Below, one piece after another: positions 1 through 64,000 of a DNA stretch of 64,000 nucleotides; the first letter of the stretch is position 1, and every line of letters begins with the position of its first letter. The stretch lies in contig NZ_JAJQRG010000004.1 in the NCBI RefSeq assembly GCF_021228235.1, positions 1-64,000 of the forward strand. Direction: 5' to 3'. Source of the stretch: Pseudophaeobacter flagellatus. GTDB taxonomy: Bacteria > Pseudomonadota > Alphaproteobacteria > Rhodobacterales > Rhodobacteraceae. The notes beneath the pieces were generated by a model. It worked only from the letters and a program-made list of their open reading frames with translations, was not told where the DNA came from and ran no database searches. Made by a program: the position numbers and the translations under genes.

Positions 1-1
1 A

Positions 2-622
2 ATTCGTGAGCTGATGAAAGCGGTTGACGAGTATATCCCTACTCCTGCCCGTGCGGTTGACCAGCCCTTCCTGATGCCTGTTGAAGACGTGTTCTCGATC
101 TCTGGTCGTGGTACCGTTGTGACCGGCCGTGTTGAGCGTGGCGTGATCAATGTTGGCGACAGCATCGAAATCGTTGGCATCAAAGACACCCAGACCACCA
201 CCTGTACCGGTGTTGAAATGTTCCGCAAGCTGCTGGATCGCGGTGAAGCCGGCGACAACATCGGCGCCCTGCTGCGCGGTATCGATCGTGAAGCTGTTGA
301 GCGTGGCCAGGTTCTCTGTGCACCCAAGTCTGTGAACCCACACACCAAATTCGAAGCCGAAGCCTATATCCTGACCAAGGATGAAGGTGGTCGTCACACG
401 CCGTTCTTTGCGAACTACCGTCCTCAGTTTTACTTCCGTACCACTGACGTGACCGGCACCGTGACCCTGCCCGAAGGCACCGAAATGGTTATGCCTGGCG
501 ACAACCTGAAGTTCGACGTTGAACTGATCGCGCCCATCGCGATGGAAAACGGCCTGCGTTTCGCCATCCGTGAAGGCGGCCGTACCGTTGGTGCCGGCGT
601 TGTGTCCAAAATCACCGATTAA
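2..622 (+). CDS. tuf: Elongation factor Tu, 3' part (5' end outside window)
   Basis: Elongation factor Tu delivers aminoacyl-tRNA to the ribosome as a GTP complex. The reading frame is open from the left edge, so only about the last 206 residues are present and the GTPase domain lies outside the window. What remains is domain 2, recognised by [17 protein letters not shown], and domain 3, with a tRNA-binding stretch around [20 protein letters not shown]. The protein ends in VVSKITD, close to the usual bacterial terminus. A strong intrinsic terminator follows about 90 bases after the stop. In many bacteria tuf is followed by tRNA-Trp, secE and nusG; here tRNA-Trp is about 1.9 kb downstream and neither secE nor nusG follows it. 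Confidence 0.97.
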
Positions 623-712
623 GGTCGAGTTTCCATAGGAAACTCTGGCCAGTGGTGACAGGTGATTTTCCCCACCGGGGAAATCACGGAGACCCACACA
701 GGTGAATTCTAC

Positions 713-741
713 AAAAGGGCGCCCAAAGGGGCGCCCTTTTT
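713..741 (+). terminator. Intrinsic terminator after tuf
   Basis: Perfect stem of GGGCGCCC on both arms (717-724 and 729-736), extended by A:T pairs, with a four-base loop and a run of T from 737. Two further hairpins lie between the tuf stop and this terminator: GAGTTTCC/GGAAACTC at 627-645 with loop ATA, and a stem at 662-687 joining GTGATTT..CCCC to GGGGAAATCAC. They may protect the mRNA 3' end. Confidence 0.9.
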
Positions 742-818
742 GCATTGATACCGCAGCAGGTGGTAGGCACCATACGGAGCAGGAACAGGACGTAGACGGT
801 TCCCGAGGGGAAGACTAA

Positions 819-1559
819 ATGCCGGTTTTAAAATTTCTGTTCTGGATGCTGGTGGGGTGGCAAGGGGCGCTGGTGATCTGGCTGTTCAAACTTGTGCCAT
901 GGTGGGCTTTCTTTTTTCTGGCCTATTTCCTGCTAAGGCTCATGGGACCAGAGTACACAAAATACCAAATTGCGATGGATAATGTCGTCGCTGATACCGA
1001 TCCCCCACGCGCGCCGCTTGTTTTGGTCGAAGACTTTGATGCCAGTCGAGATCTTGGTCCGATGGATGAAATTTTGGTTCAGGCCAGATGGTCCGAGGAC
1101 CTGCCCGCCATCGCTTTTGATGGGGTATCAGTTTTGGACTTCACAGTGCTCCCTCTGTTGTCCACCGCCGAGGATCGGATTGCGGGGCTCGCCTTTGCCG
1201 GAAAGAGCGAGCGTGAGCAGCTGTTGCACCTGGTTCGCGCAGGTTTAGAGGCAGGGGCGCAGCTGCCTCTGCATGGGCGCTACGACAACGTGCCTTTTAC
1301 TGACCAGCGCGTGCAAAAAGAGTTACAGCGCTATCGCAACAGGTTCAATCGCTTGGGTTACGAGATTGGGGAGCATCTGGTCCTCATCAGCCCCTATCTG
1401 GACGGGCGCCGTGCAGAATTGGTTCGGGCAGCGGAAGGCAATAGATTCTGGGCGCGTGTGTTGATGGTCCTGGCGGGCCTCAGCCTTGTCTTTGGCATTG
1501 TAAAGCTTGTTCAAAAGCGCCGATCTACCGCGGGCAAGGTCAGCATTGGGAGCTCTTGA
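819..1559 (+). CDS. Hypothetical two-span membrane protein
   Basis: A 246-residue protein I do not recognise. Residues about 8-42 are strongly hydrophobic and rich in Trp and Phe, enough for one or two membrane passes, and residues about 214-232 form a second hydrophobic segment followed by a basic tail. The 170 residues between are soluble-looking and acidic, so the protein probably presents one central domain held by two anchors. The start is an ATG preceded by a purine-rich GAGGGGAAG. It follows the tuf terminator and is convergent with the DUF374 gene, so it is probably its own transcription unit. No catalytic motif is evident. Confidence 0.65.
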   Translation: MPVLKFLFWMLVGWQGALVIWLFKLVPWWAFFFLAYFLLRLMGPEYTKYQIAMDNVVADTDPPRAPLVLVEDFDASRDLGPMDEILVQARWSEDLPAIAFDGVSVLDFTVLPLLSTAEDRIAGLAFAGKSEREQLLHLVRAGLEAGAQLPLHGRYDNVPFTDQRVQKELQRYRNRFNRLGYEIGEHLVLISPYLDGRRAELVRAAEGNRFWARVLMVLAGLSLVFGIVKLVQKRRSTAGKVSIGSS

Positions 1560-1609
1560 AAGTCGAACCTCTTAGGTTGAGGCTAAGGGGGCTTCCTGAG
1601 GCTGCTCTG

Positions 1610-2305
1610 CTATCTTGGTTCGGGGGGGCGCCCGACTGCGAGGTCGGCCCGATCGGTGATCTCATCCAGCGCGGCTTGCAGGCTGAGCCGCAGGGTCTCG
1701 GCCTCGTCTTCGCTGGGCTTTTTCGGCACCGGATCGGTCCATTCCTGACAAATCAACACGCCGCGTGAAAAGGGCAGGGGCAGCATCTGCTTGTCCCAGG
1801 TGGGCAGCTTCAGCACCCGGGGCTGCGCAAAGGCGACGGTAAAGACCCGGCAACCGGTCATCCGTGCCCAGGTGATGGGCACCCCGGATGAGATGCGCGC
1901 CGGGCCACGCGGGCCATCGGCAGCGATACCGATAGAACAGCCCTCCTTGGTGCGCCGCAGCACCTCTCGTGACAGGGCGACATGCCGTTTGTGGCTCGAC
2001 ATCGGGATGGTTTCAAACCCCAGCCGCACCAGAATCTGCCCCGCCAGCCGCCCGGCCCGCGCCGCTGATGTCAGCGCGCAGATGCGCCCGAGCGAGGTGT
2101 CAAACAGGTAGGGCGCCATGATCAGCCGCTGATGCCAGAGCACAAAGATCACTGGCTCGCCACGGCTCACGGCCGCATCCATGTCCTCAAACCCAGTGCG
2201 CTGCCAGCGCGATGTGCGATGGGCGAAATCAACATAGCGGGCAAAAAGCGCCTCGATCATGCGATTGAAGCGAGGGCTGTCGGCAATTTTCTTTCGCAGG
2301 CTCAA
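1610..2305 (-). CDS. DUF374 / lysophospholipid acyltransferase family protein
   Basis: The protein matches the DUF374 branch of the LPLAT superfamily, which transfers acyl groups in lipid or lipid A assembly at the inner membrane. Diagnostic pieces are the VLWHQRLIMAPY segment (the family's usual WH-x-R region), the SSHKRH block and the ADGPRGP motif typical of DUF374. The frame is open up to 2476, but an ATG there would run into the tRNA-Trp promoter. I prefer a TTG at 2305, preceded by AAGGGA at suitable spacing, giving about 231 residues, which fits the family. The start is therefore inferred. The exact acyl acceptor cannot be read from sequence. Confidence 0.82.
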   Translation of the reverse strand: MSLRKKIADSPRFNRMIEALFARYVDFAHRTSRWQRTGFEDMDAAVSRGEPVIFVLWHQRLIMAPYLFDTSLGRICALTSAARAGRLAGQILVRLGFETIPMSSHKRHVALSREVLRRTKEGCSIGIAADGPRGPARISSGVPITWARMTGCRVFTVAFAQPRVLKLPTWDKQMLPLPFSRGVLICQEWTDPVPKKPSEDEAETLRLSLQAALDEITDRADLAVGRPPEPR

Positions 2306-2438
2306 TAGTGGATCCCTTTTTTGCCTGTCATAGAATAGAAACCGTGCAAGAGCCAGTCTGCCGACTGGGCTAGCCCAGACTGAAGGCGGCACAGGGATTC
2401 GCCGACAAAAAACCGCACTATTTCTGCTGATTTCCCCC

Positions 2439-2467
2439 TTGCGAGTCACGCAGAGGTGGCTTAGGTA
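2439..2467 (+). promoter_or_regulatory. Probable sigma-70 promoter of tRNA-Trp
   Basis: TTGCGA at 2439-2444, a 17-base spacer, then TAGGTA at 2462-2467, ending 12 bases before the mature tRNA 5' end. Position and spacing fit; the -10 match is moderate. Confidence 0.5.
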
Positions 2468-2479
2468 CACCGGCACTGC

Positions 2480-2555
2480 AGGGGTATAGCTCAGTTGGTA
2501 GAGCGACGGTCTCCAAAACCGTAGGTCTCGGGTTCGAACCCTGATGCCCCTGCCA
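2480..2555 (+). tRNA. tRNA-Trp (CCA anticodon)
   Basis: Cloverleaf read by eye: acceptor AGGGGTA pairs with TGCCCCT, the D arm carries GCTCAGTTGGTAGAGC, the anticodon loop CTCCAAA gives CCA, the T loop is TTCGAAC, and a genomic CCA ends at 2555. Its 3' end faces the integrase remnants that follow, the usual arrangement at a tRNA attachment site. Confidence 0.97.
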
Positions 2556-2588
2556 GTAAAATAAGGGACTTACCGCCCTTTTTGATCT

Positions 2589-3323
2589 CTACCGAAAAAT
2601 AGTTTCCCACAAAGTTTCCCACGGTCTCGTTTCGTTTCCGTTCTGTTCGCGTAGTGCTTGCGCCTGCTTTGCGAGGACTTTTTGACTCGCGCCGCGTGAA
2701 TACTTCTGGATCATGGACAAACTTTTGTGCCCCGTGATGGCTGCGATCTGGTGGTCAGTACATCCTGCCTCTGCCAGCTCGGCAGCGGCACTGTAGCGAA
2801 GGCCGTGCAGGCTGTATTCTTCCAACCCAAGTATCTTTTTGATTTTGAGAATCTTTTTCTGGATCAGGTCATAGCGCACCTGGCGCCCGAACTTGTCAGA
2901 TAGGATGTAGTGCAGGCTTTGACGAGGCAGTGATCGAAGGGTCGCACGCAGACTGGCGGTGAACGGAATCCACAACCTTACACCGGTTTTGTTTTGAGTT
3001 ACCCAAATGCCATCGTCTTCGACGTCGGACCATTTCATTCTAGTTAGGTCAGAGGCTCGCTGTCCGGTTCCAAGCGCCAGTTCAAATGCCAACAAGGGAA
3101 GCCCATCAGCGTTCTTACGAAACGTTGCGATTGCAGATTTTGGCCAGGGCTTGTGGCCGTCACCTGTCTTGATTTTCTCAATCCCTTTGGCTGGGTTGTC
3201 GCGCTGCCAATCAAGATTGATCGCATGCTCAAACAGAATCGAGAGCATGTGGGGAATGTAATTGGCAAAGCGGGCTCGATGCCGGTTCGCCATCTGGGCT
3301 TGGATCACAGCAGACCGGCGCAT
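2589..3323 (-). pseudogene. Tyrosine recombinase, C-terminal catalytic part only
   Basis: This 244-residue piece holds the catalytic core of a tyrosine integrase: the first Arg in GTGQRASDLTRMKW, the HGLRYSAAAELA box, the GHKS segment and the nucleophile Tyr in MIQKYSRG. It starts inside the core-binding domain; the usual N-terminal arm-binding and SAM-like regions are missing, and the sequence upstream belongs to another integrase's N-terminal half in a different frame. It lies 33 bases from the 3' end of tRNA-Trp, where the integrase of an element inserted in that tRNA would be expected. Probably a decayed integrase, unlikely to act alone. Confidence 0.8.
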
Positions 3324-3371
3324 TTTGGTTGGTTTTTTTTCCCGATGGTGTCTGACAGGTATTCTAGGACT

Positions 3372-3716
3372 TTAGAATAATCCGACTTTGTGCGCGGCGC
3401 CAATCGTCAGCACTTTCCGAATGATGATGACGTGTTTGGATTTGGTCGAATGCGCCAAGGGCCTCTTACGATTCCCATCGAGGTGCGTCAGGTAATCCCG
3501 GACCATCCCTGTGGTAATCTTGGTGACATCATGTTTCCCGAAATAGCAGATCAAACCGTCTTTCGACCGATTCAGCAGCTTATTGTCGCCATCCGACCAT
3601 TTTGACTGACCCTTCTGCATCGCTATCAGCTTCTTGGCGTAGTGTTCAAAGCTGTCCGACATTTGCGATGCAACAGTCCTGCCCGCCAAAGCTGCCATTC
3701 GTTCATCGCGCAGCAT
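3372..3716 (-). pseudogene. Tyrosine recombinase N-terminal fragment (copy 1)
   Basis: A 114-residue fragment containing the SAM-like core-binding region of an integrase (SFEHYAKKLIAMQKGQSKW through STKSKHVIIIRKVLTI). It is nearly identical to residues of the longer fragment at 4733-5439, but diverges abruptly at both ends: before SFEHYAKK it carries unrelated sequence (LRDERMAALAGRTVASQ), and after VLTI it reads a short nonsense tail. It cannot encode a working recombinase. It may originally have belonged to the same gene as, or a sister of, the catalytic fragment to its left. Confidence 0.75.
3401..3654 (+). repeat. 254-bp direct repeat, copy A (integrase SAM-like region)
   Basis: Aligns without gaps to 4947-5200 at what looks like somewhat under 90 percent identity, many differences being synonymous. 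Both copies encode the same stretch of an integrase N-terminal half on the minus strand. Confidence 0.85.
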
Positions 3717-3826
3717 TTCAACGGGCTCGTCGTCAGTCAGCGGACAAGACAGTGATGGTATTGCGGGATTTTACAATCAACCTTCTGTGCCGCCCCCGCT
3801 CCTCGTTTAAATAAATTAATCTTCGA

Positions 3827-4732
3827 CTAAATGCAGTTTCGCCAAGCAAGTGCCAGAGACTGGCGTTCAATATCGCTCAATTCTCCCCCTTCACGGAAGC
3901 CGCCCATGACGCGCGCGGAATCGAGCCTGAAGTCGATCTCTCGGGCACGGGTGACTGCTGTCTTGAGCGCCTCTATTGGAACAGTGATGAAAATTTTGTC
4001 ATCGCCGTAGCGCAAGGTGAGATCCTGTCGCCCGATCGAATGCTGCTGGCCATCAATCGTCAGCTCGACTGCATGGAGAGGCAGGTCGTCTGGGTTTGGA
4101 TATGACGGCGTTGCAAGATCCATAGTGAACAGAAGGCTCGGCGTTCCTGAACTCTTGCTGCAAAAGGCCGTAATTTGGTCGAGCATCGAGTCAGACCGGT
4201 GCGGCCTGGTTGCTCCTACAAGACCATCTCCGTAGGGTTCCATAAACCACTTTTTCAGCCCGCTTCCTGAGGAAATCGAGAGTTCCTCGAGCTCGGCGGT
4301 GGTAGGAAAGTAGAGACCATCGCTCGGGGTGGCGGATGCAAAGGCGACGATGCGTGCATCAACGCCCATCTCGATGGCGTAGAGCACAATCTGGCCGGTT
4401 AGAGCCTGGGCGATCGATAGGGTACTGGTTTCGATTTCTGTCACCTGCTCTGCTGTGAGCATGTCGCTCCCGCGCTCTGGATTTCCGTAAAACTGATGAA
4501 AGCCAAGTAGGCTGGGGCCCGTGGGGTAGTAGGGAGAGTCCACGAACCGCTCACGGCCACCCAGAAACGCATAGGCGCATGAGCTAGCACAGACGCCGGC
4601 CTTCACCTCGTCCCACCAAGTGTCGCAGGAGGCGTTGTAACCCTCAAAGACGCGTTCAGTTGTGCCGATATGTGTTGTCAGACCAGCCTGCCGGATCATG
4701 CGTCCGAGCTCCATCCCAGCTGCGAGGTTTCG
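3827..4732 (-). pseudogene. Truncated COG3904-type periplasmic protein (ClpP/crotonase-like fold)
   Basis: From about 4732 leftward the frame reads NLAAGMELGRMIRQAGLTTHIG, then CASSCAYAFLGGRERFV and LLGFHQFYG. I recognise this as the pattern of alphaproteobacterial COG3904 proteins, secreted or periplasmic relatives of the ClpP/crotonase fold whose intact members begin this block with an S-x-GG-N motif. Here the signal peptide and the residues before NLAAGM are gone, replaced by integrase sequence; the open frame continuing to 4828 is a chance read-through into that integrase. The remaining 300 or so residues are intact to a normal stop. The family's function is not established. It is best treated as a gene broken by the recombination that built this region. 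Confidence 0.7.
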
Positions 4733-5439
4733 GTTGGACGAAGAAAGCTGTGCACGACAAAGCGAAACATCCTGACGTGGTGGCCGGTGATAGTCACACC
4801 ACGGACCTTGTCCCCACGCTTGGCACATTCCAATGCAGCCTTCATGAACCGCTTGTACTCTCTGTCCGTGAAGGTGTGCCTCGGGGTGTCAACGGTTTTG
4901 ATCTTCGGCATGACCGGCAGGACGTTCAGGAGACCGTCTTCAACGGCAATAGTCAGGACTTTCCGAATGATGATGACATGTTTGGATTTAGTCGAATGCG
5001 CCAGCGGCTTCTTACGATTCCCATCAAGGTGCGTCAGGTAATCCCGAACCATCCCCGTGGTGATCTTGGTGACATCGTGCTTCCCGAAATAGCAGATCAA
5101 CCCGTCTTCCGACCTGTTCAGCAGCTTGTTGTCACCCTCAGACCATTTCGACTGGCCCTTCTGCATCGCCATCAGCTTCTTGGCATAATGTTCGAAGCTG
5201 GTTGCCTTCACCTTGGCGTGCTCGCTGTTGGCTTTGCTTCGGAAGCTGTCGGCAAACTCATAGGCCACTTCAATCGCATCGAGTCGCGATCTCTCCTTGG
5301 AGGAGCGATGGACGTATTTCCCGGCAATCGGATCTCGGAGGCGGATAAGCCAGTATGGGCTGCGGGCCGTCAGGATGGTGGCCAGCCCCTTACGGAGTTG
5401 TTTTGATTTGAGTATTCGGTTTTTGGAAACTTTCGCCAA
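4733..5439 (-). pseudogene. Tyrosine recombinase, N-terminal two thirds (copy 2)
   Basis: Starts with MAKVSKNRILKSKQLRKG and carries the arm-binding and SAM-like regions in order, followed by the start of the catalytic domain (HTFTDREYKRFMKAALECAKRGDKVRG). It is cut at SFLRPTE, just where the first catalytic Arg block would continue, and runs into the remains of the COG3904 gene. The catalytic His, Arg and Tyr are therefore absent. It sits 100 bases from the 3' end of tRNA-Phe. The base composition is lower in GC than the housekeeping genes nearby, consistent with transfer. Confidence 0.82.
4947..5200 (+). repeat. 254-bp direct repeat, copy B (integrase SAM-like region)
   Basis: Partner of 3401-3654, same orientation, no gaps in the alignment. 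The two copies are about 1.5 kb apart, so recombination between them would delete the truncated COG3904 gene. Confidence 0.85.
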
Positions 5440-5538
5440 ATCAAGCCCGTAAGAAGAGTGTATAACTGTGTGTAACTTTTACGGGGGAATTTCCAGGGCT
5501 TCAACAAACCAAATAAATCAACTATTTCAGTGATTTAG

Positions 5539-5613
5539 TGGTGCCCGGGGGCGGAATCGAACCACCGACACGAGGATTTTCAATCCACTGCTCTACCCCT
5601 GAGCTACCCGGGC
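5539..5613 (-). tRNA. tRNA-Phe (GAA anticodon)
   Basis: On the minus strand the acceptor GCCCGGG pairs with CCCGGGC, followed by discriminator A and an encoded CCA. The D arm reads GCTCAGGGGTAGAGC, the anticodon loop gives GAA, and the T arm is GGTGG-TTCGATT-CCGCC. Its 3' end points left into the integrase remnants. Confidence 0.96.
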
Positions 5614-5695
5614 ACGGGAAAGGCTGTTCGCCTTGGGTGTGGGCCTTCTAAGACGTCCATGCGGCAGTGTCCAGAGGCTTTTTGCAAGAAAAGCA

Positions 5696-5899
5696 CTAAT
5701 GTCGGATTGGCGCTGAACTGTCGCTGGTCGCTTCAGCGCCAATGGGTTCTTCTATAGCTTTTTCAATGTCTTCGGGGTCGTTGCTGGGGATGGCATAGCT
5801 GCCATTGAGCCATTTGAGCAAATCCTGATCGGCGCAGCGTTTGGAGCAGAAGGGGCGGTGGCTTGGCGCGGTCGGGGCGCTGCAGATCGGGCAATTCAT
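5696..5899 (-). CDS. yacG: DNA gyrase inhibitor YacG, zinc-binding
   Basis: A 67-residue protein with the YacG zinc ribbon: Cys3 and Cys6 (CPIC) and Cys18 and Cys22 (FCSKRC), followed by DLLKWLNGSYAIP, the family's signature. In E. coli YacG binds GyrB and blocks DNA binding by gyrase. The C-terminal third is acidic and looks unstructured. The ATG overlaps the stop of the RNase E/G gene by four bases, so the two are probably translated together at the end of the infA-maf-rng-yacG run. tRNA-Phe follows on the same strand. Confidence 0.93.
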   Translation of the reverse strand: MNCPICSAPTAPSHRPFCSKRCADQDLLKWLNGSYAIPSNDPEDIEKAIEEPIGAEATSDSSAPIRH

Positions 5900-6918
5900 G
5901 TTAAAAGGTCCGCAAGGACGGTGCGACCGCGCTTGCGTTGCAGTTCAAAATTACCAAGATTGGTCCAGCCAACCAGGATGGTGTCTTCGCTGTCGGCGCG
6001 CAGGGCCCCGCGCAGCGCACTTTCAAAGGTGCTGCGGTCCTTCTTTGGCATCGGTGCCACGTCAATCACGATCTGGCCGCCAAGGCCGCGCAGGCGCAGG
6101 GCGCGGGGCAGGTGTTTGGCGCAGGCGATATTGGCCTTGGTCCCAGCTGCCAGAGAGGTGTCATTGCCGGTGTTCACATCCACAGCGACCAGGGCGCGCG
6201 TAGATTCGATGAACAGATAGGCCCCGCCGGGCAGCGGTTCGCGGATGGAGCGCGTTGTTTCCAGCGCATCCAGCACGCCGTGATGTTCGAAATCGCCGGC
6301 TTCGCGGTATATATCGGCAGGTGCGCTCCATTCGCGCCAGGCGCGCAGATGCGGGCCATCGCCTTCGGTCAGCACCTCTGTATCGCCCTCGGCATCAGCC
6401 AGAATCTGTGCTGCCAGATCGGCCATGGCTTCGATGTCCTCTGCCACTTCATCGGCATCGGCCCCCGCACAGGCAGAGCGCAGGATCATGCCATGGCTGG
6501 CGCCTTCCAGCACCCCGTGGGCGATTTCGAGCAGCCGGTCACGCTCTTCCTCGTCGCGGATAGAGCGAGAGATATTGAGCCCTGGCGCATCAGGCGTGGC
6601 AATGGCGTAGCGGCTCTTGAACAAGAGCTTCTGCGTCACCGGAATCGCCTTGCCCGGCTCGGCATAGCCGGTGACCTGGACCAAGAGCATCTGTCCTGGG
6701 GCCAAGCCCTTGACCTGGCGCAAAAAGGCGGGGCCATCCGGGGTCGACAGGAACATGCCACCTTGGCCTTTTACGGGGCGGTCGGCGCGGGCGCGGTACA
6801 CGGTGCCGGGCAGCGGCGCATCGCCATCAATGAAGAAGTCTTCAAGCTTGCCATTCACCATCAGCGCAGCGGCTTCGCGGCCTTGAATGTGGTCCAGAAT
6901 GATTGAGCGGCCCTTCAT
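5896..6918 (-). CDS. Ribonuclease E/G family protein
   Basis: A 340-residue member of the RNase E/G family, the single-strand endonucleases of RNA processing and decay. The catalytic Mg-binding block is present: DVNTG at residues 247-251 and the second Asp in IVIDVAPM near residue 287. It is shorter than E. coli RNase G (about 490 residues); the C-terminal zinc-link Cys pair and dimer domain are missing, as in the short RNase G-like proteins found in this position in Rhodobacterales, and the S1-like N-terminal region is compact. The start overlaps the end of maf by four bases. A separate full-length RNase E is expected elsewhere in the genome. Confidence 0.88.
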
Positions 6919-7496
6919 GCGGTGGCCTCCTTGTAGAGTGTGCAGCCTGCGGCCAGCAACAGATTTGCGGTCTCGGCCAGGGGCAGGCCAACGATGCCAG
7001 TGAAAGAGCCGCTGATCCAGGGAATAAAGGCCCCAGCAGGCCCCTGAATGGCATAGCCCCCTGCCTTGCCCTTCCAGTCGTTGCTGGCGAGATAGGCGTT
7101 GAGTTCGACATCAGACAGGCGCTTCATCTTGACTTGGCTGACCACCGCGCGCTGCCAGAGCTGATCACCCCGGCGCACGGCAACCGCCGTAATCACCTGA
7201 TGGCGACGTCCTGCCAGGGTCAGCAGAAACTCGGCAGCCTGGCCCGCATCGGCGGGTTTGCCCAGAATGCGCCGTCCCAGTGCCACTGTGGTATCGGCGC
7301 AAAGCACCACGTCGCTGTCCTGGGCAGGCACAGCAGCAACTTTTTCGCGGGTGACCCGGGCGCAATAGGCGCGGGGCAATTCCCCCTTCAGGGGGGATTC
7401 GTCGATATCCGGCGGGCATATGTCATCCGGGGTGATCCCCAGTTGCGCCAAGAGCTCCAGCCGTCGTGGACTGCCTGATCCCAGAATGAACGCCAT
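6915..7496 (-). CDS. maf: Maf family nucleotide pyrophosphatase
   Basis: Maf proteins hydrolyse nucleoside triphosphates to monophosphates, favouring modified or pyrimidine nucleotides, and act as house-cleaning enzymes. The 193-residue protein shows the N-terminal [11 protein letters not shown] motif, the DESP segment, the REKVAAV helix, the metal/base-binding ADTTVALG block and the [13 protein letters not shown] motif near the C terminus, in family order and at normal length. It lies between infA and the RNase E/G gene on the minus strand, overlapping the latter by four bases. An intrinsic terminator for infA falls between infA and maf, so maf may depend on read-through or its own promoter. 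Confidence 0.94.
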
Positions 7497-7576
7497 GCTT
7501 GGCTCTCCGCTATTCTTTGTGCCGGGCCTCTTTATCAGTCGGCCCTGTCTGTCAGCCTGTCATAAGCGCAGGCCGG

Positions 7577-7610
7577 AAAAAACAAAAGCCCGGCGGAACA
7601 GCCGGGCTTT
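7577..7610 (-). terminator. Intrinsic terminator after infA
   Basis: Ten-base-pair stem (7585-7594 with 7601-7610; AAAGCCCGGC and its complement) with a six-base loop, followed on the minus strand by TTTTGTTTTTT. It lies about 25 bases past the infA stop. Confidence 0.85.
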
Positions 7611-7633
7611 GGTTCGATTGGTGGATCAACGGC

Positions 7634-7852
7634 TTACTTGAAGCGATAGTTGATCCTGCCCTTGGTCAGGTCATAGGGGGTCATTTCGACCTGGACCCGG
7701 TCGCCAGCCAGAACACGGATGCGATTCTTGCGCATCTTGCCTGCCGTATGTGCGATGATCTCATGGCCGTTTTCCAGCTCGACCCGAAACGTCGCATTGG
7801 GCAGGAGTTCCTTCACAACACCGGGAAATTCGAGCGTATCTTCCTTGGCCAT
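7634..7852 (-). CDS. infA: Translation initiation factor IF-1
   Basis: A 72-residue OB-fold protein that binds the ribosomal A site during initiation. The sequence [19 protein letters not shown], followed by [24 protein letters not shown] and ending in GRINYRFK, is typical of bacterial IF-1 at exact family length. It is followed by its own terminator and then maf. Upstream on the same strand, where the phosphatase and UPF0262 genes would be expected to adjoin it, lie a nitrilase-family gene and a gene-free stretch. Confidence 0.98.
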
Positions 7853-7936
7853 GTTGTCTCCATCTTCGCATTACCCCGCCAGTCTGCGGGAACTGCGCCT
7901 AAATGATCCCATTTGGCCAATATATCAAGGGCGCAA

Positions 7937-8815
7937 TCACCGCTTGAGGCGGATTCTAGAGGTTTTTATCCTCTGCTCTTGCTCTGGCCAATGGCTTCGG
8001 TTGCGTACTACACCGTCGGCGCGCACATCGGCAACGGTTTTTACGTCGACTTCGGCATAGGTCCAACCCGGCCGGTTGAGGTCTCCTTCAGCCAGTACAC
8101 CGGTGGCGGGAAAACCGGTGTCGGGCGGGCCAAAGACGCCGCCGGTGCCAACATTGATGTCCACAGATGTGGTCCAGGGCGCCGCACCAACAACAGAGGA
8201 CTGCACGGTCACACATTGGTTTTCCAGCGCTCGCGACATGGCGCCAATCCGCACCCGCCAATACCCGGCCAGGGCCTCAGTGCATGAGGGCATCAAGAGA
8301 ATATCTGCTTCGGCCAGCGCCCGCCCCAACAGGGGGAATTCGCTATCATAGCAGATCAACACGCCAATTTTTCCAAGCCCCGTGTCAAATATCTTCAGCG
8401 GCCCGCCCGCGCCAATTTTCCACGGGTCTCGCTCAAACATTGTCATGATCTGCTTGTCTTGATGATCCCGTTTGCCGCAGGGGCTGTAGAATTCCGCCCG
8501 GTTAACGGGGAGATCATACCCCGCATGGACAGGGGCAGAAGCCCCTAGAATATATACATTATGCTCCGCCGCTAGGGCTTGATGCAGAGCTGAGGCCTGT
8601 TCCATACGTTCAGATACTGCCGCAATGGATCGCTGCAGGTCCGCCGCGACATCTTCACCTGCCAGGGTCGATAGCTCCATCGCGCCGTATTCGGGAAAGA
8701 CAAGGAGATCCGCCCCTTGAGCGGCGGCTTCGGCGACCCAGGCAGAGAGCTTGTCTTCGTACTGCGCCCAGCTGTCGAGCCAATCAAGCGGATATGCGGC
8801 AGTTGCAATTTTCAT
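7937..8815 (-). CDS. Carbon-nitrogen hydrolase (nitrilase superfamily)
   Basis: A 292-residue amidase of the nitrilase superfamily. The Glu-Lys-Cys triad is visible: Glu42 in VFPEYG, Lys121 in DKQIMTMFE, and Cys155 in LICYDSEFP. Such enzymes cleave amide or nitrile bonds in small metabolites; the substrate is not deducible. It starts MKIATAAYPLDW without a signal peptide, so it is cytoplasmic. It sits between infA and the phosphatase gene, which I recall as adjacent in related genomes, and is flanked by a 578-base gene-free stretch, suggesting it arrived by insertion. Confidence 0.9.
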   Translation of the reverse strand: MKIATAAYPLDWLDSWAQYEDKLSAWVAEAAAQGADLLVFPEYGAMELSTLAGEDVAADLQRSIAAVSERMEQASALHQALAAEHNVYILGASAPVHAGYDLPVNRAEFYSPCGKRDHQDKQIMTMFERDPWKIGAGGPLKIFDTGLGKIGVLICYDSEFPLLGRALAEADILLMPSCTEALAGYWRVRIGAMSRALENQCVTVQSSVVGAAPWTTSVDINVGTGGVFGPPDTGFPATGVLAEGDLNRPGWTYAEVDVKTVADVRADGVVRNRSHWPEQEQRIKTSRIRLKR

Positions 8816-9393
8816 CGGATCAGGCCCTCAAGTTATCTCTGGTTTGGCGCAACAAGACAGAGCGGCCGTGAAATGACAACCACTGCCCTGGCTTTGCGCA
8901 GGCTAAGCTGTCTGGCAGAGGGGGCATGTTCAAAATTGCAACGGTCTGTGCCTGGCGGTGCGGCTGCCGAAATCTTTCCAGGGGAAACGGATAATGGCTC
9001 CTGCCTGCGGACGATAGACGCGTTTGCGCCGCAAGGGGCAAGCGAGGCGTGATTTGTGGGCCGCATGGGCGCACCGGGGTTCTGCCCCCTACAAAAGCGG
9101 TGGGGTGAACCAAAGTTGCAGGCCTGGATACTGCGGCAATAGCAGCGATTCGGTGTCGCAACCACTTGGACAAACACTCGGTCAAATACCTGGGCAAAAC
9201 TCTCGGCGTGGTCGACCAATGGCGTGCCGGTTGCCGCGTCAACCATCCGGACACCACCAAGGCGCTGGTCAGGACATTTCAGCACTATTGTGATAGCTTC
9301 GCGGATGGGAGAGACACCGGCGCATCACAGTCCAGCGCGGCGGCCATGTTGTCGGCGTAGAAGGCCGTGAAATGGCTGACGATGATTGTTGGC
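8816..9393. other. Gene-free stretch, 578 bases
   Basis: No supportable gene. Short minus-strand frames are open here, one containing GGVRMVDAATGTPLVDHAESF, which has a protein-like look, but none has a good start and the frames are interrupted. It could be remains of a decayed gene next to the inserted nitrilase gene. Confidence 0.4.
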
Positions 9394-9852
9394 TTATGTG
9401 ATCTCTTGCGGGGTGCCCCAGCGTGCGGTGAGATGCTTGATGATCTGGTCGCGGGTCTGGCGATAGCTGTCCAGCTTGGCCGCACGGGTTTCGCCCAGCC
9501 CGGTTGGGTCCATGATGGGCCAGTATTCGACCTCTAGATGAAAGACGCGCGTCAGTTCCAGTGCCCGGCGTTGGCTCGCGGGCGAGAGCGCCACCACCAA
9601 ATCAAAGGAGGACAGATCGTCGCCCCATTGCTCCATCTCGTCGAAAGAGCGTGACCTATGGCGCGATAACTCCACATCGATCTCTTGACAGACCGCAACG
9701 CAAAAACCGTCAATCTCAAGATCATTCTTGACGCCAACGGATTGTACATAGGTGCCAGTGCCATAGAACTTTTTCATGATCCCCTCGGCCATGGGCGAGC
9801 GGACCGCGTTGTGGTCGCAGCAGAACAGGATGGACTGCGGCAATTCCTTCAC
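9394..9852 (-). CDS. Low-molecular-weight protein tyrosine phosphatase family
   Basis: A 152-residue member of the LMW-PTP/arsenate-reductase fold. The phosphate-binding loop is CX5R, Cys12 to Arg18 (CDHNAVRS), followed by PMAEGIMKKFY; a candidate general acid is the Asp in IMDPTG near residue 114. The family includes tyrosine phosphatases and thioredoxin-linked arsenate reductases; no arsenic genes are nearby, so phosphatase activity is more likely. It lies three bases after UPF0262 on the same strand, a pairing I recall from Rhodobacterales, so the two are almost certainly co-transcribed. Confidence 0.85.
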   Translation of the reverse strand: MKELPQSILFCCDHNAVRSPMAEGIMKKFYGTGTYVQSVGVKNDLEIDGFCVAVCQEIDVELSRHRSRSFDEMEQWGDDLSSFDLVVALSPASQRRALELTRVFHLEVEYWPIMDPTGLGETRAAKLDSYRQTRDQIIKHLTARWGTPQEIT

Positions 9853-9855
9853 CCG

Positions 9856-10335
9856 TCAGCCTCCGAAATGCAGCACGCAGATGAGCGTAAATAGCCGACG
9901 AGCGGTGTCGGTGTCGACCTCTGCTTTGCCCTCCAGGCGCTCTTGCAGCACCCGGCTGCCTTCGTTGTGAATGCCGCGCCGTGCCATGTCGATGGTTTCA
10001 ATCTGACTGGGCGGCAGAGTCTTTACCGCAGAAAAATAACTCTCGCAGATCTGATAGTAATCCTTGACCACCTGACGGAAGGGAGACAGCGACAGATGAA
10101 ATTCCGCAGCTTTCGCCCCAGCTTCGGTTTGCAGATCAAAGACCAAGCGCTTTTCACGAATGGCAAGACCCAGATGGTAGGGGCCGTCAATGCTTGGATG
10201 CCCGTCGCGGGCGGGCAGGGTAAAGGAGTTTTCCTCAATCAGGTCGTAGATCGCCACCTTACGTTCCTGCTCGATCTCCGCGGTGGGCAGAGGGAGGTTG
10301 CGGTCGTCCAACTCGATTTGGCTGATGCGGCTCAT
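9856..10335 (-). CDS. UPF0262 family protein
   Basis: Member of UPF0262, an uncharacterised alphaproteobacterial family of about 160 residues. The open frame runs 12 codons further upstream, but the family begins with MSRI-x-x-IELD, so I place the start at 10335, giving 159 residues. Recognisable blocks are the RKVAIYDLIEEN segment, YHLGLAIREKRLVFDL, and the C-terminal DTARRLFTLICVLHF. No catalytic residues are known. It is followed after three bases by the phosphatase gene. Confidence 0.9.
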   Translation of the reverse strand: MSRISQIELDDRNLPLPTAEIEQERKVAIYDLIEENSFTLPARDGHPSIDGPYHLGLAIREKRLVFDLQTEAGAKAAEFHLSLSPFRQVVKDYYQICESYFSAVKTLPPSQIETIDMARRGIHNEGSRVLQERLEGKAEVDTDTARRLFTLICVLHFGG

Positions 10336-10693
10336 GGCGTTTGATCTCTGTCGGGATAGCGTTTCATTCAAGTCCTAAGCTATGGCGTGATCTGGGGCAA
10401 ATGCCCAGTTTTCAAAACAGGCATTTGCGCATCAGAAAGGCAGCATTATTTCTGCGTCATTTTTCTATGAAAAATGCACGCATGCCTTCGGCGAGGATAT
10501 TTAGGGCCAAATGAAGCTGGCATTTGCAATCTAATCTCTTTTAGCATGCCTTAGCGGTACATGCGGGGACGCCGATGACCGCGCCAAGTGAAGCCTCCCG
10601 GTTTTGTTTTACGGAATCGGGAGGTGAACCAGGTTTCATTTGGCGAAAAATATCCCGGGGGGAATTGGCCAGTGGCCAAGGGGGGCAGCGCCC
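10336..10693. other. Intergenic region between UPF0262 and hisD
   Basis: No gene seen. It contains CCTCCCG at 10594-10600 facing CGGGAGG at 10618-10624, a seven-pair stem with a 17-base loop about 70 bases after the hisD stop, without a clear T run. It should also hold the promoter of UPF0262. Confidence 0.4.
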
Positions 10694-11998
10694 CTATTTC
10701 TTATTCAATGCCTCCAGGCGAGCGGTGACCGAGAGGCCATGCGCTTCAAGGCTCTCGCTCCGTGCCAGGACCTCTGCTGCGGGACCAATGGCGCGCAGCG
10801 TATCGGGCGTCATCTGGCTGAGGGTTGTGCGTTTTATGAAATCCATCACTGACAATCCGGAGGAAAACCGGGCTGACCGCGCCGTGGGCAGGACGTGATT
10901 TGGCCCGCCGACATAGTCGCCGATGGCTTCAGGGGTGAATTGCCCGAGGAAAATGGCACCAGCGTGGATAGTTTTTTTGCTCAGGGCGCGTGGGTCAGCG
11001 ACACAGAGCTCTAGGTGTTCTGGGGCGATGCGATTGGACAGGGCGGCGGCTTCGTCCAGGTTCCGCACCGTGATCACGGCGCCATAGTCACGCCAGCTGG
11101 CCGAAGCAATGGCCCGGCGTTCCAGGGTTTCCAACCGGGCTTCTACTGCAGCGGCCACGGCGCGGCCAAAGTCGGCATTATCGGTTATCAACAGCGATTG
11201 TGCGCTTTCATCGTGTTCGGCCTGGCTCATCAGATCGAGGGCAATCCAGTCAGGCGGCGTGTTTTTGTCGGCGATTACCAGAATTTCAGAAGGGCCGGCG
11301 ATCATGTCGATTCCCACCTTGCCAAAGACCCGACGCTTGGCCGCCGCGACAAAGGCGTTGCCGGGGCCGGTTATTTTATCGACGGGGGCAATGGTTTCAG
11401 TGCCATAGGCCAGAGCCGCAATCGCCTGGGCACCGCCGACGCGGTAAATCTCGGTGACGCCAGCCAGACGGGCCGCCAGCAGTACCAGCGGGTTCAGCAC
11501 CCCATCCGGGGTGGGGACGGTGATAGCCAGTCGTTCGACCCCGGCGACCTGGGCGGGGATTGCATTCATCAAGACGGAAGAGGGGTAAGAGGCCAGCCCC
11601 CCTGGTACATAGAGCCCAGCGGCAGACACTGCGGACCAGCGCCAGCCCAGCGTGGCCCCTGTGGCATCTTGCCATTCAGCGTCTTCGGGTAGTTGGCGGG
11701 CGTGGTAGGCCCGGATTCGTTCAGCGGCCAATTCTAGCGCGGCACGATCCTGGGCAGAGACTGTTGCAATTGCCGCGTCTACCTCGGCGGGGGTAATCGC
11801 CAATTGATCTGCGCTCAGCTCCAGCCGGTCAAATTTCGCTGTCAGCTCTAACAGGGCGGCGTCACCCCGGCTGCGCACATCGGCGATGATTCCGGCGACG
11901 GCGGCGTCCACATCGGGGCTGTCTTCGCGCTTGGCGTTCAGCAGGGCGGCAAAGGCGGTTTCGAAATCGGCGTCAGATGAATCAAGGAAAACGGGCAT
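10694..11998 (-). CDS. hisD: Histidinol dehydrogenase
   Basis: Catalyses the last two NAD-dependent oxidations of histidine synthesis, L-histidinol to L-histidine. The 434-residue protein fits family length and shows the NAD-site GPGNAFVAAAKR, the PSEILVIAD block, zinc-ligand region QAEHDESAQ, and the catalytic HxxH-like segment around IAPEHLEL with GPNHVLPT. The frame is open further upstream, but those residues are not family-like, so MPVFLDSSD at 11998 is chosen. It belongs to the murA - DUF2948 - hisD order. A 284-base interval with no recognisable gene separates it from DUF2948. Confidence 0.97.
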   Translation of the reverse strand: MPVFLDSSDADFETAFAALLNAKREDSPDVDAAVAGIIADVRSRGDAALLELTAKFDRLELSADQLAITPAEVDAAIATVSAQDRAALELAAERIRAYHARQLPEDAEWQDATGATLGWRWSAVSAAGLYVPGGLASYPSSVLMNAIPAQVAGVERLAITVPTPDGVLNPLVLLAARLAGVTEIYRVGGAQAIAALAYGTETIAPVDKITGPGNAFVAAAKRRVFGKVGIDMIAGPSEILVIADKNTPPDWIALDLMSQAEHDESAQSLLITDNADFGRAVAAAVEARLETLERRAIASASWRDYGAVITVRNLDEAAALSNRIAPEHLELCVADPRALSKKTIHAGAIFLGQFTPEAIGDYVGGPNHVLPTARSARFSSGLSVMDFIKRTTLSQMTPDTLRAIGPAAEVLARSESLEAHGLSVTARLEALNKK

Positions 11999-12282
11999 AT
12001 TGGCTCTCTCTGGCTGGTAGTGCGGACATATCGCCCCGAGGGGCCGGCGACAAGCGTTAGCGCTTGGTTCACAGCCTTTTGCATATCTGTCGCATCCGTG
12101 GCTTTGGCGGATCCTGCGGTGCAGGGCTGTGGTCGTGTCGGCCTCTGGCGCACCTGGTATTCTGGCCATTATCGCGGCTGCACCTGCGCTGATCTTGAAG
12201 GCATCAAAGACATTGGCCGGGCGGCCTCAGCTTTCCGCGCTGGTTGCCGCCCTAGCCTATGGGGGGTCCCCGCACAAAGGAA

Positions 12283-12759
12283 TCAGAGATTATGTTCGGG
12301 GGCTGATTTTGAAGGTGCCACATAGGGTTTAGTGACATCCCGCAGCGTGACCTCGAGCGCTTCGACCGACAGGCGGATGCTGCCATCGCCTGCAAGGGTC
12401 AGCAGCACATGGCCCGCGCCATCCTCGCCGGGTTCAAAGTGAACCGACAGCAGCGACAGCACCAGATCCTTGTTGTTGCGATCAAGCCCCTGCGAGGCCA
12501 CGCCTAGTACCGTGTCGATAACCAGCAGCGACTGGACCCGTTCATAGGCGCGTGCGCGTTTTTCGGCGCTTGGCTTGTCTTCCCAGCGGAACCGATTCAG
12601 CAGCAGGGCAAAGCGGCGCTGCGAGGCCCGCCAGCTCATTTCTGTGACTGGGAAAACCGCGTCCTGTACTAGGCTGGATATCACCTCCAGATCCTCGGGG
12701 CTGAGTGCGCCGAGGTTTACCGGAGCTTCGCGGCCATCATGAAAGCTGGCGTCTGACAT
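12283..12759 (-). CDS. DUF2948 family protein
   Basis: A 158-residue protein that I recognise as DUF2948, an alphaproteobacterial family of unknown function usually found between murA and hisD. Characteristic pieces are LSSLVQDA-type sequence (here ISSLVQDAVFPVTEMSW), RRFALLLNRFRWE and the C-terminal IRLSVEALEVTLRDV. The start at 12759 (MSDASFHDG) lies four bases beyond the murA stop, so the pair is probably translationally linked; the frame is open further upstream but only inside murA. Confidence 0.88.
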   Translation of the reverse strand: MSDASFHDGREAPVNLGALSPEDLEVISSLVQDAVFPVTEMSWRASQRRFALLLNRFRWEDKPSAEKRARAYERVQSLLVIDTVLGVASQGLDRNNKDLVLSLLSVHFEPGEDGAGHVLLTLAGDGSIRLSVEALEVTLRDVTKPYVAPSKSAPEHNL

Positions 12760-12763
12760 TGGC

Positions 12764-14032
12764 CTAGCTCCCTTTGATACGTTCGATTTTGGCCCCAACG
12801 GCAGAGAACTTGCGCACGACATGTTCATAGCCACGATCCAGATGGTAAACCCGGTTGACGATGGTTTCGCCTTCGGCGGCAAGGCCCGCCAGGATCAGCG
12901 AGACTGAGGCCCGCAGATCGGTGGCCATAACCGGTGCCCCCTTTAGGCGTTCAACCCCTGTTACCGTGGCGTGCCCGCCCTGTACGTCAATCTGGGCGCC
13001 CATGCGAATCAGTTCTGGCGCGTGCATAAAGCGGTTTTCGAAGATTTTCTCTTCCAGTACGCTGGTGCCGTCGGCGGTGCACATCAGGGCCATCATCTGC
13101 GCCTGCAGGTCGGTTGGAAAACCGGGGAAGGGTTCGGTGGTGACATCCACCGCCTTGACCCTGTCACCGCGGCGCTTGACCATCAGGCCTGCCTTGGTTT
13201 CGGTCACATCAATGCCTGCCGCATCCAGTTTTTCGACAAAGGCACCAATCAGATCGAGACGTCCGCCCAGCAGCTCTACCTCGCCGCCACAGATCGCCGG
13301 GGCCAGCATATAGGTGCCCAGTTCAATCCGGTCGGTGACCACGGGGTGGGTGGCCCCATGCAGCCGGTCCACACCTTCAATGGTGATGGTCCCGGTTCCG
13401 GCGCCATCAATATGGGCACCCATTTTTGTCAAACAGTCCGCCAAGTCGACGATCTCTGGCTCACGGGCGGCGTTCTTGATCACCGTGGTGCCCTTGGCCA
13501 GGGTGGCGGCCATCATGATGTTTTCGGTGGCCCCCACCGAGGCAAAGTTGAGCTCGATCATCGCCCCCTTGAGGCCGCCTGGCGCCTTGGCGTGCAGATA
13601 GCCGTCTTTCAGCTCGATCTCGGCGCCAAGCGCTTCCAGGCCGTGAATGTGCAGATCCATTGGCCGCGCCCCAATGGCACAGCCGCCTGGCAGCGAGACC
13701 ACTGCCTGCCCCAGCCGCGCCAGCATCGGACCCAGAACCAGATTGGAAGCCCGCATTTTGCGCACGATTTCATAATCGGCGACGTGGTTGTCGATATTAT
13801 GGCTGGAGAGCGCCTGAACCTGCCCGTCCTGCAGGCTGGACACCTCGGCCCCCAGGGATCGCAGCAGTTCGGTCATGGTTTTGATATCGCTCAGCCGTGG
13901 CGCATTGGTCAGGGTCAGCGGTTCTTCGCTGAGCAGCGTGGCTGGCATCAGGGCGAGGCAGGCGTTCTTGGCCCCCGCAATTGGGATCTGGCCCCTCAGG
14001 GGACCACTGCCTTTTACCAAAATCGAATCCAT
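12764..14032 (-). CDS. murA: UDP-N-acetylglucosamine 1-carboxyvinyltransferase
   Basis: First committed step of peptidoglycan synthesis: transfer of enolpyruvate from PEP to UDP-GlcNAc. The 422-residue protein starts with the substrate-binding AGAKNACL motif and has the catalytic Cys118 in the loop PGGCAIG, the residue modified by fosfomycin; its presence predicts a conventional sensitive active site. Family length is normal. A 51-residue ORF ends seven bases upstream on the same strand and DUF2948 follows four bases downstream. Confidence 0.98.
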
Positions 14033-14039
14033 CTCGCCT

Positions 14040-14195
14040 CTACCTTTCCGACTCTTCGGTCGTCGTCTCTTGTTTCACTGCGCGTGCCTTTGCCTGCGCC
14101 TTTCGGCGCGCCATATTGGCTTTCAATGAGGCTTTCAGTCGATCCTCTCGCTGCGAGGCGGCCGGGCTCGGTTTTTGCGGTTTTTTCTCTGCCAT
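14040..14195 (-). CDS. Small basic protein, 51 residues
   Basis: An ATG at 14195 opens a 51-codon frame, [18 protein letters not shown]..., rich in Lys, Arg and Ala in the middle ([17 protein letters not shown]) and acidic at the end (TTTEESER). It ends seven bases before murA, whose ribosome-binding site GAGGCGAG overlaps its last codons, so it is probably transcribed with murA. The composition suggests a mostly helical or disordered nucleic-acid-binding or ribosome-associated peptide. I have no family assignment. Coding is supported by the tight spacing to murA and the protein-like composition only. Confidence 0.6.
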
Positions 14196-14279
14196 AGACC
14201 TTCTGTAACTTAGTGTGAAAAAACCGTCCAGAAGCTCTTGCGCCCTTCTGAGTTTATCCCTAAAAGCCCCTTCACCGGC

Positions 14280-14354
<75 letters not shown>

Positions 14355-14577
14355 GTAAAGATGTTCAGCCTAAATAGCCATAAAGCCTTGAAGGTCAACG
14401 CAATTTAGGATGTGTTAAATCCCCCGATATAGCCAGCCCTAGGATGATTACGCGTGGATTTTCAACGCCGATTCCCGTATTTGCCAAGGGGTTGATCGGG
14501 TCTCTGGGGGGCAGAGGGTCGTTCCGTCCCGGTAGACGTCGTGCCTTCAGGGTCCTTGCATTGAAGCCGCCTGCATA

Positions 14578-14603
14578 GGCGGCTCAGGTTTTACTGAGCC
14601 GCC
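14578..14603 (-). terminator. Hairpin after the acyl-CoA dehydrogenase gene
   Basis: Perfect ten-pair stem GGCGGCTCAG/CTGAGCCGCC with a six-base loop, nine bases past the stop codon. There is no T run. A further GCCGCC at 14565-14570 can compete for the GGCGGC arm, giving two mutually exclusive hairpins. Confidence 0.5.
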
Positions 14604-14611
14604 CTGCATAA

Positions 14612-15748
14612 CTACTTCAACAGGTCGCGGGCGATGATGGTGCGCTGTATTTCCGACGACCCCTCGTAGATTCGGAAGATCCGCAAATCGCGCAGGTAGC
14701 GTTCCAGCGGAAAATCGCGGGTGTAGCCGTAGCCGCCGTGAATCTGTAGTGCCCGGTCTGCAATGCGCCAGGCCGCTTCGCTGGCATACAGCTTGGCAAA
14801 GGCCGAGTCGGAGGAATAGCGCGCGCCCGTGCCCCGTTTGCGAGCGGCCTGCAGTCCCAATGCCCGCGCCGCCGCCAGTTCGGTGGCGCTGTCGGCCAGC
14901 ATCCATTGTAGCCCTTGGAAATTGCCAATCGGCTGGCCGCCGACCTCGCGTTCCTTGGCGTAGGAGATTGCTGCATTCAGGGCAGCCTGGGCTATTCCGG
15001 TTGCCTGCGCGGCCACCTCGATACGGCCATTGTCCAGCACTTTCATCGCGGTGCGGAACCCCGTGCCTTCCTCGCCCAGCCGGTTTTCCTGTGGGACATG
15101 ACAGTCAAAAGATATCGGGAAGACATGACCGCCGCGCAGTCCCATGGTCTCTTCGTGGCGACCGATCTCTATCCCGTCTGTCTTGCCTGGCTCGACCACA
15201 AAGGCGCTGACCCCGCGCGCGCCCGCTGCGCTGTCGGTTTTGGCATAGACCACGATGAAATCCGCTGCACCGGCGTTTGAGATGAAGCATTTGGCCCCTT
15301 TCAACCGGTAGCCGTCGTCGTCTCGCGTGGCCGTGGTGCGCATATCTGCCGGGTTGGACCCGGCCTGCGGTTCGGTCAGCGCGAAGGCACCAAGGAGGTC
15401 ACCCGCCGCGGCCTGCGGAAGAAAGCGTTGTTTCAGCGCCTCATCCGCCCCCAGCAGCAGCGAATCCGTTGCCAGAAAATGCGCCGTCAGCATAGATGCG
15501 GTGGAGCCACAGGCCCCGGCAATCGCCTCGACCGCGTAATAAAGCGCTGGTCCGGACAGGCCAGTGCCGCCATAGGATTCGGGCAGGTTCATCCCCATGA
15601 TGCCCATCTCTGCCAGCGCCGACTGATGCAGCGTTGCGAACTGTGCTTTGGCATCGATACCGGCAGCGGCAGGCACCAGAACCTCGTTTGAAAACCGTTC
15701 TATCTGGCCTATGACGGCCTGCTCTTCACTGTTCAGATCATCGGTCAT
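14612..15748 (-). CDS. Acyl-CoA dehydrogenase
   Basis: An FAD-dependent acyl-CoA dehydrogenase of 378 residues that introduces a trans-2 double bond and passes electrons to ETF. The FAD-binding LGAFALTEPQAGSNPADM block and the catalytic Glu362 in IYEGSSEIQRTI, the position used by short- and medium-chain enzymes, are present. The frame is open further upstream, but the ATG at 15748 overlaps the stop of the CoA transferase as ATGA, which fixes the start and implies translational coupling. With the CoA transferase it probably activates and oxidises one carboxylic acid; the acid cannot be named. Confidence 0.93.
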   Translation of the reverse strand: MTDDLNSEEQAVIGQIERFSNEVLVPAAAGIDAKAQFATLHQSALAEMGIMGMNLPESYGGTGLSGPALYYAVEAIAGACGSTASMLTAHFLATDSLLLGADEALKQRFLPQAAAGDLLGAFALTEPQAGSNPADMRTTATRDDDGYRLKGAKCFISNAGAADFIVVYAKTDSAAGARGVSAFVVEPGKTDGIEIGRHEETMGLRGGHVFPISFDCHVPQENRLGEEGTGFRTAMKVLDNGRIEVAAQATGIAQAALNAAISYAKEREVGGQPIGNFQGLQWMLADSATELAAARALGLQAARKRGTGARYSSDSAFAKLYASEAAWRIADRALQIHGGYGYTRDFPLERYLRDLRIFRIYEGSSEIQRTIIARDLLK

Positions 15749-16920
15749 CTGATATTTCCTTCTTTCAACCGTTGCAGAATTTCCGTGGTGTGCGCCCCCA
15801 GTTCCGGGGCCGCCTGTCGCCCGCCACGCGGGGCGCCGCTGAAATGCACTGGCTGTTCCGGCACGGTGAATTCCCCGAGGGAAGGATGGGCAACCGTTGT
15901 CGCCAGTTCGCGTGCCTGTACCTGGGGCGAATCCCAGGCCTGTCGCACCGAACACAGCGCCGCGGCGGGAATGCCCGCATCTGACAGCGCCGTAACCACG
16001 CTCTGCACGTCCTGCGTGGCGGCCCAGCTTTCGATATGCTGCGCCAGTGCCGGTTCATTCTGTCGCCGTAATGTGTCGCTGGCAAAGTGCGGGTCATGCG
16101 CCAGGTCCGGCGCTCCGATGGCCGTCGCAAAGGTCGCAAACAGCCGGTCGTTCAGCACCGCAACGGTAAAGCTGCCGTCTTTGGCCGGATAGGTGCCAAA
16201 GGGGGCCGAGAGCGGGTGCTTGCTGCCCGTCCGCTTTGGCATCTCTCCGGTCATCAGCGCCCGGCAGGCCCCCACCGGCATCATGGACACCAGGGAGTCA
16301 TACAGCGCCAGATCGACATGTCGCCCCCTGCCGCTGCGGGTGCGGTCAAACAGCGCCACCATGGCCCCAAAGGCCGCAAACATGCCGCCCGCCACATCCG
16401 CAAAGGCATCCCCGGCCATCATCGGCGGGCCGTCCTCGGCGCCGGTCATATCCATCAGACCGCTCATCGCCTGGATGATGATGTCATAGGCTGGCAGGCT
16501 TCGGTTCGGGCCGGTCTGGCCGAACCCGGACACCGAGACATAGACCAGCTGGGGAAGGGCTGCGCACAGTTCATCCGGGCCCAGCCCAAACCGGTCCATC
16601 ACGCCGGGGCGGAAGTTTTCAATCACAATATCGCACTCGGCCGCCAAGGCCCGCGCCGCTGCGGCCCCCTCTGCCGATTTCAGGTCCAGAACAATGGATT
16701 TCTTGCCGCGGTTCACCGATTGGAACAGCAGGCTTTCGCCGTCCTGGAACGGGCCGATGTGACGATAGTCATCGCCTGAGGGCGGTTCCACCTTGATCAC
16801 CTCTGCGCCTAGATCAGCCATCAGCGCGGTACAGTAGGGGCCGGCCAGCACGCGGGAAAAGTCCAAGACCCGGACCCCCTCTAGCGGTCTGTGCCCCGTC
16901 GTTTCATCATGTTTGAACAT
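15745..16920 (-). CDS. CaiB/BaiF family CoA transferase
   Basis: A class III CoA transferase of 391 residues that moves CoA between carboxylic acids. The N-terminal RVLDFSRVLAGPYCT and LGAEVIKVEPPSGDD blocks are textbook for the family, and the catalytic Asp that forms the acyl anhydride is Asp171 (MMAGDAFADVAGG), at almost the same position as in formyl-CoA transferase. The gene is divergent from a LysR regulator and overlaps the acyl-CoA dehydrogenase start by four bases, forming a two-gene operon. Confidence 0.93.
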   Translation of the reverse strand: MFKHDETTGHRPLEGVRVLDFSRVLAGPYCTALMADLGAEVIKVEPPSGDDYRHIGPFQDGESLLFQSVNRGKKSIVLDLKSAEGAAAARALAAECDIVIENFRPGVMDRFGLGPDELCAALPQLVYVSVSGFGQTGPNRSLPAYDIIIQAMSGLMDMTGAEDGPPMMAGDAFADVAGGMFAAFGAMVALFDRTRSGRGRHVDLALYDSLVSMMPVGACRALMTGEMPKRTGSKHPLSAPFGTYPAKDGSFTVAVLNDRLFATFATAIGAPDLAHDPHFASDTLRRQNEPALAQHIESWAATQDVQSVVTALSDAGIPAAALCSVRQAWDSPQVQARELATTVAHPSLGEFTVPEQPVHFSGAPRGGRQAAPELGAHTTEILQRLKEGNIR

Positions 16921-17005
16921 ATATCCACCATCAATTGCTTGCTGGAAGATAGCGCTTGTTTGGATATACTCAGAAATACAAGATACATATAAGGGGTATT
17001 CAAAA

Positions 17006-17902
17006 TTGAATATACCGCTGAACTTTCGTCAGGTCGAAATTCTGCTGGCGGTTGCGGATACCGGCAGCACTGCTGCGGCAAGCCGCGCGCTGAATACCTC
17101 GCAGCCCGCAGTTTCGCTGGCCATTGCCCGCTGTGAAGAGGTCTTTGGGCAGAAGCTTTTTGTCCGCATTCCCGGTCGGGGAATGGAGCTGACCCCCTAT
17201 GGGCAGCATAAGGTTGCGCAGCTGCGCGAGCTGGAAAAGCAGGCGCGCTGGGTGCTAAGCGGTGGCGAGGGCACACCGGAGTTTCTGAACCTAGGGGTGT
17301 TTTCCACCCTTGGCCCGCGCTATGCGCCGCAGTTGGTGCGCCGCTTTAAGGATACCCATCCCAAGGCTGAAATCCGCATCCTTGAAGGCGATCTGCAAAC
17401 GCTGTTTGACTGGCTTAGCGAAGGTCGCCTTGATCTTGCATTGCTATATGATTTTGGGGTCCCGTCCGATTTTGCCATCACCCCGCTGATGACGGCGGAA
17501 CCCTATGCATTGCTGCCCCTGGGGCACCGGCTGGCAGGGCAGGCCAACGTCAGCGCGCCGGAGCTGGCGCAGGAGCCGATCATCCTGATGAATCTGCCGC
17601 ACAGCCGCGGCTATTTCCTATCGCTGCTGCAAAACGCCCGGGTCCCGGTGCGGGTGGCCCATGAAACCGGTTCGATCGAAATGCTGCGGTCGATGGTGGC
17701 CAATGGGTTCGGCGTCGGCTTGCTTGCAACAGACCTGTCAAATGGAGTGTGCTATGATGGCAATACGGTTGTCCGGGTGCCGCTGGCAGGTCGGCCACCG
17801 CGGCATCAGATCGCCCTTGCGCATCGCGACAGGGCTCTCAAACGGCCCATCATCCAGGCTTTCACCGCCTTTGCCGAAGCCTTTTTCAGTGCGCCCCCTT
17901 GA
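17006..17902 (+). CDS. LysR family transcriptional regulator
   Basis: A LysR-type regulator of about 298 residues: winged helix-turn-helix at residues 1-60 (FRQVEILLAVADTGSTAAASRALNTSQPAVSLAI) and an effector-binding domain with the typical LDLALLYDF and ALLPLGHRLAGQ strands. The frame is open from 16913, but that start would overlap the divergent CoA-transferase gene and precede the conserved domain by over 30 residues. A TTG at 17006 has AAGGGG ten bases upstream and starts just before the domain, so I choose it. Divergent position suggests it controls the CaiB/acyl-CoA dehydrogenase operon. Confidence 0.88.
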   Translation: MNIPLNFRQVEILLAVADTGSTAAASRALNTSQPAVSLAIARCEEVFGQKLFVRIPGRGMELTPYGQHKVAQLRELEKQARWVLSGGEGTPEFLNLGVFSTLGPRYAPQLVRRFKDTHPKAEIRILEGDLQTLFDWLSEGRLDLALLYDFGVPSDFAITPLMTAEPYALLPLGHRLAGQANVSAPELAQEPIILMNLPHSRGYFLSLLQNARVPVRVAHETGSIEMLRSMVANGFGVGLLATDLSNGVCYDGNTVVRVPLAGRPPRHQIALAHRDRALKRPIIQAFTAFAEAFFSAPP

Positions 17903-18053
17903 ACGCCAGGCTGCCCCGGCGCGGCCCTGGGACCGCATGGATTGCGCAGGCCCGACCCGATGTCAGCGAAGCATCCTGCCCGCATTTGGTCGGTTGCGAT
18001 GGCGGAGCAGTGTTGCCCGCCCTGATGGGGCGATGGGGCTGGTTTCTGGCAGG

Positions 18054-18701
18054 TTAGAAATACTTGCCAAAGGCTTTATAGTCGTCCTTGTAGATCTTCA
18101 TCAGCTTTTGGCGCTGTTTTTCCGTCAGGTCGCTGGGTTTGAATTTTGGCCCCCCGGTCTGTTCCCGGCCAACCGTGAGCGGCTGCCCGGTGCGTTCGGT
18201 GAAATCGCTGACAAATTGCGCCATTTCGGAGAGCAAATAGACGCGAGAAAAATAGTCGGCATCGGTGCCCAGGAAGACCACCAGGGGCCGGGTGTGGTGG
18301 TGAATAGACGGATGTGCCTTTTGATAGTCTGCCAGCCGGTCAACAAAGAGATCCAGGTCCGGGGTTGGCTCCAGCTGCTGTTCCTCCAGGCCTTTCCGGG
18401 CAATCTGAAGTGAGAGTTCTTTATGGGCGATTACCCGGTTGCCATAGGCTGAAAGCAAGCGCGCTATAGGATCCCTGACAAAAGTCGTGCGGAAGTAATC
18501 TTTGATGCGGTGCTCTGGGTAGGCATACCGCAACAAGGTGCGATACCCAACGTTGTGGATGTGCTTTTTGTTGCGGTTGATGGTGTAAGCCTCGAATGGT
18601 CTGCCATTTTCCAACTCGAAAAACGCCAGCTTCAGAGAAGAGCACGCGATCTTTGGCGCAGCAGCGTAAAAAAATTTGTGCGTGTCTAGGATTACGGTCA
18701 T
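18054..18701 (-). CDS. Sulfotransferase family 2 domain protein
   Basis: A 215-residue cytosolic sulfotransferase-like protein. The 5'-phosphosulfate loop for PAPS is APKIACSSLK at residues 15-24, and the 3'-phosphate-binding block is TTFVRDPIARLLSAYGN; both are in normal order. Bacterial members sulfate carbohydrates of capsules, exopolysaccharide or Nod-factor-like glycans. It is divergent from the second sulfotransferase-like gene and stands at the edge of a glycosyltransferase cluster, so a glycan is the likely acceptor. Start MTVILDTHKFFY; no signal peptide. Confidence 0.85.
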   Translation of the reverse strand: MTVILDTHKFFYAAAPKIACSSLKLAFFELENGRPFEAYTINRNKKHIHNVGYRTLLRYAYPEHRIKDYFRTTFVRDPIARLLSAYGNRVIAHKELSLQIARKGLEEQQLEPTPDLDLFVDRLADYQKAHPSIHHHTRPLVVFLGTDADYFSRVYLLSEMAQFVSDFTERTGQPLTVGREQTGGPKFKPSDLTEKQRQKLMKIYKDDYKAFGKYF

Positions 18702-18904
18702 GAATGTGTCTTTCCGAAGATCGAATTTGGGGCGGCCTGAGGTGGGGGTTGAGTAGTCGTATTTGAGTGTTAAGGCAATATGGCAGAGCAGGAGTTGCCC
18801 TGTGGGGGGCTATCTTTTTGCCGACAGGGTGGTGACGTTGTCGCGACAAAAAACCTTGCCAGAGTGGCTGGCCCTCTCGCAAAACTTGCAGTAATGGGGG
18901 CGTC

Positions 18905-19993
18905 ATGCGCAAGACACTGTACCTTCATATCGGACACTTCAAGACGGGCACGACTGCCGTCCAGGCGTTCTTGAATGATAACCCCAGATTGCTCAAACGG
19001 CATGACTTTGCTCTTGCCCAGACGAGGCTGCAGTATTCCAAACATTCCGATCTTGCCTACAGCCTGTATAAGGCGGCAGGGGTTAAAAGCTTTCTGCATG
19101 GCTACAAAAAGCCAGAGACACCGCAGCAGGTCTGGGCTGCGCTATTTGATGAGCTGCGCGCCAGTAACCGCTCGCGGATGATTGTCAGCTCGGAAGAGTT
19201 CATGCGGCTCGCCTGTTTTCCAAAGGCGGTCAAGACGCTGTCCCGGATCATCAAGTCCGCGCGTGATATCGACTTTAAGGTGATCGCCTTCTTGCGCCCG
19301 CCGGACAGCCATTTGCAGTCCTGGTACAACCAGCTGATCAAGATGGGCGTAGAGACGCCCCCCTATAATGTCGCGATGACTGATCTGGTAGAGCCGATCC
19401 ACTATGATTATGCTCTGGCACTGCGGCCTTGGATCGAGATTTTTGGAGCAGAGGCTGTCACCCTGCGTAGCTACAGCGAGGCCAGCCGCGAAAACAATTT
19501 GCTATTCAAGGATTTCCTCTCGGCCATTGGTATCACCCTGCCCAAATTCGGCCTGGTCCTGGCCAAGGCGGATCCAAACCCACGTCTGGACGATACCGTG
19601 CTTGAGATGGTGCGCATACTGCAAAACGCTGGAATTCCAAACAAGATGGTCCAACCACTGGCAGCGCGCTTCGTGACCCATATGGCCAGCGAAGAGGCGG
19701 GCGACCCTGCCGGGGCGGACGATGCGTTTGCGGCCCTTCGTCAAAGAACGCTGGACGGGCTGAAAGAGCTGCAGCGCGTGGCCCCTGAATTTGACGCAAC
19801 CCTTGCGCCCTTTCACCAGCATCTGCCCAAGGAAGAGACACAGACCGCGCGTGAGGGCTGGCTTGTCGCCGGATACTTGCTGGGTGAATTACATGCGTTG
19901 CGCAAAAAGACGCAGCAGCAGAACCAGATGATGACGAAGCGGCTGGACGCGCTTGAGGCGCGGCTGCCCACTGATGATGGCGACCCGTCGTGA
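18905..19993 (+). CDS. P-loop sulfotransferase-like protein
   Basis: A 362-residue protein beginning MRKTLYLHIGHFKTGTTAVQ, where HIG-x-x-KTGTT is the PAPS-binding P-loop of bacterial sulfotransferase-like proteins. A segment FKVIAFLRPPDSHLQSWYNQ has the R-x-P-x-x-x-x-x-S-x-Y pattern expected of the 3'-phosphate site. The C-terminal 80 residues are helical and polar and probably mediate contacts. The stop overlaps the GTG start of the next glycosyltransferase gene (GTGA), so the two are coupled. A glycan sulfotransferase role is inferred from family and neighbours. Confidence 0.78.
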   Translation: MRKTLYLHIGHFKTGTTAVQAFLNDNPRLLKRHDFALAQTRLQYSKHSDLAYSLYKAAGVKSFLHGYKKPETPQQVWAALFDELRASNRSRMIVSSEEFMRLACFPKAVKTLSRIIKSARDIDFKVIAFLRPPDSHLQSWYNQLIKMGVETPPYNVAMTDLVEPIHYDYALALRPWIEIFGAEAVTLRSYSEASRENNLLFKDFLSAIGITLPKFGLVLAKADPNPRLDDTVLEMVRILQNAGIPNKMVQPLAARFVTHMASEEAGDPAGADDAFAALRQRTLDGLKELQRVAPEFDATLAPFHQHLPKEETQTAREGWLVAGYLLGELHALRKKTQQQNQMMTKRLDALEARLPTDDGDPS

Positions 19994-21543
19994 GGGTTCT
20001 TTACTACAATTGGGTTGATTACCTGGATGCAGAGAACCGGGGCGGTGGGGTGTCGCAATATCAGCGCAATATCCTGCAGGAACTGGATCAGGGCAGCGAC
20101 ATCGACGCGGTGTTTTTGTCTGCGGGGATTTCGTATGACCTGCGCAAGCGGCCGCCACGTTGGGAGCAGACCCGTCACGGTCCGCGACAGGATCGCGCAC
20201 GGCGCTATGAAATTGTCAACTCTGCGGTCCTGTCGCCTGCGCATTTCTCCTTCGGCAGTGCGGCCCAGTGCGATGACACCGACACCGAAGCGTGCTTTTA
20301 TGATTTTCTAGAGGCAACTGGCCCCTATGATGTGGTGCATTTCAACAATCTTGAAGGTCTGCCTGCGCGGGTACTGGAGCTAAAAGCCCGCTGGCCTCAA
20401 ATGCGGCTGATCCTGTCTTTGCACAACTATTACCCGTTTTGCCCGCAGGTGAACCTGTGGTTTCAAGAGCGTGAGAACTGCCTGGATTTCAAAGGCGGCG
20501 TCAAATGCGGGAGCTGTCTGCCGCAGGCGCATAACCAAAAGCAATTGCGCCTGGCCCATGCCCTGGCCTATCGGTTGAAGGCTGCTGGATTTGAACCCAA
20601 CAGCCGGATGTTTCAACTGCTGTACCAGCCGACGATCCGAGTAGGGCGGCGGCTGTCGATTGTGCTGAACGCAGCGCGACGCAGCCTGCGCAAGATCACC
20701 GGCACCCGGCGAAAGGTTTCACCAGAGGCGGCGAGCGGCCAGTCCCCGCAGCGCCAGTCGGCCCTGGGCACCGGGCAAAACCCCTTTGCCAAACGGCGGG
20801 CCGAGATGGTCTCTTTGATCAACGCGCACTGCGATCAGGTTTTGGCAGTCTCTGACTTTACCGCCGGTGTGGCGCGCCGCTATGGGGTGCATAGCGATCT
20901 GTTGCAGACCTCTTATATCGGTACCGCGCTGGCTGACTGCTTCCAACGAACCACACCGCGTCCGCTGCCCATCCAAGAGCAAGAGGTGCTTTCTCTTGGG
21001 TATCTGGGCTATATGCGGCGGGACAAAGGGTTCTTCTTTCTGCTGGAAGCACTGAAATCCCTGCCATCGCCCCTGGCGAAACGCATCCGGCTGGTGGTTG
21101 CGGCCCGGCGCGGCAATGCGGACACCATGGCAGAGCTCTCGGCGGTGGGGCAGCATCTGGCTGGGTTGGATTATCACGATGGCTATACCCATGACGAGCT
21201 GCCGGCGATCTTTGCGCAGATCGACCTTGGGGTGGTGCCGGTGCTGTGGAACGACAACCTGCCACAGGTCGCGATTGAAATGCACGCCAATCATATCCCA
21301 CTGCTGACCAGCGATCTGGGCGGCGCGCAAGAGCTGTCGAACTGCGACGAGATGGTTTTTGCCGCCGGTGATATCCAGGCGTTCCAAGACCGGCTGCAGG
21401 CGATCCTGTCCGGCGCCGTGAACATGGAGGCCTATTGGGCTGGCGCGCGTGTGCCCAGTTCGATGGCGGACCATATGGCGCAGTTGACACAGGTCTATAC
21501 GTCATCAGACGTCACCGGGTGCGCAGGAACAGGCCTGGGCTAG
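19990..21543 (+). CDS. GT4-type glycosyltransferase
   Basis: A 517-residue retaining glycosyltransferase of the GT-B fold. The N-terminal domain opens VLYYNWVDYLD..GGGVSQYQRNIL, with the Gly-rich acceptor-side loop of GT4 enzymes; LSLHNYYPFCPQVNLW follows, and the C-terminal half contains LGYLGYMRRDKGFFFLLEAL and the donor-site region ending TSDLGGAQELS, equivalent to the E-x7-E region although the first Glu is not conserved in the usual way. A linker around residues 215-270 is basic and low in complexity. The GTG start overlaps the preceding sulfotransferase stop. Donor and acceptor sugars are unknown. Confidence 0.83.
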   Translation: MRVLYYNWVDYLDAENRGGGVSQYQRNILQELDQGSDIDAVFLSAGISYDLRKRPPRWEQTRHGPRQDRARRYEIVNSAVLSPAHFSFGSAAQCDDTDTEACFYDFLEATGPYDVVHFNNLEGLPARVLELKARWPQMRLILSLHNYYPFCPQVNLWFQERENCLDFKGGVKCGSCLPQAHNQKQLRLAHALAYRLKAAGFEPNSRMFQLLYQPTIRVGRRLSIVLNAARRSLRKITGTRRKVSPEAASGQSPQRQSALGTGQNPFAKRRAEMVSLINAHCDQVLAVSDFTAGVARRYGVHSDLLQTSYIGTALADCFQRTTPRPLPIQEQEVLSLGYLGYMRRDKGFFFLLEALKSLPSPLAKRIRLVVAARRGNADTMAELSAVGQHLAGLDYHDGYTHDELPAIFAQIDLGVVPVLWNDNLPQVAIEMHANHIPLLTSDLGGAQELSNCDEMVFAAGDIQAFQDRLQAILSGAVNMEAYWAGARVPSSMADHMAQLTQVYTSSDVTGCAGTGLG

Positions 21544-21602
21544 GTAGGCTGCGCGCACGGCGGGGACTGGGCGCGCAGTTGTTGTTCGGCGTCTGGCCTA
21601 GC

Positions 21603-24600
21603 CTAGGCCTTCTCGAGGCGGGATTTGACAAAATCGGCATCCTGCCAGTGCACCGAAAGCCCTTCTTCATAAATCACATCACGCCCCTCTGACATCAGGG
21701 CCAGGTATTTCCGGTATTCTTCCGCATCGTTGAAGTGCTGGCGGCGCGCCACCTCGATCTGGGCCTTGCGATAGAAATCGGCATTGTATTTGAAGTGGCC
21801 AAAGATCAGCTCGCGGCTGGACAGTTTGATATCGGTGACAAAGTGATAGCCGGCCGAGATCCGCATCCAGGGCTGATATTTCAGCAGAGCGATTTTCTGT
21901 GCCACAAACAGATCCATGCGCGAACCGGCAATCAACCGATGCCGCACGGCACTGGTCCAGGTGGGCATGTTGGAAAAGGGTCCCTGTCCGGTCCAATTGG
22001 CCAAAAACGGTTCGCGGTCGACATACCCCGCCTCGGCAAAGGGATCGGTTTGGAAGGTTGCGTCCCCCAAAGAGCCCTTGGGGTACATGTCCAGCATGAA
22101 GATGCGGGCGGCATCGGCCCCCTCAAAGGCGGCGGTTTGCAGCAGGGCGGGCAGGCTTTGCTTTTGGGGGGTCTGCCAGACCAGTAATTCATCGGTATCG
22201 GCAATCAGACTCCACTTGCCGGGACGGAAGGCTGCAATCATTGCTTGTTGCCAGCCCGCGCCATAGTGCGACAGGCTGTAATCGGTATCGACAGAGAACA
22301 GCGCCACATCAGGCTGTTCCATCAGGTATTCCAGGGTGCCATCATCAGAGCAGTTGTCGGCAATGAGAAAGCTCTCGACGCCTAGGCGCCGGTAGTGGGC
22401 AAGAAACTGCGGCAGCATGAACATTTCATTGCGCATACAGGCGACCACTGCGACCTCTGCGCTGCGCGCGGCATCCAGCCGATCTTCGCTGCTGATCAGT
22501 TCCAGCGCATTGCTTTGATAGACCAGGGCGGCATCCTGATAACTGGGCCAGATTTTCTTCGGCGTCAGGCTTGGCGCTGATAGTTTGGCGCAGGCCTGGG
22601 CCTGGCTTGCGTGTTCATCCAGATGCACCATAGAGACCGGCGCGGCCTGACTGGCGTCAAAGCTGTTGACCCAGCGCGAGACCGGTGTCGCCTTGCCCCA
22701 GGTGCGGCGGCGAATAGAGGTGCGATAGTCCTCATCCGCAGGATGAATACCCTGTTGTGCCAATAGATCCCCCAGCATCTTGTCTTCCATAAAGGACATC
22801 TGGATGAGGTGCTGCCCTTCCGGGCTTTCGCTTGCGGCACAGACTGCGGCCATGGCGGTGCGGCTCAGCGCATAGCCAGTGCCGCCATCGGTGTAGGTTG
22901 ACGGTTCCGGCGATTTATCCAGTTCCAGTCGCCCTCGATCAGAGGTCGATTTTTCATTGTGCCAGGCCCGGTCCATATCGCCGGGGCGGCGGGTCAGGAT
23001 CCGGCCGTAATAGTCGAATTTGCGATAGCTTTGCCCGTGAAAGAAGATATCCGGATTCAAGAAGCAGTCGTCATCGATCTTGATAAGATGTGAAAACCGG
23101 GTGTTTTCATAGACCCAGGCGATGGTGGCCAGGGTCTTTTGCGGCAACCCTTCGTAGGAGTCGGGTGCATCAAGATGCACGATATCCCCGTCGAGCTGTC
23201 CATCGCCATCGCCAACGATGATGACATAGGGGATGTCCAGCGCCTGAAGCAGCGTCAGCCAGCCTGCGCGCATGGCTGGAATGCGGCTGTTCAGGTTGGG
23301 CAGGCAGGAAAATACTGTGACAATTGTGTCAAACAGGGGCGAGCCCGCAAGCGCTGGCGCGCCTTCCGGCAACGGGTGGGGCGCTGGCAGGGCCTGGGCG
23401 AGATCTGGCAGAATGTCACGAACCCTGGCAAAGAGCGCCTGGCTTTCCGGCGTATCGCGCAGCGCCAATAGTGCCAAACTGGGCGCGGTGGCTTTGCGCA
23501 TGGCATTCTTTTCTGTTGCGGTCAGATCCTCGATCAGGGCTGTCAGCAGTCCGATAAGGGCCTCCTGCGCCTCTTGCTGGGGCGCATGGGGATGAAGGGC
23601 CCGCAGCAGGGCAAGGGTGAGGCCAAGGCCGAGAAACTGACTGCGTTGAGTAGACAACAGGCGCAGATCACGGCCCAGATCCAGGATCTGTGTCGGGGAA
23701 ATCGGCTGGGTCGCGGCCTGCTTGATCAGCAGGTGACAGCGCTGGCTGACCCTTTGCTGCAATTGGTAATAGGGCGCGCGTGGGATGTCGCGGTAAAACT
23801 TGGGCAGGGCGGAGGCGGTGGCAGAGACCAGATCCTGTGCCACAGGTGCCGCACCAGGAAAAGCCATGTGGCGCAGGCCGGCTTCGTCCAGCGGGATCTC
23901 GGCACGTTTCAGCGTCTCGACGCTCAGGGGGGCATCCTCGGCCAGGTAGGTGGCTGCGGGGCCAAGCAGCTCTCGGCGCATGCGCACCAGATCGCTACAT
24001 TGATAGACCTGGAACAGGTCGAGTGCTTGGCTCACCTCGAAAGTTGCCGTTGTCCCGTGTTCGGCGCGGTCGAGCGCGGCTTCGATCACCGCAAAGGCTT
24101 GACGCAGCGCCGCTAGCTCGGGGAGGGTTTCCAGGGGGACATGGACATCCATCTGGTGCCAGAACTGTCGGGACAGGCCGTAGGCACGCAGGGTGAATTC
24201 CATGATCGGGCGTTGGATATAATCTGTAAAACTGTCGATATTATGCAGCAGATCTACCGCGACACTGGTCAGATCTTGGCAATGGGCCCGTCCCCAGTAT
24301 TGCCCCGCCTGCCGGTCGACCAGATCCATATAGGCATAGATGATGTGTTCGCGGATCTTTTCCTCGACACCCTTGCCGGTAATTGCCCGGCGTAGCAGCC
24401 AGGAAACCGCCGGGGTGACAATCCATCCAGCCGTTGGTTCAATCAAGGAACGCAGTGTCGGGCAGATCTCGCTGTGGCGATCTTCCAGGAACAAAAAGGG
24501 CAACAGCGCCGAGCTTTTGTAAAGGTTGCCAGCCTCTGGTGACAGGCTGGCGCGCAACCCTTCGGCGCAATAGAGCTGATGAAACCCGTCAAAATCTTGA

Positions 24601-25745
24601 TCTGGGTGGCTGAAAAACTCGCTGAGGCTGAGAAACAGATAGCAACGTAGATCTTTTGGAATGTCAGGCAGCAGTTCGGTTAGCAGCGCCAGCGGGTCGG
24701 TCTCTGGCGTTTTGCGCATCCGCTGGCCAAAGACACCATGGGCGTGAACCACCGGGTCCCGTGGTGCCAGTTCAGGCAGGCTCGCGGCTTCGGGCTGTTG
24801 GACGGCGCTGCCTTCAGGAGGTTCGATATAGTCGCTCAGGCCGTAGAACCGCTGTGCGGTTGTAAGGCGGGCGCGGCTTTGGTCGGACAGTTGGGTCTGC
24901 AAGCGGCCAAACTGCACATGTTCCAAGACCTGCATGGCGGTGAGAGAATCGCCGCACAGATCCACATCGCTGATAATCTGTTCAATCTGTTCTGCCAGAT
25001 CCGCTGAGGTCAGGCGCAGGCGCGGGCAGGCGAGGGTGCCATCGGCATGCAGGAGCCCCAAATCCAGGGCGTTATCTTTGGCACGGCCTTCCCAGACACG
25101 CCCAGGCAGCAAAACGATGACATCTGCGCTTAGTTCGGTCTTGTCCCTGCGGCGATCTTGGTTGGAAGCCGGGTATAGAATGACCTGTGGCACTGTGTCC
25201 ACTCCGGGGAGGTCCAGGTGCAGGGCTGGCAGAGTGGATGTGTACTTCACCCGCGCGCGCAGCTCTAGCCGGTTGCTGAGGCACAGCTGCCCTTTGTTGA
25301 GTTTGGCCTGGTTGCTCCGGGTGAGCGCCCCAAGAGAGAGCTTCTGGCGCGTGTCATCGCCAAAGTCGATGTCGGCAGCAGCAATACCGCCCTGGTAGGA
25401 AACAAAACTGATCTGGTCCAGATTCGGATAAGATCGGCGGATGATATTGTGGCCGAAGCGGAACACACGCACCCCATCTACCGCCACGGTAACATGCGGT
25501 GGAGCAAAGGTAATTGTGACTTCAGCCTCGGATTTCGCCAGAGATTTCTTGTAGGTTTTTTCGGCGGCCCATATCTCTCCGGTGCGTTTGTTACAGACGC
25601 AGAGTCCCTCGTCCTGGCGCAACGATAAATGGAACAGAATGTTGGCCTGCTCGCGATCAAAAAACGAGATATTGGCGTAGGGCACCTCAGAGAATCTGGC
25701 AGTGTAGCGAAACACGGTGGGACCCTGAACTAAGAACGACTGCAT
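21603..25745 (-). CDS. Giant protein: galectin-like domain, GT31-like and GT2 domains
   Basis: A 1380-residue protein. Residues about 20-125 resemble a galectin carbohydrate-recognition domain: FHLSLR (His39, Arg43), CVCNK (Asn52), EIWAAEK (Trp59, Glu62), VTVAVDGVRVFRFGHN, in galectin order; the usual second Asn of H-x-N-x-R is Ser41. Residues about 130-800 are mainly helical and unrecognised. Residues about 815-1000 match a GT31 galactosyltransferase core, with the DSYEGLPQKTL block and the metal-binding DDD at 891-893 (KIDDDCFLN). Residues about 1100-1380 form a GT2-type domain (VVACMRNEMFMLPQFLAHYRRLG, ADTDELL). No signal peptide is seen, so it should be cytoplasmic. The domain order suggests a processive or branching enzyme that holds a galactose-containing acceptor. 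Confidence 0.82.
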   Translation of the reverse strand: MQSFLVQGPTVFRYTARFSEVPYANISFFDREQANILFHLSLRQDEGLCVCNKRTGEIWAAEKTYKKSLAKSEAEVTITFAPPHVTVAVDGVRVFRFGHNIIRRSYPNLDQISFVSYQGGIAAADIDFGDDTRQKLSLGALTRSNQAKLNKGQLCLSNRLELRARVKYTSTLPALHLDLPGVDTVPQVILYPASNQDRRRDKTELSADVIVLLPGRVWEGRAKDNALDLGLLHADGTLACPRLRLTSADLAEQIEQIISDVDLCGDSLTAMQVLEHVQFGRLQTQLSDQSRARLTTAQRFYGLSDYIEPPEGSAVQQPEAASLPELAPRDPVVHAHGVFGQRMRKTPETDPLALLTELLPDIPKDLRCYLFLSLSEFFSHPDQDFDGFHQLYCAEGLRASLSPEAGNLYKSSALLPFLFLEDRHSEICPTLRSLIEPTAGWIVTPAVSWLLRRAITGKGVEEKIREHIIYAYMDLVDRQAGQYWGRAHCQDLTSVAVDLLHNIDSFTDYIQRPIMEFTLRAYGLSRQFWHQMDVHVPLETLPELAALRQAFAVIEAALDRAEHGTTATFEVSQALDLFQVYQCSDLVRMRRELLGPAATYLAEDAPLSVETLKRAEIPLDEAGLRHMAFPGAAPVAQDLVSATASALPKFYRDIPRAPYYQLQQRVSQRCHLLIKQAATQPISPTQILDLGRDLRLLSTQRSQFLGLGLTLALLRALHPHAPQQEAQEALIGLLTALIEDLTATEKNAMRKATAPSLALLALRDTPESQALFARVRDILPDLAQALPAPHPLPEGAPALAGSPLFDTIVTVFSCLPNLNSRIPAMRAGWLTLLQALDIPYVIIVGDGDGQLDGDIVHLDAPDSYEGLPQKTLATIAWVYENTRFSHLIKIDDDCFLNPDIFFHGQSYRKFDYYGRILTRRPGDMDRAWHNEKSTSDRGRLELDKSPEPSTYTDGGTGYALSRTAMAAVCAASESPEGQHLIQMSFMEDKMLGDLLAQQGIHPADEDYRTSIRRRTWGKATPVSRWVNSFDASQAAPVSMVHLDEHASQAQACAKLSAPSLTPKKIWPSYQDAALVYQSNALELISSEDRLDAARSAEVAVVACMRNEMFMLPQFLAHYRRLGVESFLIADNCSDDGTLEYLMEQPDVALFSVDTDYSLSHYGAGWQQAMIAAFRPGKWSLIADTDELLVWQTPQKQSLPALLQTAAFEGADAARIFMLDMYPKGSLGDATFQTDPFAEAGYVDREPFLANWTGQGPFSNMPTWTSAVRHRLIAGSRMDLFVAQKIALLKYQPWMRISAGYHFVTDIKLSSRELIFGHFKYNADFYRKAQIEVARRQHFNDAEEYRKYLALMSEGRDVIYEEGLSVHWQDADFVKSRLEKA

Positions 25746-25802
25746 CTATTTTTCCATCTGTCTTTACGTGTTTGATCGTATTTCTTGCGCCGGATAGGGC
25801 GC

Positions 25803-27713
25803 CTAGGGACGGCGGCGAAGTTGGGCTTCAATACTAAGTAGGGTGGCTATCCGTTGCCCCTCCCCAGGGTCAAGGGGGCTTTGGGTTCGGGTTAGGCCGC
25901 GGCACAGGGCCGCCCAGACTGCGGTGAGGCATAAAAGCCCCAGCTTCAGCCGAGGCAGGGGGGCGCGAATCTGTGCCATGCGCTGCCGCAGCGCGCGCGC
26001 AAAGAGACGCCGTTGCCAGCCTTCGGGCAGCTGACAGGACTGACCATCCGCCTGCAACCGGGCAGTCAGTTGATCAAGCGAGCGCACAAAGGCGGCGGTA
26101 GTCCGACCAGGGGCATACTGTGCCAGCGCCGCGTCAGATTGGTTCACATCGCAGCCGGGCTGCGCAAAATACAGCGCCTTTGGCGCCAAAAGCGCCGCCT
26201 GAAGGGCCAGTTGCCATCCCGGCAAGGTGCCAGTGCCAAAGCCAAGCCCGGCCTGAATAAGAAAGGCACGGCGATAGAGCTTTGGGGAAATCTGGCCATC
26301 CAGGGCCAGGGCCAGTTCGGGGGAAAACGCAAAATCAGCGGCGGCCAGCGGCTGCAAGATCTGCGCATCATCGCAATAGATGGCGGCGTGATAGGTGCCG
26401 CCCTCTAGTCCCAGACGATAGGCTGAAACGGCAAAATCCGCCTCTGCTGCCAGCATTCCATCCACCCAGTCGTGCAGGGCCATTTCGCCCAATACATCCC
26501 CCGGCACAAGGAAGTTGACGTAGCGGCCGCGCGCCGCCGCAAGCCCGGCGGTGCAGGCGGCGGCGATCCCTGTCTCGGTGTGGCGCAGAACGCGCGCCTC
26601 TGGGTGGCCGGCCGCAACGAGGCTTGCCTGGGTTTCGGCCTGCTTGGTGTTGCACAGGATCAGGATCTCGCGCCCCGGTGCCCCCTGTTTTGCCAGCGCG
26701 TTCAGGCTGATTTCCAGCAGACCCGTATCGCTGCCAGACCAGGGAAGCACCACGCTCAGCGGTAGGATGCCAGTCATTTCGATACCCCAGGCCGCCGAGA
26801 TATGCGGGTCCCAGTCCGGGCAATAGCGCAGCCCGTGGTGGTCTAGATATCTGGCACAGGCGTCGGCATAGCGGGCACGGCGTTCGGGCACGCGCAGGGC
26901 AGTGCTGCGTTCAAACAGCAGGCGGCTGGCGATCTGTTCAAAGGCGGCATCAGCCTCCGCGCGTGGTGCGGTGGCCATCAGGGCCTTGATGCGATCCAGC
27001 ACCGGGAATTGTTCAAACACCCGGTCGCTGTCGCTGCCCGTTATCTGCCCCTCGCGGGCGCGGGTCTGCAGGTAGAGCGGCGCTTCGATATGCAGCAGGT
27101 GATCACTGCGCGCGGCGGCCTGGTAATAGAATTCGTGATCCTCGAACCAGGTCCCTTCACGAAAGCGCAGGTCCGCGATCAAGCTGCGGCGGTACAATTT
27201 GTTCCAGGCCGAAGGAAAGTGAACAATCGCCTGCTGCCACGTGGTCAGCGGGTAGGTCCTGCGCAGGCCAGAGCTGTGCCGCGCGGCCTGGCCGTGAATG
27301 GCGGAATGGTCACTGTGGCTGCCATCGGGAAAGCAAAAGCGAATACCGCAGGACACCCAGTCGGCGCCAGTGTCCTCAAGCGCCTGCCACAGCTGCGACA
27401 GATAGTCCGGGGCCAGTTGGTCATCACTGTCGAGAAAAGCAATGTAATCCGCCTGTGCCAGATCCAGCCCGGTGTTGCGCGCCCCCGACAGCCCCTTGTT
27501 GGGCTGTTGCACCAGTCGAAACCGCGGGTCCTGTGCGATGGCCTTGCGCGCCACGTCGGCGCTGTTGTCAGTGGAGCCGTCGTCGATCACCAGGGCTTCG
27601 AAATCGCACAGGTCTTGCGCTCGAAGGCTGCGAATGCAGGCCGCCACATGGTCTTCGACGTTATAGACCGGCAGGATGACCGAAATTAGCGGCTTTGGCG
27701 TGGAGCTTGGCAT
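25803..27713 (-). CDS. GT2-family glycosyltransferase with second degenerate domain
   Basis: A 636-residue protein. Residues 8-110 are a clear GT2 (GT-A fold) domain: SVILPVYNVEDHVAACIRSL, VIDDGSTDNS and the metal-binding AFLDSDD at 93-98, followed by acceptor region WFEDHEFYYQAA. Residues about 315-560 contain a second GT2-like region (LPLSVVLPWSGSDTGLLEISLNALA, GRYVNFLVPGD) in which the DxD is replaced by PGD, so it is probably inactive or regulatory. It lies 57 bases upstream of the giant gene on the same strand, so they are probably transcribed together. Confidence 0.87.
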   Translation of the reverse strand: MPSSTPKPLISVILPVYNVEDHVAACIRSLRAQDLCDFEALVIDDGSTDNSADVARKAIAQDPRFRLVQQPNKGLSGARNTGLDLAQADYIAFLDSDDQLAPDYLSQLWQALEDTGADWVSCGIRFCFPDGSHSDHSAIHGQAARHSSGLRRTYPLTTWQQAIVHFPSAWNKLYRRSLIADLRFREGTWFEDHEFYYQAAARSDHLLHIEAPLYLQTRAREGQITGSDSDRVFEQFPVLDRIKALMATAPRAEADAAFEQIASRLLFERSTALRVPERRARYADACARYLDHHGLRYCPDWDPHISAAWGIEMTGILPLSVVLPWSGSDTGLLEISLNALAKQGAPGREILILCNTKQAETQASLVAAGHPEARVLRHTETGIAAACTAGLAAARGRYVNFLVPGDVLGEMALHDWVDGMLAAEADFAVSAYRLGLEGGTYHAAIYCDDAQILQPLAAADFAFSPELALALDGQISPKLYRRAFLIQAGLGFGTGTLPGWQLALQAALLAPKALYFAQPGCDVNQSDAALAQYAPGRTTAAFVRSLDQLTARLQADGQSCQLPEGWQRRLFARALRQRMAQIRAPLPRLKLGLLCLTAVWAALCRGLTRTQSPLDPGEGQRIATLLSIEAQLRRRP

Positions 27714-27858
27714 TCAGCAGGTTATCTTTTCAAAAGGACCAGGGGGAACCTAGAAACTGCTTTCGTATAGCAAAGGTAGGGGGGCTGTCATCAACCCTGT
27801 GGCAACCTGGGCAGAGACCCGCTGCGTACAGGGCGTGGTGGCGTCAAAACAGGCAAAC

Positions 27859-27888
27859 CCAAAAGAAAAGAGGGCGTTCCCGCCCTCT
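27859..27888 (-). terminator. Intrinsic terminator after leuB
   Basis: Eight-pair stem AGAGGGCG/CGCCCTCT (27869-27876 with 27881-27888), GGAA loop on the minus strand, followed by TTTCTTTT. Confidence 0.88.
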
Positions 27889-27935
27889 TGCCTTGGTATG
27901 CTGCGCCGTATTGCCCGATTGGGTCGACGTTTGAT

Positions 27936-29039
27936 TTACAGGCTGGCCTGCAGTGCGGCCACCACGGCATCGCCCATCTCGCTGGTCGAGATCGGATCAA
28001 CACCCTCTTCGCCCAGCAGATCTGCGGTGCGTGCGCCATCGGCCAGCACTTTTTCAATGGCGCTTTCCAGCCGGTCAGCCTCATCACCCATGTCAAAGCT
28101 GTAGCGCAGCGCCATGGCAAAGCTGAGGATACAGGCGATCGGGTTGGCTTTGCCCTGACCTGCGATATCAGGCGCCGATCCGTGTACGGGTTCATACATC
28201 GCCTTGGGGCGACCATTGGCCATGGGGGCGCCGAGGCTGGCAGAAGGCAACATGCCCAGGCTGCCGGTCAGCATCGCGGCGCAGTCGGACAGGATGTCGC
28301 CAAACAGGTTGTCAGTCAGGATCACGTCGAATTGCTTGGGGGCCCGCACCAGCTGCATGGCGCCGTTATCGGCATACATATGCGACAGCTCGACCTCGGG
28401 GTAGTCCTGGCCCACGCGGGTGGTGACCTCGCGCCACAGGATGCCGCTCTCCATCACATTGGCCTTCTCCATCGAGCAGACTTTTTTGTTGCGACGCATC
28501 GCCAGTTCAAAGGCAGAGCGGGCGGCGCGTTCGATTTCGGACTCGGTATACCGCTGTGTGTTGATGCCGACGCGCTCGTTGCCTTCTTCAAAGATACCAC
28601 GGGGTTCGCCAAAATACACGCCCGAGGTCAGTTCGCGCAGGATCATGATGTCGAGGCCGGCAACGATGTCACGCTTGAGCGAGGAGAAATCTGCCAGCGC
28701 GTCAAAGCACTGCGCCGGGCGCAGATTGGCATAGAGATCCATTTCCTTGCGCAGGCGCAGCAGGCCTCGCTCGGGCTTGACGCTGAAATCCAGGTTGTCA
28801 TAGGCGGGGCCGCCAACCGCGCCAAGCAGAACCGCGTCTACCTCTTGCGCCTTGGCCATGGTCTCATCCGCGAGGGGCACACCGTGCTTGTCATAGGCCG
28901 CACCGCCGACCAGATCTTCGCTCACATCGAACTGAATGCTGCGGGCCTCACCAAACCAGGTGATGACTTTGCGTACCTCGGTCATGACCTCGGGGCCGAT
29001 GCCGTCGCCGGGCAGAATCAGAATCGATGGATTGGACAT
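27936..29039 (-). CDS. leuB: 3-Isopropylmalate dehydrogenase
   Basis: Oxidative decarboxylation of 3-isopropylmalate in leucine synthesis, NAD- and Mg-dependent. The 367-residue protein starts [14 protein letters not shown], has [19 protein letters not shown] at the substrate site, [13 protein letters not shown], the Asp-containing NLFGDILSD metal site and [18 protein letters not shown] for NAD. AGGAGG stands before the ATG. It lies 31 bases downstream of a LysR gene on the same strand, and about 4.4 kb from leuD, so the leu genes are not one operon here. Confidence 0.98.
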
Positions 29040-29070
29040 GTGTGCCTCCTAAAAATCAGTTGGGATTGGC

Positions 29071-30021
29071 CTACCTCTCTGTGGCTGCGGGGTCAATAAC
29101 AGGGGACGTTTCGGGAGGCTGAGGCGTTGATTTTTGGGTGTTTTGCAACGCCTTTGCCAAGAGGGACCAGACCCGCCGGATGCGGGGCGTCTCTCGCATC
29201 GCGCGGTGAGTGGTCAGCCAGACGGGCAGGGGCGGGATGTCAACGCCAAGGGACAGCTCTTCGATGCCGGGATCGGCGTGGGCAACCGCAGTTTGGCAAA
29301 ACCCGATGCCGCAGCCCGCCCGCACCAACTGCCAATAGGTCGCCTGATTGTCACAGCGCAGGGCAAAGGCGGTGCGCTCGACCTGCCAGCCGATGGCTTG
29401 CATGCTGCGAAGGATCAGATCGTTGCTGTCGTAGCCCACCAGGTCATGCTGCCACAGGTCCTCGGCGCTTTTCGGACGGCCCCGCCTGTCGAGGTAGGAT
29501 TTGGCAGCAAAGATCCCCAGCGGCCAATCGGTGACATGCTGGGTGATCACATCAAGCTGGCTGGGGCGGTACATGCGCAGGGCAATGTCGGCGGCGCGAT
29601 ACAGCAGGTTCTCGCTGGCATCTGTCGGCACCAGTTCCAGTTCTATCTGCGGCTCGGCGATGCGAATTTCGGCAAGGATGGGTGGCAGCAGATAATGGGC
29701 GGCAAAGACGCTGGCGGTGATGCGGACCGTGCCGACCAGCGCTTCGGATTGGCCCGCCGCCTGCAGCGACAGGTGGTACATCTGCTGCTGCATCTCGCGT
29801 GCCATTGGCAGCAGGGCGGTGCCAGCGGTTGACAGCTGCACCCCGCGGGGATGGCGTTCAAACAGTTGCTGGCTAAGCTGCGCCTCAAGGCTTTGTATAT
29901 GGCGTCCCAGTGTGGGCTGGCTGCGCCCCAGCTGCCGGGCTGCCGCGGATAGCGACCCGTGATCTGCAACGGCAAGGAAGCTCTGGATCAGAGACCAATC
30001 GGTGATTTTTGTGGCATCCAT
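29071..30021 (-). CDS. LysR family transcriptional regulator
   Basis: A 316-residue LysR regulator: helix-turn-helix at residues about 8-67 (SFLAVADHGSLSAAARQLGRSQPTLGRHIQSLE) and an effector domain closest in feel to those LysR proteins that act on a neighbouring reductase gene. A divergent NAD(P)-binding protein starts 97 bases away. A palindrome, CCATTCA-N4-TGAATGG at 30018-30035, overlaps its own start codon and could be an autoregulatory site. leuB follows after 31 bases, so read-through from this gene into leuB is possible. Confidence 0.9.
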   Translation of the reverse strand: MDATKITDWSLIQSFLAVADHGSLSAAARQLGRSQPTLGRHIQSLEAQLSQQLFERHPRGVQLSTAGTALLPMAREMQQQMYHLSLQAAGQSEALVGTVRITASVFAAHYLLPPILAEIRIAEPQIELELVPTDASENLLYRAADIALRMYRPSQLDVITQHVTDWPLGIFAAKSYLDRRGRPKSAEDLWQHDLVGYDSNDLILRSMQAIGWQVERTAFALRCDNQATYWQLVRAGCGIGFCQTAVAHADPGIEELSLGVDIPPLPVWLTTHRAMRETPRIRRVWSLLAKALQNTQKSTPQPPETSPVIDPAATER

Positions 30022-30035
30022 TCAATAATGAATGG
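30018..30035. promoter_or_regulatory. Palindrome at the LysR start, candidate operator
   Basis: CCATTCA and TGAATGG arms are perfect complements around ATAA. The ATTCA-N4-TGAAT core fits the LysR T-N11-A pattern. Location over the start codon would suit repression of its own gene; this is inference. Confidence 0.45.
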
Positions 30036-30117
30036 CAGATCAGAATCTTTTGGCAATGTTTAGTTTGTTTTGAATGGGTGAAAGTGCCTGCAGGAGATTT
30101 AAACAGGAGACAAGAGG

Positions 30118-31026
30118 ATGACACAGGTTGCACTCATTTTAGGGGCCTCGGGCCGGTTTGGCCGGTCAGCGGCAGAGGCTTTTGCACGGGCTGGCTGGCA
30201 GGTGCGGCGCTTTCAGCGGGGGACGCAGGACCTGGCTGAGGCGGCAAGCGGCGTGCAGGTTATCGTCAATGGCTGGAACCCGGCCTACCCGGACTGGGCG
30301 GCGCAGGTGCCAGTGCTGCATCGGCAGGTGATCGCTGTGGCCGAGGCCAGTGGTGCGACGGTGATTGTGCCGGGCAATGTCTATGTGTTTGGGCCGCAGA
30401 CCCCGTCACCCTGGTGTGAAAACAGCCCGCATGCGGCGCAAAACCCGCTGGGGCGCATTCGCATTGAGATGGAGAAGGCCTACCGGGCCTCCAGTGCCCA
30501 GGTGATCGTGCTGCGAGCTGGAGATTTTCTGGATACCGAAGCTTCGGGGAATTGGTTTGATACCATGATCACCGCCAAGCTGCACAAAGGGAAATTCAGT
30601 TATCCTGGGCGATCGGATATTGCCCATGCCTGGGCCTACCTGCCGGATGTCGCCCGCGCCGCAGTTGGCTTGGCCGAAATCCGGGCCAGTCTGCCGCGCT
30701 ATCTGGATGTGCCTTTTGCGGGCTATACCCTGTCGGGGCAAGAGATGCTGTCAGCGATTAACAGACATCTGCGCCAACCCGCCCGGCTGCGGCAGATGTC
30801 ATGGCTGCCGCTGCTGCTGGCCCGCCCTTTCTGGCCCATGGGGCGATGCCTGCTAGAGATGCGCTATCTATGGAATACACCCCACAGCCTGTCGGGGGAT
30901 CTGCTGCAACAGCTCTTGCCAGATTTCCGCGACACGCCACTGTGTCAGGCCCTGCCGCAGTGCCTGCCAGAGGCGCTTTTGTCGGATCCCGGGCCTGCGC
31001 CGCTGGGCAAAGATCTGGCGGTTTGA
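30118..31026 (+). CDS. NAD(P)-binding Rossmann protein (extended/atypical SDR)
   Basis: A 302-residue protein starting MTQVALILGASGRFGRSAAEAF, a GASGxxG dinucleotide-binding motif of atypical short-chain dehydrogenases and NAD-dependent epimerases. The remainder (VIVPGNVYVFGPQT, LRAGDFLDTEASG, AHAWAYLPDVARAAVGLAE) follows the epimerase-like pattern, but no Tyr-x3-Lys catalytic pair is obvious. It is divergent from the LysR gene, which probably controls it. Good ribosome-binding site AGGAGA. Substrate unknown. Confidence 0.83.
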   Translation: MTQVALILGASGRFGRSAAEAFARAGWQVRRFQRGTQDLAEAASGVQVIVNGWNPAYPDWAAQVPVLHRQVIAVAEASGATVIVPGNVYVFGPQTPSPWCENSPHAAQNPLGRIRIEMEKAYRASSAQVIVLRAGDFLDTEASGNWFDTMITAKLHKGKFSYPGRSDIAHAWAYLPDVARAAVGLAEIRASLPRYLDVPFAGYTLSGQEMLSAINRHLRQPARLRQMSWLPLLLARPFWPMGRCLLEMRYLWNTPHSLSGDLLQQLLPDFRDTPLCQALPQCLPEALLSDPGPAPLGKDLAV

Positions 31027-31039
31027 CCCGGCAATTGGG

Positions 31040-32158
31040 CTAGTCCAGGGTGATATCAACCCAGACCAGCCTGTGGCGGCTGGCCGTTGCGGCAGCAGAG
31101 ACTGCACCGTCGGGCCAGACCACTCCGCCGCCGGTAACCTGCCAGTCGCGAGATGGCAGCACGTAGTCCACCCGCATACGGCGTTCATCGCCCCAATCGA
31201 CAGTCTTTGTGCCCGCCTGTGACGAGGCCGGGCGCGGATCCTGCAGCCTGGGGTCTTGCAGCAGGGCAGCAATGGCCGCGCGGTTGCCATCGCCGGTGTC
31301 GGGATCCAGATTGGTGCCGCCGACCAGGACAAAGGCCTGTGTTGGTGGCGGCCCAAGCGTGCTTGGCAACTGCCCATCCAGAAACCGCTGCCAGAGGAGG
31401 ATTTCATCCGCGTTGCGCAGCCCGTTTCGATCTTCGGGGCCATCAAACAGCGGTGGCGCGGCCTGAAAGCTGAGCAGGGTCAGCCGGGTCTCTGCATCCA
31501 GGGCGATTGGCAGGACCCAGTGCGCGGTCGAGGACAGGCGTTGGATGGCCTGGGCCTGGGGGGATGGAAAGGCACTGCCATCGGGGTGTCGTGGCAGGGT
31601 GGCTCCGGGTATATCGCGCCACAACAGCGGCGTCAGGTCGCTGATCTCTTCGGTTCGGATGGGGTATCTGGACAGCACTGCAATGCCGCCGCGTCCGGTG
31701 TAATTGCCATAGCCCTGGGAATCGCCGGCGCCGCCGCGCCGCTGATCGCCGTCCAGATCCAAGGGAGTGGCAAGGCCCGCATTGGGTTGCTGGGCAAAGA
31801 GATGCGGATAGGGCGCGCCAGCTGCGGCGAGACGCTGCTCCAGCGCCTTTAGCGCCAGATTGTCATAATCCCAGTCAATCCCCTGCAGCGCCAGAATATC
31901 GGGCCGGGTGGCTGCGATAACGGCGACCACTGCGGCGATCTGGGGATCCTTGCCCCGGTTGATATCGCGTAGCAGCAGGCCGGGGCCGGGTCGAGAGAGT
32001 TCGGTGTTGAAGGTTGCAATCCGCAGGCTGCCGGGGGCAGGCGCAGGGGCAGGGTCTGTTTGCGGGTCAGCCAGCAGTGTCGGGGGGAACAATAGGGGCA
32101 ACAGGAGCTGCAGAAACCGCAAGATAGAGAGGGCGCTCTCTGCTGAAGGGCGCATCAC
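31040..32158 (-). CDS. Secreted endonuclease/exonuclease/phosphatase family protein
   Basis: A 372-residue protein with an N-terminal hydrophobic signal (LRFLQLLLPLLFPPTLLADP) and an EEP fold: RIATFNTEL, DILALQGIDWD, a GGTNLDPDTGD block and a C-terminal SRHRLVWVDI. In canonical EEP enzymes the Glu after LQ binds the metal; here the residue is Gly (LQGID), so catalysis may differ or be weak. The start overlaps the stop of the membrane-protein gene upstream (ATGA), indicating a coupled pair. Export to the periplasm or outside is predicted; the substrate is unknown. Confidence 0.82.
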   Translation of the reverse strand: MMRPSAESALSILRFLQLLLPLLFPPTLLADPQTDPAPAPAPGSLRIATFNTELSRPGPGLLLRDINRGKDPQIAAVVAVIAATRPDILALQGIDWDYDNLALKALEQRLAAAGAPYPHLFAQQPNAGLATPLDLDGDQRRGGAGDSQGYGNYTGRGGIAVLSRYPIRTEEISDLTPLLWRDIPGATLPRHPDGSAFPSPQAQAIQRLSSTAHWVLPIALDAETRLTLLSFQAAPPLFDGPEDRNGLRNADEILLWQRFLDGQLPSTLGPPPTQAFVLVGGTNLDPDTGDGNRAAIAALLQDPRLQDPRPASSQAGTKTVDWGDERRMRVDYVLPSRDWQVTGGGVVWPDGAVSAAATASRHRLVWVDITLD

Positions 32159-32988
32159 ACGGCCTGTAGCGTTTCGGCATGGGCATAGGCCGCCCGTCGT
32201 TTCTGCGCGATCAGCTCTGCAACACGCAGAAAGGCCAGGCCACGCATGATCATCGACACAGGGATAAAGGCCCAGGCGGCAACCAGCCAGATCAGCATCT
32301 GGGGTGTCGTCAGATGCGTAACATCGATAAGGCCGGATATCAGCTTGATACCGGCAGGAATGGCAAAGGGCAGCAAAATCCCCATGATAATATTGATGCG
32401 GCCATCACGCTGCAGCCGGGCAACCACATCGCCGCCCGTGGTCGGGTCAAACAGTGGCAGGTTCACCCAGACGTTGAAGGCCCCATTGGCAACGGGCCAG
32501 TTTCCCAGACGGATGGCCAGCACAAAGCCCAACACAGTCAGTCCGGCGACGAGATAGGCAATGCTGGCCGCGCTGCGCATCAGCTGCAGGGTCTCGCTTG
32601 CGGTGTCCAGCGGCAGCATCAACACGGTCAACTGCACCGGGGAATAACTGAAATCCAGCGCCGCGCCCAGGTGGGTTCCGAAGGCTTGCACCAGCGCGGT
32701 CAGCCCGGTGGGGTCCAGCGCATGGCGGGTCAGCAGGCTTAGTAGGCCGACCATGGCAAAGACTGCAATATAGCGCATTCGGTTCAGCGGTGGAGCTTCG
32801 CGGAATTCTACAAAGCTGGGATAATTGGAAAAATACTCGGCAAAGGTCAAAGCTCCGCCCAGGATCGCCATCAGGGCGATGATCTCTGGAGATTCTGTGG
32901 CAGAAACCGGCAAGAGCAGCGATGGCATTACAATCAGCAATGCAACCAATACCCCGCGGGTTGCTGCGCCTGTTATGCGAGCAAACAC
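32155..32988 (-). CDS. Hypothetical integral membrane protein
   Basis: A 277-residue protein with about six or seven hydrophobic segments, the first at residues 10-28, and short polar loops. No transporter motif was recognised. The family is not known to me. It overlaps the secreted EEP gene by four bases, so the two products probably work together at the membrane, for example as anchor or exporter partner and hydrolase, but this is only inferred from the coupling. Confidence 0.7.
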   Translation of the reverse strand: MFARITGAATRGVLVALLIVMPSLLLPVSATESPEIIALMAILGGALTFAEYFSNYPSFVEFREAPPLNRMRYIAVFAMVGLLSLLTRHALDPTGLTALVQAFGTHLGAALDFSYSPVQLTVLMLPLDTASETLQLMRSAASIAYLVAGLTVLGFVLAIRLGNWPVANGAFNVWVNLPLFDPTTGGDVVARLQRDGRINIIMGILLPFAIPAGIKLISGLIDVTHLTTPQMLIWLVAAWAFIPVSMIMRGLAFLRVAELIAQKRRAAYAHAETLQAV

Positions 32989-33375
32989 TGCTTATTTTCC
33001 CTTTCAAACTGGACTGGACGGTACTTTGCCGTGCCTTTGTTCCAACTTGATGCACTCTGGAACTCAGAATGCGCGCCTCAATTTCGCCCTATTTGTGCAT
33101 GGATTGGCCGCAGGGCTCAAGTTTGCATTGATGCGAAATTCACTTTCGCTCTGCAAACCTCCCGGTCTGGTGCCGGAATGCATCAATATTCCCCTGTCGA
33201 AACAGTGGGTTTTGATGTGGTTACTATATCTAGTGTCTGTTTTGCCGCCGTCACCAAGCCCATCGGCGCGGCTGGCAGTGGCGATGAAATGTGGCGTCTT
33301 TGTGTCAAATTGACCTCAGCAAGGTGGAATCACCAGTTGGGGTGATGATCGGACGACAGGGGCGTGGCCTGGCAC
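32989..33375. other. Intergenic region upstream of the membrane-protein gene
   Basis: No gene or RNA recognised in about 390 bases. It must hold the promoter for the leftward membrane protein/EEP pair. GATGCA and TGCATC words recur around 33046-33185 but no convincing structure was found. Confidence 0.35.
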
Positions 33376-33409
33376 GAAAAAACCCGCCCCAGAGCGCAGG
33401 GGCGGGTTT
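33376..33409 (-). terminator. Intrinsic terminator after leuD
   Basis: Eleven-pair stem AAACCCGCCCC/GGGGCGGGTTT (33380-33390 with 33399-33409) followed on the minus strand by TTTT. Confidence 0.9.
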
Positions 33410-33472
33410 GGTCTGTGTTATTTGGCCAGGGGGCAGGGCCGGTGCATTAGGCCCGGCACCTGATTACCGTCC

Positions 33473-34078
33473 TCAGACCCAGGGGCGTTCCTGGGCCATC
33501 TTGCCTTCATAGCTCTGGACTGCTGCCTGCTTTTGCAGGGTCTGGCCGATGTCATCCAGCCCTTCCAGCAGGCACTGCTTTTTAAAGGCGTCGACGTTGA
33601 ACTTGATGACTTCACCATCTGAGGTGGTGATTTCCTGGGCTTCCAGATCAACGGTCATACGGGCGTTTTCGCCGCGTTCTGCATCTGCCATCAGCAGGTC
33701 GACTTGTTCTTGTGGCAGAACAATCGGCAGGATGCCGTTCTTGAAGCAGTTGCTGAAGAAGATATCGGCGAAGGAGGTCGAGACCACACATTTGATACCA
33801 AAATCCGCAATTGCCCAGGGCGCGTGTTCGCGTGAAGAGCCGCAGCCGAAGTTGTCACCCGCAACGAGGATTTCTGCGTTGCGATACTGCGGTTTGTTCA
33901 GCACAAAATCGGGAATTTCCGATCCATCACGATTGTAGCGCATCTCATCGAATAGGTTCTTGCCAAAGCCGGTGCGCTGAATGCTCTTCAGAAACGCCTT
34001 TGGAATGATCATGTCGGTGTCGATGTTGACCAGCGGCATGGGGGCCGCAACGCCGGTGAGTTTTTCAAATTTGTCCAT
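33473..34078 (-). CDS. leuD: 3-Isopropylmalate dehydratase small subunit
   Basis: Partner of LeuC in the isomerisation of 2- to 3-isopropylmalate. The 201-residue protein has the swivel-domain signatures [13 protein letters not shown] near the N terminus and [16 protein letters not shown], which contacts the substrate. It follows the HdeD-like gene by about 150 bases and ends in its own terminator, so it is the last gene of a leuC-hdeD-leuD unit. Confidence 0.98.
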
Positions 34079-34225
34079 TACCAGACTCCTAGATTTCGCC
34101 CCACAAGACCGTGGGTGCCCCGCACATGGCGGGGAAGATCCGTGCGCTGGGGGCAGGCTGTGTGTCAGCCCCAGCGTGGTTATGGCGGCCCCTTTGGTCT
34201 GCCGGGCGAAACGCCCTGACCGGGA

Positions 34226-34768
34226 TTAGGCCGCCCTTATTTCTTTTTGTACGACGCGGAGGAAAAGCGCGGCAAACAGCAGGCCAAAGCCGTTGAACAG
34301 CATTTCAACGCCCAGCAAGATGCCAATCAGGTTCAGCAGGGATGCAGGTTCCGCCGCAGCGTTGGTCCAGATTACTCCGGCCAGAAGCAGCGATAGAATG
34401 CCCGAAATCAGGGTCGGCCAGTAATACGCGGTGCCGCGCATCTGGAACGACAGGTAGATCCGGGCAAGCCCCCCGACGATGAACAGGATCAGCACCAGAA
34501 CCGATAGCGAAATGGTGCCTTGCAGCGGATTGGAAATGAACGACCAGCCAAGAAACAGCAGGACAGCCCCCATCAGGATGGAGGCAATCTTGCTGGGGGT
34601 GCCTTCGACCGAAAGCCCACCTGCGATCTGCAAGCCGCCGCTGATCAGCAGCAAAATGCCGGTGATTGCGGTGACCGCGATAGAGGCCACAACCGGGGCA
34701 CCCAAGATGAACACCCCAAAGATGATGGACAAGATCCCCATCAACAACAGTTTTTGCCAATCGTTCAT
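34226..34768 (-). CDS. HdeD/DUF308 family membrane protein
   Basis: A 180-residue protein with six predicted membrane spans in three repeated hairpins, e.g. LLMGILSIIFGVFILGAP and GILSLLLAGVIW, the pattern of the HdeD acid-resistance family. HdeD in E. coli contributes to acid resistance at high cell density; most homologues are uncharacterised. It sits between leuC (38 bases away) and leuD (147 bases away), an unusual place, since leuC and leuD products form one enzyme. Confidence 0.88.
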   Translation of the reverse strand: MNDWQKLLLMGILSIIFGVFILGAPVVASIAVTAITGILLLISGGLQIAGGLSVEGTPSKIASILMGAVLLFLGWSFISNPLQGTISLSVLVLILFIVGGLARIYLSFQMRGTAYYWPTLISGILSLLLAGVIWTNAAAEPASLLNLIGILLGVEMLFNGFGLLFAALFLRVVQKEIRAA

Positions 34769-34806
34769 GACGCTTTCCTTCTCAAATTGCTAAATCTGAG
34801 ATCAAC

Positions 34807-36213
34807 CTACAGCATATTTCGGATATCTGTCAGCTTTCCTGTGAGCGCAGCCGCGGCGGCCATGGCTGGCGATACCAGATGGGTGCGTCCCTTGTAGCCC
34901 TGACGGCCCTCAAAGTTGCGGTTGGATGTGGCGGCGCAGCGCTCACCTTCCGACAACTGATCCGGGTTCATCGCCAGACACATGGAACAGCCCGCGAGGC
35001 GCCATTCAAAACCTGCCTGTTCAAAGATTTCGGCCAGGCCTTCTTGTTCGGCCTGGGCCCGCACCAGGCCAGAGCCGGGTACAATCATGGCGCGCAGGCC
35101 ATCCTTGATCTTTTTGCCTTTGACCACTTCGGCCACGGCGCGCAGGTCTTCGATCCGGCCATTGGTGCAAGAGCCGATGAACACGGTGTCGATTTCAATA
35201 TCGGTGAGCTTCTGCCCAGGGGTCAGCCCCATATATTCGATCGCGCGTCGCGCCGCTTCAATCTTGCCACCCTTAAAGTCGTCGGGGTGCGGGACAACGC
35301 CTGTGATCGGCAAAACGTCCTCGGGCGAGGTGCCCCAGGTCACAACTGGCTGGATGTCTTCGCCGCGCAGGGTGACGACCTTGTCAAAATGGGCGCCTTC
35401 ATCGGTGAAAAGAGTTTTCCACCAGTTCAGAGCAGCTTCCCATTGGGCGCCTTTGGGCGCATGGGGGCGGCCATTGACGTAGGCATAGGTGGTTTCATCC
35501 GGCGCAATAAGGCCCGCACGGGCACCGCCTTCGATGGCCATGTTGCAGACGGTCATGCGCCCTTCCATTGACAGATCGCGGATCGCTTCGCCGCAGTATT
35601 CGATGACATAACCGGTGCCGCCGCCGGTGCCGGTTTCACCGATCACGGCGAGAGTGATGTCCTTGGCGGTGACGCCGGGGTTCAGCTTGCCGGTGATTTC
35701 CACCTTCATGTTGAGCGATTTTTTCTGGATCAGCGTCTGGGTCGCAAGAACATGCTCCACCTCAGATGTGCCGATGCCATGCGCCAAGGCACCAAAGGCC
35801 CCATGGGTGGCGGTGTGGCTGTCACCACAGACCACGGTCATGCCGGGCAGGGTCCAGCCCTGTTCGGGGCCGACGATATGCACGATGCCCTGACGGACAT
35901 CTGATACTGGGTAATAATGCACGCCAAATTCGCGGGCGTTCTTATCCAGGGCTTCGACCTGGATGCGGCTTTCTGCAGTCATCTGTGCAGGATCGTTGCG
36001 GCCCTCCGTGGTGGGCACGTTGTGATCGGGCACCGCGATGGTCTTGTCCGGCGCATGCACGGTACGGCCGGCCAGACGCAGACCTTCAAAGGCCTGCGGG
36101 CTGGTCACTTCGTGGACCAGGTGGCGGTCGATATAAAGAAGGCAGGTGCCATCCTCTGCTTCATGCGCGACATGCGCATCCCAGATCTTGTCATAGAGCG
36201 TTTTGGGGGACAT
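34807..36213 (-). CDS. leuC: 3-Isopropylmalate dehydratase large subunit
   Basis: The [4Fe-4S] aconitase-like subunit of isopropylmalate isomerase, 468 residues. It starts [18 protein letters not shown], contains [34 protein letters not shown], and carries the cluster ligands in [14 protein letters not shown] and [10 protein letters not shown] (the C-x2-C pair). The [12 protein letters not shown] block is also typical. First gene of the leftward leuC-hdeD-leuD unit. Confidence 0.98.
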
Positions 36214-36539
36214 GTGTCCTCTCCCGTATTTTCAGGTGTGTGTAGCTGGCGTAGGGCGTGGGCTGCCGATTATAGGCGTGCCAGGACCGTGCGGGCGGCG
36301 CCATAGAATCGCTCGCGCAGGCGGGCGCGATCTTGCAATTCGATATTCTGGGCCAATACGAGGGTCATGCAGATCAGATACAGGCGGGCGGGCGTGCGAT
36401 CAAGGGCACGCAGGGCGCGATCGGCGCAATCTGCCAATCTTTCCTTTCGAAACCTTGTAAATATGGTGCCTTCCCTCTTTCGGTGGCGGCGCAGATCAGG
36501 CAGAGAGTGTCGATGATTCGACTCCCGTTGCTGCTTTCA
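36214..36539. other. Divergent intergenic region leuC / rsfS
   Basis: No gene, leader peptide or riboswitch recognised between leuC and the rsfS promoter. It should contain the leuC promoter. Confidence 0.4.
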
Positions 36540-36568
36540 TTGAAATGCGGCGCGGGAATTGCTATTTT
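36540..36568 (+). promoter_or_regulatory. Sigma-70 type promoter of rsfS
   Basis: TTGAAA at 36540-36545, exactly 17 bases, then TATTTT at 36563-36568. Predicted transcript start near 36575, downstream of the only in-frame ATG ahead of rsfS, which argues for a later start codon. Confidence 0.65.
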
Positions 36569-36623
36569 TAGCACATCCCCAGCGCCGGGGGAGGGTCGGC
36601 GCGCCTTACTGGAGGACAGTGTT

Positions 36624-37040
36624 CTGTCGACCGAACCTCACGCGGCCCCTGCCGCTGATAGCGAGGCAGCCGAGAGTGCTGCCAAGAGCCGCCCAACCAA
36701 TGTGGAGTTGCTGGAGCGGATCCTGAGCTCCCTTGACGAAGACAAGGCCGAAGATGTTGTGCAGATCGATCTGCGCGGCAAGACGGCGATTGCCGATTTT
36801 ATGGTGATTGCTACCGGTCGTTCCAGCCGTCAGGTGGCTGCAATTTCCGAAAAGCTGGCTGATCGGCTGAAGCATGAATATGGTATTCTCAGCAAGATCG
36901 AAGGCCGTGATACTGGCGATTGGGTGCTGCTTGATACCGGTGACGTGATTGTTCACCTGTTCCGCCCAGAAGTGCGCGAATTCTACCAGATCGAAAAGCT
37001 CTGGCAGTCGGGCATGACCCCAGGCCAGGGTGAGGCCTAA
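36624..37040 (+). CDS. rsfS: Ribosomal silencing factor RsfS
   Basis: RsfS binds ribosomal protein L14 and blocks subunit joining in slow growth. The conserved core is complete: ELLERILSSLDEDKAEDVVQIDLRGKTAIADFMVIATGRSSRQVAAI, then DTGDWVLLDTGDVIVHLFRPEVREFYQIEKLW. The frame is open from 36333 with an ATG at 36513, but a good promoter at 36540-36568 puts that ATG upstream of the transcript. The best in-frame candidate after GGAGG (36611-36615) is CTG at 36624, giving 138 residues; the start is therefore uncertain. rlmH follows about 170 bases downstream, the usual pairing. Confidence 0.92.
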   Translation: MSTEPHAAPAADSEAAESAAKSRPTNVELLERILSSLDEDKAEDVVQIDLRGKTAIADFMVIATGRSSRQVAAISEKLADRLKHEYGILSKIEGRDTGDWVLLDTGDVIVHLFRPEVREFYQIEKLWQSGMTPGQGEA

Positions 37041-37211
37041 ACGGACCAAAGGTCTGATCCAATGCAACGCGGTGGCGCCTGACCTTTCGGCGTCATCTCT
37101 TTCTCTTCGCGCTGCGATCTTGTCCAAACGGTCCATCGGGCCGCGTCTTGGGCCGGGCGCATAGTTGGGGCAGGCGGTGCGAGGGCAGGGCCGAACAGAG
37201 GTGCTTTTCTG

Positions 37212-37682
37212 ATGCGTCTTCACATCTGCGCGGTTGGACGACTGCGCGCTGGTCCCGAAAAATCCCTGATTGACGACTATCTCAGCCGCTTTGACCGCAC
37301 CGGTCGGGCGCTGGGCCTGGGCCCTGCGCGCCTGATAGAGGTCGAGGACAAGAAAAACGCCGGTATGGGGGCCGAAGCCAGCCTGCTGCGCAGGGCCCTG
37401 CCCAAGGGCGCAGTGATCTGTACTCTGGATGAACGGGGCAAGCTTATGAGCTCGCCTGATTTTGCCAAGCGCCTGGGCGATTGGCGCGATACCGGGCGGC
37501 ACGATCTGGCACTGATTATCGGCGGTGCCGATGGCATTGATCCTGCACTGCGAGCTGAGGCCGATTTTTCGATCTCGTTTGGCAAGATGGTCTGGCCGCA
37601 TATGCTGGTGCGGGTAATGCTGGCGGAACAGATCTACCGCGCCGCCACCATCCTGTCCGGCAGCCCCTATCATCGCAGCTGA
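37212..37682 (+). CDS. rlmH: 23S rRNA pseudouridine1915 N3-methyltransferase
   Basis: A SPOUT-class methyltransferase that modifies pseudouridine 1915 in helix 69 of 23S rRNA. The 156-residue protein starts [16 protein letters not shown] and contains [26 protein letters not shown] (the knot with SAM-binding Gly residues), [22 protein letters not shown] and the terminal HRS. Length and motifs are normal. It follows rsfS on the same strand. Confidence 0.96.
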
Positions 37683-37727
37683 CAGGGGCTGATGCGCGCC
37701 CTGAAAATGCCAGGGGCACAGGCTTTG

Positions 37728-38177
37728 TCAGCCCTCGGAGGGTTCGATCATTTCCATGCGGGTGGCATGGCGGCCGCCTTCGAATTCTGCCGCAAGAAAC
37801 GCATCAACGATGTCCAGCGCCAACCCCTTGCCAACAACGCGCGCGCCAAGCGACAGCATATTGGCGTCGTTGTGTTGGCGGATCATGCGGGCAGAAAAGG
37901 TATCGGCACAGACGCCGCAGCGGATGCCTGCAACCTTGTTGGCCGCCATCATTATGCCCTGGCCGGTGCCACAGACAAGGATACCCAGCTGGCAATCTCC
38001 CGACGCAACCCGCTCGGCGGCGGCCCGGCCGTGTTTCGGGTAGTCGGTGCTTTCCGGCGTGGTTGGGCCGATGTCGATGACCTCCCAGCCCTGCTGCGCG
38101 ATATGGTCGGCAATGGCCTGTCGGAGCGGAATGTCAGCATGGTCGCTGGAAAGAACGATGCGCGGTTTGGCAGTCAT
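37728..38177 (-). CDS. rpiB: Ribose-5-phosphate isomerase B
   Basis: Interconverts ribose 5-phosphate and ribulose 5-phosphate. The 149-residue protein has LSSDHADIPLR at the phosphate site, catalytic base Cys69 in VCGTGQGIMMAANK, and the RxHNDANMLSLGARV block (IRQHNDANMLSLG). The frame is open upstream to 38291, but MTAKPRIVLSSDHA at 38177 matches family starts. It is convergent with rlmH. Confidence 0.95.
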   Translation of the reverse strand: MTAKPRIVLSSDHADIPLRQAIADHIAQQGWEVIDIGPTTPESTDYPKHGRAAAERVASGDCQLGILVCGTGQGIMMAANKVAGIRCGVCADTFSARMIRQHNDANMLSLGARVVGKGLALDIVDAFLAAEFEGGRHATRMEMIEPSEG

Positions 38178-38334
38178 TGAGGCGGTTCCCGTGTCCTGTG
38201 GTGGCATGGTCTTAGGCGTTGAGCCACTACGGCCCGGCCCTTGAGGCAGTGTATCGCGATGCCCTGTGTCACAGGATAGCATGGGCCGCAAGGTGGGTCA
38301 CCCATCTGCTGGCCGCGCCATGGGGGGCTCTGGG

Positions 38335-38703
38335 TCACTCCAGCTGGATGACAACAGTTTCCTGGGCCCATCCATCCAGCAGGCAGCGTGCCTGGATTTG
38401 CACCTGCGTAGTGCCTTTGGGCAGGGAGACATCGCCAAGCGATCTGGTGAAGGGCTGTTCGTGTTCATGCGGGTGGGCGAGGGGGCGCAGGCCCAGTTCC
38501 TTGCCCTGCATGTTCAGCGCGCGCCAGCCATCTGCGTAGTGTTCCCAGCCGGTATCGGGATGCGATAGCGTGACGGAAAACCGCCAGGTCGCACCGGTGC
38601 GTTGCGCGTCGACCGCCTCTATCTTGGGGGAATCTGCCAGCGTGGGCAGCGCCCAGAGGCTAGTGAACAGGCAGACGGACATGGGGAGGCTGTGGTATTT
38701 CAT
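38335..38703 (-). CDS. Small secreted hypothetical protein
   Basis: A 122-residue protein with a signal peptide (LPMSVCLFTSLWALPTLADS, cleavage probably after ALA-type LA at about residue 23). The mature part, with TGATWRFSVTLSHPDTGWEHYADGWRAL and TTQVQIQARCLLDGWAQETVVIQ, looks like a beta-rich periplasmic domain. I do not know a name for the family. It is divergent from the glc operon. Confidence 0.72.
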   Translation of the reverse strand: MKYHSLPMSVCLFTSLWALPTLADSPKIEAVDAQRTGATWRFSVTLSHPDTGWEHYADGWRALNMQGKELGLRPLAHPHEHEQPFTRSLGDVSLPKGTTQVQIQARCLLDGWAQETVVIQLE

Positions 38704-38807
38704 GCGGCCAGCCTAGCGGCGCTGCGACAGGGGGGAAGTCACGATGGCGTGTGCCGGGGCGATCGGGGCATCGCATGGGGTAAATCCGGGGGCTGACAAC
38801 TTCAGGC

Positions 38808-38845
38808 TTGCCACTTGGGGTGAATTGGTAATATATTTTTACCAA
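38808..38845 (+). promoter_or_regulatory. glcDEF promoter with overlapping operator
   Basis: TTGCCA at 38808-38813, 17 bases, then ATATAT at 38831-38836. A perfect inverted repeat, TTGGTAA-N7-TTACCAA at 38825-38845, overlaps the -10 region. The TTGGTnn..nnACCAA half-sites resemble operators of GntR/FadR-type regulators of lactate, pyruvate and glycolate genes, although the spacing here is longer. Confidence 0.65.
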
Positions 38846-38881
38846 ATATCACGCCAATCGGTAGCCCCAAAGGAGAGCCCC

Positions 38882-40330
38882 ATGGAGATGCCCCCCCCAG
38901 ATCCCGCCATTCTGGCCCGCAAGGCGCATCTTGTTGCGCGATTGGCGGCGGTGCTGCCGGGGGATGCCTTGATCCAGGATCCGCGTGAAACCCGCGCCTA
39001 TGAATGTGACGGGCTGGCGGCCTATCGCTGCCCGCCGTTGCTGGCGGTGCTGCCACGCAGCACACAGGAAGTCTCGGATATTTTGCGGATCTGCCATGAA
39101 GAAGGCGTGCCAGTGGTGCCGCGCGGGGCCGGAACCTCTCTGGCGGGCGGTGCGCTGCCGACGGCGGATAGCGTGATTCTAGGGGTGGCGCGGATGAATG
39201 GGGTGCTGGAAACGGATTACGAGGATCGGGTGATCCGGGTGCAGTCGGGGCGCACCAATCTCAGCGTTTCGGGCGCGGTCGAGGAAGAAGACTTCTTTTA
39301 TGCGCCCGACCCGTCAAGCCAGCTGGCCTGTGCGATTGCCGGCAATATCGCGATGAACTCAGGCGGGGCCCATTGCCTTAAATACGGCGTCACCACCAAC
39401 AACCTGCTGGGCGTCACCATGGTGATGATGGACGGCACAGTGGTGGAAATTGGCGGCGCGCATCTGGATGCGGAGGGGCTGGATTTGCTCGGGGTGATCT
39501 GTGGCAGCGAGGGCCAGCTGGGCGTGGTAACCGAGGCCACCCTGCGCATTTTGCGCAAACCCGAAGGGGCACGGCCCGTCCTGATCGGCTTTGACAGCAA
39601 TGAGGTGGCAGGAACCTGCGTCAGCGATATCATCAAGGCGGGAGTGCTGCCGGTGGCAATTGAATTCATGGACCGCCCCTGTATCGAGGCCTGCGAGGCC
39701 TTTGCCAAGGCGGGTTACCCGATGTGCGAGGCGCTGCTGATCATTGAGGTAGAAGGCAGCGAAGCCGAGATCGCCCATCAGTTGCGCCTGATTGTCGAGA
39801 TTGCCCAGAGGCACAACCCGGTAGAGCTGCGCGAAGCCTGCGACGCGGACGAGGCGGCGCGCATCTGGCTGGGGCGCAAATCCGCCTTTGGTGCCATGGG
39901 GCAGATCAATGATTACATGTGCCTGGATGGCACCATCCCGGTGGGCTCTTTGCCGCTGGTGCTGCGCCGCATTGGCGAATTGTCACAGGAATACGGCCTG
40001 GCCGTGGCTAATGTCTTTCACGCGGGCGACGGCAATATGCACCCGCTGATCCTGTTCGATGCCAATAAGCCTGGTGATCTCGAACTCTGCGAAGAATTTG
40101 GCGCCGAGGTCCTGAAGCTCTGTGTGGATGTTGGCGGCTGCCTGACGGGGGAACATGGTGTCGGTATCGAGAAACGTGATCTGATGCTGTATCAATATAC
40201 CCCCCGCGATCTGGAGGCGCAGTTGATGGTCAAAGATGTCTTTGATCCCAAATGGCTGCTTAACCCGGCAAAGGTTTTTCCCTTGTCGATCAGCGAAGAT
40301 CGGCGTCGCGCGGCGCTGGCGGCGGAATAG
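38882..40330 (+). CDS. glcD: Glycolate oxidase FAD-linked subunit
   Basis: Catalytic subunit of glycolate oxidase, oxidising glycolate to glyoxylate. The 482-residue protein has the PCMH-type FAD-binding fold: PVVPRGAGTSLAGGALP binds the diphosphate, IAGNIAMNSGGAHCLKYGVTTNNLLG follows, and the C-terminal half has the VFHAGDGNMHPLILFD and GGCLTGEHGVGIEKRD metal and substrate blocks. ATG at 38882 follows AAAGGAGAG; the frame is open further upstream but that part is promoter. First gene of glcDEF. Confidence 0.96.
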   Translation: MEMPPPDPAILARKAHLVARLAAVLPGDALIQDPRETRAYECDGLAAYRCPPLLAVLPRSTQEVSDILRICHEEGVPVVPRGAGTSLAGGALPTADSVILGVARMNGVLETDYEDRVIRVQSGRTNLSVSGAVEEEDFFYAPDPSSQLACAIAGNIAMNSGGAHCLKYGVTTNNLLGVTMVMMDGTVVEIGGAHLDAEGLDLLGVICGSEGQLGVVTEATLRILRKPEGARPVLIGFDSNEVAGTCVSDIIKAGVLPVAIEFMDRPCIEACEAFAKAGYPMCEALLIIEVEGSEAEIAHQLRLIVEIAQRHNPVELREACDADEAARIWLGRKSAFGAMGQINDYMCLDGTIPVGSLPLVLRRIGELSQEYGLAVANVFHAGDGNMHPLILFDANKPGDLELCEEFGAEVLKLCVDVGGCLTGEHGVGIEKRDLMLYQYTPRDLEAQLMVKDVFDPKWLLNPAKVFPLSISEDRRRAALAAE

Positions 40331-40336
40331 TTGGAC

Positions 40337-41485
40337 ATGAACAAGATGTTGACCCCTCACAGCGAGGCCGAGCTGGCCGAGTGCATCGCGGCGGCCCATG
40401 CTCCGCTTCATATCATTGGTGGCGGCACCCGCGGCTGCGCGGTTGCAGGTGATGCCCTGACAACCCAGGGCCTCAGCGGGGTTGAACTGTATGAGCCCGG
40501 CTCTCTGACGCTGGTGGCCAAGACCGGAACGCCCCTAGCCGAGATTGAGACCCTGTTGGCCAGCGAAGGCCAGCGCATGGCCTTTGAGCCAATGGATATG
40601 CGCGGCCTGCTGGGTTGCAGTGGCGCGCCAACAATTGGCGGAGCCTTTGCGGTCAACAGCTCTGGCCCCCGGCGTATCCAGGGCGGCGCTGCGAGGGATT
40701 ACCTGCTGGGCGTGCGCTTTGTCGATGGCAGCGGTCAGGTGATCAAGAATGGCGGTCGGGTGATGAAAAACGTCACCGGCTATGATCTGGTGAAATTGAT
40801 GGCCGGGGCGCATGGCACCCTTGGCGTGTTAAGCGAGGTTTCGCTGAAGGTGCTGCCGATTCCTGAGGCCAGCGCCACCGTGAGCCTGGCTGTGGCGAAT
40901 CTGGCTGTGGCGGTTCAGGCGATGTCAGCGGCGCTGGGCTCTCCCTTTGATGTGACCGGGGCCGCCTATGATCCGGCGGTGGGGTTGGTGCATATCCGGC
41001 TGGAAGGATTTGCGCCGTCTGTTGCCTATCGCCAGGAAAAGCTGACGGCCGATCTGGCACGTTTCGGCACGGCAGAGACCCGGCACAGTTCTGAGGCGCT
41101 CTGGCAGGATATTGGTTTTGTTGCGGCCTTTGCGGGACGTGTCGGGGATGTTTGGCGCATTTCGGTCAAGCCCTCGGATGCGCCGCGTCTTGCCCCGCTG
41201 CTCGGGGCCGAAGCGCTGCAGTTTGATTGGGGCGGCGGGCTGATCTGGGCGCTGACGCCAGAGGGCGCAGACCTGCGGACCTGCATGGCGCAGGCCGGGG
41301 TGATGGGCCATGCCACCCTGGTGCGCGGCAGTGGCGAAACGCTGGCGACGCTGGGGCGTTTCCAGCCACAGGTCAGACCGCTGGAAGAGATTTCCAAAGG
41401 GCTGCGGCAGCGGTTTGATCCGCGTGGCCTGTTGAATCCGGGCCTTATGGATACAGCCTCAATGACACCTGGGGTGATGGGATAG
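40337..41485 (+). CDS. glcE: Glycolate oxidase FAD-binding subunit
   Basis: A 382-residue second flavin subunit of glycolate oxidase. It is a shortened relative of GlcD with LHIIGGGTRG, TIGGAFAVNSSGPRRIQGGAARDYLLGVRFVDG and GRVMKNVTGYDLVKLMAGAHGTLG, the GlcE fingerprint. The start is ATG at 40337, seven bases after glcD ends; a TTG two codons earlier is an alternative. glcF follows three bases after its stop. Confidence 0.95.
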   Translation: MNKMLTPHSEAELAECIAAAHAPLHIIGGGTRGCAVAGDALTTQGLSGVELYEPGSLTLVAKTGTPLAEIETLLASEGQRMAFEPMDMRGLLGCSGAPTIGGAFAVNSSGPRRIQGGAARDYLLGVRFVDGSGQVIKNGGRVMKNVTGYDLVKLMAGAHGTLGVLSEVSLKVLPIPEASATVSLAVANLAVAVQAMSAALGSPFDVTGAAYDPAVGLVHIRLEGFAPSVAYRQEKLTADLARFGTAETRHSSEALWQDIGFVAAFAGRVGDVWRISVKPSDAPRLAPLLGAEALQFDWGGGLIWALTPEGADLRTCMAQAGVMGHATLVRGSGETLATLGRFQPQVRPLEEISKGLRQRFDPRGLLNPGLMDTASMTPGVMG

Positions 41486-41488
41486 ATT

Positions 41489-42811
41489 ATGCAGACGACA
41501 TTCACCGAAGATCAGCTGAAAGACCCAAGTGTTGCGCGCTCGAACGAGATCCTGCGCGCCTGTGTGCATTGTGGGTTCTGCACCGCTACCTGCCCGACCT
41601 ATCAGGTGCTGGGCGATGAATTGGACAGCCCGCGAGGCCGGATCTATCTGATCAAGGACATGCTGGAAAACAACCGGGTGCCGGACGCCAAGACGGTCAA
41701 GCATATCGACCGCTGCCTGAGCTGCCTGGCCTGCATGACCACCTGCCCGTCGGGGGTGCACTATATGCATTTGGTGGATCACGCCCGCGCCTATATCGAC
41801 AAGAATTACCAACGCCCGTTGACTGATCGACTGCTGCGGGCGGTGCTAGCGCGCATCCTGCCCTATCCAAACCGGTTCCGTCTGGCCTTGTTGGCGGCCA
41901 AGATCGCCAGCCCGTTCAAGGGGATGATGCCGGATCCGCGTCTTAAGGCGATGCTGGAGATGGTGCCAAAGCAGATCCCCCCAGTCAGCTGCAATGATGA
42001 CCCACAAAGCTTTGCGCCGCAAAGCCCGCAAAAAAAGCGGGTGGCGCTGATGACGGGCTGTGCGCAGAAGGCGCTGAACACCGATATCAATGATGCCACC
42101 ATTCGTCTGCTCACCCGGCTGGGTTGCGAAGTTGTGGTGGCCGAGGGGGCGGGGTGTTGCGGCGCGCTGACCCATCACATGGGCCGCGAAGACGAGAGCC
42201 ACGCTACAGCCGCCAAGAATATTCGCGCCTGGAATGCCGAAATAACCAACAAAGGCCTGGATGCGATTGTTATCAATACCTCGGGCTGTGGCACCACGGT
42301 CAAGGACTATGGTCATATGTTCCGCAATGACCCTCTCGCTGCCGAGGCGGCGCAGGTTTCGCAGCGCGCTATGGATATATCAGAGCTGCTGATGCAGCTG
42401 GATCTGCCGATGGGCAGCGACAAGGATCTGACCGTTGCCTATCACGCCGCTTGCTCGCTGCAGCATGGGCAACAGATCAAGACCCACCCCAAGACCCTGC
42501 TGAAACGCGTGGGCTTCAAGGTGGTCGAACCCGCTGACAGCCATCTGTGTTGCGGCTCTGCCGGTACCTATAACCTGATGCAGCCCGAAATCTCGGGCGA
42601 GCTGAAGGCGCGCAAGGTGAAAACACTGGAAGCCAAGTCGCCGGATCTGATTGCGGCGGGCAATATTGGCTGCATGATGCAAATCGGTTCGGCGACGGAC
42701 CTGCCCATCGTGCATACGGTGGAATTGCTGGATTGGGCGACAGGTGGCCCGCAACCACCCGCGCTAAGCGCCGAGTCGCGGCCCTATACCGGGGTGCCCA
42801 TCCTGCGCTAA
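41489..42811 (+). CDS. glcF: Glycolate oxidase iron-sulfur subunit
   Basis: Electron-transfer subunit of glycolate oxidase, 440 residues. Two [4Fe-4S] motifs lie near the N terminus, CVHCGFCTATCPTY at about residue 26 and CLSCLACMTTCPS at about residue 76, and two CCG domains follow (EGAGCCGAL and DSHLCCGSAGTYN). It probably passes electrons from the flavin subunits to the quinone pool. Last gene of the operon. Confidence 0.96.
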   Translation: MQTTFTEDQLKDPSVARSNEILRACVHCGFCTATCPTYQVLGDELDSPRGRIYLIKDMLENNRVPDAKTVKHIDRCLSCLACMTTCPSGVHYMHLVDHARAYIDKNYQRPLTDRLLRAVLARILPYPNRFRLALLAAKIASPFKGMMPDPRLKAMLEMVPKQIPPVSCNDDPQSFAPQSPQKKRVALMTGCAQKALNTDINDATIRLLTRLGCEVVVAEGAGCCGALTHHMGREDESHATAAKNIRAWNAEITNKGLDAIVINTSGCGTTVKDYGHMFRNDPLAAEAAQVSQRAMDISELLMQLDLPMGSDKDLTVAYHAACSLQHGQQIKTHPKTLLKRVGFKVVEPADSHLCCGSAGTYNLMQPEISGELKARKVKTLEAKSPDLIAAGNIGCMMQIGSATDLPIVHTVELLDWATGGPQPPALSAESRPYTGVPILR

Positions 42812-42944
42812 TCTGCGGGTTCCATGGCAACAGTCCGGTGGCATCAGGGTTTATTTTCACGCCGGGCTGTCATTTGCGCCCGCTTGCCGTATTTTTGCCG
42901 GAGCCTGCGGATAAACATGCGGGGAACTGGCGAAGGAGGCAGAT

Positions 42945-43784
42945 GTGCAGGGATTGCGGTTTGGTGCAGGAGTGCTTGGGCTGGTGTTTGGCCTTGTGGT
43001 GGCTTTCCCATATCTGGCAGGGGCCAAGGACAGCCGTTTGCAACCCATGGAAACCTCTGAGGCCGGGCGCGGCTGGGAGGCCGTCGGGCGGCTGGATGTC
43101 GATGGCGAAGGCTTTTGCACCGGCGCGCTGATTGCACCAGATCTGGTGTTGACGGCGGCCCATTGCCTGTATGATGCGCGTAGTGGCACCCGGATGAAGC
43201 CAGAGACCATCGAGTTTCTGGCCGGCTGGCGCAATGGCCGGGCGTCTGCCTATCGCACGGTGGCGCGGGCAGTGGTGCACCCTGACTATATTTTTGATGG
43301 CGAGGTTTCGACCGACCGGGTGCGCAAGGATATCGCCCTGTTGCAACTGCAGCGCCCGATCCGCAATACTACGGTGATTCCTTTTCAAACGGATAGCCGC
43401 CCGCGCAGGGGCACCGATGTCGGGGTGGTGTCATATGCGCATGACCGCTCCGAAGCGCCCTCGATCCAAGAACTCTGTGCCGTGATGGCGCGGCAAGACG
43501 GGGTGCTGATCATGTCTTGCGACGTTGATTTCGGCTCTTCCGGCGCCCCGGTATTTTCCTTTGAAGGCGGCAAGCCGCGCATCGTGTCGGTGGTCTCTGC
43601 CAAGGCCGAGGTCGACGGCAAGCGGGTGTCCCTGGGCGCGGCGCTGGCAGAAGAGCTGCAATTGCTGCGCTCCCAGTTTACCTCTGCTCGGATTGGCAGT
43701 CGCCTGCCGGCCGGCGTGGGCCGCGTGCAGGTTGGCGGTGCGCGGCCCACTGGTGGGGCCAAATTTATCCGCCCGGGCGGATAA
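42945..43784 (+). CDS. Secreted trypsin-like serine protease
   Basis: A 279-residue S1-family protease with a signal peptide (VLGLVFGLVVAFPYLAGA, cleaved near residue 27). The triad is His73 in LTAAHC, Asp129 in KDIALLQL and Ser199 in FGSSGAPV, where GSSGAP replaces the usual GDSGGP. Cysteines at 58, 74, 178 and 192 can form two disulfides. GTG start with AAGGAGG ahead of it. Similar V8-like proteases are common in Rhodobacteraceae; target unknown. The C-terminal 40 residues are Gly/Arg-rich and probably disordered. Confidence 0.9.
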   Translation: MQGLRFGAGVLGLVFGLVVAFPYLAGAKDSRLQPMETSEAGRGWEAVGRLDVDGEGFCTGALIAPDLVLTAAHCLYDARSGTRMKPETIEFLAGWRNGRASAYRTVARAVVHPDYIFDGEVSTDRVRKDIALLQLQRPIRNTTVIPFQTDSRPRRGTDVGVVSYAHDRSEAPSIQELCAVMARQDGVLIMSCDVDFGSSGAPVFSFEGGKPRIVSVVSAKAEVDGKRVSLGAALAEELQLLRSQFTSARIGSRLPAGVGRVQVGGARPTGGAKFIRPGG

Positions 43785-43800
43785 AACCCGGCGCGCACGC

Positions 43801-43828
43801 CCCTTGAAATCGGGTTGGACATGCATAT
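43801..43828 (+). promoter_or_regulatory. Heat-shock (RpoH-type) promoter of hsp20
   Basis: CCCTTGAA at 43801-43808 is a perfect sigma-32 -35 element; ATGCATAT at 43821-43828 fits the CCCCATAT-like -10 in its last five bases. The 11-base interval counted from CTTGAAA is at the short end of the known range. Confidence 0.7.
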
Positions 43829-43833
43829 TTTAT

Positions 43834-43922
43834 CTGCTGTCAGGGTCGCCAAGATGGGGCCCCGACAGCAGCCGCCCGTCCCACTGGGAGGGCCTTTGAA
43901 TGTCGCTCATATCTGAGGATAT
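43834..43922 (+). promoter_or_regulatory. Structured 5' leader of hsp20, candidate RNA thermometer
   Basis: Three hairpins in a row start where transcription should begin: CTGCTGTC (43834-43841) with GACAGCAG (43864-43871), extended inside by GGG/CCC after a bulged A; GCCC-g-TCCC with GGGAGGGC (43874-43893), a bulged G opposite a Shine-Dalgarno-like GGGAGGG; and ATATC-TGAG-GATAT (43909-43922), which overlaps GAGGAT ahead of the ATG at 43927. The layout resembles ROSE-type thermometers of alphaproteobacterial small heat-shock genes. Confidence 0.5.
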
Positions 43923-43926
43923 AACC

Positions 43927-44397
43927 ATGCGTAGACTAGATTTTGCACCGCTGAACCGCGCAACCATCGGCTTTGATCAGATCGCTGATCTGATGGATCG
44001 CGCCCTGACCAATGATGTCAGTCAGCCCAGCTACCCCCCATATAACATCGAAAAAACCGACGATGACAGCTATCGGATCTCGATTGCTGTCGCCGGTTTT
44101 AGCGAAGATGATCTCTCTGTTGAGGTGAAGGAAAATGCCCTGGTGGTGTCTGCCCGCAAGGGGGAAGAAGACGAGAGCCGCAGCTTTTTGCATCGCGGCA
44201 TTGCCACCCGTGCCTTTGAGCGCCGCTACACCCTCGCCGACCATGTACGCGTGACCGGTGCCAGCCACGCCGATGGCATGCTGCACATTGATCTGCACCG
44301 CGAAGTGCCCGAGGCCTCCAAGCCCCGGCGTATCGAGATCAGTACGACTGGTCCAAAACAAGCCTCGATCGAGGCCGAAGCGCAGTCTGTGAACTAA
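43927..44397 (+). CDS. Hsp20 family small heat-shock protein
   Basis: An ATP-independent holdase of the IbpA/Hsp20 class, 156 residues. The N terminus MRRLDFAPLNRATIGFDQ aligns with IbpA starts, and the alpha-crystallin domain runs from about residue 33 (YNIEKTDDDSYRISIAVAGFSEDDLSVEV) to about 130. The C terminus lacks a clear I-x-I/V anchor, though RIEIS may serve. An in-frame ATG at 43900 behind GGAGGG would add nine residues; which start is used is undecided. An RpoH-type promoter and structured leader precede it. Confidence 0.95.
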   Translation: MRRLDFAPLNRATIGFDQIADLMDRALTNDVSQPSYPPYNIEKTDDDSYRISIAVAGFSEDDLSVEVKENALVVSARKGEEDESRSFLHRGIATRAFERRYTLADHVRVTGASHADGMLHIDLHREVPEASKPRRIEISTTGPKQASIEAEAQSVN

Positions 44398-44460
44398 CGC
44401 CTAGCCACGCCAAACCTTGTTCTGTTTGATGGCTTTCTCCAGAGGCCGAAACAGACCGTG

Positions 44461-44503
44461 CATAGCCCCAGGTCAGCTTCTGTCCTGGGGCTATGTGTGT
44501 TTA
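44461..44503 (+). terminator. Terminator-like hairpin after hsp20
   Basis: Perfect 12-pair stem CATAGCCCCAGG/CCTGGGGCTATG (44461-44472 with 44484-44495), loop of 11 bases, followed by the modest T-rich TGTGTTTAC. Confidence 0.7.
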
Positions 44504-44545
44504 CGCTGCCCTTCTGGGGCACTCCTGCCAGGAAGATGGATAAGC

Positions 44546-44587
44546 ACTTACCAAGTGGTAGGTTGAATGACTTACCATTTGGTAAGT
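44546..44587. promoter_or_regulatory. Two TetR-type operators
   Basis: Site 1, ACTTACCA-AG-TGGTAGGT (44546-44563), and site 2, ACTTACCA-TT-TGGTAAGT (44570-44587, perfect palindrome), are centred 24 bases apart and end 48 bases before the TetR gene. The palindromic 8-2-8 design fits a dimeric repressor binding twice. Confidence 0.75.
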
Positions 44588-44635
44588 GCTTGGCGCCATG
44601 CTAGGATCTGACTGTCCCTTCAGGAGAAAGCGCCC

Positions 44636-45235
44636 ATGCCGACCCTTGCCCCTACCCGTACCCGGCTGTTGCAGGTGGCCAGCATTAGGCTGGCAGAGCG
44701 GGGCTATCATGGCACTAGTCTGGCGGCAGTCGCCGAGGATGTTGGGGTTAGCAAGCAGGCCCTGCTGCACTACTTTGGCTCCAAGGCGCTGCTGTATCGC
44801 GCCGTGCTGGATCAGCTTGGCCAGGATCTGTTGCAGATGTTGTTTTCAGCCATGCAAGACGGGCAATCCGCCGAACAGCAGCTTGACAGTTTCTTTGCCG
44901 AGCTGACCGCAAGAGCGGTGCAGGATCCCTGGCTGCCCTCGCTGTTGCTGCGGGTGCTGATCGAGGACCGGGAGGCTGAATCCGGGGACGCAGCGCTACC
45001 GCTGCCCCTGCAGGATTTCCTGGAGCCACTGATTGCGGTGATCCAGGCAACAGAACGCTTGAAGGGCGCCAGCTTTGCGCAGGCTCTGGCCACGGCACTG
45101 CATCTATTAGGCGGTGCCTGCCTGTTCCCGGCGGCGCAGGCCGGGTTGGCCCAAAGGTTTGGGCCGGTGGTGGTTGAACAGCTGCGCGACATATCCCTGA
45201 CCCAGATCCAGGCTTTGCGCGCGACCAGGCAATGA
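44636..45235 (+). CDS. TetR/AcrR family transcriptional regulator
   Basis: A 199-residue TetR repressor: the helix-turn-helix spans residues about 8-55 (RLLQVASIRLAERGYHGTSLAAVAEDVGVSKQALLHYFGSKALLYRAVLD), followed by an all-helical ligand domain with no recognised specificity. Two 18-base palindromes lie just upstream, so it probably represses itself. Neither neighbour (hsp20 upstream, globin downstream) is an obvious target. GGAGAAAG precedes the ATG. Confidence 0.93.
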   Translation: MPTLAPTRTRLLQVASIRLAERGYHGTSLAAVAEDVGVSKQALLHYFGSKALLYRAVLDQLGQDLLQMLFSAMQDGQSAEQQLDSFFAELTARAVQDPWLPSLLLRVLIEDREAESGDAALPLPLQDFLEPLIAVIQATERLKGASFAQALATALHLLGGACLFPAAQAGLAQRFGPVVVEQLRDISLTQIQALRATRQ

Positions 45236-45348
45236 GATACCCTGCACAGCTTTAAGGTGAATTTGGCCAACATTATCACTTGTGCGATGTACCTATTAGC
45301 GATTTAGTTGGGGCAAATCTTCAAGCATTGCAACTAAGAGGCCAGGAA

Positions 45349-45762
45349 ATGGATCCGAAGGACATTGAAGAGATGCAGGCAAGTTTTGCGTCAATCTATG
45401 GGCGAAAGGCGGAATTTGCGGATCGTTTCTATGTTCATCTTTTTGCCCGGATGCCAGAGGCCGAAGCAATGTTCGTCGGAGATTTTGCCAAGCAAAAAGA
45501 GATGTTTGCCGCGATGTTGACCTATTGTCTTAAGGGCATTTCGGACCACAAAAGCCTGGTGCACGCAGGTGATGCCCTGGCCAAGACCCATGCGCGTTTT
45601 GACCTTGGCGCACGTGAAGCTGAACTGGCGATTGATGCGATGATGGCGGCCTTTGATGATGTGCTGGGGGGTGATCTTGCCCCAACCCAACGCGAAGTCT
45701 GGCGGTTGGCAATTACCCGGATCGCGGGGTTGGTCCTGACGGACACAAGCCAAGAACACTGA
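45349..45762 (+). CDS. Single-domain globin
   Basis: A 137-residue protein reading as a bacterial single-domain haemoglobin: FADRFYVHLFARMPEAEAMF in helices B to C/CD, with a Phe suitable as CD1, and LVHAGDALAKTHARFDL, where His81 is the likely proximal F8 ligand of haem. The C-terminal helix continues as REVWRLAITRIAGLVL. It lacks the flavin and NAD domains of flavohaemoglobins. Such proteins bind O2 or NO; a role in NO or redox sensing is possible. I start at MDPKDIEEM; the frame is open 23 codons further upstream. Confidence 0.82.
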   Translation: MDPKDIEEMQASFASIYGRKAEFADRFYVHLFARMPEAEAMFVGDFAKQKEMFAAMLTYCLKGISDHKSLVHAGDALAKTHARFDLGAREAELAIDAMMAAFDDVLGGDLAPTQREVWRLAITRIAGLVLTDTSQEH

Positions 45763-45815
45763 ATTTTGCCTATAGGGCCTACTGAGCAGCGGATAACCGG
45801 GCCGGGTTGTCACTG

Positions 45816-45843
45816 CGGGCTCCAGTTAATCTACTGGAGCCCG
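45816..45843. terminator. Hairpin between the convergent globin and gabD genes
   Basis: Perfect 11-pair stem CGGGCTCCAGT/ACTGGAGCCCG with a six-base loop. No T run on either side, so termination is only inferred from its place between convergent genes. Confidence 0.5.
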
Positions 45844-45882
45844 ACGCATATCTGGACTGGGTGTTGCTGGTTGGCAGGTCGT

Positions 45883-47355
45883 TCACACAGCCATGCAGAT
45901 GTATTTCATTTCCAGATAGTCTTCGATGCCGTGGTGGCTGCCTTCGCGGCCCAGACCGGACTGTTTGATGCCGCCAAAGGGGGCAACCTCGGTGGAAATG
46001 ATGCCGGTATTGACGCCGACAATGCCATATTCCAGCGCCTCGGCGACCTTGTAGACGCGGCTTAGGTCCTTGGCGTAGAAATAGGAAGCAAGGCCAAAGA
46101 TAGTGTCATTGGCCAGTGCGATGACCTCGTCTTCGTCGTCGAATTTGAACAGAGGCGCCAGCGGGCCAAAGGTCTCATCAGTGGCAAAAGCCATGTCGCG
46201 GGTGGCGCCGGTGACGATGGTGGGTTCAAAGAAGGTTCCCCCCAGATCAGATGCAGCACCGCCCAAGATAACCTCGGCGCCTTTGGCCTTGGCATCGGCG
46301 ATGTGCTCTTGCACCTTCATCACAGCCTTGTCGGTGATCAGCGGGCCAAAGAGCGTGTCTTCCTCTAGGCCATCCCCGAGCTTCATCTTGGCGACGGCCA
46401 CTTTCAGCTTGGCGGCAAAGGCATCATAGACGCCGGCCTGCACGTAGATCCGGTTGGCACAGACGCAGGTTTGCCCGTTGTTGCGGAACTTGCACATGAT
46501 GGCGCCCTCAACTGCGGCGTCGAGATCGGCATCATCAAAGACGATGAAGGGCGCGTTGCCGCCCAGCTCCATCGAGCATTTTGTCACCGTATCTGCGGCC
46601 TGGCGCATCAGGATGCGCCCCACCTGGGTTGATCCGGTAAAGGTCAGCTTGCGCACGGCGTTGTTCTCGCAGAACTCCTTGCCGATTTCCGAAGCATCGG
46701 TGGAGGGCACAACGCTGAAGACACCAGCCGGAATGCCGGCACGATCAGCCAGAACGGCCAGGGCGGTGGCCGACAGCGGCGTCAGTTCGGCCGGGCGGGC
46801 GACAAAGGCGCAGCCCGCAGCCAGCGCCGGACCGGCCTTGCGGGTGATCATCGCATTGGGGAAATTCCACGGGGTGATAGAGGCGGCAACGCCAATGGGC
46901 TGCTTCAGCACCGTGATGCGTTTGTCACGCTGATGGCCGGGGATGGTCTCGCCGTAGATACGTTTGGCCTCTTCGGCAAAAAACTCGATGAAAGAAGCGC
47001 CATAGGCGATTTCGCCACGCGCCTCTGCCAGGGGTTTGCCCATTTCCGCCGTCAGGATCACCGCCAGATCTTCCTGGTTTTCCATCATCAGATCAAACCA
47101 CTTGCGCAGTACGGTGGCGCGTTCCTTGCCGGTCCATTTGGCCCAGTCTTTCTGTGCGGCCTCGGCCTGGGCGATAGCGCCGGCAACCTGTGCACGGCTG
47201 AGATCGGCCACCTGGGCAATCACATCGCCGCGGGCGGGGTTGGTCACATCAAACTGGTTGTCGCCATCAATGAACGCGCCGCCGATATAGGCGCGGGTTT
47301 CCAATAGGGTGGGATCGCTCAAGAGCGATTTCAGCTCGGTGGTTTGTTGCAGCAT
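45883..47355 (-). CDS. gabD: Succinate-semialdehyde dehydrogenase (NAD(P))
   Basis: An aldehyde dehydrogenase of 490 residues, closest in motifs to succinate-semialdehyde dehydrogenase, which finishes the GABA shunt. The catalytic Glu lies in SMELGGNAPFIVFDDADLD and the nucleophile in FRNNGQTCVCANRIYVQ; ITPWNFPNAMITRK and TFTGSTQVGRILM are also family-typical. The C terminus reads GGIKQSGLGREGSHHGIEDYLEMKYI. Start MLQQTTELKSLL at 47355; the upstream open frame is not family-like. A related semialdehyde (e.g. glutarate semialdehyde) cannot be excluded. Confidence 0.92.
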   Translation of the reverse strand: MLQQTTELKSLLSDPTLLETRAYIGGAFIDGDNQFDVTNPARGDVIAQVADLSRAQVAGAIAQAEAAQKDWAKWTGKERATVLRKWFDLMMENQEDLAVILTAEMGKPLAEARGEIAYGASFIEFFAEEAKRIYGETIPGHQRDKRITVLKQPIGVAASITPWNFPNAMITRKAGPALAAGCAFVARPAELTPLSATALAVLADRAGIPAGVFSVVPSTDASEIGKEFCENNAVRKLTFTGSTQVGRILMRQAADTVTKCSMELGGNAPFIVFDDADLDAAVEGAIMCKFRNNGQTCVCANRIYVQAGVYDAFAAKLKVAVAKMKLGDGLEEDTLFGPLITDKAVMKVQEHIADAKAKGAEVILGGAASDLGGTFFEPTIVTGATRDMAFATDETFGPLAPLFKFDDEDEVIALANDTIFGLASYFYAKDLSRVYKVAEALEYGIVGVNTGIISTEVAPFGGIKQSGLGREGSHHGIEDYLEMKYICMAV

Positions 47356-47572
47356 TGGGGCCTCCCGGAGTGGATATGCAGGCATGGAAAACAGTTGCCC
47401 CTTCATATGTCCAGTAAGAACGATAAGTCCAGATTTGATCAAATCCATGCTGAACCGGTGCCAAGCATCTCTTGGGGCAGGGAGGGGCTGGGTCACCCAA
47501 GGGGCAGCCCAGTAGATAGTTTGACAATGGCAGGCAGAGCTTGTCACTTAGAGCGGCAAGCAGGAGAGACAG

Positions 47573-48367
47573 ATGACGATCGATTTAGACGACGCCTATG
47601 CCAATGGGGCCTATATTGTCGGCGCAGAGGGCTATCCTGCGCGCTGGGCGGCCTCGGCAGAGGATTTTCGCAATAGTCTGCATGAGCGGGCGCGGCTGGA
47701 TCTGCCCTATGGCGATGGTGCGCGGCAGCGATTTGATCTCTTCCTACCTGAAGTCACCCCAAAAGGCGTTTTGATCTTTGTGCATGGCGGCTATTGGCTA
47801 GCCTTTGATAAAAGCACCTGGTCGCATCTTGCGGTGGGAGCGCTCGCCCATGGCTGGGCGGTGGCGATGCCGTCCTATGATCTGTGCCCCGAGGTGCGGA
47901 TCGCGGATATTACCCAACAGGTGGCCAGCGCGGTGACCCAGATCGCACAGGAACTGCCAGAGGTGCCGATCTCGCTGGCAGGCCACTCTGCGGGCGGCCA
48001 TCTGGTGGCGCGTATGTTGGACCCGGAGGTGCTGTCGCCTGTCGTGGCAAAGCGGTTGAAGATTGTGGTGCCGATCTCGCCGTTGGCGGATCTTGTGCCG
48101 CTGCTGCGCACCACAATGAACAGGAAGTTTCAGATGGATGGCCCGGCAGCCAAGGCCGAAAGCCTGGTTGAAATGCAGGATCGATATAGCGTCGATGTCA
48201 CCGTCTGGGTCGGCGCCGAGGAACGTCCGGCCTTTCTGGATCAGGCGCAGTGGCTGGCGGATGCCTGGCAGGCGGATCATGTGATTGCCTTTGGCAAGCA
48301 TCACTTCAACGTGATCGACCCGCTGGCGGATCCGGCCAGTGACCTGGTGCGCCTGCTGACAGATTAG
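47573..48367 (+). CDS. Alpha/beta hydrolase, arylformamidase-like
   Basis: A 264-residue alpha/beta hydrolase. IFVHGGYWLAFDKSTWSHLA carries the HGGYW oxyanion motif typical of eukaryotic-type kynurenine formamidases and related esterases, the nucleophile Ser lies in LAGHSAGGHLVARML, and the His is in FGKHHFNVID. It is not the metal-dependent bacterial KynB type. The gene is followed after about 280 bases by creatinase on the same strand. The precise substrate, an N-formyl amide or an ester, is unknown. Confidence 0.85.
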   Translation: MTIDLDDAYANGAYIVGAEGYPARWAASAEDFRNSLHERARLDLPYGDGARQRFDLFLPEVTPKGVLIFVHGGYWLAFDKSTWSHLAVGALAHGWAVAMPSYDLCPEVRIADITQQVASAVTQIAQELPEVPISLAGHSAGGHLVARMLDPEVLSPVVAKRLKIVVPISPLADLVPLLRTTMNRKFQMDGPAAKAESLVEMQDRYSVDVTVWVGAEERPAFLDQAQWLADAWQADHVIAFGKHHFNVIDPLADPASDLVRLLTD

Positions 48368-48601
48368 TCTGCCATCTGTGATCCTGGCTTGCTGGACGGG
48401 CGGCCGCGAGGCCGGGCTGGACCCGCGCGCAGGAATAGCGGACAGGGGCGGGTGCCGGAATCACTTGCCTCTGGCGCGTTCCAGGGGCATTTTACAGCCA
48501 GGCCGGGCGATGGCGTCGCCACATGGCAGTCTTTTGGGCGATATGCAGCACAGGCGCTGCCAGGCCCAATTGCGGCAGCCATGGGTCTTTCTCAACATTC
48601 C

Positions 48602-48618
48602 GTCCTGTACGCCAGGAC
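48602..48618. promoter_or_regulatory. Palindrome before creatinase, candidate operator
   Basis: GTCCTG-N5-CAGGAC, perfect arms, ends 26 bases before the creatinase ATG. It could be an operator or a leader hairpin. Confidence 0.4.
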
Positions 48619-48644
48619 CTTTCTGTCAAAAGGAAGGATCCAGC

Positions 48645-49853
48645 ATGACTGCACGTCCTGACATGTACCGCTTTCACAACGGTGAAAAAGCACCCCTACA
48701 ATTTACCACCTCTGAATATGAGGCCCGAATTGCCGGGTTGCGCAAGATTATGGAGCAGACCGGCACCACAGCCGCTGTCTTCACATCGATGCATAATATC
48801 TCGTATTATTCGGGGTTTACCTACTGCGCTTTTGGCCGCCCCTATGGGCTGGTCGTCACTGCGACTGAAGCAGTGACCATTTCCGCCGGTATTGATGCGG
48901 GCCAGCCCTGGCGGCGCTCTTTTTGCGACAACATCACCTATACCGACTGGCAGCGCGACAATTTCTGGCGGGCCATCAGATCGGTGACGGGCGAAAGCGC
49001 AGTGGTGGGCTATGAAAGCGACCATCTGACACTGCTGCAAAAGGCCAAGCTGGAGGCGTTTCTCAGCCCTGACCGGATGGTGGATCTTTATGCGCCGACC
49101 ATGGTGCAGCGCATGGGAAAATCCGAGGCAGAGCTGGAGATGATCCGCGCCGGGGCTGCGGTGGCTGATGTGGGCGGCTTTGCCATCCGCGAGGCGATCA
49201 AGGAAGGCGTGCGCGAAATCGACGTGGCCATGGCCGGACGCGATGCCATGGAGCTGGAAATTGCCAAGCGGTTTCCAGAGGCCGAATACCGCGACAGTTG
49301 GGTCTGGTTTCAATCAGGGATCAACACGGATGGGGCGCATAACCCGGTGACGGCGCGCCGCTTGCAACGCGGCGATATCCTGTCGCTGAATACATTCCCG
49401 ATGATTTCCGGCTATTATACGGCGCTGGAACGCACCCTGTTTGTAGGCGAGGTGGACAGCGAGAGCCTGAAGATCTGGCAGGCCAATGTGGCGGCGCATG
49501 AATATGGTATTTCGCTATTGCAACCCGGTGCCAGCTGCGCCGAGATCACCCATAAGATCAATGCCTTCTTTGAAGAGCGCGACCTGTTGCAATATCGGAC
49601 CTTTGGCTATGGACATTCCTTTGGGGTGCTGTCGCATTACTATGGCCGCGAGGCCGGGCTGGAGCTGCGCGAGGATATCGATACGGTTTTGGAGCCGGGG
49701 ATGGTGATCTCTATGGAGCCGATGCTGACCCTTGCTGAAGGACAGCCTGGTGCCGGGGGCTACCGGGAGCATGATATCTTGATCATTCATCCGGATGGAA
49801 ATGAGAATATTACCAAGTACCCTTATGGGCCTGCGTTCAACGTCGTGGGTTAA
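48645..49853 (+). CDS. Creatinase (creatine amidinohydrolase)
   Basis: Hydrolyses creatine to sarcosine and urea. The 402-residue protein matches the well-known pseudomonad creatinase almost block for block as I recall it: FTSMHNISYYSGFTYCAFGRPYGLVV, PWRRSFCDNITYTDWQRDN, and WFQSGINTDGAHNPVT with the catalytic His at exactly position 232; later YRTFGYGHSFGVLSHYYGREAG and LEPGMVISMEPML. It has the pita-bread fold of M24 peptidases but not their metal-ligand set. Start at 48645 behind AAGGAAGG. No creatininase or sarcosine oxidase is adjacent. Confidence 0.94.
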   Translation: MTARPDMYRFHNGEKAPLQFTTSEYEARIAGLRKIMEQTGTTAAVFTSMHNISYYSGFTYCAFGRPYGLVVTATEAVTISAGIDAGQPWRRSFCDNITYTDWQRDNFWRAIRSVTGESAVVGYESDHLTLLQKAKLEAFLSPDRMVDLYAPTMVQRMGKSEAELEMIRAGAAVADVGGFAIREAIKEGVREIDVAMAGRDAMELEIAKRFPEAEYRDSWVWFQSGINTDGAHNPVTARRLQRGDILSLNTFPMISGYYTALERTLFVGEVDSESLKIWQANVAAHEYGISLLQPGASCAEITHKINAFFEERDLLQYRTFGYGHSFGVLSHYYGREAGLELREDIDTVLEPGMVISMEPMLTLAEGQPGAGGYREHDILIIHPDGNENITKYPYGPAFNVVG

Positions 49854-50205
49854 GGGCCAGCGCTGCGTGACGGGCAGAGCCGAAGGCTCCCGCCCAGGTT
49901 TGATCCCTGCCGGGATCGAACCTCGTTGGGCTGGGCACCGCGCCAGTGCGCGGTGCTGTCGGGAGCGATTGCAGGTGGTGCATCTGGCCGCAGGCCGTTG
50001 CGCGACCTGCTGCTTTGCGCCGGTTGCACCCTGGGGCAGGGCTTCCCCCTTGCTTTCAAGGACAAACCACTTATGAGTAGCAGCCACCCCCTCTCTTGCA
50101 AAAGGGGGCTCTGTTGTGATGCTGTGCTGTACAGCCGCCCCTGTTTGCAGGGGAGACCCGCGTCAACAGATGATACCTGCTTCAGAAAAGTGACCAAGCC
50201 GCACC
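49854..50205. other. Hairpin-rich intergenic region
   Basis: No gene. Successive perfect or near-perfect stems: GAGCC/GGCTC (49878-49890), an AGGTTTGATCCC-type stem (49896-49923), GCACCGCGC/GCGCGGTGC (49935-49956), CCCTG/CAGGG near 50030, CCCCC/GGGGG near 50089-50110, and CCCCTG/CAGGGG near 50138-50154. The left part is one copy of the dispersed element described separately. Confidence 0.75.
49885..49985 (+). repeat. Dispersed structured element, copy A
   Basis: Constant blocks GGCTCCCGCCC (49885-49895), CGTTGGGC (49924-49931) and GGTGCATCT (49977-49985) flank two hairpins. The same blocks in the same order, 40 and 51 bases apart instead of 39 and 53, occur at 55338-55437. Confidence 0.75.
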
Positions 50206-50946
50206 ATGGATGACCCCCACGACCGAAGATTGACCGAGTTCGCACTGATTCAGCTATTGCCGAACATCATGACCGTGGGGGCGATCTGCGCCGGACTGTC
50301 GGCCATTCGCTTTGGCGTGCAGGGCAATTATGTCCTGGCGGTGCAGCTGATCCTAGCGGCGGCTATCCTAGATGGACTGGACGGGCGGCTTGCCCGCGCC
50401 CTGGGCAGTGACAGCAAAATGGGGGCCGAGCTGGACTCGCTGGCGGATTTTCTCAACTTTGGGGTTGCGGCGCCGCTGGTGATCTATTTCTGGGCGCTGC
50501 AGGACATGAGCAATGCCGGCTGGATTTCGGTGCTGGTGTTTTCGGTCTGCTGCGTGGTGCGCCTGGCGCGATTCAACGTGGCCACCAAATCGGAAGAGGT
50601 GAGCGAGGTCGCCAGCGGCTACTTTGTTGGCATTCCCTCACCTGCGGGGGCACTGCTGGCGATGCTGCCGATGTTTGTCTCTTTTGCCTTTGATACCGGG
50701 GGCGGATTTCCCAAGTTGTTGATCTGTTTTCACATGGTTGTCATCGGATTGCTTATGATTAGCCGTATTCCGACTTGGTCGCCCAAGATGGTCCGCATAT
50801 CGCGCGAAAACGTGAAGTATTTTTTGGTGGCCTGTGCCTTTGCAGGCGCCGCAGTTCTGACCTACGCTTGGACCACATTGGTTGTGCTTTGCCTGAGCTA
50901 TATTGTTCTGGTGATGTGGGGGTTAATTAAAAAAACGCCGGGGTAA
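50206..50946 (+). CDS. pssA: CDP-diacylglycerol-serine O-phosphatidyltransferase
   Basis: Makes phosphatidylserine, precursor of phosphatidylethanolamine, at the inner membrane. The 246-residue protein carries the CDP-alcohol phosphatidyltransferase signature DG-x2-AR-x8-G-x3-D-x3-D, read here as DGLDGRLARALGSDSKMGAELDSLAD near residue 46 in two overlapping pieces, and about seven hydrophobic spans. It is the type II (membrane) enzyme. pmtA follows closely, so one transcript may serve phosphatidylserine and phosphatidylcholine synthesis. Confidence 0.94.
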   Translation: MDDPHDRRLTEFALIQLLPNIMTVGAICAGLSAIRFGVQGNYVLAVQLILAAAILDGLDGRLARALGSDSKMGAELDSLADFLNFGVAAPLVIYFWALQDMSNAGWISVLVFSVCCVVRLARFNVATKSEEVSEVASGYFVGIPSPAGALLAMLPMFVSFAFDTGGGFPKLLICFHMVVIGLLMISRIPTWSPKMVRISRENVKYFLVACAFAGAAVLTYAWTTLVVLCLSYIVLVMWGLIKKTPG

Positions 50947-50972
50947 ACCCGGTGCCTTGGGAGAATTATACT

Positions 50973-51596
50973 TTGGATATAAAATCTGTTGAGACCTCGT
51001 ATGCCCGTTGGGCACCGGTCTATGATAAAACATTTGGGGCCGTGACGAGCGCAGGTCGTCGTCGCACCGTCGAATTTATCAATACCCATGGGGGATCGGT
51101 GTTGGAGGTGGGCGTCGGGACGGGCCTGTCGCTGCCCGACTATGGGACAAATATTGCCGTTACCGGCATTGATTTTAGCGCAGACATGTTGGCCAAGGCC
51201 CGCCGCCGGGTGGCGGAAAAGGGGCTGAGCAATGTGACAGCCCTACGCCAGATGGATGCGCGTCAGCTGGATTTCCCGGATAATAGTTTCGACACGGTTG
51301 CCGCGATGCATGTGCTCTCGGTGGTGCCAGAGCCAGAACGGGTCATGGCAGAGATTGAACGGGTGCTGCGCCCCGGCGGCAAGGTGGTGATCTCGAACCA
51401 TTTCAAAAGTACGCAAGGCGTACTGGCATCGATCGAGAAGTTTTCGGCCCCCTTTGCCAATGTGTTGGGCTGGCATTCCGATTTCGCGATTGAACGGGTG
51501 CTGCAGGAAGAGGGCCTGCGGGTCGAGATCCAGCAAGCCCTGCCTCCTTTTGGCATGATGACCTTTCTGGTGCTGTCGAAACCGCATCGTAACTAG
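50973..51596 (+). CDS. pmtA: Phosphatidylethanolamine N-methyltransferase (Rhodobacter type)
   Basis: A SAM-dependent methyltransferase that converts phosphatidylethanolamine to phosphatidylcholine in up to three steps. TSYARWAPVYDKTFGAVTSAGRR and VLEVGVGTGLSLPDYG (the SAM-binding motif I) match the soluble Rhodobacter PmtA as I recall it, as does AMHVLSVVPEPERVMAEIERVLRPGG. Length, 207 residues, fits. A TTG at 50973 has GGGAG ten bases upstream; a GTG at 50952 without a ribosome-binding site is the alternative. Adjacent to pssA. Confidence 0.92.
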   Translation: MDIKSVETSYARWAPVYDKTFGAVTSAGRRRTVEFINTHGGSVLEVGVGTGLSLPDYGTNIAVTGIDFSADMLAKARRRVAEKGLSNVTALRQMDARQLDFPDNSFDTVAAMHVLSVVPEPERVMAEIERVLRPGGKVVISNHFKSTQGVLASIEKFSAPFANVLGWHSDFAIERVLQEEGLRVEIQQALPPFGMMTFLVLSKPHRN

Positions 51597-51720
51597 ACGG
51601 GCCTCTGCCGGGGTGGAGTTCTAGAGACTGGGCGGCAGGGAGACCCGCCAGGGCGGGGCAAGCGGCAGCCCCGGTTATCAGTGGCTAGATGTGCTGGCCA
51701 TGGCAGAAGAGGAGCCGCAC

Positions 51721-51987
51721 ATGTTTGCCTTTCTACGCCTGATGGTGGTGCTACTGATCTGTCTGACCCCAATCTACTGGGGGCTGCTGCTTTACGCCCG
51801 GGCGCGATGTCGGGCGCGGCTGTCGCAGCGTTGGCAAGAGAAGGGGTTGACCACAGGTCGGCAGGCCTTCATCCAGCGGGGGTTGAAACGCTATGATCGC
51901 TCTTTCCAGCGCAGGCTGGTCTTATTGGTCTATATTCTGCCGCTGGGCGCGATTGCGCTGGTGATCTACCTGGTTAACTTTAGCTGA
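51721..51987 (+). CDS. Small two-span membrane protein
   Basis: An 88-residue protein with spans at residues about 2-24 (FLRLMVVLLICLTPIYWGLLLY) and 65-86 and a basic loop between. The ATG at 51721 has GAGGAG upstream; the frame is open ten codons earlier. Its stop lies 12 bases before the DUF1523 gene, so the two are probably co-transcribed. Function unknown. Confidence 0.7.
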   Translation: MFAFLRLMVVLLICLTPIYWGLLLYARARCRARLSQRWQEKGLTTGRQAFIQRGLKRYDRSFQRRLVLLVYILPLGAIALVIYLVNFS

Positions 51988-51999
51988 GAGGCATGTCCG

Positions 52000-52641
52000 A
52001 TGGCCTATATCAAATGGGGTGTCCTGATCACGATCTGGTCCATTTTTGCGGGTTTTTTACACTATACCCTGCCGCAATATGATGTGGTGCGGATCGTCAA
52101 CACATATGAAGAACGCCAGGAGCTGGACAATTGGAAACGTATCTTCTGGTCCACCCCAGATAACCCAACGCAGGCCGCTGTGACGCGTGATGTGCAGTTT
52201 ATTCAGGCCTTTCGCGCCAATGGCGATGCCATCGTCTATCGCAACGAGGACACCGGCTGGCACTGGCCACCCTATTTCAAGTTCGATACCGCCAATCTGT
52301 ATTCCGAGGCCAATGACGCGATCTCGACCAAGGATAATCCTGAATGGGTTTCGGTGCTACACTATGGCTGGCGCAGCGTTTTCCTGTCGACCTTTCCCAA
52401 TGCGATCTCGATCAAGCCAGTGGCCGGCCCTGAGGACAAGCCATTCAATTGGATCAGCACGGTCATCCTGGTGCTATTGGCAGCGCTGTTCTGGGCGATC
52501 TATGTGCGCTGGCGCAGATTTCGCCGCAGTCGGATTGACCCGATGTTAGAGGATGTCGAAGACGGGTTTTATGCCGCAGGGGATGCGCTGTCCGAACGGC
52601 GCAGCCGTCTGAGGCGGTGGTTGTCCAGCTGGCGCAACTAG
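52000..52641 (+). CDS. DUF1523 family membrane protein
   Basis: A 213-residue protein that I recognise as DUF1523, an uncharacterised Rhodobacterales family. It has an N-terminal span (WGVLITIWSIFAGFLHYTLP), a periplasmic domain with DVVRIVNTYEERQELD and YRNEDTGWHWPPYFKFDTANL, and a C-terminal span (ISTVILVLLAALFWAIYVRW) followed by a basic cytoplasmic tail. Preceded by a small membrane protein in the same direction. Confidence 0.85.
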   Translation: MAYIKWGVLITIWSIFAGFLHYTLPQYDVVRIVNTYEERQELDNWKRIFWSTPDNPTQAAVTRDVQFIQAFRANGDAIVYRNEDTGWHWPPYFKFDTANLYSEANDAISTKDNPEWVSVLHYGWRSVFLSTFPNAISIKPVAGPEDKPFNWISTVILVLLAALFWAIYVRWRRFRRSRIDPMLEDVEDGFYAAGDALSERRSRLRRWLSSWRN

Positions 52642-52769
52642 CCTGCTGGCGATCCTTGACACGAATGAGAGCTTGCCACGTTCATTTGCAGGCATGCGAC
52701 GGGCTCTGCTTATTTGATTTCGCATGTCCTAAAAGCTAAAAACCGGCGCCCGCTTTTGCGCGATATGTT

Positions 52770-54347
52770 CTAGTCGGCAAACAGAAGTGGACTATTGGCC
52801 AGGGTCTGTGCAGTTTCCATTGGCAGGCCAAAGACCTCGGCCAATTGGGTAGCGTTGATCTCGGCACTGTCTGACTGGCGTATCAGCCGGTAATTGGCAA
52901 AGCCGGCGTCGCGCAGGCGGTCGGCTTCGTAGATGATGTCATTGCGAATGGTCGGCAGCAGCCTCTTCAGCGCCTGTTGTGGCGTGTGTTTCCCCGCAAG
53001 GCCAACCCGGTGTGCATGGCCAATCAGATAGTCATCGGAAAAGTCGCATTCGATCTGCAGCGTGCGGGTGGTAGAGCGATCACTGTTGAAGTCATTCATC
53101 AGATCCAGCGCAGCCGGGTCCAGGCAAATGACCAGCCGGTTGGTGTCAAAATACTCAAACAGCATCCGCATCAAGGCGCGCCGATGCCGGGTGCGTTTGC
53201 CCAGAGAGGCCTGAATGCCGCCCAGATCCGGCAGCGGTGTTGCCTCTTCGTGGAACAGATAGTCAATGGCGGCAATATCGGTGTGTTGCCGCAGCTGGGC
53301 GATCAGTCGTTTGGCCACATGCCATTTTTTGCAGACCACGATGATCAGTTCGCGCTCGCGCCCGAGAGAGCTTTCTTTTTCCCAGAACCGGGTGGCAAAG
53401 CGGCGACCAATACGGCCGCGCTGTACCAGAAATTTATAGAGACTGCGTCCCTCGTTTGAGACCTGGAAATCAACGCCTTGGGCTGCATATAGCCGCCCAA
53501 GGCGCAGTTTCAGCTCTTTCGCGTCTGGGCTGATTTTACGGGCAAACAGAAAATCCTGGCTAAGCAGTAGATCGTAGTGATCATTGTAGAAATTCACCGG
53601 CATGCCGTAATCGGTAAACATCAAGAATGTCAGGGTGCGGCTGTCGATTTCAGCATTGGGAACCAGATGGCGCACCAGAGTCTGGAAAAAGGTCTCATCC
53701 GGGATCCAGGTGCGCTGGAAAAAGCGCACCACATCTTTTCGCTGCTTTACAAAGTCAACGATGGCCTCAACCGTGCGCCGCCGTAGGCACCACCATTGGC
53801 TGCCAATCTGCACCTGAATGTCGGCCGGTATTTGCCGCTGCAGCCCCAGCTTCTGTTGCAGATTGAGGCTGGCGTAGAATAGGGTCTTGTGTTTGCGTTC
53901 GTTCAGAAAATGGCGATAAATTAGCCGCTCTTCCTTCAGGCCGGTTTTGATCCAGTCGCTTTCAAAGAAATCAAAGCTCTCGACAAAGTCGCAGTCCCGT
54001 CGATCCAGAAAGCCATGGGCGTATTCTGCGGTTTTGATCGCCATGCAGTCGCCAGACAGCATGTAGAAATGGGTGGCCCGCGGAAAGCTGTCGAGGGCGC
54101 TGTATAGGGCGTTTAAGGTGGCCTGCACCAGCGACCATTCTCCCCAGCCGCATTTGACGCGGGTCTTGGCAAAACAGACGTTTGGGTTGCCTGACAGGGC
54201 CTTGCGAATGCTTGCATAGTCTTCCGCACTGGCACTACGGTCAAAATGGATGGACATGTAGTCGCCCACCGCGGTGAGCTGCTCTGCCTGCAGGATGACC
54301 GCCTCTGGATCCTTATGGCAGAGCAAAATATACGCAATTCTTGCCAT
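52770..54347 (-). CDS. GT14-like (core-2/I-branching) glycosyltransferase, DUF5928-type
   Basis: A 525-residue protein. The N-terminal 290 residues resemble beta-1,6-N-acetylglucosaminyltransferases of the core-2 branching family: AYILLCHKDPEAVILQAEQL, SIHFDRSASAED, HFYMLSGDCMAIK, QIGSQWWCLRRRTVEAIVDF and PDETFFQTLVRHL, in family order. The rest (ARKISPDAKELKLRLG onward) is a separate domain of unknown function. The GT14 match predicts addition of a branch sugar to a glycan. ATG at 54347; the frame is open 20 codons further. Divergent from a sulfotransferase gene. Confidence 0.86.
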   Translation of the reverse strand: MARIAYILLCHKDPEAVILQAEQLTAVGDYMSIHFDRSASAEDYASIRKALSGNPNVCFAKTRVKCGWGEWSLVQATLNALYSALDSFPRATHFYMLSGDCMAIKTAEYAHGFLDRRDCDFVESFDFFESDWIKTGLKEERLIYRHFLNERKHKTLFYASLNLQQKLGLQRQIPADIQVQIGSQWWCLRRRTVEAIVDFVKQRKDVVRFFQRTWIPDETFFQTLVRHLVPNAEIDSRTLTFLMFTDYGMPVNFYNDHYDLLLSQDFLFARKISPDAKELKLRLGRLYAAQGVDFQVSNEGRSLYKFLVQRGRIGRRFATRFWEKESSLGRERELIIVVCKKWHVAKRLIAQLRQHTDIAAIDYLFHEEATPLPDLGGIQASLGKRTRHRRALMRMLFEYFDTNRLVICLDPAALDLMNDFNSDRSTTRTLQIECDFSDDYLIGHAHRVGLAGKHTPQQALKRLLPTIRNDIIYEADRLRDAGFANYRLIRQSDSAEINATQLAEVFGLPMETAQTLANSPLLFAD

Positions 54348-54485
54348 TTTGGAGACGATGCACCCTGTAGTGAGTTGATTGTTCCCTTGATAAAGGGGCA
54401 AGCCCATTGAATAAACCAGATTATTTGAATTTTATCTGTAGATGTGAATTGTACAGGTTCCGCTGTACAAAAGGAGGAAGGCTAT

Positions 54486-55304
54486 ATGGGATACCCAGGC
54501 ACCTGGATGACCGAGTCCGAGAGCGTCATTTACCGCGTGGTGCCAAAATGCGCCTGTTCGACCATTGGCCAGATTCTCTACTATTCGGATCATGGTGCGT
54601 TTTTTGACGGTGACATCCATGATGCGCAGAGCGGGCTGCACAAATGGGCGCTAGAGCACAGCAAGGACCCGATCAGCCGCAAGGTGCGAGACAATAGCGG
54701 TTATGCTTTCACCTGCGTGCGCAACCCCTATACCCGAGTGCTCAGCTCGTTTTTTGACAAGATCTGCGGCATTCAGCGCAACGGTAAACGCTATCGGGGC
54801 AATCTGGTGCCAAAGCTGACCTATGAATATGGCATTGAAGTCGGCGGCGCGGACGGCAAGCAAGAGTTCGACCAGATCAAGAGCTTCCGGCGGTTTTTGC
54901 TCTTTGTGCGTGACAGCATCCGGTTTCGCCGCCCGATGGACCCGGATATCCATTGGTCCGCGATGTCGGGCCATGTCTCGACCTATGTCGGCAATGGTGG
55001 GCGTTACAACAAGATCTTCTGGACCGAGGATTTCAACAGCGGCATGCAGGATGTACTGGACGCGATTGAAACGCCGCATAGGGTTGATCTGGCAAATATT
55101 CCCCGCTTCAACGAAAGCGAAGGCCATGGCCCCAAGCGGGCGCATCCGGTTGCGGATTATTTTGACGATCTATCGATGCACCTGATCTATGAGATCTATA
55201 AACGCGATTTCGATCTGTTCCGCTATGATTTTGAGAATCCGGGCAACAAGATGCCCATTGGGGAAATTGACCTCGACGAGATCCACGCCAAGCTCGCAGA
55301 ATAG
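54486..55304 (+). CDS. Sulfotransferase family 2 domain protein
   Basis: A 272-residue sulfotransferase. VVPKCACSTIGQIL at residues 18-31 is the PAPS 5'-phosphosulfate loop and FTCVRNPYTRVLSSFFDKI is the 3'-phosphate site. Strong ribosome-binding site AAAGGAGGAAGG before ATG at 54486. Paired divergently with a branching GT14 enzyme, it likely sulfates the branch or backbone of an exported polysaccharide. A third sulfotransferase-like protein in the window besides the two at 18-20 kb. Confidence 0.88.
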   Translation: MGYPGTWMTESESVIYRVVPKCACSTIGQILYYSDHGAFFDGDIHDAQSGLHKWALEHSKDPISRKVRDNSGYAFTCVRNPYTRVLSSFFDKICGIQRNGKRYRGNLVPKLTYEYGIEVGGADGKQEFDQIKSFRRFLLFVRDSIRFRRPMDPDIHWSAMSGHVSTYVGNGGRYNKIFWTEDFNSGMQDVLDAIETPHRVDLANIPRFNESEGHGPKRAHPVADYFDDLSMHLIYEIYKRDFDLFRYDFENPGNKMPIGEIDLDEIHAKLAE

Positions 55305-55763
55305 CAGGCGTCAAACAGGCGGTAAACAGGAAGGGGAGGCTCCCGCCCGTCCGGCGGGCATTGCAATGCCCTTGTTCCGTTGGGCCCGGCGCCACGCCAA
55401 GGCGTGGCGCAGTTGCGCCAGATGGTACGGTGCATCTTTTGTGCTTGTTTTGTGCCTGCCAAAACGTCCGGGTCAAGGGCGGCAAAGCCGCCGCGCGATA
55501 GCGCGGGTTACTCTTGAGGCGGTGGTTTTGTCTTATACTTGATAGGGCGCGTTTGGGGCACACCTGCACCTAAACCGCTTCTCAGCAGATCTTTCTATCA
55601 TTGCTCTTGGGGGGCGGGCTGTTTTTTCTAGGTTGGGTGGCGGCAGGCCCCGCGCCGGGCAGAGCCCGGCGCGGGGCCCAAGGTCGCGGAGGGGTTTTGC
55701 CATCAGGCAAAAAGCCTACAGAGAGGGCGGGAGGGCTACGTTGCAATGGCTATAATCGGCTGC
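55305..55763. other. Hairpin-rich intergenic region
   Basis: No gene in about 460 bases. It holds a train of stems: GGGCATTG/CAATGCCC (55356-55371), GCGCCACGCC/GGCGTGGCGC (55389-55410), GGCGGC-AAA-GCCGCC (55478-55492), CGCGC-GATA-GCGCG (55492-55505), a perfect 15-pair stem GGCCCCGCGCCGGGC with loop AGA (55646-55678), and TTTTGCC-ATCA-GGCAAAA (55695-55712). Confidence 0.75.
55338..55437 (+). repeat. Dispersed structured element, copy B
   Basis: Blocks GGCTCCCGCCC (55338-55348), CGTTGGGC (55378-55385) and GGTGCATCT (55429-55437) repeat those at 49885-49985. The second hairpin starts 11 bases from CGTTGGGC in both copies and spans 22 bases in both, with different but self-complementary sequence. 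Confidence 0.75.
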
Positions 55764-55800
55764 AAAAGCCCCCCCCTATATTCAACATGCAGAGGGGGGC
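55764..55800 (-). terminator. Intrinsic terminator after ilvD
   Basis: Stem GCCCCCC/GGGGGGC (55768-55774 with 55794-55800) with a 19-base loop, followed on the minus strand by TTTT. About 15 bases past the ilvD stop. Confidence 0.75.
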
Positions 55801-55815
55801 GAATTTGCGGTGCTG

Positions 55816-57666
55816 TTAGCCGTCGTAGTCTTCCGGTAGCTCGCGCACTGCGCCTTTGGCGGCTGATGTGGCCAGCATGCCATAGGCTTTCAGCGCCTTG
55901 GAGACCTTGCGCTTGCGTGGTTTGGCAGGCTTCCAGCCGATTGCATCCTGTGCGGCGCGCCGGGTGGCCAGAACCTCATCCGAGACCGCCAGATGGATTG
56001 TGCGGTTGGGAATGTCGATCTCGATCTTGTCGCCCATTTCAACCAGCCCGATCGTGCCGCCTTCGGCCGCTTCAGGGGAGGCGTGACCAATGGATAGGCC
56101 AGAGGTCCCGCCGGAAAACCGCCCATCGGTCAGCAACGCGCAGTCTTTGCCCAGACCTTTGGATTTCAGGTAGGAGGTTGGATAGAGCATTTCCTGCATC
56201 CCCGGACCGCCGCGCGGGCCTTCATAGCGGATCACCACCACGTCGCCCGCCTTGACCTTGCCGGTCAGAATATCGCTGACAGCCTGATCCTGGCTTTCGC
56301 AGACATAGGCAGACCCGGTGAATTTCAGGATCGACGCATCTACACCAGCGGTTTTGACGATACAGCCATCCAGCGCGATATTGCCAAACAGAACCGCAAG
56401 ACCACCATCCTGGCTAAAGGCGTGTTCCTTGCTGCGGATCACGCCGCCTTCGCGGTCGGTATCCACCTCTTTATAGCGGTTCTCGGTGGAAAACGCCTGG
56501 GTGGTGCGCACACCACCGGGGGCGGCTTTGAACAATTGTTCGGCCTCGGGGTTATTGGCGACCTTGATGTCCCATTTGGCAATCGCTTCCCCCATAGAGG
56601 CCGAATGCACGGTGCTGCAATCGTCGTGCAACAGGCCCGCGCGCGACAGTTCGCCGAGGATCGAAAAGATGCCGCCGGCCCGGTGCACGTCTTCCATATG
56701 GACGTTTTCGATATTGGGCGCCACTTTGCACAGACAGGGGACATTTCGGCTCAGCCTATCGATGTCATCCATGGTGAACTTGACCTCGCCCTCATGGGCA
56801 ATCGCCAGCAGGTGCAGCACCGTATTGGTCGACCCACCCATGGCGATATCCAGGCTCATGGCGTTTTCAAAAGCCTCAAAGCGGGCGATTTCCCGTGGCA
56901 ATAGGCCTGGCTCATTGCCTTCGTAGTGGCGTTTGGTTATCTCGACGATCTTGCGGCCTGCTTCTAGGAATAGATGCTTGCGGTCAGCGTGCGTCGCCAG
57001 GGTAGAACCATTGCCCGGTAGCGCCAGGCCCAGGGCTTCGGCCAGGCAGTTCATCGAATTGGCGGTGAACATGCCAGAGCAGGATCCGCAGGTTGGGCAG
57101 GCGTTTTCTTCGATATGCTGGACCTGCTCATCCGTCATGGTTTCGCTGGCGGCGGCAACCATGGCATCGACCAGGTCGATCTTTTTCATGTCGAGATCGG
57201 CGATGTCGATCTTGCCGGCCTCCATCGGGCCGCCAGAGACAAAGATTACCGGGATGTTCAGGCGCATGGCGGCCATCATCATCCCCGGCGTGATCTTGTC
57301 ACAGTTGGAAATGCATACCATGGCATCGGCGCAGTGGGCGTTGACCATATATTCCACCGAATCCGCGATCACCTCGCGCGACGGCAGCGAATAGAGCATG
57401 CCATCATGCCCCATGGCGATGCCGTCATCCACCGCGATGGTGTTGAATTCCTTGGCGACACCGCCGGCCGATTCGACCTCGCGGGCGACCATCTGGCCCA
57501 GATCCTTCAGGTGCACGTGGCCGGGCACAAACTGGGTGAAAGAGTTGACGATGGCGATGATTGGCTTGCCAAAATCATCGTCCTGCATGCCGGTGGCACG
57601 CCACAATCCGCGGGCGCCGGCCATATTGCGGCCATGGGTAGAGGTTCTGGATCGGTACATTGGCAT
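55816..57666 (-). CDS. ilvD: Dihydroxy-acid dehydratase
   Basis: Iron-sulfur dehydratase of valine, isoleucine and pantothenate synthesis, 616 residues. It has the [10 protein letters not shown] start, [22 protein letters not shown] with the cluster Cys, [33 protein letters not shown] with further Cys ligands, and [24 protein letters not shown] at the substrate site. [17 protein letters not shown] at 57666 is the family start; an in-frame ATG 11 codons earlier is possible. Monocistronic, with terminator. Confidence 0.97.
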
Positions 57667-57826
57667 CTGGCTGTTTCCCTTTTCTTTGCCCTCAGACACA
57701 CGATTTGCGCAACAAACGCAATATCAGCGGGCGTGTTTTGGTTCTTTTAGCCCGGCGCGGGGCGTCGGGGGTGTTTTGGTCGGCCTTATGCGCGGGTGGC
57801 GGCGTTTGGCTGGGCCGGGTCCGGTT

Positions 57827-59050
57827 TCAGTCAGTTGGCGCGGCCGGAAGCGGGGGCTGCGTGGCGGGCTGTGTGGTTGGCGGGGCCTGCTCGGGGCGGC
57901 GATGCAAAAGGCTGTTCGCCAGCAGCCCAAATAGCAGCGCCCAAAAGGCGGCGCCAATGCCCCAGAAGCTGATGCCAGAGACTGCGGTCATAAAGGTGAT
58001 CAGCGCGGCCTCGCGTCCACCTGCGCCCTGCAGGGCCTGCGACAGGCTGTTGCCGATGGTCGACAGTAGGGCCAGCCCGGCAACCCCGGCGATCAGGGCT
58101 TTGGGCGCAATCAGGAACAGGCTGATCACTGTTGCGCCGCCCAGGCCTACCAGGCAGTAGAAGACACCCGCGCTGGCGCTGGCCAGATAACGGGTCCTCG
58201 GATCGTCGTCCGCCTCGGGGCCGGCACATATGGCGGCGGTGATGGCGGCAAAGTTGAAAGCAAAGCCGCCGAAAGGCGCCAGAATCAATGTGGCGATTCC
58301 GGTCACGGTCAGGCCAGCCGATACCGGCGGGGTGTAGCCGGCTGCGCGCAGGGTGACGACGCCAGGCATGTTCTGAGAGCACATCGTCACGATATAAAGC
58401 GGCAGCCCAACCCCAAGTATCACCGGCAGAGAGAAGCTGGGTGGCACCGCTTCGGGCATGTGCAGGCTGGTATCCAACTGGGCGAGATCGCCAAAACTCC
58501 CGGCAGCCGCTGCCCAAAGGGCACCAACCAGTAATACCCCCAGCATGGTGTAGCGGGCAAACCATAGCCGCCCGGCCAGAAAGGCCAGCCCCATGCTGGC
58601 CACCAGGGCGGTATCCTGATTGAGCGCCAGAAAGGCCGAGAGCCCAAAATTGAACAGAATCCCCGCCAAAAGCGCATTGGCGATGCTGTCCGGGATCAGC
58701 CGCGCCAGGCGTTCGAACCAGCCACTGATGCCTGTGAGGGTCAGCAGCAGCCCGCAGAACAGAAAGGCACCAACCGCCTGGCTGATGGAGACATCCTTGA
58801 GCCCGATCGCCAGCAGTGCCGCCCCGGGGGTGGACCAGGCGGTCAGCACGGGCATACGAAACCACAGCGACAGGATCAGGCTGGTCAGTCCCATGCCCAT
58901 GCCCAGTGCCATCAGCCAGCTGTTGGCCTGGGCCTGACTCGCCCCCAGGCTTTCAATCGCTTGAAAGATGATGGCAACGGAACTGGTGTATCCTACCAGA
59001 ACCGCAATCGCACCAGCCGCCAGATGCGAGAGCTTCAACTGTGAGAGCAT
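57827..59050 (-). CDS. benE: BenE family benzoate/H+ symporter
   Basis: A 407-residue inner-membrane protein of the BenE family with about 11-12 hydrophobic spans and short loops. Family patterns include the N-terminal AAGAIAVLVGYTSSVAIIFQAI, WSTPGAALLAI, and the conserved FGGFAFNFAAITAAICAGPEA region. BenE imports aromatic carboxylates such as benzoate with protons, though many members are uncharacterised. Start MLSQLKLSHLAAG at 59050; the open frame upstream crosses the operator region and is not used. Divergent from an XRE-cupin regulator that probably controls it. Confidence 0.9.
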   Translation of the reverse strand: MLSQLKLSHLAAGAIAVLVGYTSSVAIIFQAIESLGASQAQANSWLMALGMGMGLTSLILSLWFRMPVLTAWSTPGAALLAIGLKDVSISQAVGAFLFCGLLLTLTGISGWFERLARLIPDSIANALLAGILFNFGLSAFLALNQDTALVASMGLAFLAGRLWFARYTMLGVLLVGALWAAAAGSFGDLAQLDTSLHMPEAVPPSFSLPVILGVGLPLYIVTMCSQNMPGVVTLRAAGYTPPVSAGLTVTGIATLILAPFGGFAFNFAAITAAICAGPEADDDPRTRYLASASAGVFYCLVGLGGATVISLFLIAPKALIAGVAGLALLSTIGNSLSQALQGAGGREAALITFMTAVSGISFWGIGAAFWALLFGLLANSLLHRRPEQAPPTTQPATQPPLPAAPTD

Positions 59051-59088
59051 TGGGGGGTTTCCTTCCGGGGGGAGCGCGGTAGAGTGGT

Positions 59089-59146
59089 GTGCGTTATAGC
59101 GCACGATGATTTTTGCCCAGGATAGGCTTTGTGCGCTATAACGCAC
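59089..59146. promoter_or_regulatory. Two identical operators between benE and the XRE-cupin gene
   Basis: GTGCGTTATAGCGCAC (59089-59104) and GTGCGCTATAACGCAC (59131-59146) are exact reverse complements, 42 bases centre to centre. Each, read toward its own gene, centres on CTATAA. For the rightward gene a full promoter is visible: TTGCCC at 59113-59118, 17 bases, CTATAA at 59136-59141. Confidence 0.85.
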
Positions 59147-59194
59147 AAGGGAAATTTTCAGCCGCTGTCTCTGGGGCGCGATGGAGCACGCAAC

Positions 59195-59758
59195 ATGACC
59201 GAGGATGCTATTGCGATTAACCTGCGCCAGATCCGCAGGCAGGCAGGGATAAGCCTGTCCAAAACGGCAGAGGCAACCGGTGTCAGCAAGGCAATGCTCG
59301 GCCAGATTGAGCGCGGCGAATCCAGTCCGACCATCGCTACGCTGTGGAAAATTGCCAAGGGCTTCCACCTGCCGCTTTCGGCTCTGATTGCCCCGATGCC
59401 AGAGCCGCAGAGGGTGCGCAGCGCAGGGTTTCAAACAGTGCAGTTTCCCGGAAGTATCGCGGTGAAGATTGTCTTTCCCTTTGATCCCAGTCTCGGCGCA
59501 GAAACCTTTCAGATCAGCCTGACCGCCGGGCAAAGCCATACCTCGCAGCCACATGAGGCGGGCGTCACAGAGGAAGTGTTTGTCCTGCAGGGCGAGATGG
59601 AGGTCCTGCGTGATGGCCAATGGGTTGCCTTGCAACAGGGAGAGGGGCTGCGCTTTCAGGCGGATCAGCCGCATGGCTACCGCGGTGGCGCATCGGGCGC
59701 GGTTTTCCTGAATATGCACCACTATCCCCACCATGTGGGCGGGCTTGCCCCTGCATAA
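59195..59758 (+). CDS. XRE family regulator with cupin domain
   Basis: A 187-residue regulator: helix-turn-helix at residues about 8-62 (INLRQIRRQAGISLSKTAEATGVSKAMLGQIERGESSPTIATLWKIA) and a cupin sensor domain at about 105-178 (HEAGVTEEVFVLQGEMEVLRDGQW, RFQADQPHGYRG). The His/Glu pattern of the cupin could bind a metal and a small carboxylate. Start ATG at 59195. Placed divergently from benE with shared operators, it likely represses both genes until a substrate of the transporter appears; the effector is inferred, not seen. Confidence 0.92.
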   Translation: MTEDAIAINLRQIRRQAGISLSKTAEATGVSKAMLGQIERGESSPTIATLWKIAKGFHLPLSALIAPMPEPQRVRSAGFQTVQFPGSIAVKIVFPFDPSLGAETFQISLTAGQSHTSQPHEAGVTEEVFVLQGEMEVLRDGQWVALQQGEGLRFQADQPHGYRGGASGAVFLNMHHYPHHVGGLAPA

Positions 59759-59839
59759 CAGCGTAACGGCGCCAGAACTCGTCGGGTGGCGGCAGAGTTG
59801 TCTTGCACCCGCCCGCGCCTGCGCTTACATCTGCCCATT

Positions 59840-60316
59840 ATGGCCCAGACGAAATCAGACCCGAACTATAAAGTGATTGCCGAAAACCGCCGCGCGCGGT
59901 TTGATTACGCCATCGAGGATGACGTGGAGTGTGGCATCGTGCTTGAAGGTTCGGAAGTGAAGGCGCTGCGTGAAGGTGGCACCAATATCGCCGAAAGCTA
60001 TGCGACGGTCGAAGATGGCGAGCTGTGGCTGGTGAATTCCTATGTACCGCCCTATTCCCAAGCCAAGATGTTCAAGCATGTCGAACGTCGCCGCCGCAAG
60101 CTGCTGGTTTCACGCAAGCAGTTGTCCGATATGTGGAACGCGACCCAGCGCAAGGGCATGACCCTGGTGCCCATCGTGATGTATTTCAATCATAAGGGCC
60201 GCGCCAAGATCAAGATCGGCATCGCCAAGGGTAAGAAGGCGCATGACAAGCGCGCCTCTGAGGCGAAGCGTGACTGGTCACGCCAGAAAAGCCGCCTGCT
60301 GAAGGATCACGGTTAA
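59840..60316 (+). CDS. smpB: SsrA-binding protein SmpB
   Basis: Binds tmRNA and leads it to stalled ribosomes for trans-translation. The 158-residue protein starts [23 protein letters not shown], with [23 protein letters not shown], then [13 protein letters not shown] and the basic C-terminal tail [21 protein letters not shown] that enters the mRNA channel. The frame is open 18 codons upstream but is not family-like. tmRNA itself is not in the window. Confidence 0.97.
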
Positions 60317-60612
60317 TCCCCGACCAGCGCGCTGCCGCTGACTGTGGGGCTTTGGGCTTTGGTGCAGTGTCAAAAGGCGCTGAACAGATACGTCGTTTCT
60401 GAAACTTTCAAAGTTGAATGCTATCTCTGGCCGCCCAAATGCGGGGGAACGGGCCGTGCTCTGGGCTGGGACGTCGCCGGGGCGTGAAAAGGGCTTGTGT
60501 ATTCTTAGTGTTTTTGTCAGATAAGGTGCGGCCCAGTCAGATTGATCCTGCGTGATCCCGCCCGGCCTGTCTCGTTTAGCCAAAATGTGCCACCCGGCCA
60601 GAGGATCCTGTC
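60317..60612. other. Intergenic region after smpB
   Basis: Just under 300 bases. No gene, tmRNA or clear terminator was seen. Confidence 0.4.
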
Positions 60613-61158
60613 ATGACACGCCCCCAGAGCATTGCCGCCGCGCCGCAATCACCAAAACAGCCGGACCAGCCCGCAGGACCGAACGACAGGCTGCCGCTGG
60701 TCTTTTGCGATCTGGACGATTTCGAACAGGGGCTGCTGCCCGTTCTGCGCCATTTCATGATCAGCCTGGCGGACCCCGAGCGCCAGACCTGGCAGTTCGC
60801 CTATCAGATTGCCGCGCAGCGCTGGGGGGAAAGCCTGGGCCTGCCCGTGGCGCAGGCGCTGCTGGCGCTGGTGCAGCAGACCAGGCAGGCGCGCCGTCAC
60901 CGCTTTGAGTGCCTTGATCCGTTGGATCTTGAAGACCGCAGCTATATCAGCCGGGATGAGCAGGCCTTCTTGCAGATGCTGCATCATATGCGCCGGGACG
61001 AAACACCCCGGGCCCGCGCAGCTGTGGCCAATGTCACTGGCTGCACCATGGACCCGAATGTCATCCGCGCGGGCCTGTCCTTTGCCGACCGCTTTCCGGC
61101 CGGGGACATGGCCGCAAAAGACAGGCCCAGCCGTCCCAGCCTGCGGCTGGTACGCTAG
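60613..61158 (+). CDS. Conserved hypothetical protein
   Basis: A 181-residue soluble protein I cannot name. After a Pro/Gln-rich leader of about 30 residues comes an acidic helix (FCDLDDFEQGLLPVLRHFMISLADPE), then RQTWQFAYQIAAQRWGESLGLPVAQALLALVQQTRQAR and a stretch DPLDLEDRSYISRDEQAFLQMLHHMRRD, all predicted helical. It looks like a small helical regulatory or scaffold protein rather than an enzyme. Good start by position; sseA follows about 110 bases downstream. Confidence 0.7.
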   Translation: MTRPQSIAAAPQSPKQPDQPAGPNDRLPLVFCDLDDFEQGLLPVLRHFMISLADPERQTWQFAYQIAAQRWGESLGLPVAQALLALVQQTRQARRHRFECLDPLDLEDRSYISRDEQAFLQMLHHMRRDETPRARAAVANVTGCTMDPNVIRAGLSFADRFPAGDMAAKDRPSRPSLRLVR

Positions 61159-61272
61159 GGGCGGGGGATCGAAGATTTGTCGCGATAGATTGTTGCGTTC
61201 CCGCTCGGCCTCTCTTGCGACTCCCATCGCTGGGTAGTACGCAGGGGCAAAGGCATGTGCGGGGAGGCTTTT

Positions 61273-62127
61273 ATGCGCGACGATCCAAAAACCCTTGTAT
61301 CCACCGAGTGGCTGGCAGCCCATTTGCAAGACCCGGACCTGCGGGTGCTGGATGGCTCATGGTATCTGCCGCAGGAAGAGCGCGACGCAAAGGCAGAATA
61401 TGACGCGGCTCATATTCCCAATGCGCGCTTTTTTGACATTGATGATATCTCGGATCACCGATCAGAGCTGCCGCATATGGTGCCGCCAGTCGAAAAATTC
61501 ATGTCCCGTTTGCGCGCCATGGGCGTGGGCGACGGGCATCAGGTGGTGGTCTATGATGGCGCCGGGCTGAAATCTGCTGCGCGAGTTTGGTGGCTGTTCC
61601 GTCTGATGGGCCAGGCCAATGTCGCGGTTCTGGATGGTGGTCTGCCAAAATGGGTGGCCGAGGGCCGCGAGACCGAAGATCTGCCCCCCGTTATTCGTGA
61701 CCGGCACATGACGGTGCGGGTGCAAAACCATCTGGTGCGGGATGTGACGCAGGTCTCATCTGCCGCCAAGCTGGGCGATCACGAAATCATCGACGCCCGC
61801 GCCGCAGCGCGCTTTCGTGGCGATGTGCCCGAGCCTCGCGAAGGGTTGCGCGCCGGGCATATTCCGGGCTCTAAAAACACACCCTTCACGGATTTGCTCG
61901 CCCCTGATGCCACGATGAAAGCGCCGGAAGAGCTGCGCGCTGTTTTCACGGCGGCGGGCGTTGATCTGAATAAACCTGCCATTACCACCTGCGGGTCGGG
62001 CGTGACTGCCGCCGTCCTGAGCCTCGCCCTGGAGCGGATCGGCAAGACCGATCATGCGCTTTATGACGGCTCATGGTCGGAGTGGGGCGCGTTTCCCACC
62101 CTGCCCGTTGCAACCGGAGAGACCTGA
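61273..62127 (+). CDS. sseA: 3-Mercaptopyruvate sulfurtransferase
   Basis: A tandem-rhodanese enzyme of 284 residues that moves sulfur from 3-mercaptopyruvate to thiols or cyanide. The first domain has LDGSWYLPQEERDAKAEYDAAHIPNARFFDID in pieces, the second holds the active Cys in ITTCGSGVTAAVL; CGSGVT (rather than CRxGxT) marks mercaptopyruvate sulfurtransferase. ATG at 61273 behind GGGGAGG. The stop overlaps the aminotransferase start (TGATG), so the two genes are coupled; transamination of cysteine would supply the substrate, a plausible functional link. Confidence 0.93.
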   Translation: MRDDPKTLVSTEWLAAHLQDPDLRVLDGSWYLPQEERDAKAEYDAAHIPNARFFDIDDISDHRSELPHMVPPVEKFMSRLRAMGVGDGHQVVVYDGAGLKSAARVWWLFRLMGQANVAVLDGGLPKWVAEGRETEDLPPVIRDRHMTVRVQNHLVRDVTQVSSAAKLGDHEIIDARAAARFRGDVPEPREGLRAGHIPGSKNTPFTDLLAPDATMKAPEELRAVFTAAGVDLNKPAITTCGSGVTAAVLSLALERIGKTDHALYDGSWSEWGAFPTLPVATGET

Positions 62128-63311
62128 TGTTTGAGACCCTGAAGCCGCAGCCTGCGGATAAAATTCTCGCCCTGATGCAGATGTTTCGCGAAGATCCGCG
62201 CGACAACAAGATAGACCTTGGTGTTGGCGTCTACAAAAATGCCGAGGGCCAGACCCCGGTGATGCGGGCGATCAAAGCGGCAGAGCATAAGCTTTGGGAG
62301 GAGCAGACCAGCAAATCCTATGTCGCTCTGGCTGGCGATCCCGCCTATAGCGATGCGATGATCAAACTGATCCTCGGCGATGCTGTGGCGCGTGACACTG
62401 TCGCGGCAGCGGCGACGCCCGGTGGGACCGGCGCGGTGCGTCAGGCCTTTGAGATGATCAAGATGGCCAACCCATCAGCCAAGGTGCATGTCTCGGATCC
62501 GACCTGGCCTAACCATGTGTCGATCCTGAAATATGTGGGCATCGAAGCTGTCACCTATCGCTATTTCGATCGCGAAACCCGTAGCGTGAACTTTGATGGT
62601 ATGATCGAAGATCTGAAACAGGCGGCTAAGGGTGATGTGATCCTGCTGCATGGTTGCTGTCACAACCCCACCGGTGCCAATCTGAATGCGACGCAGTGGC
62701 AAGCGGTGATCGCGCTGATGAATGAACGCGGCCTGATCCCGATGATCGACATTGCCTATCAGGGCTTTGGCGATGGTCTGGAAGAAGACGCACGCGGCGT
62801 GCGCATGGTGGCTGCGGGCTGCCCCGAGGTGCTGATCGCGGCAAGCTGTTCCAAGAACTTTGGCATCTACCGGGAACGTACCGGACTGCTGATGGCGCTG
62901 TCGCAAGACAAGGGCGCGCAGGCGCTGAACCAGGGCACCCTGGCGTTTTTGAACCGGCAGAACTACTCTTTCCCGCCGGATCATGGCGCGCGTCTGGTGA
63001 CGATGATCCTGAACGATGAGGCCCTGCGCGCCGATTGGGCCGCCGAGCTGGAAGAGGTCCGCCTTGGCATGTTGGGGCTGCGGACCGATCTGGCCGCAGA
63101 ACTGCAGCGCCTCTCCGGGTCTGACCGCTTTGGCTTTCTGGCGCAGCACCGCGGCATGTTCTCGCTCTTGGGGACGACCCCGGATCTGGTCGAGAAAATG
63201 CGCGTCGACAATGGCATCTACATGGTGGGCGACAGCCGGATGAATATTGCGGGGCTGAATTCCGCAACCATTCCGACGCTGGCCAAGGCCATCATCGACG
63301 CAGGCGTCTGA
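62127..63311 (+). CDS. Aromatic/aspartate aminotransferase (class I)
   Basis: A 394-residue PLP-dependent aminotransferase of the AspC/TyrB type. It has MFETLKPQPADKILALMQMFREDPRDNKIDLGVGVYKN, the ATPGGTGAVRQAFEM block, CCHNPTGANL, the D-x-A-Y motif in MIDIAYQGFGDG, and the PLP Lys in ASCSKNFGIYRERTG. The RMNIAGLN region supplies the carboxylate-binding Arg. It can transaminate aspartate and aromatic amino acids. It overlaps sseA by one base, so sulfur metabolism through 3-mercaptopyruvate may be one of its roles. Confidence 0.93.
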   Translation: MFETLKPQPADKILALMQMFREDPRDNKIDLGVGVYKNAEGQTPVMRAIKAAEHKLWEEQTSKSYVALAGDPAYSDAMIKLILGDAVARDTVAAAATPGGTGAVRQAFEMIKMANPSAKVHVSDPTWPNHVSILKYVGIEAVTYRYFDRETRSVNFDGMIEDLKQAAKGDVILLHGCCHNPTGANLNATQWQAVIALMNERGLIPMIDIAYQGFGDGLEEDARGVRMVAAGCPEVLIAASCSKNFGIYRERTGLLMALSQDKGAQALNQGTLAFLNRQNYSFPPDHGARLVTMILNDEALRADWAAELEEVRLGMLGLRTDLAAELQRLSGSDRFGFLAQHRGMFSLLGTTPDLVEKMRVDNGIYMVGDSRMNIAGLNSATIPTLAKAIIDAGV

Positions 63312-63353
63312 GCATAGGTCGGCACCGCCCGTGGCAGATCTGAAACTGCAGAG

Positions 63354-63380
63354 CGCGCCCTTTGGGGCGCGTTTTCTTTT
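63354..63380 (+). terminator. Intrinsic terminator after the aminotransferase
   Basis: Stem CGCGCCC/GGGCGCG (63354-63360 with 63365-63371), TTTG loop, then TTTTCTTTT. Confidence 0.9.
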
Positions 63381-63424
63381 GCCGCAGGGCCAATCCGCAG
63401 GCTGATCCCAGCAACCTACGCACC

Positions 63425-63453
63425 AAAAAACGCGGCCCCGAAGGACCGCGTTT
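63425..63453 (-). terminator. Intrinsic terminator after amt
   Basis: Minus-strand stem ACGCGG/CCGCGT plus an inner CC/GG pair closed by a TTCG tetraloop, one mismatch, followed by TTTTTT. Confidence 0.88.
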
Positions 63454-63480
63454 CCAGTGTTTAGGATCAGGGGGGCCGGA

Positions 63481-64000
63481 TCAGCCGACCTTGAACTCTG
63501 GGTAGGCTTCCATGCCCAGCTCTGCCATGTCGAGACCGTTGATCTCATCTTCTTCGCTGACGCGGATGCCCATGGTGGACTTCAGGACCAGCCAGACAAT
63601 ACCCGAGACAATGAAGGTGAAGGCACCGATGGCAACAAAGCCGGTGATCTGGGTGATGAACGAAGTGTCCGCAGTATAGAAGGGAACCGCAAAAGTGCCC
63701 CAGAGACCGGCAACCAGGTGCACCGGAATGGCACCAACAACGTCATCGATCTGCAGCTTGTCCAGCAGTGGCACAACAAAGACTACGATCAGACCACCCA
63801 CGGCCCCAATCCACAGAGCGCCAAACAGGGTTGGGTCAAGCGGACCGGCTGTGATGGAAACCAGACCGGCCAGCGCGCCGTTCAGCGTCATGGTGAGGTC
63901 GGGCTTTTTGAACATCACCTGAGTCAGGATCAGGGCGGTGACGGCACCAGAGGCGGCAGCCATATTGGTGTTGGCAAAGATGCGAGAGATATCGGTGATA
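63481..64000 (-). CDS. amt: Ammonium transporter, 3' part (5' end outside window)
   Basis: C-terminal about 173 residues of an Amt/MEP ammonium channel. Membrane spans are visible in GAVTALILTQVMF, LNGALAGLVSITAG (with the Amt family's NGALAGLV-I-AG pattern), LFGALWIGAVGGLIVVFVVPLLDKLQIDDVVGAIPVHLVAGLWGT (in pieces; the second conserved His of the pore is in VHLVAG), and FVAIGAFTFIVSGIVWLVL. The tail VSEEDEINGLDMAELGMEAYPEF is the usual cytoplasmic end that interacts with PII. The frame is open to the right edge. No glnK is seen downstream. Confidence 0.95.
   Translation of the reverse strand, partial: ITDISRIFANTNMAAASGAVTALILTQVMFKKPDLTMTLNGALAGLVSITAGPLDPTLFGALWIGAVGGLIVVFVVPLLDKLQIDDVVGAIPVHLVAGLWGTFAVPFYTADTSFITQITGFVAIGAFTFIVSGIVWLVLKSTMGIRVSEEDEINGLDMAELGMEAYPEFKVG

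Follow-up and report, generated by a model that had tools for sequence, protein, structure and literature searches.

The protein described here, 1380 residues long and of bacterial origin, combines in one chain a galectin-fold domain, a largely helical middle region, a GT31-type galactosyltransferase domain and a GT2-type domain, and it recurs within its family with the core residues of the galectin sugar site retained. Its gene lies in a stretch of 64,000 nucleotides from Pseudophaeobacter flagellatus, a marine bacterium of the Roseobacter group; we call this whole stretch the window. By a modest margin of belief, we favor the reading that the protein would belong to a polymerase in the cytoplasm whose galactose/galactofuranose polysaccharide is exported, with the galectin domain holding the growing chain. 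Galectin domains are known mainly from animals and fungi, as well as from plants; the present family would extend them to a recurring synthase of the bacterial polysaccharide type and is a pointer to a galactofuranose-linked surface polymer in marine roseobacters, with genes that lie in part on plasmids, together with a rhamnose operon. The protein looks soluble, its pocket is invariant, the gene cluster recurs and relatives occur in culturable marine bacteria, so that the family may offer a simple system for asking whether a galectin can hold the acceptor of a glycosyltransferase.

Domain Architecture

The open reading frame starts with ATG, contains no internal stop and is read from the minus strand (Table 1); the first-pass annotation had given its coordinates correctly and left the strand unstated. 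The proposal that a galectin domain, a GT31-type core and a GT2-type domain share this one protein is borne out by Pfam, profile searches and predicted folds: PF00337, PF01762 and PF13704 all match the same chain, each above its curated cut-off. The galectin and GT31 domains are spaced by about 650 residues, which comprise a β-rich region and a helical solenoid. The first-pass annotation mentioned neither this spacer nor the partner genes and the fusion to the upstream double GT2. A Kyte–Doolittle scan over 19 residues found no obvious transmembrane or signal stretch in the protein (maximum 1.49, N-terminal maximum 0.37). Composition gave no sign of recent foreign DNA, with a GC content of 0.586 in the frame and 0.592 in its flanks.

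Table 1. Features of the gene and its neighbors in the window.
Feature	Coordinates	Strand	Basis
Whole gene: galectin / solenoid / GT31 / GT2 protein, 1380 aa	21603..25745	-	ORF and Pfam
Galectin domain, residues 1-130	25356..25745	-	Pfam, predicted fold, PDB profile matches
Sugar-site stretch, H39-x-S-x-R43 ... N52 ... W59-x-x-E62	25560..25631	-	28-member alignment
β-rich second region, residues 155-245, LLPGRxW motif 212-218	25011..25283	-	Model secondary structure, conservation
Solenoid-like, nearly all-helical middle, residues ~247-785	23391..25007	-	Model, mean pLDDT 85
GT31-type galactosyltransferase domain, residues ~796-1061	22563..23360	-	Pfam, conservation, profile, predicted fold
C-terminal GT2-type domain, residues ~1080-1380	21606..22508	-	Pfam, conservation
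Upstream partner, 636 aa, two GT2 modules	25803..27713	-	Pfam
GT4-type glycosyltransferase (group-1/family-4 domains), convergent neighbor	19990..21543	+	Pfam
Possible sulfotransferase (weak)	18905..19993	+	Sub-cut-off Pfam matches, best 18.8 bits vs 22

The Galectin Domain and Its Sugar Site

The N-terminal domain was identified as a galectin by profile and by fold. PF00337 matches residues 25-121 with an E-value of 2.5e-8 (33.9 bits against a cut-off of 22.1), and a PDB search with a profile of 17 sequences retrieved galectins (E 4e-17), as the earlier assignment had led us to expect; the structure alignments combined 16 relatives with the window's protein. The best of these profile matches, the N-terminal domain of the Toxascaris leonina galectin Tl-gal, shares H-x-S-x-R, V-x-N and W-x-x-E; it differs in retaining the full W-x-x-E-x-R and comes from an animal lectin that has two domains and no enzymatic part. 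The predicted fold is the anticipated β-sandwich of a galectin, with a Tl-gal chain as the top structural match (Z 16.7, rmsd 1.9 Å over 124 aligned residues), and the best 50 Foldseek matches to a model of residues 1-330 are without exception either galectins or relatives of galectins (GRIFIN, for example), as are the best 50 from VIA-align. Together with the invariant site residues, the Pfam score, the PDB profile matches and the predicted fold rule out a chance match. High-ranking matches of the fold search include chains of galectin-10, so the fold by itself does not prove β-galactoside binding.

Conservation was assessed in an alignment of 28 members, 27 of them below 90% identity to one another because L062 and L063 are near copies. 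Left out were L064 (same metagenome-assembled genome and match values as L072), L073 (clipped by a contig end), L061 and L079 (limited to the C-terminal part), L059 and L060 (galectin match lacking), L053 (a fragmented gene in genome G216), L081-L083 (matches to the GT2 part only) and the plasmid records L084, L085 and L104-L106, some of which duplicate genomes already included. H39, S41, N52, W59 and E62 occur in 28/28 members and R43 in 27/28, so that the core His, first Arg, Asn, Trp and Glu are retained across the family, in a domain with a median pairwise identity of 32%. Of the residues in the first-pass annotation, H39, S41, R43, N52, W59, E62, T64 and the DDD at 891-893 are present as given there. 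The strict galectin site consists of seven residues, H-N-R, N and W-E-R, and from this pattern the family departs at two positions: residue 41 is Ser in every member, and position 64 is variable, with Thr in the window's protein. The earlier noted loss of the last Arg of W-x-x-E-x-R holds for the alignment, in which this Arg is not retained; the exchange of Asn for Ser at position 41 is likewise real, but it is a family trait rather than a peculiarity of this protein, and H-x-S-x-R also occurs in a solved nematode galectin among the PDB profile matches. Because of Ser41 and the variable position 64, we speak of a galectin-fold domain and not of a proven β-galactoside lectin. Two other members score below the Pfam cut-off for galectin in whole-frame scans (L055, 17.8 bits; L085, 16.7 bits), and those of genomes G316 and G099 are absent from the PF00337 matches, yet keep the site residues.

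The Middle Region and the Two Glycosyltransferase Domains

Neither the β-rich second region nor the helical middle has a Pfam match; in Foldseek the latter resembles proteins with helical repeats only weakly (best E 6e-4, TM 0.13). The domain that follows is predicted to adopt the GT31 version of the GT-A fold. PF01762 matches residues 851-1004 with 42.9 bits (cut-off 23), and the sole PDB matches to a profile of residues 240-1076 are B3GalT6 (E 1.9e-6) and B3GalT5 (0.0013), over about 55 residues. GT31 enzymes are characterized by the motifs DxD and E/DDx as well as by Motif II, RxxxRxT/SW (PMC8186459). The first two are present as DDD 891-893 and ED 987-988, both retained in at least 26 of the 28 members; of Motif II, R821 and W829 are found equally often (at least 26/28), while the Arg between them is not retained. 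In the structural comparison the 17 best matches, all of which we take to be GT31 enzymes, score Z 15.5-18.8 and the next one 12.4. They are led by human B3GalT5 (Z 18.8) and B3GalT6 (Z 18.6), whose identity to the domain is only 18% and 24% over the aligned residues, and whose solved chains (267 and 277 residues, respectively) lack the other domains of the window's protein; C1GalT1, B3GNT2, Manic Fringe and CHSY3-CHPF are also in this group. The last of these, the human chondroitin polymerase, is called a polymerase complex in its PDB titles and matches with Z 18.4 (rmsd 6.0, 212 residues); in this complex GT31 is combined with a GT7 domain, and no galectin domain is known from it. Since GlcNAc-transferases and a chondroitin polymerase are among the matches, likeness to GT31 does not settle the donor sugar. 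The C-terminal domain is recognized by PF13704 at residues 1105-1202 (78.1 bits, cut-off 27.5).

Comparison with Known Multidomain Enzymes

A fusion of galectin and galactosyltransferase is thus present in a bacterium, but it is not unheard of: The plant enzymes GALT1-6 of Arabidopsis unite PF00337 with PF01762 on a single polypeptide (PMC4687291, PMC8667403), with the galectin part placed before the GT31 motifs (PMC8186459), an order that the window's protein shares. PMC4687291 and PMC8667403 give the role of the galectin part as unknown, describe the enzymes as predicted type II Golgi membrane proteins and list 338-741 residues for the eight plant Hyp-GALTs with and without galectin. In contrast, the window's protein has 1380 residues, the long spacer, a C-terminal GT2 domain and no obvious anchor; because of the low N-terminal hydropathy we do not class it with the GALT1-6 type. 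In holding at least two glycosyltransferase modules per chain, GT31 and GT2 here and additionally the double GT2 in fused relatives, the family resembles WbbM, WbbB and ORF6-O7 of Klebsiella, systems that use an ABC exporter; WbbM, the O2a polymerase, has two such modules and is ABC-transporter-dependent (PMC11231755). The Klebsiella proteins differ in that neither GT31 nor galectin appears in the main text of that source. No bacterial galectin-domain enzyme appeared among the titles and abstract openings listed by searches of the open literature.

Distribution and Genomic Neighborhood

The gene is not a one-off: Scoring the best two candidates per genome, we found full-length relatives in 12 of 388 genomes of the same family, which answers the suggestion that the domain order be sought elsewhere, and 17 of 22 loci from genome contigs gave near full-length matches. 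Nor is the galectin domain common in bacteria, as PF00337 was matched in 11/394 genomes of the family, 3/385 of a class sample and 2/398 of a phylum sample, each including the window's genome. A second bacterial galectin architecture, galectin-GT2-GT25, occurs in another alphaproteobacterial family. The paralogue L059 on a Thalassococcus plasmid has the later solenoid part, a sub-cut-off GT31 match and the GT2 domain, and lacks a galectin match; the architecture as such therefore does not need the galectin domain.

Homologues of the double-GT2 partner were found at 26 of 35 loci, those of the GT4-type neighbor at 25/35 and those of the possible sulfotransferase gene at 12/35, and a homologue of the permease of a capsule-type ABC exporter, presumably KpsM, lies in the stretch retrieved around the gene at 17 of 32 loci (16/31 after removal of a duplicated plasmid); both locus sets hold repeats (L047/L084, L064/L072 and, in the larger set, also L061/L079) and loci without a galectin match. 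The Tropicibacter homologue of the possible sulfotransferase is annotated as a sulfotransferase family protein; two homologues that were scanned show no match to sulfotransferases. Annotated plasmids of relatives carry a sulfotransferase gene in 5/5 and an ABC exporter in 4/5 cases, besides an rfb rhamnose operon in 3/5 and, within the retrieved stretch, a glf gene in 2/5. When 21 neighbor proteins (exporter, glf and others) from the plasmids of two relatives were compared with the window, none matched: The exporter and glf homologues of this genome are located on a contig other than that of the galectin gene, and glf, manC, gmd and KpsM/E/T homologues stand together on contig C4. The gene for UDP-galactopyranose mutase, glf, was present in all 12 full-length carriers as against 78 of 388 genomes overall (p 2e-9) and in 13/15 when three partial carriers are included (G047 with glf, G100 and G216 without; p 2.8e-8), by a Fisher test that ignores relatedness and gene linkage; it shares a contig with the galectin gene in 10 of the 12.

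Proposed Function

In the polymerase reading, the galectin protein and the upstream double-GT2 protein would be subunits of one cytoplasmic enzyme, joined into a single chain in some relatives. With the helical solenoid as scaffold, the GT31 and C-terminal GT2 domains would add successive sugars, and the galectin domain would serve as a carbohydrate-binding module that grips a β-galactosyl unit of the chain and positions this unit for the GT31 site, which may result in processivity or in acceptor selectivity. The product would be a surface polysaccharide in which galactose is probably accompanied by galactofuranose and possibly by sulfate, leaving the cell through a Kps-like ABC transporter. 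Binding of the protein's own galactose-ended acceptor by the galectin domain would fit the conserved pocket, the mutase link and the export genes. A broader version, to which we give rather less than an even chance, holds that the polymerase is lectin-guided, a galectin clamp setting the processivity or length of a galactose/galactofuranose surface polymer, and that bacteria (in at least two forms) and plants joined galectins to sugar-adding enzymes independently.

Alternatively, the galectin domain might act as a length or quality checkpoint that reads the finished or modified (capped, sulfated) chain end before export, much as the carbohydrate-binding modules of O-antigen ABC transporters do; we consider this unlikely. 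In Klebsiella, ABC-dependent systems recognize the chain end through a carbohydrate-binding module, and the terminator ORF6-O7 has one too, its role being given as unknown (PMC11231755). Sulfotransferase and exporter genes, the former on all five and the latter on four of the annotated plasmids, are indeed neighbors in relatives. The invariant Ser41 and the lost last Arg furthermore suggest a shifted ligand. However, it is the synthase and not the transporter that contains the galectin domain, and two different bacterial architectures join this domain to glycosyltransferase modules.

Less likely still, the domain would have a structural role or dock proteins to one another within a multi-enzyme complex, its pocket residues being kept for folding. 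The domain does adjoin the double-GT2 protein, with which the galectin protein forms one long frame in 12/28 members, and it is the fast-evolving part of the protein, with a mean pairwise distance of 0.66 versus 0.38 in the glycosyltransferase part. Yet five of the six positions of residues 1-130 that are invariant in these members belong to the sugar site (hypergeometric 1.2e-7), an enrichment unexpected for a purely structural role. That the protein is instead a protein or lipid glycosyltransferase, whose galectin domain holds a galactosylated glycoprotein or glycolipid without any polymer, appears improbable: The plant galectin-GT31 enzymes do galactosylate proteins or N-glycans (PMC4687291, PMC8667403), but the genes next to the relatives, for an ABC exporter, sugar nucleotides and the mutase, point to an exported polysaccharide.

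Galectin Domain, Helical Region and Glycosyltransferase Core

The first-pass annotation had read the product of the open reading frame at the head of the table as a galectin domain followed by a GT31-like and a GT2-type domain, and Pfam recovers all three in this order. No NCBIfam model matched the protein at an E-value of 0.01 or below, and a simple hydropathy scan revealed neither a transmembrane nor a signal stretch.

Features of the window protein, its genome and a second galectin fusion
Feature	Location	Strand	Details
Galectin-GT31-GT2 ORF	21603-25745	-	1380 residues
Galectin domain	residues 25-121		Pfam E 2.5e-8, over curated cut-off
Galactosyl_T (GT31) domain	residues 851-1004		Pfam E 6.3e-11, over curated cut-off
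GT2-type domain	residues 1105-1202		Pfam E 7.6e-22, over curated cut-off
Synthase genes	contig C23		window's genome
glf, manC, gmd, rfbB end, KpsM/E/T homologues	contig C4 (88.7 kb)		together; window's genome
Capsule_synth (PF05159) genes	contig C24		window's genome
Poly_export (PF02563) genes	contigs C24 and C4		window's genome
Galectin + GT2 + GT25 fusions	L088:8474-12145 and L089:4701-8534

A profile of residues 1-135, built from 17 sequences and run against the PDB at E up to 0.01, retrieved 151 distinct sequences, headed by a Toxascaris leonina galectin (4e-17); the names of the best 60 read galectin, galactose-binding lectin, LEC-6 or human lectin, apart from a single putative fibre protein. 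In an AlphaFold model of residues 1-330 (mean pLDDT 81, pTM 0.62) the first 130 residues form a beta-sandwich, for which all of the best 50 Foldseek rows are galectins or galectin-related; a second look at these matches by VIA-align gave Z 16.7 and rmsd 1.9 across 124 residues. Profile search and structure prediction, both suggested at first pass, thus bear the galectin assignment out.

Median pairwise identity among 28 aligned members is 43% for the whole protein and 32% for the galectin domain, in which R43 is present in 27 and six of the first 130 positions are invariant (N25, H39, S41, N52, W59, E62); we take five of these six to be classical sugar-site positions, as is also visible in the PDB profile alignment. 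The Asn-to-Ser exchange at position 41 was correctly noticed, but it is invariant in the family and shared with the N-terminal domain of the T. leonina galectin. The position after W-x-x-E-x, where many galectins carry the Arg reported as lost, does vary across the 28 members. Because the site residues are kept, with Ser for Asn and the last Arg variable, the pocket is, judged from sequence, strongly constrained and of a slightly different make from the usual one.

A model of residues 240-1076 (mean pLDDT 85) is almost all-helical to about residue 785, a region with only weak Foldseek matches, to helical repeat proteins. At residues about 796-1061 it adopts a predicted GT31 fold closest to B3GalT5 (Z 18.8), B3GalT6 (Z 18.6) and CHSY3-CHPF (Z 18.4), followed by C1GalT1, B3GNT2 and Manic Fringe, after which the score drops to Z 12.4 for the first match of another kind; the sequence profile of residues 240-1076 matched only B3GalT6 and B3GalT5 in the PDB. 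Conservation is clearly higher in the GT31 and GT2 parts than in the remainder, and both DDD 891-893, already assigned to a GT31-like core, and ED 987-988 are conserved among the aligned members.

Relatives and Exchange of Modules

The observation was right and the protein belongs to a wider family: it occurs at full length in 12 of 388 Rhodobacteraceae genomes. A pattern-based scan of genome contigs yielded 22 loci. The match is close to full length in 17, and these are labelled Rhodobacterales save one; named relatives include Roseobacter sp. MED193 (73.5% identity), Thalassobius, Salipiger, Shimia, Palleronia, Cognatishimia and several MAGs. A member with 39% identity under the label Bordetella petrii BT 1 9.2 (L074) may reflect a mislabelled genome or transfer.

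Since the protein of Cognatishimia activa (L075) is 61% identical to the window protein in the GT part and only 29% in the N-terminal half, it looks like a chimera. A relative at L060:6217-9621 has GT2 domains at both its N-terminus and its C-terminus, together with a portion of the helical region, and neither a galectin nor a GT31 domain was matched: modules are shuffled. A paralogue on a Thalassococcus plasmid (L059:5013-8624, minus strand), the plasmid on which L084 also lies, matches residues 434-1370, with a GT2 domain and a GT31 match under the cut-off; its N-terminus differs and gives no match to galectin.

Galectin, GT2 and GT25 domains share one chain (1223 and 1277 aa) in two genomes of another alphaproteobacterial family. 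Their site reads H-x-A-x-R, N, W-x-x-E, with Ala replacing Asn or Ser; the following gene encodes a glycosyltransferase domain of DXD type, which matches PF04488 best and, less strongly, Gb3_synth and the TcdA/TcdB glycosyltransferase model.

Genomic Neighbourhood and Proposed Function

The upstream 636-aa protein contains two GT2 modules, and in 12 of the 28 members it forms one ORF with the galectin protein (1858-2066 aa, some lengths being counted between stop codons); fused and split states require three changes on the tree. Across 35 loci, some repeated or without a galectin match, homologues of this partner occur in 26, of the GT4-type neighbour in 25 and of the sulfotransferase-like neighbour in 12. 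The window's own copy of the last has sub-threshold Pfam matches only, and a Pfam scan of two homologues gave no sulfotransferase match. On the five annotated plasmids that carry a member, the stretches covered include a sulfotransferase in all five, an ABC exporter in four, an rfb rhamnose operon in three and UDP-galactopyranose mutase in two. Over 32 loci, counted likewise, the exporter permease (Pfam ABC2_membrane; Kps is our own, presumptive label) has homologues in 17 and glf in 13. Against this link, none of the 21 neighbour proteins from two relatives' plasmids, these two included, has a match within the 64-kb window. An approximately 250-aa protein adjoining the cluster (L084:8203-8958, L085:12073-12849) has homologues in 16 of the 32; the L084 product has no Pfam match.

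With L084:4965-6119 as query (E up to 1e-100), the mutase was found in 78 of the 388 genomes versus all 12 full-length carriers (Fisher 2e-9), or 13 of 15 with partial carriers (Fisher 2.8e-8), neither test being corrected for linkage or for how closely the genomes are related. Mutase and synthase gene share a contig in 10 of the 12. From the placement of the synthase genes on C23 and of glf and export genes on C4 and C24, the polysaccharide pathway appears to be spread across contigs in the window's genome.

From the computed folds, conservation, neighbourhood and co-occurrence we infer sugars, polymerase action, sulfation and a holding role as follows. Most likely, the double-GT2 and galectin-GT31-GT2 proteins form a cytoplasmic complex building a heteropolymer of galactose and, probably, galactofuranose, which may carry sulfate and would leave via an ABC transporter. 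The galectin domain would grip a galactosyl unit of the chain close to the GT31 site; the earlier reading of an enzyme holding its own galactose-ended acceptor is plausible. Plant GALT1-6 share the combination of galectin and GT31 domains (PMC4687291, PMC8667403, PMC8186459); according to PMC8667403, what the plant galectin domain does is not known, but it may aid in holding another galactose. For Klebsiella, PMC11231755 describes ABC-dependent polymerases that combine several GT modules, as well as carbohydrate-binding modules that check the chain ends. Among the titles and abstract beginnings searched, none dealt with a glycosyltransferase of bacteria that carries a galectin domain, and the family raises a clear question open to experiment.

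Elsewhere in the window, a Core-2/I-branching-type glycosyltransferase with DUF5928 (52770-54407) adjoins a sulfotransferase (PF03567, 54444-55304), possibly another sulfated-glycan pair, and a phage-type integrase gene (PF00589, 2589-3323) lies close to a piece of an elongation factor Tu gene at the window edge.
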